Below, in pieces: positions 1-34,339 of a stretch of DNA of 34,339 bases. The first letter of the stretch is position 1; the number at the start of each line of letters is the position of its first letter. Location: NCBI GenBank assembly GCA_024276095.1, contig JAJRXW010000008.1, forward strand, positions 1-34,339, in the 5' to 3' direction. The DNA comes from Gammaproteobacteria bacterium (GTDB lineage: Bacteria; Pseudomonadota; Gammaproteobacteria; Steroidobacterales; GCA-2729495). The notes beneath the pieces were generated by a model. That model did not search any database. It saw nothing but the letters and a program-made list of their open reading frames with translations, and had not been told where the DNA came from. The position numbers were made by a program, and so were the translations under genes.

Positions 1-184
1 GGAATTCATGATTCTCTACTGGCAGGTGCCGTTCTACTTCGGTGGTACTTCCCTGCTGATTATCGTGGTGGTTACGATGGACTTTATGGCCCAGTTACAG
101 GCGCACATGATGTCGCACCAGTACGACGGATTGCTCAAGAAGGCCAACCTCAAAGGCTATGGCGGAGCAGGAAATATTCGGTAG
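1..184 (+). CDS. secY: Protein translocase subunit SecY, C-terminal end (partial)
   Basis: The window opens inside this gene. The frame from base 2 to the TAG at 182-184 encodes the last 60 residues of SecY, the central channel of the SecYEG translocon in the inner membrane. Visible are the final transmembrane helix ([16 protein letters not shown]) and the conserved cytoplasmic tail with KKANLKGYG, which closely matches the E. coli C-terminus. The tail carries a short extra extension after that motif. It is followed by rpmJ, the usual end of the spc operon. The 5' end lies outside the window. Confidence 0.96.
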
Positions 185-242
185 AACGCCCGGCGGGGTG
201 TCCGGTGAGGCAGGGGACGCCAGGTGATTTTGGAGTAAAGAG

Positions 243-356
243 ATGAAAGTTAGAGCTTCAGTAAAAAAGATTTGCAGGAACTGCAAGATTATTCGCCGCA
301 AAAGAGTGATTCGTGTGATTTGCACCGATCCACGGCATAAGCAGCGGCAGGGCTAA
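243..356 (+). CDS. rpmJ: 50S ribosomal protein L36
   Basis: This is a 37-residue, very basic protein starting [11 protein letters not shown]. It has the zinc-ribbon ligands of the C+ form of L36: Cys11, Cys14, Cys27 and His32. It binds 23S rRNA and is among the last proteins to join the large subunit. The start is fixed by the conserved N-terminus and by a purine-rich stretch (GGAGTAAAGAG) just upstream. It lies 58 bp after secY and 30 bp before rpsM, the standard gammaproteobacterial order. The zinc-binding form suggests no zinc-independent replacement is encoded at this locus. Confidence 0.96.
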
Positions 357-386
357 ACCGACAGGTACAGGAGTGGAGATCGCACA

Positions 387-743
387 ATGGCGCGAATCGC
401 GGGAATAAACATATCGACACACAAGCATGTGGTCATTGCTTTGCAGGAGATCTACGGCGTAGGGCCGCATCTTGCGGCTACTGCCTGCGAGCAGGCCGGT
501 GTGGCGCCTGATGTCAAGGTGAAGGATCTGACCGAGCCCGAAGTGGAAAAACTCAGGGCCGGTGTTGCCACCTATGTGGTCGAAGGCGACCTGCGGCGGG
601 AATTCTCGCTGAATATCAAGCGCCTCATGGACCTGGGCTGCTATAGAGGTATTCGACACCGGCGCGGGCTGCCGGTACACGGGCAACGTACACGGACCAA
701 TGCTCGAACGCGCAAGGGTCCGCGGCGTCCGATCAGGAAATAG
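387..743 (+). CDS. rpsM: 30S ribosomal protein S13
   Basis: This 118-residue protein has the same length as E. coli S13. It begins [10 protein letters not shown] and ends in the basic tail [17 protein letters not shown], which reaches towards the P-site tRNA. S13 sits in the head of the small subunit and contributes to inter-subunit bridges. The motif [16 protein letters not shown] is intact. It opens the alpha operon (rpsM-rpsK-rpsD-rpoA-rplQ). In E. coli, S4 represses this operon by binding the rpsM leader. The 30-bp leader here is short and I could not identify the S4 pseudoknot in it. Confidence 0.97.
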
Positions 744-760
744 TTAACCGGTAGCATCAT

Positions 761-1144
761 ATGGCACAGACTAAGTCAGGCAAGAAAGTAAAAAAGCATG
801 TTGTAGAGGGCATTGCCCATATCCATGCGTCTTTCAATAATACGATTATCACGATTACCGACCGGCAGGGGAATGCCCTGTCATGGGCGACCGCCGGTGG
901 CTGCGGGTTCCGCGGTTCCCGAAAGAGTACTCCGTTTGCTGCACAGATCGCAGCGGAACGGGCCGGCAAGGTGGCTCAGGACTTCGGTGTTCAGAATCTC
1001 GAAGTGCGGGTTCGTGGGCCGGGGCCCGGACGGGAATCGGCAGTTCGATCCCTGAATTCGATCGGATTCAAGATTACCAATATTGAGGATGTCACACCTA
1101 TTCCCCATAACGGGTGCAGGCCTCCCAAGAAACGACGTGTTTGA
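761..1144 (+). CDS. rpsK: 30S ribosomal protein S11
   Basis: This 127-residue protein is close to the 129 residues of E. coli S11. Conserved blocks are [22 protein letters not shown], the [12 protein letters not shown] loop and the C-terminal [14 protein letters not shown]11 lies on the platform of the small subunit near the Shine-Dalgarno helix. The start ATG at 761 is 17 bp after the rpsM stop and gives the conserved N-terminus MAQTKSGKK. It is the second gene of the alpha operon. Confidence 0.97.
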
Positions 1145-1154
1145 GGTGCGATGA

Positions 1155-1778
1155 ATGGCCAGATATTTGGGACCAAGTTGTAAGTTATCCCGCCGCGAAG
1201 GCACGGATCTTTTTCTCAAGAGTGGCGTCCGGCCGCTGGATGCCAAGTGCAAACTGGAGACCCTGCCGGGTTCTACCCAGGGGCAACGGCGTGGGCGTAT
1301 GTCGGACTATGGCCTGCAGCTTCGTGAGAAGCAGAAGCTGCGCCGTATGTACGGTGTGCTCGAGAAGCAGTTCCGGCTCTACTACAAGAAGTCTGCACGG
1401 CTCAAGGGGTCGACCGGCGAGAACCTGCTGCGATTGCTGGAAGGCCGGCTCGATAATACGGTGTATCGAATGGGTTTCGCGTCTACCCGGGCCGAGGCTC
1501 GCCAGCTCGTGAGCCACAAGGCTGTGCTTGTTAATGCCAAAGTGGTCAATATTCCTTCCTATCAAATGTCGGCTGGAGATACCGTCGCGATTCGGGAAAA
1601 GGCCAGAAAACAGACGCGTATCCAGAGTGCTTTGGAAATATCCAGCCAGGTGGGTCTTCCGGATTGGGTTGAGGTTGATGAGAAGAAGATGACAGGCGTC
1701 CTGAAGGCGCTCCCCGAGCGCGAGGATATTCTTCCGGACATCAACGAAAACCTTGTCGTTGAGCTTTACTCCAAATAA
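1155..1778 (+). CDS. rpsD: 30S ribosomal protein S4
   Basis: This 207-residue protein begins [16 protein letters not shown] and carries the S4 RNA-binding domain around residues 95-155 ([19 protein letters not shown], then [13 protein letters not shown]). S4 nucleates 30S assembly on 16S rRNA and represses the alpha operon in E. coli. An out-of-frame ATG at 1151 is rejected because the ATG at 1155 gives the conserved N-terminus. The gene starts 10 bp after rpsK. The length matches the E. coli protein (206). Confidence 0.97.
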
Positions 1779-1797
1779 TCAGGGGGCAACTGCCGAA

Positions 1798-2799
1798 ATG
1801 CAGGATTCATATTCAGATTTTTTAAAACCACGTACCGTACGGGTACAGTCGGACAGCGATACCAACGCCCGGGTGATTATCGAACCTTTCGAGCGGGGGT
1901 TTGGCCACACGCTGGGGAATGCACTGCGACGCATACTGCTTTCCAGCATGCCGGGTGCCGCCATTGTCGAGGCGGATATTGACGGTGTCTTGCACGAATA
2001 CACCAGCATTGAGGGTGTTCAGGAAGACGTCGTTGAAATTCTCCTGAATCTCAAGGCAGTGGCGATCAGGATGCATGGTCGCGACCGTGCGGAAGTTACC
2101 CTGTCAAAGAAGGGGCCCGGCCCGGTCGTAGCGGCCGATATTGCCACCGATCACGATATAGAGATTGTGAATCCGGACCATCTGATCGCGAACCTGACCA
2201 GTGCGGGCGAGCTCAAGATGGTGTTGACCGTAGAGCGGGGCCGCGGTTACCGGCCGGCTACGCAGAGAATCAATCTCGATGAGCATACCGGCAACATTGG
2301 CCGGCTGCAGCTGGATGCTTCATTCAGCCCCGTCGAGCGGGTAAGCTATAAAGTAGAGGCCGCTCGCGTCGAGCAGCGTACCAACCTCGACAAACTGATC
2401 GTTGAAATCGAGACCAACGGGACCATCGATCCGGAAGATGCGATTCGTCGTGCGGGCTCCATTCTAAAGGATCAGCTGGATGTCTTCGTCGACCTGCATG
2501 GTCAGGACGATGCGGATGCGGCATCGGCCGATTCCCATATCGAGCCGATGTTACTGCGTGCCGTCGATGAACTCGAGTTAACCGTCAGGTCTGCAAACTG
2601 CCTCAAGGCGGAGAACATCAACTATATCGGCGATCTGATTCATCGCACCGAAGTAGAGCTGCTGCGCACGCCCAATCTCGGCAAGAAATCGCTGACAGAG
2701 ATCAAAGAGGTTCTGGAAAGTCACGGCCTTTCATTGGGCATGCGGGTTGAAAACTGGCCGCCCCCAAGTCTGGCTCAGTCTGACGATCAGGCCGCATAA
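1798..2799 (+). CDS. rpoA: DNA-directed RNA polymerase subunit alpha
   Basis: This 333-residue protein is slightly longer than E. coli RpoA (329). The N-terminal assembly domain contains [23 protein letters not shown], the dimer and beta-binding helix. A linker rich in Asp and Ala ([11 protein letters not shown]) leads to the C-terminal domain with helix-hairpin-helix features ([43 protein letters not shown]), which contacts UP elements and activators. A longer frame opens at a TTG inside rpsD. I chose the ATG at 1798 because an AGGGGG stretch lies about 11 bp upstream and [12 protein letters not shown] fits the family N-terminus. Confidence 0.97.
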
Positions 2800-2817
2800 T
2801 TATCAGGAACGCCTACC

Positions 2818-3183
2818 ATGCGACATAGAAAATCCGGCCGTAAGCTGGGCAGAAACAGCAGTCACCGCAAAGCCATGTACAGAAACATGGCCGCATCGCT
2901 GATTCTTCACGAGACGATCAAGACAACTTTGCCAAAGGCAAAGGAGTTGCGGCGCGTCGTTGAGCCTTTGATCACCCTGGCCAAGGAGGACGGTGTCGCC
3001 CACCGCCGCCTTGCATTCGACCGGTTGCGTGACAAGACCTCGGTAGGCAAGCTGTTCGACGAGCTCGGCCCGCGGTTCAAGGAACGTCCGGGCGGCTACC
3101 TGAGAATTCTGAGAATGGGCCACCGCGCCGGCGATGCCGCACAAATGGCCCTGGTGCAGCTTCTGGATCAGCCGGAGCAGTAA
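2818..3183 (+). CDS. rplQ: 50S ribosomal protein L17
   Basis: This 121-residue protein begins [20 protein letters not shown], the hallmark of L17. It also carries [26 protein letters not shown] and the C-terminal [26 protein letters not shown]. It binds 23S rRNA near the peptide exit tunnel. It is the last gene of the alpha operon. The protein ends ...PEQ, and its final CAG codon and TAA stop coincide with the left edge of the dispersed repeat at 3178-3220. No strong rho-independent terminator is visible before the convergent efflux-pump gene. Confidence 0.97.
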
Positions 3184-3220
3184 CTGGTGCCGGTGTACAG
3201 TTTCTTAAGTTTCTTAAGTT
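3178..3220 (+). repeat. Dispersed stop-codon-associated repeat, copy 1
   Basis: Bases 3185-3220 (36 bp) recur exactly at 12377-12412. The unit starts TGGTGCCGGTGTACAG, contains the palindrome TGTACA, and then has two direct copies of TTTCTTAAG followed by TT. The two CTTAAG palindromes are three bases apart and could form a small AT-rich hairpin. Similarity extends left by seven bases (CAGTA, one purine, one pyrimidine), which takes in the last codon and stop codon of rplQ. Both copies lie 1 bp past a stop codon and between convergent genes. I do not recognise the family. Confidence 0.85.
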
Positions 3221-3297
3221 ATTAGCAGGGTTCAGTACCCCCTGTCTGTGCAGTGATATGGGCTGTGGCCTCCCCGGTAACGGGCATTAACCTGCTG

Positions 3298-6200
3298 CTA
3301 TTTGTTTTCTACGGCTTCTTTCAGTTTTGCAACCATCCGCGTCACGTGTTCCGGCGACTTTGTGCTGCGAGCCATCAGTGCGTAAAAAGACGGTATCAGG
3401 AACAGGGTCAGCACGACTGAAACGGTAACGCCGAAGAACACCACCGCGCCCAGTGTACGACGCGCCTCGGCACCTGCACCGAACGCCAGTATCAACGGTA
3501 CGGCACCGCCTGCGGTACAAAGACTCGTCATGACAACCGGCCTGAACCGTGTCGTGGCTGCGGATACGATTGCCTCGATGAACTCGACCCCGCGATCCCG
3601 CAGCTGATTGGCAAACTCCACGATCAGAATGCCGTTTTTCGCCGCCAGCCCGATCAGCATGATTGCGCCGATCTGGCTGAATACGTTGATCGACGAATCC
3701 AGCAGCTTCAGACCGATCAAACCGCCGAATATCGCCATGGGGATGGTAAACATGATAATCAGCGGATGGCGGAAGCTTTCGAACTGTGCCGCCAGTACCA
3801 GGAATGCGATCACCAGTGCGAGTACAAAAGTAAAGTAGATTGAATCACCGGATCGGGTGAATTCACGCGATTCGCCGTCATAGCCGATACTAACCCCCTC
3901 CGGGAGTTCCTCGGCGATGAGCTCCTGCATATAATCGATGGCAGCTCCGAGAGAATACCCGGGGGCCAGGGCTGCAGACAGTTTCACCGAGCGAAGCCGG
4001 TTGAACCGCTTGAGTTCTATCGGCCCGGCGCTTTCTTCGAGCTCGACCAGGTTGGCCAGTGGAATGAGCTGCCCGGTACTTTGCGACCGAACGTAAATAT
4101 TCTGCAGATCAGCGACAGTCGAGCGGTCTGACGGTTCAGCCTGAATCAGGACGTTGTATTCCTCTCCGCGGTCAATGAAGGTCGTGACAATCCGCGAGCC
4201 AAGCATCGTTTCCAGCGTGCGGCCCACCGATGACAGTGAAATGCCAAGGTCAGAAGCCCGGTTCCTGTCAATGGCGACTTTAATTTTCGGTTTTCTCTCT
4301 GAATAGTCCGAACGCATGCGAATGATGTTCGGGTTCTCTCTCACCCGGCCAATGATGCGATTTTGCCAGTCGACGAGTTCGTCGTAATTCGTTCCGCCCA
4401 GCACGATCTGCAGAGGCTGTGCGGTCACGCGGATTCCCAGCGATGCCGGTAGCACCACAAAGACGAACAGCCCGGGAATCTCGCCTACTTCGCGGCGCAT
4501 TTGCGAGGCGATTTCCATGGCCGATTTGTCGCGGTCTTTCCACGGCACCAGCGGCATGTAGCCAAAACCCGTGTTGACGTCTCCGCCCTCTCCGAACCCG
4601 CCGGACCGCACGACTACACGGGTTGCGTGTCCATCGGTGACGTGATGCATCAGTGCGTTTTCGATCTTCCGTATCTGCCGGTCCATGTAATTCGGCGTGG
4701 CGCCCTCCGGAGCAGTCATCAACATGGCGATGACACCGCGATCCTCGGTCGGCGCATGCTCGGTCGGGAGCGTGCTGAACAGCCATGCACCGGCGCCGGT
4801 GATACCGGCCAGCAGGACGACTGCTATCCACGGGCGGACGACCGTGGCCAGCAGGATTTTCCGGTATCCCGCGATCAGCCAGTCGAGAAACCGGTTGACC
4901 AGTACCGCCAGCCGTTTTTCCCCTATTCCGCCGGTGAAGAATTTCGAAGCCAGCATCGGGACCAGTGTCAGTGCGACCAGGCTGGAGAAGCCCACGGCGG
5001 CAGCCAGGGAGATTCCGAATTCCCCGAACAGCCGGCCTACTTTGCCGGGCATGAACGACATGGGAATAAACACGGCGATCAGCACAACGGTGGTCGCTAT
5101 GACCGCAAAACCGATTTCCCGGCTGCCATCGATGGCGGCCAGCAGAGGAGGCTGGCCCTGTTCCATCCGCCTGACGATATTTTCCAGTACCACGATGGCA
5201 TCATCGACCACCAGGCCGATTCCCAGCACCATGCCGAGCAGCGTCAGGGTATTGATCGAGTACCCCATGTACGCCATGACGATGCCCGAAGCGATCAGCG
5301 AGATGGGTATGGTCACCGCGGGAATGAGTGTCGCCCTGAAGGTTCCCAGGAAGAGAAAAATCACCACCAGGACCAGCGCGAGCGAAATGCCCAGCGCTGT
5401 CAGCACCTCGCGCATCGATTCACGGATGAATACAGAGTAATCGATATTGATGCTGATCGTGATGTCATCGGGAACCAGGGTTGTCAGTGCGCCCAGCTCT
5501 GCGGTGATGCCGGTATTGACGGCGAGAATATTGGCCTGGGATTGTGGAATAACGGCCAGGGTAATATTCGGAATGCCGTTCGAACGGGAAAAACGCCGGG
5601 CACTTTCCGGTTCGATACGCAGTGTCGCCACATCGCCCAGGCGAATCACCAGGTTCTCGTCGTTACGCGCAATGACCAGGCTGCGGAAGTCATCGACCGT
5701 TCGCAGCCCGGTATCCGTTCGCAATGTGAATTCACGGTCCGTCGACTCGATTCGTCCGGCCGGCAGTTCCACGTTTTCGCGCCGCAGGGCATCCTCGACA
5801 TCCTGAACCGTCAGCCAGCGAGCGGCCAGGGCATCGCTGTCGATCCAGATTCGCATTGCCATGCGCTGGCCGCCGATCAGCCGAATGGTCCCGACACCAT
5901 TGATTACAGAAAGGCGGTCCACCAGGTTGCGCTCGGCATAGTCGGTCAGTTCCATGATCGATCGGGTGTCGCTGGCCACATCCACATACATCGATGCGTC
6001 CATCTCCGAGCTCTGCTTCGATATCCGCGGCGTATCCGCTTCTTCGGGCAAGCGCCCCAGTATTCTTGAGATCCGCTCGCGAACGTCATTGGCGGCGCCA
6101 TCCGGATCGCGGTCCAGGCTGAATTCGATATTGATGGTCGAGATCTCATCCTTGCTCGATGAGGTCAGTTTTTCCACACCGGCGATGCCGGCGATTTCAT

Positions 6201-6405
6201 CCTCGATCACCTGGGTAACACGCCGTTCGATGATGTCGCTCGATGCACCCCGGTAGGTCGTGGATACGGATATCACCGAGGGTTCGACCAGCGGGTACTC
6301 CCTGATCGGCAGGCTTCCCAGCGCCAGCACACCCAGGATGACCAGCACCAGGCTGATAACGGTAGCAAATACCGGGCGCCGAACCGAGACATCGGAGATC
6401 AGCAT
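3298..6405 (-). CDS. RND efflux pump inner-membrane transporter (HAE1/AcrB family)
   Basis: This 1035-residue proton-driven antiporter is typical of hydrophobe/amphiphile efflux RND permeases. It starts MLISDVSVRRPVFATVISLVL with the first membrane helix, followed by a large periplasmic porter domain. The proton-relay motif GIGLVVDDAIVVLEN lies near residue 400, with FIPMSFMPGKVGRLFGEFG after it. The second half has AAKNGILIVEFANQLRD near residue 935, supplying the relay lysine. I prefer the ATG at 6405: it lies 1 bp after the adaptor stop and has a GAGGG ribosome site 7 bp upstream. A TTG at 6420 would overlap the adaptor. No outer-membrane channel gene is adjacent, so a TolC-type partner must be elsewhere. 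The substrate is unknown; multidrug or solvent export is plausible. Confidence 0.94.
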   Translation of the reverse strand: MLISDVSVRRPVFATVISLVLVILGVLALGSLPIREYPLVEPSVISVSTTYRGASSDIIERRVTQVIEDEIAGIAGVEKLTSSSKDEISTINIEFSLDRDPDGAANDVRERISRILGRLPEEADTPRISKQSSEMDASMYVDVASDTRSIMELTDYAERNLVDRLSVINGVGTIRLIGGQRMAMRIWIDSDALAARWLTVQDVEDALRRENVELPAGRIESTDREFTLRTDTGLRTVDDFRSLVIARNDENLVIRLGDVATLRIEPESARRFSRSNGIPNITLAVIPQSQANILAVNTGITAELGALTTLVPDDITISINIDYSVFIRESMREVLTALGISLALVLVVIFLFLGTFRATLIPAVTIPISLIASGIVMAYMGYSINTLTLLGMVLGIGLVVDDAIVVLENIVRRMEQGQPPLLAAIDGSREIGFAVIATTVVLIAVFIPMSFMPGKVGRLFGEFGISLAAAVGFSSLVALTLVPMLASKFFTGGIGEKRLAVLVNRFLDWLIAGYRKILLATVVRPWIAVVLLAGITGAGAWLFSTLPTEHAPTEDRGVIAMLMTAPEGATPNYMDRQIRKIENALMHHVTDGHATRVVVRSGGFGEGGDVNTGFGYMPLVPWKDRDKSAMEIASQMRREVGEIPGLFVFVVLPASLGIRVTAQPLQIVLGGTNYDELVDWQNRIIGRVRENPNIIRMRSDYSERKPKIKVAIDRNRASDLGISLSSVGRTLETMLGSRIVTTFIDRGEEYNVLIQAEPSDRSTVADLQNIYVRSQSTGQLIPLANLVELEESAGPIELKRFNRLRSVKLSAALAPGYSLGAAIDYMQELIAEELPEGVSIGYDGESREFTRSGDSIYFTFVLALVIAFLVLAAQFESFRHPLIIMFTIPMAIFGGLIGLKLLDSSINVFSQIGAIMLIGLAAKNGILIVEFANQLRDRGVEFIEAIVSAATTRFRPVVMTSLCTAGGAVPLILAFGAGAEARRTLGAVVFFGVTVSVVLTLFLIPSFYALMARSTKSPEHVTRMVAKLKEAVENK

Positions 6406-6406
6406 G

Positions 6407-7486
6407 TCAGCGACCCTCAAATTCGTCGACTATGCTCACCGGCACGCCGTCCCGGACGCGCATCGTGCCCTCGACCACGATGGTGTCGCCTTCTTTGAGT
6501 CCACTGCGTACCTCGGCCAGGCCCGGCGCCCGACTGCCGATCTCGACAGTGCGGCTGACCGCCTTGCCGTTCTCGATCACGAATACGTACTGCCGTCCCT
6601 GCCGGGGCACCAAAGCAGCCTCCGGAATCAACAGCACCGATTCCCGGTGTTTCTCGATCTCTACGGTCAGGAACATGCCGGGTTTTAGCAGGCCGTCGTC
6701 GTTCGGAATGCGCGCGATGACATTCACCGACCGTGTAACCGGATCGACTCTTGAGTCTATGTCGCTGATGACTCCGGAAAACACGCGCTCTTTGTAGACT
6801 ACACTCCTGGCAGATACCGGCAGCCCCGGCTTGAGATTGGCCAGCAGAATTTCCGGAACGGCAAATTCGAGCTTGATCGTGGAGATATCATCCAGTGTGG
6901 TAATAATGGTCGTAGGGCCGACCAGGTCACCCGGACTGATGCGCCTGAGACCGACAACACCGGCAAACGGCGCCCTGATAAAACTGTTTTCGAGTCTTAC
7001 CTCGGCGGCACGAAGCTGCGCCTGGGCCATTTTCACTTCGGCATCCAGCTCTTCGAGCTCGGCCTCGGAAACGACCCGGGTCTTGCCCAGTGTCCTGCTT
7101 CTCAGGTATTTGCTGCGGACTTTTTGCAGCGAGGCCTGGGCAACGGCATAGTCGGCACGAAGTTCCTTGCTGTCCAGTGCCACCAGCAGATCGCCCTTGG
7201 CAACCTTCTGGCCGTCCTCAAAGGCAATTTCCGTCACGATATTGGTGACTCTCGAGACCAGCTCTACCGACTCGTTTGCCCTGGCATTGCCAAGCGCCGT
7301 AAAACGATCGGTGAAAGAGTCTGCCTGTACCTGTGCCGCAATAACCTTGACCGCACCCGGCGGTCCGAATCGCTTACCCGGAGTGTTTCCCTTGTTCTCC
7401 TGTCCGCAACCGGCCAGCGTGAAAGTGGCCAGAAGTAACAGGCCTGTCAGAGCGATAGTGCGCTGGCTGTTGCTGGTGTTTTTCAA
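6407..7486 (-). CDS. RND efflux periplasmic adaptor lipoprotein (membrane fusion protein)
   Basis: This adaptor protein has about 359 residues. A signal with lipobox LAGC (Cys27 from the chosen start) predicts membrane-anchored export. The lipoyl-like half motif FEDGQKVAKGDLLVALDSKEL and a helical hairpin with alternating charge (AQASLQKVRSKYLRSRT...) follow. Then come IRAPFAGVVGLRRISPGDLV, the beta-barrel region with KPGMFLTVEIEKHRE, and a membrane-proximal domain. It bridges the downstream RND permease to an outer-membrane channel. The frame is open to 7585, but no ATG gives a sensible signal sequence. The TTG at 7484-7486 places the signal peptide correctly; the start is therefore tentative. 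The stop is 1 bp before the permease ATG. Confidence 0.9.
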   Translation of the reverse strand: MKNTSNSQRTIALTGLLLLATFTLAGCGQENKGNTPGKRFGPPGAVKVIAAQVQADSFTDRFTALGNARANESVELVSRVTNIVTEIAFEDGQKVAKGDLLVALDSKELRADYAVAQASLQKVRSKYLRSRTLGKTRVVSEAELEELDAEVKMAQAQLRAAEVRLENSFIRAPFAGVVGLRRISPGDLVGPTTIITTLDDISTIKLEFAVPEILLANLKPGLPVSARSVVYKERVFSGVISDIDSRVDPVTRSVNVIARIPNDDGLLKPGMFLTVEIEKHRESVLLIPEAALVPRQGRQYVFVIENGKAVSRTVEIGSRAPGLAEVRSGLKEGDTIVVEGTMRVRDGVPVSIVDEFEGR

Positions 7487-7583
7487 TTCCGATATCCCGC
7501 ATGACTCCGACTCACCAATGTACCAAATGATGATATTGGCTGCCTTATCTAATAGCCTGAAAGCCTTAAAAAAGTGGCCGGGC

Positions 7584-7617
7584 AAAGCTGCCGGTGCCGG
7601 GCGGCACCGGCAGCTTT
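7584..7617 (-). terminator. Rho-independent terminator after the TonB-dependent receptor
   Basis: Perfect 15-bp arms (7584-7598 and 7603-7617, AAAGCTGCCGGTGCC and its complement) enclose a 4-base GGGC loop. On the minus strand the hairpin starts 5 bp after the receptor stop codon, and a run of six T follows about 11 bases beyond the stem. It would end the receptor transcript before the adaptor gene. The distance to the T-run is longer than usual. Confidence 0.7.
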
Positions 7618-7621
7618 CCGG

Positions 7622-10198
7622 CTAGAACCGATAGACTGCTTCGGCCCCGATCCTGCGCTGGGTACCGGGGTGCGTAAAAGAGCCGCCGAATTCGGGGGCC
7701 GGGATCACCTCTTCCAGGTAGTCCTGATCGAAAAGATTTCTGGCAAATACCGTGAGCGACCAGTTGTCGTTGGCAATACCCGCCCGTGCATTGACAAGCG
7801 TATAGCTGTCGCGCTGAGCGACGGACATATCGCTTTCGAGGAAAAAAGTGGTCGGCCTCCGGTTATTGTCCTGGACGACATGGAACCAGGTTTTGCCAAC
7901 GGCCGATACATCGACACTGGCGATGAAATTCCAGGTTCTGGTGACCGGGAGTGCCACCCTGCCGCCGAGATTGAGCGTGTATTCCGGCGTGTAGGGCGAT
8001 TCATTGCCGATGGTATCCGGCCGGGCCGTATTTTTCTTTATTTCACTGTCGATGAAGTTGGCGCCGGCATAAAGATCCAGCCAGTCGGTCGTTGCCCAGG
8101 AAATCGATGCCTCGACGCCGCTGATATTGACCTCATCGATATTCGATACAACGCGCAGCAGGCCGAAGGAGCCTACGAGGAACTCGAAGAACTGCATGTC
8201 CTCTACGTCGACATTGTAGTAAGCCGCTTCCAGCCGCACGCGGCCATCTGCGAAATCGGACTTGAAGCCCAGCTCATAGGAGGTCGAGGTCTCTTTATCG
8301 AACTGATCCTGGATCCCGACGGGCGCGAAGGAAGGAAACGGTGCGCCGGGACCGGTAATCAGGGGTTCGTTGATAAACAGATCCACGGTTGCAGCGGCAC
8401 CCTGGTTGTTGAACCCGCCACTCTTGAACCCGACACCGATGCTGGCAAAAGCAGTCAGGTTATCGAGTGCGTCCCAGGTGAGCGACAGCTTCGGCTGGAG
8501 TTCACTGAATGTCTTGTTTTTATCGGCAATGACGCCGCCGGGATTGATGCCCGGGCACAGACCCGGGTTGATCGGATCGCCGCCGGTAAAAGGATCGCCG
8601 GGGGTACAGACGATCCATTGCGTCGTGGCGCCGGCCGGCACCAGGTTCTGAACCTTGCGTTCTTCCCGGTCGTAGCGCAATGCCAGAGCCAGTTCAACGT
8701 CGTCGGTGACATCGTAGGCGAGCTGGCCGAATACCGCGTAGACATCCGTGTCGAAATTATCGTGCACCAGCTGCTCGGTCGGATTGGCCGGGTTGGTCGT
8801 GAACAGGCTTCTGATGATGCCCTGGCCACGGTCGATACCCAGGTTCACACCGACTTCCCTGTCGATATTCAGGTAGTAGAAACCGGCCAGCCAGCGAAGC
8901 TGCTGGTCGTCCTTCGAGGCGAGGCGAACCTCGAAGGAAATATCCTCCTGGTTGCGAAGCTGGTACTGCGTGCCGTCACAGGTAGTCGGCGTATAGGCGC
9001 CGAAAATGGAAGCATTCGGGCCGCCGAACGCTTCGGGTGCAAGGGCCTGCGGGGCGCCCAACTGGAATCCGGACAGTGCAATGTCATTGGTCGTGGATCG
9101 GCACAGGGATTCCTGGAAGAAAAAGCCGAATGCACCGCTGGTACCGTCCGAACCCAGGTCATTGTCGATATTGCTGTACAGCAGCCAGCTGGTCAGATCC
9201 GCCCAGCCAAGATCCTTATCCGCTTTGACCGATAGCTCCAGTGCTTCCTGGTTGTTGAACGAATTGATGTTCGGGTTGAACTGAAACGGATGGTCATTGA
9301 CGTCTTCGAAGCCGGCAGCGGCGAATTCCGGCGGGAACCCGAAGCTTTCGATGATGGCGGGGAAGCCGGGGATATTGAATACCGAGTTGAAAGTGATCGA
9401 TGCTGCATCGACCTCACCGTAGCGCAGCTTGGTATCAATTGTCAGTGTATCCGACGGTTCCCAGACCAGCCGGCCGGAGACGTTCCAGCTTTCGAACTGA
9501 TCCATCGTGTCATCGGTACCGAGAAACACGTTTTGGTAGAAGCCGTCGGTACTCCGGTAGTCGGCGTGCAGGCTCCAGCCGAGCTGATCGCTGGCCGGCC
9601 CGCTGATCGAGGCGGAGACCAGGTAGGTTGAATCCTGGGCAACGCTGGCCTTTATTTCCCCGCCCAGTTGTTCGCCGGGCCTGGCCGTGGTGATGACGAT
9701 GGCGCCGGCTGCAGCATTGCGTCCGTACAGGGCGCCCTGCGGGCCCTTGAGGATCTCGATTTGCTGGAGATCGGCATATTCGCGATTCAGTGCAGCGGGG
9801 TCGGTCATCAGGATACCGTCGATAATCAGGGCATAGCTGTTCTGTGCATCCCGGGAGCCGTTGATTCCGCGAATGTTGACCTGGGTATCCGCCACTTCGG
9901 CGGAATTGACGATGGTTACGCCAGGCGTCATATAGATGAAATCCTCTGCACGCTGAATACCGGAGGCTTCGATCTGCTCCGCAGTCAACACGGTAATGGC
10001 GCCCGGTACATCCTTTATGGACTCGGAGCGTTGCCGTACGGTCACGACGATCTCATCCATTGCCTCATCCGCCGCTGCGAAGGCGTTTGCCACGGGGATG
10101 ATGGCCAGGGGGATGGCCATGGGGATGGCCAGCGCGATTGCCAGCAAGCCGGCTGTCGATCGTGTTTGCACAGTGTTTCTTGTTCGGTGAGATGGCAT
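7622..10198 (-). CDS. TonB-dependent outer-membrane receptor
   Basis: This protein of about 858 residues imports a large or scarce substrate across the outer membrane using TonB energy. Its signal peptide is unusual: repeated AIP/AIPL units followed by ANAFAAADE. Then comes a TonB box-like segment (DEIVVTVRQR) and the plug domain (DVPGAITVLTAEQIEASGIQRAEDFIYMTPGV; LIIDGILMTDP; QQIEILKGPQGALYGRNAAAGAIVITT). A long beta-barrel ends in ...IGAEAVYRF, with the terminal aromatic residue of the outer-membrane insertion signal. The ATG at 10198 has GGAGGG five bases upstream; longer starts lack this. The plug resembles the many iron- or organic-substrate receptors of aquatic Proteobacteria. The neighbouring divergent VOC protein and secreted esterase hint at an ester or organic ligand, but this is inference. 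Confidence 0.93.
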   Translation of the reverse strand: MPSHRTRNTVQTRSTAGLLAIALAIPMAIPLAIIPVANAFAAADEAMDEIVVTVRQRSESIKDVPGAITVLTAEQIEASGIQRAEDFIYMTPGVTIVNSAEVADTQVNIRGINGSRDAQNSYALIIDGILMTDPAALNREYADLQQIEILKGPQGALYGRNAAAGAIVITTARPGEQLGGEIKASVAQDSTYLVSASISGPASDQLGWSLHADYRSTDGFYQNVFLGTDDTMDQFESWNVSGRLVWEPSDTLTIDTKLRYGEVDAASITFNSVFNIPGFPAIIESFGFPPEFAAAGFEDVNDHPFQFNPNINSFNNQEALELSVKADKDLGWADLTSWLLYSNIDNDLGSDGTSGAFGFFFQESLCRSTTNDIALSGFQLGAPQALAPEAFGGPNASIFGAYTPTTCDGTQYQLRNQEDISFEVRLASKDDQQLRWLAGFYYLNIDREVGVNLGIDRGQGIIRSLFTTNPANPTEQLVHDNFDTDVYAVFGQLAYDVTDDVELALALRYDREERKVQNLVPAGATTQWIVCTPGDPFTGGDPINPGLCPGINPGGVIADKNKTFSELQPKLSLTWDALDNLTAFASIGVGFKSGGFNNQGAAATVDLFINEPLITGPGAPFPSFAPVGIQDQFDKETSTSYELGFKSDFADGRVRLEAAYYNVDVEDMQFFEFLVGSFGLLRVVSNIDEVNISGVEASISWATTDWLDLYAGANFIDSEIKKNTARPDTIGNESPYTPEYTLNLGGRVALPVTRTWNFIASVDVSAVGKTWFHVVQDNNRRPTTFFLESDMSVAQRDSYTLVNARAGIANDNWSLTVFARNLFDQDYLEEVIPAPEFGGSFTHPGTQRRIGAEAVYRF
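10094..10131. repeat. Short tandem repeat inside the receptor signal peptide
   Basis: Three near-copies of GGGGATGGCCA (the first with an extra GAT) lie about 12-15 bp apart. On the minus strand they encode the repeated Ala-Ile-Pro units of the hydrophobic core. The repeat looks like replication slippage. A change in copy number by 12 bp would lengthen or shorten the core by four residues without breaking the frame. Confidence 0.6.
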
Positions 10199-10305
10199 GA
10201 TGCCCTCCTTCATGATGCCGCAGGAACAGCCTGAGTATAAACCGAATGCGTGTTGTGGCTTGACCAAAGTGCGGTTGCTCCGGCAAAAGCGTAAAGGAGG
10301 TGGCT

Positions 10306-10707
10306 ATGGTTCGGCGTATACACCATGTAAATTTTATCGTGCGGGATCTCGAAGCATCGATCCGGTCCTATGAGCGGGTGCTGGGAATGCCGGTTACTTC
10401 CCGGGAACGACTCGAGCGCCGCGGTGTGGATATCGCCCGTTTCAGGTTGTGCGACAGCTGGCTGGTTCTGGTGCAGCCCACACGGAGCGGCACCGTGCCG
10501 GCAAAGTATCTGGAAACGCATGGCGAGGGGTTTTTCCTGCTGTCCCTGGAAGTCGACTCCATCGAACAGCAGATCGAGCGTCTCGGTTCCGGGCAGTTCG
10601 ACGGCGGCATTCGCGACGGCCTCGATGACTGGCGGCTGATCGATCTCGACAGCCGGACCACCGCCGGGGTTCAGCTGCAGTTTGTAGAACCGGGTAACGA
10701 TTCGTAA
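10306..10707 (+). CDS. VOC (glyoxalase/epimerase-fold) family protein
   Basis: This is a 133-residue single-module protein of the vicinal oxygen chelate fold. The N-terminal IHHVNFIVRDLEASIRSYERVLGM holds the first metal-ligand histidine, and the C-terminal GVQLQFVE supplies a likely terminal glutamate ligand. The middle segment YLETHGEGFFLLSLEVDSIEQQIERL resembles methylmalonyl-CoA epimerases, but also many uncharacterised lyases, so the reaction is not assigned. The start at 10306 follows a strong AGGAGG five bases upstream; an upstream GTG at 10300 overlaps that site. The gene is divergent from the TonB receptor and lies 42 bp before a secreted esterase, so it may share their regulation. 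Confidence 0.82.
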   Translation: MVRRIHHVNFIVRDLEASIRSYERVLGMPVTSRERLERRGVDIARFRLCDSWLVLVQPTRSGTVPAKYLETHGEGFFLLSLEVDSIEQQIERLGSGQFDGGIRDGLDDWRLIDLDSRTTAGVQLQFVEPGNDS

Positions 10708-10749
10708 CGCTATTGTCCAGGGCGTCGGATGCAGCAGCAGGAGGGAATG

Positions 10750-12375
10750 ATGTACACAGCAAAACACTATCGATCGATCGCAGTTTCACTTTATCTGGTG
10801 GTCGGGCTGATGACGGCGACCGACAGTATTGCCGCTGCCGAAACCACCGTCAGAATCGAACAGGGCACGTTATCCGGAGTGACTGACGATGGCGTGGCCG
10901 TTTATCGGGGCATTCCCTATGCTGCAGCTCCGGTGGGGGCACTGCGTTGGCGCCCACCGCTGCCGCCGTCCGGCTGGGACGGGACCAGAACAGCGGAGCG
11001 CTTCGGTTTTATCTGTCCGCAGAATATCAGGGAGTCCTACTCCCGGGAATTGCAGGATCACTTCGCCACTGCAGGCGTTAACGAGGATTGCCTGACGCTC
11101 AACATCTGGACGCCGCTTGATCGCGACGGCCCGTTGCCGGTCATGGTGTATATCCACGGTGGCAACATGAAACTCGGGTCCGGTTCCTATCCTGTTTACG
11201 ATGGTGCGATTCTGGCCAGGGAAGGCGTGGTACTGGTGACCATCAATTACCGGATCGGTTTTCTCGGCCGGTTTGCCCACCCGGCGATGACGCGCAGCCA
11301 GGCGGACGAGCTGCTGGTGAACTACGGCCTGATGGACCAGATCGCAGCACTGCAGTGGGTGCAGCGCAATATCCGGGCGTTCGGCGGCGATCCCGGCAAG
11401 GTCACCATTTTTGGGCATTCCGCAGGGGGCGTGTCCGTCAATGCACTGATGGTGACGCCGCAGTCAAAGGGACTGTTTGCCCGCGCCATCGCCCAGGGCA
11501 GCGCCGTGGCGCTCGATCGCAGCCGGCAGGCTTTCACCAAGGGTATTCCCGGTCCGCTCGGGCCTTCCTCCGAGGATATCGGCGTCGATTTTGCGGCGCA
11601 TTTCGAGATCGATGGCTCGGACGACGAAATCGCCGCTGCTCTGCGGGCCCTGCCAGTCGATGATATCCTGGCTTACCAGAAAGGCCTGCAGATCACTTTT
11701 AACCCGTCTGTGGACGGTCGCCTGATCCCGCAGGACATCGTCAAGGTTTTCGAGCAGGGCAGGCAGCACGATGTCCCCTATCTGGCCGGTTCCAACAGTT
11801 GGGAATGGAACCAGATCGCCGGTATTCCGCTGATTGGCAAATGGTTTCTGGCCACCGGTTTTCTGGAAGGCCTGTCAGATGAGGACCTGTCCATTTACGA
11901 CGATCAATGGACCCGGATCGGCGTCTCCCAGCAATGGTTCGGCGATATGTTCCTGGTTTCGACCCGTTATCTCGCCGCACAGATGGATAAGGTGTCTTCG
12001 CCGGCCTGGCTTTACCATGTGACCTACGTGCAGGAGAACCTGCGCGGAGAAGTCCCCGGCGCTGCACATGGCATGGAGATCCCGTTCATATTCGGCAATG
12101 TCAGGGATCACCCCGAATTTCAGCGGCCGAAAAATGTCGCGCTGACGGAGCGGGATTTTGCCTGGGGCGATCTGCTGCGCGGCTACTGGATCAGCTTTGC
12201 AAAAACCGGCGACCCTAACGGCGACGGGCGCCCGCGCTGGCCGCAGTATGAGCGGGCCACCGACCTGACCATGGAACTGGGTACGGAAGCAGTTGCGCGT
12301 AAGGCGCTGAACAAGGACCGACTGGATTTTCTTGAGCGGCGTGCGTTGATCAGGCGTGCTGAATTCGAACAGTAG
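10750..12375 (+). CDS. Secreted type-B carboxylesterase
   Basis: This is a protein of about 541 residues in the cholinesterase-like alpha/beta hydrolase family. A signal peptide (cleavage expected near TDSIAAAE) is followed by VYRGIPYAAAPVGALRWRPP, the EDCLTLNIW block and the oxyanion-hole region MVYIHGGNMKLGSG. The nucleophile serine is in FGHSAGGVS near residue 224. A glutamate in GSNSWEWN and the histidine in GAAHGMEIPF complete a plausible triad. It likely hydrolyses carboxylic esters in the periplasm or outside the cell. ATG 10750 has AGGAGG five bases upstream; ATG 10747 is also possible. The final Gln codon and the TAG stop lie inside the left edge of dispersed repeat copy 2. Confidence 0.92.
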   Translation: MYTAKHYRSIAVSLYLVVGLMTATDSIAAAETTVRIEQGTLSGVTDDGVAVYRGIPYAAAPVGALRWRPPLPPSGWDGTRTAERFGFICPQNIRESYSRELQDHFATAGVNEDCLTLNIWTPLDRDGPLPVMVYIHGGNMKLGSGSYPVYDGAILAREGVVLVTINYRIGFLGRFAHPAMTRSQADELLVNYGLMDQIAALQWVQRNIRAFGGDPGKVTIFGHSAGGVSVNALMVTPQSKGLFARAIAQGSAVALDRSRQAFTKGIPGPLGPSSEDIGVDFAAHFEIDGSDDEIAAALRALPVDDILAYQKGLQITFNPSVDGRLIPQDIVKVFEQGRQHDVPYLAGSNSWEWNQIAGIPLIGKWFLATGFLEGLSDEDLSIYDDQWTRIGVSQQWFGDMFLVSTRYLAAQMDKVSSPAWLYHVTYVQENLRGEVPGAAHGMEIPFIFGNVRDHPEFQRPKNVALTERDFAWGDLLRGYWISFAKTGDPNGDGRPRWPQYERATDLTMELGTEAVARKALNKDRLDFLERRALIRRAEFEQ

Positions 12376-12412
12376 TTGGTGCCGGTGTACAGTTTCTTAA
12401 GTTTCTTAAGTT
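12370..12412 (+). repeat. Dispersed stop-codon-associated repeat, copy 2
   Basis: Bases 12377-12412 are identical to 3185-3220. The seven preceding bases (CAGTAGT) differ from copy 1 by only two transitions and include the terminal Gln codon and stop of the esterase gene. The copy ends 7 bp before the stop codon of the convergent pepQ gene. It has the same orientation relative to its host gene, and the same 1-bp offset from the stop, as copy 1. Confidence 0.85.
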
Positions 12413-12418
12413 TTGGGC

Positions 12419-13795
12419 TTACAGCCTCGGGCTTGAAGCTTCGGGAGAACGAGCCTGCTCCCGGTCGCCGGTGTCAAATGCGTGGCGGGTGAGGTTCTCC
12501 GAGCCCGACGGACTGACCAGCAGATTGTCTTCTATTCGTATGCCCCCGAATTTTTTCAGGCGTTCGATCTTTTTCCAGTTGACCCGGTCGGACAGCGAAG
12601 ATTGCCGGAGGCCGGATAACAGCGTATCGATGAAATAAACTCCCGGCTCGATAGTCAAAACATTGCCGGCTTCCAGCGTTCTGGTCAGGCGCAGGTTCGG
12701 ATACCGGTCGGGCTTCGCGATGGCAGTACCGTGGATATCGGAGATCGATCCGCCGGCATCGTGGACCATCAGGCCGAGAAAGTGGCCGAGTCCATGAGGA
12801 AAAAACACATCCGTGACTTTCTCATCGAGTAATGTGGCCGTATCCAGGGTCACCAGGTCCCAGCGCTGAAGCAGTTCCGCAATCATGGCATGTGCCTGTG
12901 AGTGGAGATCGGCGAAAGGCAGGCCGGGTTTCACTGCAGCGCAAATCGATTGTTGTACGTTGTCGAGGTCGCCGATCATTGCGGTAAATTCACTGTCTTT
13001 TGCTGTCCAGCTGCGGGTAACATCGCTGGCATAACCGTTCCACGAACAGGCGGCATCGATCAGCAGACTGTGACACTGCGTGGATTCTCGCTGCCGCCCT
13101 TGGTAATGCAGCGTCGCAGCGTGTTCATTGGTGGCAATGATTGCGTGATAGGGAAGCTCCGATTCAGTACTTTTTCCGGCCGCCAGAAAACACAGCAGTA
13201 TTTCGTATTCGGATGCGCCGGTGCGAAAGGCCTGTTCGGCGGCCCGATGCGCCGTGACGGTTCGGGCCGTTGCCGCGCGGATGCAGTGCACTTCGTATTC
13301 GGTCTTGATGGCCTGGTAGTAGTGCAGGTAGTTAAGAATGTCGCGGGGATTCTGGTGAGCGGCCTGCAACATGGTCGGCCACTGATCGGTGTCACCCAGC
13401 AATACCAGCTGGTCATGATGATCGGGCATGTGGTCCATCAACGCGCCCGGGCTGGCGATCACGCGAAGATCGAACGCATCCAGCCAGCCGCCTTCCGGGA
13501 GTGGCGGCGATTCATGCCAGTAGTCGTCCGGCTGATACACAATCAGCACAGGCTGCCGTCCCCGGTTGTAGAGTACGCAGGACCCCGGATGCTGCAGCAA
13601 CGGCACCCACTGGACGAAGTGCGGATCCGCTTTGTAGGGAGGGCCGTGATCGTCCAGGAACCAGTTTCTGCCAATTCCGCTGCCGACGGCGATACTCGAG
13701 AAACCGGCGAGTTCCAGTGCTTCATCGTAGCGCCTTTGCAGCGTTTTCAGGTGCTCCGGGTAAGTCGTTTCCAGCTGTTGATCGGGAAGCATCAT
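12419..13795 (-). CDS. pepQ: Xaa-Pro dipeptidase (prolidase)
   Basis: This cytoplasmic metallopeptidase of about 458 residues (family M24) hydrolyses Xaa-Pro dipeptides. It aligns along its length with E. coli PepQ: FLDDHGPPYKADPHFVQWVPL near the N-terminus, DYWHESPPLP, LNYLHYYQAIKTEYEV, and the catalytic half. The five metal ligands are visible: Asp in LLIDAACSWNGY, Asp in ASDVTRSW, His in FFPHGLGHFLGL, Glu in LTIEPGVYF and Glu in GGIRIEDN. Such enzymes can also cleave organophosphate esters. The frame runs on to 13963, but family similarity begins close to the ATG at 13795 (ATG 13792 is equally possible). No strong ribosome site is visible. It is divergent from the gamma-glutamyltransferase-like gene. 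Confidence 0.93.
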   Translation of the reverse strand: MMLPDQQLETTYPEHLKTLQRRYDEALELAGFSSIAVGSGIGRNWFLDDHGPPYKADPHFVQWVPLLQHPGSCVLYNRGRQPVLIVYQPDDYWHESPPLPEGGWLDAFDLRVIASPGALMDHMPDHHDQLVLLGDTDQWPTMLQAAHQNPRDILNYLHYYQAIKTEYEVHCIRAATARTVTAHRAAEQAFRTGASEYEILLCFLAAGKSTESELPYHAIIATNEHAATLHYQGRQRESTQCHSLLIDAACSWNGYASDVTRSWTAKDSEFTAMIGDLDNVQQSICAAVKPGLPFADLHSQAHAMIAELLQRWDLVTLDTATLLDEKVTDVFFPHGLGHFLGLMVHDAGGSISDIHGTAIAKPDRYPNLRLTRTLEAGNVLTIEPGVYFIDTLLSGLRQSSLSDRVNWKKIERLKKFGGIRIEDNLLVSPSGSENLTRHAFDTGDREQARSPEASSPRL

Positions 13796-13951
13796 TGGGC
13801 CCAATATAGCAGTATCGGGCCGCTTTAAGGGACGTTGGTTCTGGTGTGCTGCAGGATTTTCAAGCTGTTTCCCCGGGCTGTTTTTCCACCCCGTGCCTGC
13901 GGTCCGCGGCTGCACATTGCGGTGCCGGTCGATAGGTGGGATATTCGCTGC

Positions 13952-15661
13952 ATGACGAACCACCGATTCAAAGTCCTGATCGTGCTGTTACCCCTGCTGG
14001 TTGGAGTGCCTATGGTAGATGGAGCTGATCGCAGTGTTGGCGAAACCTTCGCCACACGGTCCGAGGTGATTGCCGCACATGGCATGGCGGCGACCAGCCA
14101 GCCACTGGCGACACAGATCGCCATCGACATATTAAAACGCGGCGGCAGCGCTGTTGATGCAGCAATCGCGGCCAATGCCGCACTCGGGCTGATGGAGCCC
14201 ACCGGAGCGGGCATCGGCGGTGATCTTTTCGCCATCGTCTGGGAGGAGAAATCGCGGCGCCTGTGGGGCCTGAATGCCAGCGGACGGTCACCCCGGTCGT
14301 TGACGCTGCAGTATTTTCTCGACGAGGGCATGAAAAAGATTCCGTCCCACGGCGTTCTGCCGGTATCCGTGCCGGGAGCCGTGGACGGCTGGTTCGAACT
14401 GCATGACCGGTTCGGGCGTTTGCCGATGGCGGAGATTCTGCAGCCTGCCATCGACTATGCCCGAGACGGCTTTCCGCTCTCCGAAGTCATTGCCAACGGC
14501 TGGGCACGTAATGCGCAGGTGCTGAAAGCTTACGCGGGGTTTGCCGAAACCTTCATGCCCGGCGGCAGGGCGCCCGCCAAAGGCGAGATATTCAAAAACC
14601 CGCGGCTGGCAAGAACCTACAGCCGCATCGCGGCAGAGGGCAGGGAAGTCTTCTACCGGGGCTCGATCGCCAAAGAGATTGCGGACCACATGGAGCAGCA
14701 CGGCGGGTTTCTGACCGCGGCCGACCTGGCCGCGCACCGCTCGGAATGGGTGGAGCCGCTGGGGACCGACTACCGTGGATATACACTCTGGGAACTGCCC
14801 CCCAACGGTCAGGGTATCGCGGCACTGCAGATACTGAATATTCTGGAGTCGTTCGATTTGCGCAAGATGGGCTTTGGCAGCGCGGACCATATTCATACTT
14901 TTGTCGAGGCGAAGAAACTGGCTTATGAAGACCGTGCCCGGTTTTATGCCGACCCCGACTTCGGCGACCTCCCCGTTGCCGAGCTGATTTCGAAGGAATA
15001 TGCAGCGACGCGCCGGAAGCTGCTGGATACTGAACGGGCGGCCGCTTCCTATCCCACCGGCAACCCGGCGCTGGAAACCGGCGATACCGTCTACCTGACG
15101 GTGGCCGATGCCGACGGCAACATGGTGTCGCTGATCCAGAGCAATTACCGGGGTATGGGGTCGGGTATTACGCCCGGTGAGCTGGGTTTCGTGCTGCAGG
15201 ATCGAGGTGAGCTGTTCAGTCTCGAGCCCGGGCATCCCAATGTCTACGCGCCCGGCAAACGGCCGTTTCACACCATTATCCCGGCCTTCGTGACGCGCGA
15301 TGGCTACCGCTATCTGAGTTTCGGTGTGATGGGCGGGTCGATGCAGCCCCAGGGTCATGTGCAGATCATGATGAATCTGATCGACTTTGACATGAACCTG
15401 CAGGAAGCAGGCGATGCGCCCAGAATTCACCATGCCGGTTCCAGCCAGCCGACCGGGGAACGGATGCGGGATGGTGGCAAACTTTTTCTCGAAACCGGTT
15501 TCCCGCCCGAAACGGAGCGCACGCTGGAGGCCCGCGGCCATCGCCTGGGACGACGGCCGGGCATCTACGGCGGTTACCAGGCCATCATGTGGGATGAGCA
15601 ACACAAGGTGTATATCGGCGCTTCCGAGTCGCGCAAGGATGGTCACGCAGCGGGATACTAG
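13952..15661 (+). CDS. Gamma-glutamyltransferase-family secreted hydrolase
   Basis: This N-terminal nucleophile hydrolase precursor has about 569 residues. An export signal (FKVLIVLLPLLVGVPMVDGAD) is followed by AAHGMAATSQPLATQIAIDILKRGGSAVDAAIAANAALGLMEPTGAGIGGDLFAIVW, the diagnostic large-subunit start. Autocleavage is expected before Thr379 in ETGDTVYLTVADADGN, which becomes the nucleophile of the small subunit. Downstream GMGSGITPGELGFVLQDRG and RPFHTIIPAFV fit the family. It would act in the periplasm on glutathione or other gamma-glutamyl or acyl amides. The divergence of the GMGSG region from classical Ggt leaves a YwrD- or acylase-like role open. The start ATG 13952 places the signal peptide correctly; the ribosome site (AGGTGGGA) is rather far away. 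Confidence 0.9.
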   Translation: MTNHRFKVLIVLLPLLVGVPMVDGADRSVGETFATRSEVIAAHGMAATSQPLATQIAIDILKRGGSAVDAAIAANAALGLMEPTGAGIGGDLFAIVWEEKSRRLWGLNASGRSPRSLTLQYFLDEGMKKIPSHGVLPVSVPGAVDGWFELHDRFGRLPMAEILQPAIDYARDGFPLSEVIANGWARNAQVLKAYAGFAETFMPGGRAPAKGEIFKNPRLARTYSRIAAEGREVFYRGSIAKEIADHMEQHGGFLTAADLAAHRSEWVEPLGTDYRGYTLWELPPNGQGIAALQILNILESFDLRKMGFGSADHIHTFVEAKKLAYEDRARFYADPDFGDLPVAELISKEYAATRRKLLDTERAAASYPTGNPALETGDTVYLTVADADGNMVSLIQSNYRGMGSGITPGELGFVLQDRGELFSLEPGHPNVYAPGKRPFHTIIPAFVTRDGYRYLSFGVMGGSMQPQGHVQIMMNLIDFDMNLQEAGDAPRIHHAGSSQPTGERMRDGGKLFLETGFPPETERTLEARGHRLGRRPGIYGGYQAIMWDEQHKVYIGASESRKDGHAAGY

Positions 15662-15800
15662 CGCGCTGCGCGGTTTCCCGGCCAACACCGGGGTCAGAGT
15701 CAATGCCGTGCCCCTGATTGCCCGATTTCAACAACCCACTGGCCCGATTGCCACAAATATCATTAGAATAGCCCGCGCACCCGCAACGGCTGAATGATCC

Positions 15801-16811
15801 ATGAGCAAACAGGTAGTACTGACCGGAATCACGACCACCGGAACTCCGCATCTGGGTAACTATGTGGGCGCGATCCGCCCCGCCGTGGAGGCCAGCCGGC
15901 GCAGCGATGTCGATGGCTACTATTTTATGGCCGACTACCATGCGCTGGTCAAAAACACCGATCCGGACGGTTTGCAGCAGTCCAGTCTCGAACAGGCGGC
16001 AACCTGGCTGGCGCTGGGGCTCGATACCAAAACGGCCGTGTTCTATCGTCAGTCCGATATTCCTGAAATCCCGGAGTTCACCTGGATTCTGAATTCAGTG
16101 ACTGCCAAGGGGCTGATGAATCGTGCACATGCCTACAAGGCAGCAGTGGCTGCGAACGAGCTGGCAGGCTCGAGAGACCCCGACCAGGGGATTACCATGG
16201 CCCTGTTCTGTTACCCGGTATTGATGGCTGCCGATATCCTGATGTTTCGGGCCAACAAGGTTCCGGTCGGCAAGGATCAGCAGCAGCATGTGGAGATGGC
16301 CCGGGATATTGCCCAGCGGTTCAATCATCATTTTGGCGAGATCCTCGTGGTGCCCGAAGCGGTCATAGGAGAAAACACCGCCGTGCTGTCAGGTCTTGAC
16401 GGGCGCAAGATGAGCAAGAGCTACAACAATACGATCCCGTTGTTCGCACCGGCCAAACGGCTGCGCAAACTGATCATGAAGATCAAGACAAACTCTCTCG
16501 AGCCGGGTGAGCCAAAAGAAACGGAAGGCTGTACATTGTTTGAGATCTACCAGGCCTTTGCCACAGAGCCGGAGGTCGAGGCGATGCGGCGGCGTTATGC
16601 CGGTGGAATCGGTTGGGGAGAGCTGAAACAGGAGCTGTTCGAATACATCGATGCTCATCTGTGCGAGGCCCGGGAAGAATACAACCGGCTGATCGCTGCG
16701 CCCGATCATATCGAGTCCGTTTTGCTCAGCGGTGCTGAAAGGGCCCGCGAAGTGGCAACCCCCTTGCTGGCGGAGATCCGTCAGGCAGTAGGAATCAGGC
16801 GTCTCGGTTAG
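15801..16811 (+). CDS. trpS: Tryptophan--tRNA ligase
   Basis: This 336-residue class I aminoacyl-tRNA synthetase charges tRNA-Trp in the cytoplasm. The HIGH-equivalent is in GTPHLGNYVGAIRP near residue 17, and the KMSKS motif is intact in GRKMSKSYNN near residue 202. Other family segments are FYRQSDIPEIPEFTWIL, GLMNRAHAYK, YPVLMAADILMF and PVGKDQQQHVEMARDIA. The start ATG at 15801 gives the conserved N-terminus MSKQVVLTGITTTG, though the upstream ribosome site is weak. The 139 bp before it show an AT-rich stretch with TAGAAT, a possible -10 element. It converges on the PAP2 gene 37 bp away. Confidence 0.96.
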   Translation: MSKQVVLTGITTTGTPHLGNYVGAIRPAVEASRRSDVDGYYFMADYHALVKNTDPDGLQQSSLEQAATWLALGLDTKTAVFYRQSDIPEIPEFTWILNSVTAKGLMNRAHAYKAAVAANELAGSRDPDQGITMALFCYPVLMAADILMFRANKVPVGKDQQQHVEMARDIAQRFNHHFGEILVVPEAVIGENTAVLSGLDGRKMSKSYNNTIPLFAPAKRLRKLIMKIKTNSLEPGEPKETEGCTLFEIYQAFATEPEVEAMRRRYAGGIGWGELKQELFEYIDAHLCEAREEYNRLIAAPDHIESVLLSGAERAREVATPLLAEIRQAVGIRRLG

Positions 16812-16815
16812 ATAA

Positions 16816-16830
16816 CCGCTTCACGAGCGG
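16816..16830. terminator. Small hairpin between convergent trpS and the PAP2 gene
   Basis: The inverted repeat CCGCT/AGCGG around a 5-base loop lies 4 bp after the trpS stop and is followed by CTTTGCG. It is short and lacks a proper T-run. It is the only candidate terminator in the 37 bp separating the two convergent genes. Confidence 0.35.
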
Positions 16831-16848
16831 CTTTGCGCCGCGATCCGT

Positions 16849-17382
16849 TCACCATCGAACCTGAACCTGCAGTCCCGCAGACTTGTCATCGGCCCATGCC
16901 GCTGCGCGCACCTTGTCATCGAAGGCCCTGGTCAGCAGGTATGAGGAGATGATGCCGACAGCCGCACCGGCGATGACATCGGCGCTGTCATGATCGTCGG
17001 TTTCGACACGCAGCCAGCCGACATAAGAGGCGACCAGGTATGCGGGTATTCCCGGTCGCGAGCCGTAGCGTTTTTGTATGAATGCTGCCGAGCTGAAGGC
17101 GATTGCCGCGTGTCCTGACGGGAATGCATCGTTGCTGCTGCCGTTCGGTGAATCCTTGTCGACGATCGAGTTCAGCGCGAGTGTAGCGGCAGCTGTCAGG
17201 CCCAGTGATTTTGTCAGCGCCCATGTTCCCTGTTTGTCCCGTTCGTTCAGCGTCAGCAGGTAGGCGCTCGCCGGCAAGGCCAGCATCAAAACGTCGGCCT
17301 GCTTCTCCTTGCCGGTGCCGGCGTGACATACCCAGCTGTTCAGCCCGGCGATAAGGATGACAAGAGTGAGTTTGAAATTCAT
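16849..17382 (-). CDS. PAP2-family (phosphatidic acid phosphatase-like) protein
   Basis: This is a 177-residue protein with an N-terminal signal or membrane segment (FKLTLVILIAGLNSWVCHAG). Two of the three phosphatase motifs are clear: FPSGHAAIAFSSA (motif 2, catalytic His) and LRVETDDHDSADVIAG (motif 3, Arg...His...Asp). At the motif 1 position the sequence is NSIVDKDSP, where the family has K-x6-RP, so the Lys and Arg that hold the phosphate are replaced by Asn and Ser. It may have altered or weak activity on lipid phosphates or other phosphoesters at the membrane. ATG 17382 has GAGGA six bases upstream. It follows modC on the same strand, 70 bp away, and could be read through from the mod operon. 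Confidence 0.82.
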   Translation of the reverse strand: MNFKLTLVILIAGLNSWVCHAGTGKEKQADVLMLALPASAYLLTLNERDKQGTWALTKSLGLTAAATLALNSIVDKDSPNGSSNDAFPSGHAAIAFSSAAFIQKRYGSRPGIPAYLVASYVGWLRVETDDHDSADVIAGAAVGIISSYLLTRAFDDKVRAAAWADDKSAGLQVQVRW

Positions 17383-17394
17383 ATTTGTCCTCAA

Positions 17395-17423
17395 GGATGA
17401 TGGGCGCCAGGGATGATGGGCGC
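17395..17423. repeat. 13-bp direct repeat in the leader of the PAP2 gene
   Basis: GGATGATGGGCGC occurs at 17395-17407 and again at 17411-17423, separated by CAG. The pair lies between the modC stop and the PAP2 start. On the minus strand it ends about 12 bp before the ATG. It could be a paired operator or simply a slippage duplication. I see no other copy. Confidence 0.6.
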
Positions 17424-17452
17424 TGTGAAAAGAACCCCGGCTGTCTCTGGTA

Positions 17453-18520
17453 TCAGGTCAGCAGGGCGACGCTCTTCGCCTGCGCATATACCGGCTTCCC
17501 GGGTTCCAGGCCCAGCTCGGCAGCAGACTTTTTGGTAATCCGGGACAGCAGCGGGACATCGCCGGCGAGCAATCGTACCGTGACCTGGGCAGATCCTTCG
17601 TCGATGATGGCATCGACCGTAGCCGGGAAAATATTGAGGATGCTGGTATCGGACTGGCGTTCCAGCGTCAGGCTGACATCGCGGGCTGCGATCTGCAACC
17701 TGACCCGATCTCCGGTTCGCATGGCATTTCCTGTGACGGTCATCCGGCCACCGCTGAAATCCAGGTGCGTCAGGTGATAGTTTTCGTCATGCCCTGTCAC
17801 CACTGCTTCGATGATGGCTGCCGCATCGCTGTCGTGAGCGAGGGGCATGTCGAGGCGCGTCAACATGGTCTGAATGTCGCCGGTCGCCACGACACGGCCT
17901 GCTTCCAGCAGGACAAGATGGTTTGCCAGCCGCGCCACCTCGTCGGGAGCATGGCTGACGAAGATGACCGGAATCTCCAGTTCCTGATGCAGCGACCGGA
18001 TATAAGGCAGAATTTCCTGTTTGCGGCTCGGATCCAGTGCTGCCAGCGGCTCGTCCATCAGCAGCAGCCGGGGGCTGACCGCCACGGCCCGGGCAATTGC
18101 GACCCGCTGCCGTTCGCCGCCTGACAGGGTGCCGGGTGCGCGTTCGAGCAGGTGGCCGATCCCCAGCAGCTCAATGGCCCGATTCAGAGAAACCCGGTGT
18201 TCGGATTTCGGAACCCGCTTGATGCCGTATTCGAGATTTCGCACCACCGTGAGATGGTCGAACAGGCTGACTTCCTGAAAAACGTAGCCCAAAGGCCGCT
18301 GGTGCGGGGCAAGGAAACGCCTGCCGTCCTGCCAGATCACACCCCCTACTTTCAGAAGACCGTCGTGGCAGCGTTCCAGCCCTGCGATTGCCCGTAACAG
18401 CGTGGTCTTGCCACAGCCTGACGGGCCGAGCAGTGAGGTCACGCCCCGGGCGGGTATGCTGAGGCTGACATCGAGCGTAAAGCTGCCCCTGTCGATGCGA
18501 AACCTGGCCTCGATGGTCAT
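17453..18520 (-). CDS. modC: Molybdate ABC transporter ATP-binding protein
   Basis: This 355-residue protein powers the ModABC high-affinity molybdate importer. The ATPase domain has Walker A GPSGCGKTT at residues 32-40, the Q-loop in LGYVFQEVSLFDH, signature LSGGERQR, Walker B LLLMDEPLAALD and the switch histidine in IFVSHAPDEV. The C-terminal third (from about residue 290) is a TOBE/MOP domain that binds oxyanion (VRLQIAARDVSL...SILNIFPATVDAIIDEGSAQVTVRLL), as is typical of ModC. It lies 67 bp after modB on the minus strand. Confidence 0.95.
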   Translation of the reverse strand: MTIEARFRIDRGSFTLDVSLSIPARGVTSLLGPSGCGKTTLLRAIAGLERCHDGLLKVGGVIWQDGRRFLAPHQRPLGYVFQEVSLFDHLTVVRNLEYGIKRVPKSEHRVSLNRAIELLGIGHLLERAPGTLSGGERQRVAIARAVAVSPRLLLMDEPLAALDPSRKQEILPYIRSLHQELEIPVIFVSHAPDEVARLANHLVLLEAGRVVATGDIQTMLTRLDMPLAHDSDAAAIIEAVVTGHDENYHLTHLDFSGGRMTVTGNAMRTGDRVRLQIAARDVSLTLERQSDTSILNIFPATVDAIIDEGSAQVTVRLLAGDVPLLSRITKKSAAELGLEPGKPVYAQAKSVALLT

Positions 18521-18587
18521 GGCGCGACTGAATGCATGACCAGGCGATCGGCTGGTGTCCGCGGGTGTACGGTGCAGTGTCGGCGGG

Positions 18588-19268
18588 TCATGGCCGGACC
18601 ACCCGGAAGCGCCGGTTCAGTGCGTAGACGGCGATCAACATGAGAAAAGACAGCAGCAGCAGTCCCACTGACAGTATATGTGCATTGGCATAGTCCATCC
18701 CCTCGACGTGATCGTAAATGGCAATGGACATGACCTGTGTTTCCCCCGGGATGTTGCCGCCGATCATCAGCACCACGCCGAACTCGCCCAGCGTATGGGC
18801 AAAGCCGAGTACCGCGGCAGTGATGAACCCGGGACGGGCCATTGGCAGGACGACGGTGAAAAACCGGTCCAGCGGCGATGCCCGCAATGTAGCGGCAACT
18901 TCAAGCGGTCGCCGGCCGATGCCGGCAAAAGCATCCTGCAGCGGCTGGATGACAAAAGGCATCGAATAGAATACCGAGCCAATGACCAGGCCGGTGAAGG
19001 TGAAGGCCAGCGGTCTGCCGCCCAGCGATTCCATCAGCCCGCCCAAAGGGCCGTTGGGGCCAAGGGCCAGCAGCAGGTAGAAACCCAGCACGGTGGGCGG
19101 TAACACCAGCGGCAGGGCAACCACCGCTTCCAGCAGAAACTTGAATCGCCAGCGGGTGCGGGCCATCCACCAGGCAAGCGGGGTACCCAGTACCAGCAGG
19201 ATCAGCGTAGTGAGTAACGCCAGCTTCAGCGTTACCAGCAGGGCCGTCAGGTCGGATTCACTGATCAT
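18588..19268 (-). CDS. modB: Molybdate ABC transporter permease
   Basis: This 226-residue inner-membrane permease has five or more predicted helices. Family landmarks are [44 protein letters not shown] and the EAA-type coupling loop [55 protein letters not shown], which docks on ModC. It ends in a helix plus a basic tail. Its ATG overlaps the modA stop codon by four bases (ATGA at 19265-19268), which implies translational coupling. Confidence 0.95.
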
Positions 19269-20017
19269 CGGGGCGTGCCGTATCCATAGTCATGAATGAT
19301 CCTCAATGCCCGGTCGCTGCGCATGAATGACAGATAGGCACGAGCGACCGGGGTGTCTTTCAGCAGTACGGCCTGCTGCTCTATCGGGGTATAAAGTGCC
19401 TGTGGCACTTCCCAGAACGAACCTTCCGCTGCGTGATCCGGATGCTTCACCTGCGAGTACGCTACCAAACCCAGTTCGGCATTGCCGCTTTTGACAAACT
19501 GGAAAGTCTGAGCGATGTTCTCTCCGCGTACAAGACGTCCTTTGAGGCCTTCCCACAGACCACGCGCCTGCAATATTTCCTGTGCCGCTCTGCCGTAAGG
19601 AGCGAGCCTGGGATTCGCGATGGCGAGGTAGCGAAAATGGCCGCGCTCGAGAATATTGCCGCAGGGATCCACGTATCCCGTTGCGGGGCTCCACAGAACC
19701 AGTTTCCCCACGGCATAGGTAAAGCGGCTGCCGGGGAGCGCCATGCCTTCCGCTTCCAGTTGCCTTGGCCGGCGGATGTCGGCAGCAAAAAAAATATCGA
19801 AAGGTGCGCCGTTGACGATCTGCGCAAAATGCTTTCCGGTCGAGCCGAAAATCAATGTCACTTTGTGGCCGGTATTCTTTTCGAAGCTTTCGGCAATGGC
19901 GGTCATCGTATCCCGGAAGTTGCTCGCCACAGCAACCAGGATTTCCTCACCCATGGCCTGTGCCGAGGCCAGTATCAGCGAGACAGCCAGGATCAGCGTG
20001 CGCAGCAGTTCAGGCAT
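19265..20017 (-). CDS. modA: Molybdate ABC transporter periplasmic binding protein
   Basis: This is a 250-residue precursor with a signal peptide ([22 protein letters not shown]). The mature protein begins with the ModA signature [42 protein letters not shown], followed by [23 protein letters not shown]. It binds molybdate or tungstate and delivers it to ModB. The frame opens further upstream at 20050, but the ATG at 20017 starts a standard signal peptide. I looked in the 99 bp upstream for a ModE-type palindrome and did not find a convincing one. Confidence 0.94.
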
Positions 20018-20116
20018 CGTTGTGTTGCCGGGGCGGTGAAACAACTGCAATAACCGACCTGTCCGGATTCCGCCCGGCTGTGCAGGATGACCAGAGAAGA
20101 TATCCGCGCTGCACGG

Positions 20117-20680
20117 CTACTGTGCCGTTGCGCCAGGAAAAACCAGGGCGCCGCTGGTGTATTCGTTTCCGAAGGTATTTCTTGCCGTTGCAACCTGGCG
20201 TATTGCCGACAGAACCTCTGCGTTTGTCAGCGGGCTCAATGGGTGAATGTATGCTGCATAGATCACGCCATCGCTCAGTGCATAGCGGACGTCCAGTACC
20301 GTATGAAAATTTGCAGCGAACGCCAGAAGCATCTGATCGCTGCCGATTTCCACCAGATCGACGATCGGGCTGATAATGCGCATGCGGTCGGCCGCACTGT
20401 CCGATATGCAGATCAGGCGCACGTCGTCGTAACTGAACTGCACGATATTTCCGGAGATCACTACGTCTGTACCGATATCGACAATCAGGTCATAAAGCCG
20501 ATCCTGGGTCATGCCCGGCCGGGGCATATCGGAGGGCGAGATCTGTTGCTGTGCATTTGCCGGGCAGGCGGCGAACAATACGAGAATCAGGAAACTGCAG
20601 TGCCCGATCAATCTGCCCGGCCTCCCCGGTATTGCGGCGGCTGTCCGGCCATCCGCTGATCTGCTGTAGATGTGGGTCAT
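20117..20680 (-). CDS. Secreted YbjN-like protein of unknown function
   Basis: This 187-residue protein has a basic N-terminus and an export segment (HCSFLILVLFAACPANAQQQ). The body resembles the YbjN / type III chaperone-like fold: LYDLIVDIGTDVVISGNIVQFSYDDVRLICISDS, then LAFAANFHTVLDVRYALSDGVIYAAYIHPLSPLTNAEVLSAIRQVATARNTFG. This similarity is by pattern only. The start has GGAGGAATTGA directly upstream. The ATG overlaps the stop of the preceding 41-codon ORF (20677-20802) by four bases, suggesting coupling. It lies upstream of modA on the same strand, with a 99-bp gap. Function is unknown; a periplasmic or envelope role is likely from the signal. Confidence 0.75.
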   Translation of the reverse strand: MTHIYSRSADGRTAAAIPGRPGRLIGHCSFLILVLFAACPANAQQQISPSDMPRPGMTQDRLYDLIVDIGTDVVISGNIVQFSYDDVRLICISDSAADRMRIISPIVDLVEIGSDQMLLAFAANFHTVLDVRYALSDGVIYAAYIHPLSPLTNAEVLSAIRQVATARNTFGNEYTSGALVFPGATAQ

Positions 20681-20802
20681 TCAATTCCTCCGCGTACCAG
20701 GTGGCTCATCACCGGGGCATAGCGGGCCATCAGTTGAGCCTTGCGATCGTTCACCAGTATGGCATTGTCGAACAGGATCTTTATTCCAGCGCCATCCTGC
20801 AT
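20677..20802 (-). CDS. Possible small protein (41 residues), unrecognised
   Basis: This minus-strand frame starts at ATG 20802 and reads MQDGAGIKILFDNAILV through MSHLVRGGIE. Its TGA overlaps the ATG of the YbjN-like gene in an ATGA arrangement, and its last codons form that gene's GGAGG ribosome site. The composition looks protein-like, with no low complexity. Against it: no Shine-Dalgarno is visible before ATG 20802, and the frame stays open further upstream without a better start. It may be a genuine leader or coupled gene, or the remnant 3' end of a longer gene. I do not recognise the sequence. Confidence 0.35.
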   Translation of the reverse strand: MQDGAGIKILFDNAILVNDRKAQLMARYAPVMSHLVRGGIE

Positions 20803-20911
20803 CGTCAGGATAGAAATACTACACCGAAATACGCCGATGCTACGGCAGTATCGACCGGTGTCCCCGTCAGTCGCCGGCGGCGAACGCGCAGATCCACGTG
20901 GTCAGGGAGCC

Positions 20912-23749
20912 TCAGGCTGCCTTGTGGCGCTTGAGTAACGGTGCCAGGTACTGCCCGGTATACGATTCCGGTGTGGCGGCAACCTGCTCCGGTGTGCCTT
21001 TTGCAACCAGCATGCCGCCGCCGTCGCCACCCTCCGGGCCCAGATCGATGATCCAGTCGGCTGTCTTGATCACGTCCAGGTTATGCTCGATGACCACGAC
21101 TGTATTGCCCTGGTCGCGCAGCCGTTGCAGTACGGTCAGCAAATGGTCGATGTCCTGGAAATGCAGCCCGGTAGTGGGTTCGTCCAGGATGTACAGCGTG
21201 CTGCCGGTGGCACGCTTCGACAGTTCCTTGGCCAGCTTGACGCGCTGCGCCTCGCCGCCTGACAGCGTGGTGGCGTTCTGGCCGAGCTTCAGATAAGGCA
21301 GGCCGACATCGTCGAGCGTCTGCAGTTTCCGCGCAGCGACCGGCACGTTGGCAAAAAACTGCAGCGCATCCTCCACCGTCATTTCCAGTACCTCGTGAAT
21401 GTTCTTGCCCTTGTAGCGCAGTTCCAGGGTCTCGCGGTTGTAGCGTTTGCCCTTGCATCAATCGCAGGGTACGTAGATATCGGGGAGAAAATGCATTTCA
21501 ACACGAATGACGCCGTCACCCTGGCAGGCCTCACAGCGTCCGCCCTTTACGTTGAAGCTGAACCGTCCCGGCTTGTAGCCGCGGGCACGCGCTTCGGGTG
21601 TGCCCGAGAACAAATCACGAATGGTCGTAAACAGGCCCGTATAGGTGGCCGGATTCGATCGCGGCGTTCGGCCAATGGGGCTCTGACTGATGTCGATCAC
21701 CCGATCGACAAGATGCAGGCCGTCGATACCGTCGCAGGGAGCAGGGCCATGGCTGCTCTTGTTGAGCACTTCCGCGGCGGTCTTGTACAGGGTGTCATTG
21801 ATCAGCGTCGACTTGCCGGACCCGGATACGCCTGTAACACAGGTGATCAGCCCCAGCGGAATACTGACATCGAGTTTCTTGAGATTGTTGCCGCGTGCGC
21901 CGCGGATTCCGAGCATCAGTTGCGGGTCTGGCGCAACTCTGTGCTCGGGCACCATGATTTTCTTGATCCCCGACAGGTACTGGCCGGTCAGGGAGGTCGG
22001 ATGATTGATGATGTCTGAAGGCGTACCCTGGGCAACGATTTGCCCGCCGTGTACGCCGGCGCCGGGGCCGATATCGACCACGTGGTCACTGGAACGAATG
22101 GCTTCCTCGTCGTGTTCGACCACCAGCACCGTGTTGCCCAGGTCGCGAAGACGCGTGAGCGTGTTCAGCAGTCGCTGGTTGTCACGCTGGTGCAGACCAA
22201 TGGAAGGCTCGTCGAGGATATACATCACGCCGACCAGGCCGGAGCCGATTTGACTGGCCAGCCGGATACGCTGCGCTTCGCCGCCCGACAGGGTTTCGGC
22301 ACTTCGATCCAGGGTCAGGTATTCCAGCCCCACATCGGCAAGAAAGCGAACCCGGTTCTGAATTTCCCTGACGATTTTCGCCGCCACCTCACCGCGCCAG
22401 CCGGCCAGATCGAGGTTATCGAAAAATTCCAGTGCCTCACTGACCGACATGGATGTTATCTCCGGGATGCAGCGGTCCTGGATGAATACATTCCTTGCCG
22501 CGATATTCAAACGGGTACCGTTGCAGCCGGGGCAGGACTGCACGCTCAGGTACTTGGCCAGTTCTTCCCGGACCATGCCCGATTCGGTCTCGCGATAACG
22601 GCGCTGCAGGTTGGGCAGAATGCCCTCGAAAGAATGGGTCCGGGAAATGCTGACGCCGCGACCGGTGACGTACCGGAACTCGATTTGTTCGTCTCCACTG
22701 CCCGAGAGCAGCATCTCCCTGGTCTGTTCGCTGAGTTCCTCGTAGGGCGCTTCGATATCGAATTTGAAATGATCCGCCAGGCTCTGGATCATCTGGAAAT
22801 AATACGCGTTGCGGCGATCCCATCCGCGAATCGCTCCTCCGGCAAGACTGAGATTGGGGTATCTGACTACGCGGTGAGGATCGAAAAACTGTCGTACACC
22901 GAGACCATCGCATTCCGGACAGGCGCCGCTGGGATTGTTGAACGAGAACAGCCGCGGCTCCAGTTCCGCAATGCTGTGGTTGCAGACCGGACAGGCGAAG
23001 CGGTCGGAGAACAGCAGTTCGGGCCGGTCGTCGCGATCCATCCAGGCGATCCGGGCGATTCCGTCCGCCAGATGCAGGGCGGTTTCGAAAGACTCGGCGA
23101 GCCGCTGGCCGATATCCTCACGAACCTTGAACCGGTCCACCACCACTTCAATGGTGTGCTTGCGCCGCAAATCCAGCTTGGGCGGATCGTCCAGTTCGAC
23201 CACTTCATGATCGATGCGGGCGCGAACGAAACCCTGAGCGCGCAGATCGGCGATCAGCTGCAGGTGCTCTCCCTTGCGGTCCTGAATGACCGGTGCCAGC
23301 AGCAGTAGCCGGCTGCCGGACTCAAGCGCCAGTACCTGGTCGACCATCTGGCTGACCGTCTGGGCCTCCAGGTCGAGTTTGTGTTCCGGGCAGCGCGGGC
23401 TGCCGGCCCGGGCATAGAGCAGCCGGAGATAGTCATAGATTTCGGTGACGGTGCCGACAGTCGACCTCGGATTATGGGAGGCGGATTTCTGTTCGATGGA
23501 GATGGCAGGCGAAAGTCCTTCGATATGGTCGACGTCGGGTTTTTCCATCATGGACAGAAATTGGCGCGCATATGCGGACAGCGACTCAACATAACGCCTT
23601 TGGCCCTCGGCATAGATGGTGTCGAATGCCAGGGACGATTTGCCCGATCCGGACAAACCAGTGACCACAATGAGCTTGTCCCGGGGCAGGTCCAGGTCGA
23701 CGTTCTTGAGATTGTGGGTCCGGGCGCCCCGGATACTGATCGTCCGCAT
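20912..23749 (-). pseudogene. uvrA: Excinuclease ABC subunit A, full length but broken by one in-frame TGA
   Basis: UvrA is the damage-sensing ABC ATPase of nucleotide excision repair. The reading frame runs from ATG 23749 ([20 protein letters not shown]) to TGA 20912 and would give 945 positions, close to the E. coli length of 940. Present are both Walker A motifs ([20 protein letters not shown]), both signatures ([30 protein letters not shown]), both Walker B motifs ([28 protein letters not shown]) and the zinc modules. Codon 764 (21458-21460) is TGA, inside the second CxxC of the C-terminal zinc finger (VPCD-stop-CKGKRYN). Without readthrough, the second signature and Walker B are lost. 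There is no frameshift and both sides are well conserved. It is divergent from ssb. Confidence 0.93.
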
Positions 23750-23833
23750 GCTGCTTGATCCCGCCAGAAGAGGGCAAACAGACGACTATACGACGTTTCG
23801 ATTCAACGACCAAAATCGGGCCGGGTCCGGGGA

Positions 23834-24037
23834 GAAATTCATGCCAGGCCTCGGTGCGCGAGCGGGGCAGGGCTCAGCAGCGGCGGGAGCGGGGCGCGTG
23901 TTCCGGGACTGTGTCCCGCATGGACGCGGGACGCAAGCCCCCATGGACGGGTTCACGGCGGGTCCCGGAACACGCGCCCCGCTCCCGCCGCTGCTGAGCC
24001 CTGCCCCGCTCGCGCACCGAGGCCTGGCATGAATTTC
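23834..24037. repeat. Large perfect palindrome (76-bp arms) between uvrA and ssb
   Basis: Arms 23834-23909 and 23962-24037 are exact reverse complements over 76 bp, with a 52-bp centre. Outer ends read GAAATTCATGCCAGGCC; inner ends read GTGTTCCGGGAC. The arms are more GC-rich than their surroundings. The asymmetric centre has its own hairpin (GTCCCGC at 23913-23919 with GCGGGAC at 23926-23932) and then CCATGGACGGGTTCACGGCG. That core is reminiscent, from memory, of dispersed palindromic repeats in gammaproteobacteria. Folded, it would make a cruciform or RNA hairpin of nearly 200 bases. It fills almost half of the 438-bp gap between uvrA and ssb. I see no other copy here and no target-site duplication. 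Open frames across it are by-products of the palindrome. Confidence 0.9.
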
Positions 24038-24116
24038 GGTGGCTGCCCCCTGCCGCCGGTATCTGTTTCCGGCGATACCGCCGTGAATTGGGCGTGTCTT
24101 TTGCCGGCTCCGGGCA

Positions 24117-24122
24117 TACAAT
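24117..24122 (+). promoter_or_regulatory. Possible -10 element of ssb
   Basis: TACAAT lies 66 bp before the ssb start, in the AT-richest part of the uvrA/ssb gap, which makes it the best -10 candidate. No good -35 hexamer lies 16-18 bp upstream (the positions read TGTCTT or similar). A small CCCCGG/CCGGGG inverted repeat follows in the putative leader. No LexA-type CTGT-N8-ACAG site is visible nearby. Confidence 0.3.
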
Positions 24123-24187
24123 ATGCAGCCCCGGACGAGGCCGTACCGGGGAAATATCATCATCAGACAGCACAGCAGGGGGTCGAC

Positions 24188-24643
24188 ATGGCACGGGGCA
24201 TAAACAAGGTGATCCTGATTGGGAATCTCGGCCAGGATCCTGAGGTCCGTTACATGCCCAGCGGCTCAGCAGTGACCAATATATCGGTCGCGACATCCGA
24301 GTCCTGGAAGGATAAAGAGACCGGCGAGCAGACCGACCGGACCGAATGGCACAAGGTCGTATTTTTCGGCCGGCTGGCAGAGATCGCCGGTGAATACCTG
24401 CGCAAGGGCTCCCAGGTCTATATCGAGGGGCGGCTGCGAACCCGCAAGTGGCAGGATCGCGAAGGCGGCGATCGCTACACGACAGAAATCGTCGGCGATC
24501 AGATGCAGATGCTCGGCGGTCGTGGTCAGGGTGGCGGGCAAGCCGTCGCTCAGCCGAGAGCGGCGGCGGGTGCACCCGCGGGCGCACCGGCGTCTGCAGC
24601 CCCGGCGGCAGCACCGGAGTTCGATGACGACATACCGTTCTGA
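24188..24643 (+). CDS. ssb: Single-stranded DNA-binding protein
   Basis: This 151-residue SSB has an N-terminal OB fold ([47 protein letters not shown]...[39 protein letters not shown]). An Ala/Pro/Gly-rich flexible linker follows, and the protein ends in the acidic tip EFDDDIPF that recruits repair and replication partners. It coats single-stranded DNA as a tetramer. The frame is open upstream to 24029, inside the palindrome, but the ATG at 24188 gives the conserved N-terminus. It is divergent from uvrA, a common pairing in this class, and is followed by a strong terminator. Confidence 0.96.
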
Positions 24644-24679
24644 CGGTCAATACCGGCAACAGGCCTGCAGGGAATACGC

Positions 24680-24714
24680 AGTCGGCGCATTGATAAATGC
24701 GCCGACTTTTTTTA
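24680..24714 (+). terminator. Rho-independent terminator of ssb
   Basis: Perfect 11-bp arms (AGTCGGCGCAT at 24680-24690 and its complement at 24697-24707) flank a TGATAA loop, directly followed by a run of T. This is a textbook intrinsic terminator 37 bp after the ssb stop. It separates ssb from the sulfate-activation gene. Confidence 0.9.
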
Positions 24715-24720
24715 GTGAGT

Positions 24721-24747
24721 GACGATCTCGAAATCGTCGGGTTATAA
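24721..24747 (+). promoter_or_regulatory. Inverted repeat and possible -10 before the sulfate-activation gene
   Basis: GACGAT and ATCGTC (24721-24726 and 24733-24738) flank a CTCGAA centre. They are followed by TTATAA at 24742-24747, a possible -10 element, about 20 bp before the start codon. The repeat could be an operator or leader hairpin. No clear -35 element is seen, so this is tentative. Confidence 0.25.
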
Positions 24748-24766
24748 AGGATAAGAGGAATAATTA

Positions 24767-26479
24767 ATGGGTGCCTTCAAGGAGCCGCATGGCGGCGTAT
24801 TAAAAGAGCTGTATCTCAGTGAATCGGCCGCGGATGAGGAAAAACTGAAAGCCCGCGATTACAGGTCCTGGGATCTCACCCCCCGGCAACTTTGCGATAT
24901 CGAACTGCTGCTCAACGGGTCATTTTCGCCGCTCGAGGGTTTTCTGACCCAGGCCGAGTACGAAGGTGTGCTCAAGGACATGCATCTGCCCGACGGCGTG
25001 CTGTGGCCGATGCCGATCAATCTCGATGTTACCGAGGAGTTCGCTGCATCGCTGAGCGCCGGCGAAGCGGTCGCATTGCGCGATCCGGAAGGCGTGCTGA
25101 TCGCGGTGCTCGAATTATCGGATATCTGGACGCCGGACAAGGCCGAAGAAGCCAGAAGTGTATTTGGCACCGAGGACGAACTGCACCCCGGTGTCCATTA
25201 CCTGATGAATACCGCGCATCCGGTCTACCTGGGCGGCAGGCTCAAAGGCGTGGAGCCGCCGAATCACTATGATTTCAAGCTGATGCGCGATACCCCCTCG
25301 GAACTCCGGGGCCGGTTTCGCAAGCTGGGCTGGCGCAAGGTGGTGGCCTTTCAGACCCGCAATCCCCTGCATCGGGCTCACCAGGAACTGACTTTCCGGG
25401 CTGCGCGCGAGAACGATGCAAACCTGCTGATTCATCCGGTGGTGGGCCTGACCAAACCGGGCGATGTAGACCACTACACGCGGGTACGCTGCTACGAGCA
25501 CATCCTCGAGCAATATCCCGAGCAGACGACGACGCTGAGCCTGTTGAATCTCGCCATGCGTATGGCGGGCCCCAGGGAAGCGGTCTGGCATGCCATCATC
25601 CGCAAGAACTACGGGTGTACGCACCTGATCGTTGGCCGGGATCATGCCGGCCCGGGTAACGATTCCAACGGCGAGCCTTTCTACGGTCCCTACGATGCCC
25701 AGGAGCTGATGATCGAGTGCGAGAGCGAGCTCGATATCACCATGGTGCCGTTCAAGCTGATGGTCTATGTGGAAGACATGGCGCAGTACGTGCCGATGGA
25801 TGAAACGACCAAGGATCAGAAAGTGCTGAATATTTCCGGCACCGAGTTCCGGCGCCGGCTGGAGGAAGGCCTGGATATTCCGGACTGGTTTTCGTATCCA
25901 AAAGTCGTTCGGGAACTGCGCAAGTCCTATCCGCCCCGCCATCAACAGGGTGTGACCATTTTTTTCACCGGCCTGTCGGGTTCCGGCAAGTCGACGATTG
26001 CCAACGCACTGCTGGTGAAACTGCTGGAGAATGGCGGTCGGCGGGTGACGTTGCTGGATGGCGACCATGTTCGCAAGAACCTCTCCAGTGAGCTGGGGTT
26101 TTCGCGGGAGCACCGGGATCTGAATATTCAGCGCATCGGTTATGTTGCCTCCGAGATTACCAAGCACGGTGGTATCGCGATTTGTGCACCCATTGCCCCG
26201 TATTCCGCAACGCGGCGAATCGTGCGCGAGATGATCGGATCGGTGGGCGGCTACATAGAAGTGCATGTGGCAACCGCCCTTGAGGTCTGCGAGCAACGCG
26301 ATCGCAAAGGTCTGTACGCGAAGGCCCGGGCTGGAATCATCAAGGAATTCACCGGGATTTCAGATCCTTATGAAGTGCCGGAAAATCCGGAGATCACTAT
26401 TGATACGGCTGATCTGAGCGCTGATCTTGCCGCTCATCGTATCTTTGTGAAGCTGGAAAGTATGGGCTTCATACGCTAG
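24767..26479 (+). CDS. Bifunctional sulfate adenylyltransferase / adenylylsulfate kinase
   Basis: This 570-residue fusion activates sulfate in two steps: ATP sulfurylase makes APS, then APS kinase makes PAPS. The N-terminal part is homodimer-type ATP sulfurylase with RDYRSWDLTPRQLCDIELLLNGSFSPLEGF, the nucleotide motif QTRNPLHRAHQEL near residue 200 and the GRDHAGPG loop. The C-terminal part, from about residue 394, is APS kinase: Walker [28 protein letters not shown], and KGLYAKARAGIIKEFTGISDPYE. The enzyme replaces the CysDN/CysC set of enterics. GAGG lies 8 bp before ATG 24767. It stands alone between the ssb terminator and miaB; PAPS reduction genes must be elsewhere. Confidence 0.95.
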   Translation: MGAFKEPHGGVLKELYLSESAADEEKLKARDYRSWDLTPRQLCDIELLLNGSFSPLEGFLTQAEYEGVLKDMHLPDGVLWPMPINLDVTEEFAASLSAGEAVALRDPEGVLIAVLELSDIWTPDKAEEARSVFGTEDELHPGVHYLMNTAHPVYLGGRLKGVEPPNHYDFKLMRDTPSELRGRFRKLGWRKVVAFQTRNPLHRAHQELTFRAARENDANLLIHPVVGLTKPGDVDHYTRVRCYEHILEQYPEQTTTLSLLNLAMRMAGPREAVWHAIIRKNYGCTHLIVGRDHAGPGNDSNGEPFYGPYDAQELMIECESELDITMVPFKLMVYVEDMAQYVPMDETTKDQKVLNISGTEFRRRLEEGLDIPDWFSYPKVVRELRKSYPPRHQQGVTIFFTGLSGSGKSTIANALLVKLLENGGRRVTLLDGDHVRKNLSSELGFSREHRDLNIQRIGYVASEITKHGGIAICAPIAPYSATRRIVREMIGSVGGYIEVHVATALEVCEQRDRKGLYAKARAGIIKEFTGISDPYEVPENPEITIDTADLSADLAAHRIFVKLESMGFIR

Positions 26480-26524
26480 TGTGAAACAGAACGTCAGTCT
26501 CAACAGGTGGAATCCTACCTGGGT

Positions 26525-27865
26525 ATGCCAGGCAAAGTTTTTGTAAAAACCTTCGGTTGTCAGATGAACGAGTACGACTCCACCCGGATGGTGGACGTAT
26601 TACGTGAGAGTCATGGTCTCGAGCTCACGACTGACCCGGCTGTGGCGGACGTCCTGTTGCTCAATACCTGTTCCGTGCGGGAAAAAGCGCAGGAAAAGGT
26701 GTTTTCCCTGCTGGGCCGCTGGCGGGAGATCAAGCAGCAGCGTCCCGAGGTGGTGATTGGCGTCGGCGGGTGCGTGGCGAGCCAGGAGGGGGAAGGGATT
26801 GCCCGGCGTGCGCCGTTCGTCGATCTGATTTTCGGCCCACAGACGGTACACCGCCTGCCGGCCATGCTGAACAGCGTTCGCGATCGCGGCCGGCTGGTTG
26901 TCGATGTCAGCTTTCCGGCCATTGAGAAATTTGATGCCTTGCCGGCCGCTCGCGCCGGCGGAGTCACGGCCTTTGTTTCTATCATGGAAGGATGCAGCAA
27001 GTACTGCTCTTTCTGCGTCGTGCCCTATACCCGCGGTGAGGAAGTCAGCCGCTCGCTCGACGATGTCATTGCGGAGGTCGTTGGCCTGGCCGAACAGGGA
27101 GTGAAGGAAATCAACCTGCTGGGACAGAACGTCAACGCTTACCGTGGCCTGATGCATGACGGAAAGACTGCCGACCTGGCAACACTGATTTATTACGTGG
27201 CGGCCGTAAAACAGATCGAGAGAATTCGCTTTACGACGTCGCATCCGCTGGAATTTGGCAGCCGGCTGATACAGGCTTATGCCGATGTGCCGAAACTGGC
27301 GGCTTATCTTCACCTGCCGGTTCAAAGCGGGTCCGACCGTATCCTGTCGCTGATGAAGCGCGGCCATACGGCCATGGAATACAAGGAGAAGATTCGCCGT
27401 CTGCGTGCCGCCCGGCCGGGAATCAGTCTTTCGTCCGATTTTATTGTCGGCTTTCCGGGGGAAACCGATGCCGATTTTGAAGCGACGATGAAGCTGATCG
27501 CCGAGGTAGGCTTCGATCAGTCTTTCAGTTTTATTTACAGCCCGCGTCCCGGGACACCGGCAGCGGCCCTGCCTGACGATACGGCGAAAGAGATCAAGCA
27601 GCAGCGCCTGTTGCGCCTGCAGGAAAGCATCAATGCCAATGCCCGGCGTATCAGCCTGGCAATGGTCGGTACCACACAGCGGGTGCTGGTCGAGCGGCAG
27701 TCGAAAAAGAATGTCGATCAGCTGGCCGGAAAGACGGAGAACAATCGCTGGGTCAATTTCGATGCGCCGGAAAACGTGTTGGGACAGTTTATTGACATTG
27801 TGATTACCGAAGCTTTGCCCAATTCCCTGCGCGGGCGAATAGTCGCACCTGCGGCAGTGGCTTGA
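26525..27865 (+). CDS. miaB: tRNA-2-methylthio-N6-isopentenyladenosine-37 methylthiotransferase
   Basis: This radical-SAM methylthiotransferase of about 446 residues modifies A37 in tRNAs that read UNN codons. The N-terminal domain carries the auxiliary cluster cysteines ([40 protein letters not shown]). The SAM cluster motif CxxxCxxC is in [19 protein letters not shown], and a TRAM RNA-binding domain ends the protein. ATG 26525 ([13 protein letters not shown]) fits the family start; a GTG at 26507 would add six residues. The TGA at 27863-27865 overlaps the TTG start of phoH by four bases. Confidence 0.96.
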
Positions 27866-28866
27866 ATACTGACTCGGAAACCCGGGAGTTTGTCCTGGAG
27901 CCGGCAGATAATGCCGTGCTGGCCAATCTTTGCGGGCAGTTTGACGAGCATCTGCGGCAGATCGAGAAACGGCTTGGACTGCATATCAGCAACCGGGGTA
28001 ATCGCTTTCGCATCACCGGCCCGGCGCAGGCCAGTCAGGCGGGTGCGCGGTTGCTGCACGAGCTTTTCAGGCTGGCCTGCGAAGAGCAACTGGATCCCCA
28101 TCGCGTTCATATCTGCCTGCAGGAGTCGGCCATGAATGAATCACAGGGCAGCCGGACCAATGACAGTCCTGAGGATACGGTCGTCAAGACCACGCGGCTG
28201 CATATCAGGCCCAAGGGCCCGAATCAGCGCGGCTACCTGGACAATATCCGCAAGTTCGATTTGTGTTTCGGAATCGGGCCCGCCGGAACCGGCAAGACGT
28301 ACCTCGCGGTGGCCAGTGCTGTCGAGGCGCTGGAGCAGGACCGGGTGCGCCGCATTGTTCTGGTTCGACCGGCTGTCGAGGCCGGTGAACGTCTTGGGTT
28401 CCTGCCGGGAGATCTGTCGCAAAAAGTCGATCCCTATCTGCGGCCGATGTACGACGCCCTGTATGAAATGCTGGGCTTCGACAAGGTGGCCAGGCTGGTG
28501 GAGCGCAATATCATCGAAGTAGCGCCGCTTGCCTTCATGCGGGGGCGGTCGCTCAACGAGAGTTTTGTCATTCTCGACGAAGCCCAGAATACGACCGTGG
28601 AGCAGATGAAAATGTTTCTGACCCGGATGGGGTTTGGCTCCAGGTCGGTTGTCACCGGGGACATCACCCAGATCGACCTGTCGCGCAACCAGGTATCCGG
28701 TCTGCGGCATGCCATGCAGGTGCTCGAAGAAATGCCGAACATCGGGTTCTCGTTTTTTTCTCCGGCCGACGTTGTTCGTCACAGTCTCGTGCAGTCGATT
28801 GTAGAGGCCTATGAGCGCTTCGAGTATGGCGGGCCGGAACCGGCCGGCGACGGCGATCCACGATGA
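27862..28866 (+). CDS. ybeZ: PhoH-like ATPase (YbeZ)
   Basis: This 334-residue cytoplasmic P-loop NTPase is related to PhoH and is thought to act with YbeY in ribosome or RNA quality control. The N-terminal [32 protein letters not shown] matches E. coli YbeZ. Walker A is [11 protein letters not shown] near residue 140, followed by [33 protein letters not shown], Walker [12 protein letters not shown] and TGDITQIDL. The start is a TTG overlapping the miaB stop (TTGA), indicating coupled translation. The stop overlaps the ybeY ATG (ATGA at 28863-28866). Confidence 0.94.
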
Positions 28867-29384
28867 CTGCATCTGTGATCAATGCCGGTTTTTCTGCAGA
28901 GCTGCAGATTGCAACCGCTGACGGGAAGCTTCCGCAAGGTGTCGATATCCAGTGCTGGACTACAGTCTCGCTGGAACAGGCCGGCGCCCGGGGACCGGGT
29001 GTGGTGACCGTTCGAATTGTCGACAGCGCAGAGAGCCGGACGCTGAACGAGTCTTATCGCAAGGGCACGGGCCCGACGAATGTTCTGTCGTTTCCGGCGC
29101 CGCAGGATCGGCTGCTGCCGGAAAAAGCGTCCACTGAGCCGCCGGAACTCGGCGACCTGGTCATTTGTTTGCCGCTGGTCCGTACCGAAGCCGAGAATCT
29201 GCAAAAACCCGTGCTTGCCCACCTCGCTCATATGGTAGTGCATGGAACCCTGCATCTGGCGGGCTATACCCACGATAAATCTGCCGATGCACGGGAAATG
29301 GAGTCACTGGAGTCAGGTATCATGAGCAGCCTGGGTTTTGCCGATCCCTATGTCGTGGATCAGACTGCGGATATTGCCGGATAA
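28863..29384 (+). CDS. ybeY: Endoribonuclease YbeY
   Basis: This 173-residue metal-dependent endoribonuclease is needed for 16S rRNA 3' maturation and 70S quality control. The conserved core is ESYRKGTGPTNVLSFP followed by ELGDLVICLPLV. The metal site HGTLHLAGYTH (His127, His131, His137) follows the H-x3-H-x5-H pattern. The residue before the last His is Thr, where most homologues have Asp. It is slightly longer than the E. coli protein (155), with an N-terminal addition. It overlaps ybeZ by four bases and lies 6 bp before corC. Confidence 0.94.
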   Translation: MTASVINAGFSAELQIATADGKLPQGVDIQCWTTVSLEQAGARGPGVVTVRIVDSAESRTLNESYRKGTGPTNVLSFPAPQDRLLPEKASTEPPELGDLVICLPLVRTEAENLQKPVLAHLAHMVVHGTLHLAGYTHDKSADAREMESLESGIMSSLGFADPYVVDQTADIAG

Positions 29385-29390
29385 TATTTG

Positions 29391-30263
29391 ATGAACGAAC
29401 CGAAGTCAGCGGATTCCAGTGCCACCAGCAAATGGTATCTGCGCATGCGCAAGCTCTTGAAAGGCGAGCCTGCTTCGCGTTAAGACATGCTGGAGATGTT
29501 TCGCAAGAGCCGTCTCGAACCGGCGCTGGACCACGATGAGATTACCATGCTGCAGGGTGTGCTCGAAGTGGCCGAAACCCAGGTCCGCGATGTCATGATC
29601 CCGCGTGCCCACATGGTCGTCCTGGAGCAGGATGCCGACCGCGACGAAATATTCAAAGCGATTATCCGCTCCGGTCATTCCCGTTTTCCGGTAATCGGGG
29701 AAGACCGGGATGAGGTCGTTGGTATTCTCCTCGCCAAGGATATTCTGCGCTATTTTGTGGAAACGCCTGGCGAGAAATTCCAGCTGAGTCGCTGGTTGCG
29801 GCCGGCTACTTTCATTCCGGAGAGTAAACGCCTCAATACGCTGCTCAAGGAATTTCGCAACAGCCGGAATCATATGGCCATTGTTGTCGACGAGTACGGC
29901 GGCACGGCCGGACTGCTCACTATCGAAGACGTGCTCGAAGAGATCGTGGGTGAAATCGATGACGAGCATGATCCTCATGAAGCCGAACCGATACAGCAAC
30001 TGGAGGACAACCGGTTTCACGTACATGCCCTGACGCGCATCGAGGAATTCAACGAGTACTTTGAAACCGAACTGGATGACGAGGACTATGACACGATCGG
30101 CGGGCTGGTCATGCATGAGCTGGGTCGCCTGCCGCACCGTGAGGATGTCGTGCATTTTGGCGGTTTTCAGTTCAAGGTTCTGCATGCTGACCGGCGCCGG
30201 ATACACAGTGTCGAAGTCAGTCGCGAGTCCCGGCGCGTCGATGACCAGCCCTCGGAAGACTGA
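29391..30263 (+). pseudogene. corC: CorC/YbeX CBS-domain protein, broken by an in-frame TAA after 30 codons
   Basis: CorC (YbeX) is a cytosolic CBS-pair protein linked to Mg/Co efflux and, in E. coli, to ribosome metabolism. Translation from ATG 29391 gives MNEPKSADSSATSKWYLRMR and on to GEPASR, matching the family N-terminus (GEPKNRDELL in E. coli). It then meets TAA at 29481-29483. The same frame continues DMLEMFRKSRLEPALDHDEITMLQGVLEVAETQVRDVMIPRAHM into intact CBS domains (HSRFPVI, ILLAKDILRYF; RNHMAIVVDEYGGTAGLLTIEDVLEEIVGEI) and the C-terminal CorC_HlyC domain. An in-frame ATG at 29487, two codons past the stop, could allow a restart that loses only the N-terminal 32 codons. No ribosome site is obvious there. 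Confidence 0.9.
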
Positions 30264-30317
30264 TTCTGAAATGACCTGTGCCGGAATCGCCGGTGCCCTG
30301 GCATCCGGTGAAAAAAA

Positions 30318-31823
30318 TTGAATAGATTCCTGGCATTGCTGGACCGGCGGGGCCGCTGGGCGGCAGCTTTGGCCGGCTTGTGCGTACCGCTCAGTTTCGC
30401 GCCGTTCCACTGGTATGCGCTGGCTCCGCTGCTGCTTGCAGTCCTTTTCCTGTGCTGGGACGGCCAGACTGCCCGCGAAGCAATGTGGCGGGGGTTCTGG
30501 TTTGGTTTCGGTGCGTTTCTCAGCGGTACTTACTGGCTGTATATCAGTATTCACGTTTTCGGCCGTGCCCCGCTGATTGTCGCCATCGTGTTGATGCTCG
30601 GGCTGGTGACACTGATGGGGTTTTATGTTGCCGCCTGCGGCTACTTCACAGCGCGCCTGCGGGTACCTTCCGGCTTCATGCGCTGGTGCCTGGTCATTCC
30701 CGCCGGCTGGACGTTGGTTGAATGGGCCCGGGGCTGGCTGATCAGCGGTTTTCCCTGGCTCAGTCTCGGTTACGGGCAGATCGACGGGGCTTTACGGGGA
30801 TGGGCACCGGTGGCGGGGCTGTATGGCGTTTCGTTTCTTACTGCGTTGCTGGCGGGTGTGCTGGTGACGCTGGTGAAAGGCAATCGACGCGACAAGCTGT
30901 CGGCGATTGCGATCGTCGTCGCTGTCATGATTGCCAACCAGGGGCTGGAGGATCGGCAGTGGACACGGGCAGGTGACGAGGATTTGCGGGTCGGCCTGGT
31001 CCAGGGGTCGGTATCGCAGGATCGCAAATGGCTGCCCGAGCAGCGTCAACCGACACTGGATCTCTATCGGCAGCTGACCTTTGCACAGCAGGAGCGGGAC
31101 CTGGTGATCTGGCCCGAGGTTGCGATTCCTTCGCTCGATGTCAGGGAGGCGGCCTACCTGGAAGAGATCGGGGCGCAGGCCCGCTCCAGAAACATGCAGC
31201 TGTTGCTCGGTATCCTGGTTGCCGGCGAGGAGCCGGGGCAATTCTACAATTCGCTGCTGGCAGTCGGCATTGCCGGGGGGGTTTATCACAAGCGCCACCT
31301 GGTGCCGTTCGGCGAGTATTTCCCGGTACCGGATTTCGTGCGCAACTGGATGCGGCTGATGAGCCTGCCGTTTACCGATACTGCAGCGGGCCCGCGCATG
31401 CAGCCGTTGATCAGGGTGCACGGCGTGCCGGTTGCCGTCAGCATCTGTTACGAAGATGCGTTCGGCGCCGAGCAGCTCGACTTTCTGCCGGAGGCGCAAA
31501 TACTGGTCAATATCAGCAACGACGCATGGTTCGGTAACTCGACGGCTCCTCACCAGCATCTGCAAATGGCCCGAATGCGTGCGCTCGAGTCAGGCCGCTA
31601 CCTGTTGCGAACCACCAACACGGGAATTACCGCGGTGATTTCGCCAGGGGGTGCTGTTTTACAGCAGTTACCACAGTTCCAGACCGGCGTACTCAACGCG
31701 ACGATCCTGCCCTACGGCGGCTCAACCCCTTATGTCCGGTTCGGCAACTACCCGGTTCTCGTTTTATGCCTGGCCCTGGCGATTGCCGGACTATGGCCGG
31801 GTCGTGCAAGGGCGGGCACCTGA
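30318..31823 (+). CDS. lnt: Apolipoprotein N-acyltransferase
   Basis: This 501-residue inner-membrane enzyme adds the third acyl chain to lipoproteins. The N-terminal half has several hydrophobic helices (LAGLCVPLSFAPFHWYALAPLLLAVLFL, WFGFGAFLSGTYWLYIS, and others). The C-terminal half is a nitrilase-like domain with the catalytic Glu in LVIWPEVAIPS, Lys in VYHKRHLVPFGEYFP and Cys in VSICYEDAFG, plus NISNDAWFGNSTAPHQHLQMARMRALE. The start is the TTG at 30318 after a run of seven A; the next in-frame codon further upstream is a stop two codons before. It follows corC by 54 bp, as in E. coli. It would serve the lipobox adaptor encoded at 6407-7486, among others. Confidence 0.95.
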   Translation: MNRFLALLDRRGRWAAALAGLCVPLSFAPFHWYALAPLLLAVLFLCWDGQTAREAMWRGFWFGFGAFLSGTYWLYISIHVFGRAPLIVAIVLMLGLVTLMGFYVAACGYFTARLRVPSGFMRWCLVIPAGWTLVEWARGWLISGFPWLSLGYGQIDGALRGWAPVAGLYGVSFLTALLAGVLVTLVKGNRRDKLSAIAIVVAVMIANQGLEDRQWTRAGDEDLRVGLVQGSVSQDRKWLPEQRQPTLDLYRQLTFAQQERDLVIWPEVAIPSLDVREAAYLEEIGAQARSRNMQLLLGILVAGEEPGQFYNSLLAVGIAGGVYHKRHLVPFGEYFPVPDFVRNWMRLMSLPFTDTAAGPRMQPLIRVHGVPVAVSICYEDAFGAEQLDFLPEAQILVNISNDAWFGNSTAPHQHLQMARMRALESGRYLLRTTNTGITAVISPGGAVLQQLPQFQTGVLNATILPYGGSTPYVRFGNYPVLVLCLALAIAGLWPGRARAGT

Positions 31824-31881
31824 CCGGGCCTGATGACCCTGTTATCCTTGTCCGCCGGCAACTGACCCGAACGCAGCAACA

Positions 31882-34339
31882 GTGACTGACGAACAATATA
31901 ATCCGGCCCTGGTCGAAGCGCAGGCACGCGCCTGGTGGCGTGATCATCAGAGCTTTCGTGTCGAAGAAGACCCGGAACGGGAAAAATTCTATTGCCTGTG
32001 CATGTTTCCCTATCCGAGCGGGCGGTTGCACATGGGCCATGTCCGCAATTACACCATCGGCGATGTCATTGCCCGATACCAGCGCATGCTGGGCAAGAAC
32101 GTGCTGCAGCCAATGGGCTGGGATGCGTTCGGTTTGCCGGCCGAAGGTGCTGCCATCAAGCACGGCATGCCGCCGGCCCGGTGGACCCGGGAAAATATCG
32201 GCTACATGCGCGAACAGCTGGAACAGCTGGGTTTCGGCTACGACTGGAGCCGTGAACTGGCGACCTGCGACCCTGATTATTATCGCTGGGAACAATGGAT
32301 GTTCACCCGCCTGATGGAAAAAGGCATCGCCTATAAAAAGAAGGCTGTCGTGAACTGGGATCCGGTCGACCAGACCGTGCTGGCCAATGAGCAGGTCATC
32401 GATGGCCGCGGCTGGCGTTCCGGGGCATTGATCGAGCGCCGTGAAATTCCGCAATGGTTTCTCAGGATTACCGACTACGCGGAAGAATTGCTGGGCAATA
32501 TCGATTCGCTGGACTGGCCGGAATCCGTCAAGATCATGCAACGTAACTGGATCGGCCGTTCCGAGGGTGTCGAAGTCGATTTCACTATCGAGGGCAGCGA
32601 CGACAGCCTGAGCATCTATACCACTCGTCCGGATACGCTGATGGGTGTGAGTTACATGGCCGTGGCCGCCGAGCATCCGCTCGCGGTTCAGGCAGCGGAG
32701 CGTTCGCCGGAGCTGGCTGCCTTTCTGCGTGAATGCCAGCAGAGTGCGGTGTCCGAGGCGGCCATGGAGGCGATGGAAAAGCGCGGAATGCCGCTGGGTA
32801 TCAACGTGATTCATCCGCTCACCGGTGAACCCGTTCCCGTCTGGGTCGCCAATTTCGTCCTGATGACCTACGGGACAGGTGCGGTCATGTCGGTGCCGGG
32901 CCATGATCAGCGCGACTGGGAGTTTGCCCGGCGCTACGATCTGCCCGTCCCGCAGGTGATTGCGCCTGCCGATGACAGCCAGCCGTGCGATATCGGGCAG
33001 GCCGCTTTTGTCGAGCATGGTGTGCTGGTCGATTCGGGCGCCTATACCGGCATGACTTTTACCGAAGCCTTCGATGCGATCGCCACGGCGCTTGAAACCG
33101 AGGGGAAAGGGCGGCGCAAGGTCAATTACCGGCTGCGTGACTGGCTGGTTTCCCGGCAGCGATACTGGGGTGCGCCCATCCCGGTCATCAATTCGACCCG
33201 GGGTAACGGGGAGCCTGTACAGCTGCCGGTGCCGGACCGGGATCTGCCGGTGATATTGCCGGAGGATGTCGCTTTTCAGGATACCGGTTCACCGATCAAA
33301 AGCATGCCGTCCTTCTATGAGACCGTCGATCCTGTAACGGGCGATAAAGCCACCCGGGAGACGGATACCTTCGATACCTTCATGGAGTCTTCGTGGTACT
33401 ACTCGCGTTTTGCCTGCCCCGGAAACGATGAGGCGATGGTCGATTAACGTGCCAACTACTGGTTGCCCGTAGACCTGTATATCGGCGGTATCGAACATGC
33501 GATCCTGCATCTTCTGTATGCCCGCTTCTATCACAAGTTGATGCGGGACGAGGGGCTGGTATCGAGCGATGAGCCGTTTCGCAAGCTGCTGACCCAGGGC
33601 ATGGTGCTCAAGGACGGCGCCAAGATGTCCAAGTCCAGGGGCAATACAGTCGATCCACAGGGTCTGATTGAAACCTATGGCGCCGATACGGTTCGTTTGT
33701 TCGTCATGTTTGCCGCTCCTCCCGACCAGAGCCTGGAATGGTCGGATGAGGGCGTGCAGGGCGCTTTCAGGTTTCTGCGCAAACTGTGGCGTACGGTGAA
33801 TGCTCATGCCGCACACGGCATGGAGCCTGCGGACAGCGTCGAGGCCGAAACACTGGATGATCGCCAGAAGGCAATGCGGCGGGCATTGCACCAGACGATA
33901 TCGAAGGTCAGTGACGATGTAGGCAGGCGATATACTTTCAACACGGCCATCGCTGCCATCATGGAGCTGATGAACACGCTGGCAAAATTTGAAATACGCA
34001 ATGCCGGCGATCGGCAGGTGGCTCGCGAGACGCTCGAAAAAGTCGTGCTGATGCTGTCACCCATAGTGCCGCATATTTGTCATCGGCTGTGGCATATACT
34101 GGGCTACGATACAGCGGTTGTCGATGAACGGTGGCCGACTGCGGATGCGGGTGCCATGGTGTCGGATACACTGAACATCGTCATTCAGGTCAATGGAAAG
34201 CTCCGCGCCCGTATCGAGGTGCCGGCCGATATTGCCGAGAGTGCGCTGAAAGAGACCGCCCTGGCGAACGAGAACGTGCAACGATTTACAATGGACAAAG
34301 AGATTCGAAAAATCATTGTTGTTCCCGGAAAACTGGTCA
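31882..34339 (+). pseudogene. leuS: Leucine--tRNA ligase, broken by an in-frame TAA and cut by the window end
   Basis: LeuS charges tRNA-Leu. The frame from GTG 31882 ([19 protein letters not shown]) shows the HMGH motif near residue 50, the editing domain ([45 protein letters not shown]) and SSWYYSRF. It is then interrupted by TAA at 33445-33447 (codon 522, in MVD[13 protein letters not shown]). The same frame continues [35 protein letters not shown] near codon 581, the anticodon-binding region and the C-terminal domain up to VVPGKLV, a few residues short of the end. The segment before KMSKS is short ([14 protein letters not shown]) and lacks the roughly 40-residue insert of E. coli. LeuS is normally essential, so a real null allele is unlikely unless another copy or suppression exists. 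Confidence 0.93.

Follow-up and report, generated by a model that had tools for sequence, protein, structure and literature searches.

Long perfect palindromes are regarded as unstable in bacteria. Among described systems, the closest to the element reported here are the REP/BIME sequences and the RAYT-associated TIRs, which are likewise high-copy intergenic palindromes with a strand-specific fold, frequent close inverted pairs and a preference for gene 3′ ends (PMC3733652, PMC8266576). REPs measure 20-50 bp, however, while our element spans 100-300 bp, carries no GTAG/CGTC tag, is not associated with a Y1 gene and has a three-way-junction head and arms that are unique to each copy. A second relevant system is the quasipalindrome, in which synthesis templated by a hairpin at replication overwrites one arm of the inverted repeat with a version copied from the other (PMC7202029, PMC8604942). 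The same kind of rewriting is suggested by our data, but it was described for individual mutational hotspots or genes, whereas here about 30 loci share one putative seeding repeat and appear to have grown into their flanks. Many long, perfect and locus-specific palindromes per genome are also known from the mitochondria of Nematomorpha (PMC6649704); those are coding, lie inside genes and have no shared head, while the ones described here stop at genes. Finally, the Csr/Rsm-binding hairpins of RsmZ-type RNAs resemble the head in presenting two close ANGGAX hexaloops directly on stems (PMC4005645). In contrast to such RNAs, which derive from one sRNA gene, the copies are dispersed and show no orientation to transcription, and csrA was not found in this genome.

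Results

The window analysed, a 34,339-nt stretch of gammaproteobacterial DNA, contains a palindrome between uvrA and ssb (23834-24037; Table 1). In agreement with the original prediction, the two 76-nt arms are 100% complementary, without a single mismatch, around a 52-nt asymmetric centre, and they separate two divergent genes, with the UvrA start at 23749 on the minus strand and the SSB start at 24188 on the plus strand. Chance is excluded as the origin of the 76-nt arm match. The centre had been thought to form its own hairpin; a hairpin is present, but the predicted fold contains two of them side by side. No other inverted repeat scoring ≥18 with a gap of ≤80 nt occurs in the 34-kb window. 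The uvrA gene is interrupted by an in-frame TGA at 21458-21461 (minus strand), downstream of which the same frame goes on; either a nonsense mutation or a sequencing error is responsible.

Table 1. Features of the uvrA-ssb palindrome and its neighbours (window coordinates)
Feature	Position	Strand	Basis or remark
Left arm of outer stem (P1), 76 bp	23834..23909	+	Family sequence in the inner ~20-25 bp; outer ~50 bp particular to this site
Hairpin P2: 10-bp stem (one G-T), hexaloop ATGGAC at 23920-23925	23910..23935	+	Fold; covariation in 40 relatives
Hairpin P3: GCCCCC-ATGGAC-GGG-TTCAC-GGC, hexaloop ATGGAC at 23943-23948, conserved 5-nt bulge TTYAC	23937..23959	+	Fold; compensatory variant TCC/GGA
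Right arm of outer stem, perfect complement of left arm	23962..24037	+	
uvrA, first part, 763 aa followed by in-frame TGA	21458..23749	-	Left bound; start 84 bp from palindrome
ssb	24188..24643	+	Right bound; start 150 bp from palindrome

The suspicion that the centre belongs to a dispersed repeat was borne out. BLAST against the assembly that contains the window (2.87 Mb in 322 contigs, several of which end inside copies) detected the centre at 33 places, corresponding to about 30 distinct loci because a few are duplicate contig ends, and further copies exist in other Gammaproteobacteria. Complete uniqueness, the outcome named beforehand as speaking against a repeat, is thus ruled out. Each copy in this genome is itself palindromic around a 52-nt centre that is nearly identical between copies, giving about 30 palindromes of which the largest measures 304 bp. 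Arms reach 126 bp and are shorter where a contig ends within the copy. When different copies are compared, only the inner 20-25 bp of the arms are common: identity falls from 0.86 to the chance level by 25-30 bp. Within a copy, on the other hand, arm identity is near 100%, with 5 mismatches in 1864 pairs. The inner 20 bp contain none at all, and the inner 30 bp only 3 in 844 pairs against 160 in 2414 pairs in other genera (p=1e-17). These long arms are almost devoid of G-T pairs, and on the head strand their outer parts are rich in G, with CAGGG recurring.

The arms also respect the neighbouring genes. No arm reaches more than 12 bp into a gene, where 4.2 of 17 copies would be expected to do so (p=5e-5), and among copies whose nearest feature is a gene 3′ end, arm length correlates with the distance to that end (r=0.78, p=1.5e-4). 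As read from the sequence, this genome clearly carries nearly perfect stems of up to 126 bp that are site-unique beyond about 25 bp and bounded by genes.

A search for exact matches to a hairpin P3 pattern retrieved at least 117 stretches of genome contigs, and the matches listed include Stenotrophomonas, Xanthomonas, Marinobacter, Microbulbifer, Rheinheimera, Saccharospirillum, Methylotuvimicrobium and other genera. Occurrence is patchy (22 of 369 genomes in a sample of Gammaproteobacteria), and copy numbers can be high, with 89 in Stenotrophomonas maltophilia SJTL3, 97 in Marinimicrobium and 134 in Methylotuvimicrobium buryatense. Stems of 25-30 bp are typical in these genomes, and the arms of orthologous copies show paired changes in other genera too. 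Of about 237 copies, not one falls within a predicted gene. Where a copy has a neighbouring gene on each side, convergent arrangements are commoner than divergent ones (33 against 12), and in tandem-gene gaps orientation is near even (27 sense, 34 antisense), these context counts being based on gene calls by simple scoring. In S. maltophilia there are 19 close pairs, all of the (-,+) type and 252-382 bp apart. Divergent (-,+) pairs were likewise observed among the S. maltophilia and Marinimicrobium elements (L253-L292), with about 40-280 bp of mostly unique DNA between the members; the Marinimicrobium copies have conserved edges, 5′ TGGCACTGA and 3′ GGAC. A single element is cleanly present in one and absent from the other of two Stenotrophomonas strains (L074 versus L112).

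The family was not matched in plasmids or phages, nor was the element found in a literature search by sequence string. Searched against Rfam at E≤1, the window hit only microRNA precursor models, all below their cut-offs, which is what any long hairpin produces; seven relatives gave nothing at the element at the gathering threshold. No palindrome scoring ≥20 occurs outside the family in 141 kb of DNA around its copies. A lagging-strand rule was abandoned, S. maltophilia singletons pointing one way (p=0.025) and M. buryatense the opposite way on skew-defined replichores. Two pairs whose members are 1.3-1.5 kb apart were considered as an autonomous version and rejected, as they enclose ordinary host genes.

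The copies share a predicted architecture in which the stem P1 ends in a head of 52-53 nt; this head forms a three-way junction, and its two hairpins both have ANGGAY hexaloops. P2 consists of a variable stem with its hexaloop, while P3 combines the hexaloop with a conserved TTYAC bulge. Among 40 aligned sequences, both partners vary in 23 of the 28 base pairs (covariation score 0.739 versus 0.182 when shuffled). Because P1 had been collected by palindromy, the head was also scored alone and still gave 0.492 versus 0.135. The apparent invariance of P3 arose because the search pattern had fixed it: mismatch-tolerant searches revealed a variant in several genera in which a C-G pair is replaced by T-A (AGCCTCC..GGATT). 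Comparison of the sequences thus establishes the family, its predicted architecture and the covariation.

Mismatches in the stems of 116 relatives distinguish the two strands. The stem extension weighted every mismatch type equally. On the head strand we counted 99 G.T/T.G, 55 A.G/G.A, 16 G.G and 7 A.A mismatches, against only 13 A.C/C.A, 4 C.T/T.C, 2 T.T and no C.C of the complementary types. The contrast was kept in non-redundant contexts from about 40 taxa (93 versus 13, p=5e-16). Such strand-specific mismatch types point to selection of the head strand as a single-stranded fold, and we are confident that in most hosts this strand folds single-stranded, as RNA or ssDNA.

The uvrA-ssb gap of a sister species (G001) provides some history. 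The head was not found there by DNA search, but the gap retains homologous outer arms in decayed form, GAAAAGCAGGCCAGGCCTC / GACCCTGACCTGCTTTTC. The corresponding pair in this genome reads GAAATTCATGCCAGGCCTC / GAGGCCTGGCATGAATTTC, both sides being altered together relative to G001; several adjacent bases differ between the two species (TTCAT here, AGCAG in G001), with complementary changes on the two sides. The homologous arms and the paired changes indicate that the palindrome most likely predates the species split and that its arms have been changing together. Recent formation, one of the possibilities raised for such a perfect palindrome, is therefore wrong at this locus. Between its decayed outer arms, the G001 gap also holds a different perfect palindrome, with 41-bp arms and a 14-nt loop (L337:401-496); it is single-copy in G001 and unrelated, and was dropped as a candidate second family.

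Discussion

We favour, with moderate confidence, the interpretation that this is a REP-like family without a RAYT, whose arms in the present genome have been homogenised and extended, probably by template switching during replication. Active conversion between arms, proposed at the outset, fits the data best, given the near-100% identity within copies, the copy-specific outer arms and the paired changes at uvrA-ssb. Hairpin-templated synthesis at replication, switching from one arm to the other, would keep the arms identical and lengthen them, and a switch that overshoots would copy flanking DNA of one side inverted to the other side. Growth would halt where a coding sequence or promoter would be damaged. 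Perfect arms, site-specific outer arms and arms that stop at genes could all be explained in this way. The stronger version, that the head seeds growing palindromes which mirror their own flanks until they reach coding sequence, so that about 30 loci would record template switching, is a tentative proposal that we consider possible but somewhat doubtful. G-rich arms with CAGGG would not be expected if random flank were simply copied, and no donor flank could be named. The family itself would have been dispersed through mobility or copying, by machinery other than a RAYT.

Compensatory selection could also have kept the arms matched. It leaves unexplained the lack of G-T pairs, lengths far above those of the family and the site-specific outer arms. 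In particular, RNA selection alone would leave G-T pairs, which are almost absent here. An arrival resembling transposition that duplicated the target flank in inverted form would create the outer arms at once, without gradual growth or correction. Site-specific outer arms suit this explanation, as does the clean presence and absence of one element in the two Stenotrophomonas strains, but we judge it unlikely: the coordinated differences from the sister species at uvrA-ssb indicate that matching went on after the species split, arm lengths follow gene boundaries, no transposase was found beside copies and the larger pairs enclose ordinary host genes. Part of the arm perfection could stem from the fragmented assembly of 322 contigs. 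That simplification of a short-read graph perfected imperfect arms, or made the mirror arm, altogether is very unlikely even in a draft where several contigs end in copies; the arms are perfect right beside the asymmetric head, a place where bubble popping is impossible, relatives from complete genomes share the architecture, a few mismatches survive and the outer arms end at gene boundaries. Only marginally less credence is due to selection for a long hairpin acting as bidirectional terminator or insulator at each site. Every copy is intergenic, convergent contexts are favoured and the sister species has its own perfect 41-bp palindrome in the same gap. However, the uvrA-ssb context is divergent, a T-run after the arms is absent, and a terminator needs neither a conserved head nor perfect arms of 126 bp.

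The family is REP-like in the broad sense of being present in many copies, intergenic and palindromic. A classical REP/RAYT pair, with the palindrome as substrate of a Y1 (TnpA-REP) transposase, would be in line with its short intergenic palindromes, high copy number, preference for convergent gene ends and strand-specific fold, and there is one Y1 gene in this genome. The proposed link failed, and we regard it as barely credible. The element is absent from all 24 Y1-transposase loci inspected, of which 23 come from element-bearing genomes and one from this genome; 4 of 12 element-bearing genomes have no Y1 gene, and the sole Y1 match here, at a contig start (L052:17-790), contains an in-frame stop, TAG. 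The flanks and heads of copies from three genomes show no GTAG or CGTC tetranucleotide beside a hairpin. Four Y1 genes of S. maltophilia are flanked by their own, unrelated repeats, and for that reason the self-complementary TIR family of this species (PMC3733652) was dropped as well. After Pfam and motif searches, a covariance model and flank inspection, a RAYT as the spreading machinery is excluded as far as testable.

A high-affinity Csr/Rsm site is defined as an ANGGAX hexaloop directly on a stem (PMC4005645), and both head loops have this form. If transcribed, the head would be a candidate binding site or sponge for CsrA/RsmA with two high-affinity hairpins, and selection on the head RNA would keep the stem paired. 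Such a role would be compatible with the ANGGAY loops, which almost every copy has conserved alongside a covarying P2 stem, and with the tolerance of G-T on one strand. On the other hand, a search for CsrA (PF02599) had no match in this genome, which is 99.7% complete, though a draft could miss a 60-aa gene. A gammaproteobacterium without CsrA is unusual. Copies between tandem genes are about equally sense and antisense, no recurrent promoter was apparent in front of the copies, and neither the lack of G-T pairs in the arms nor their site-specific extension here is explained. The reading of the family as a Csr/Rsm RNA element appears rather improbable, marginally more so than the insertion scenario, and we keep it as a hypothesis for other hosts.

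Against the expected instability, one genome contains about 30 palindromes of up to 304 bp, and one locus has been kept perfect across a species split. Such palindromes would allow palindrome growth and homogenisation by template switching to be measured in sequence data alone. In addition, the family represents a widespread, apparently structured element that is neither in Rfam nor in the literature searched, with loops that match the Csr/Rsm site in sequence and predicted fold.

The copies themselves can be associated with other repeats. In some S. maltophilia copies a second repeat (CTTGCCGTGTGCGCAGGA..CGCACACGAGCAAG) is inserted in the P2 loop (L142:1300-1660; L259, L260, L271). In Marinimicrobium, another repeat, a CTACATGGATGTAG hairpin with an ATGGAT hexaloop, lies beside or inside copies (L273, L274, L275, L282, L288).
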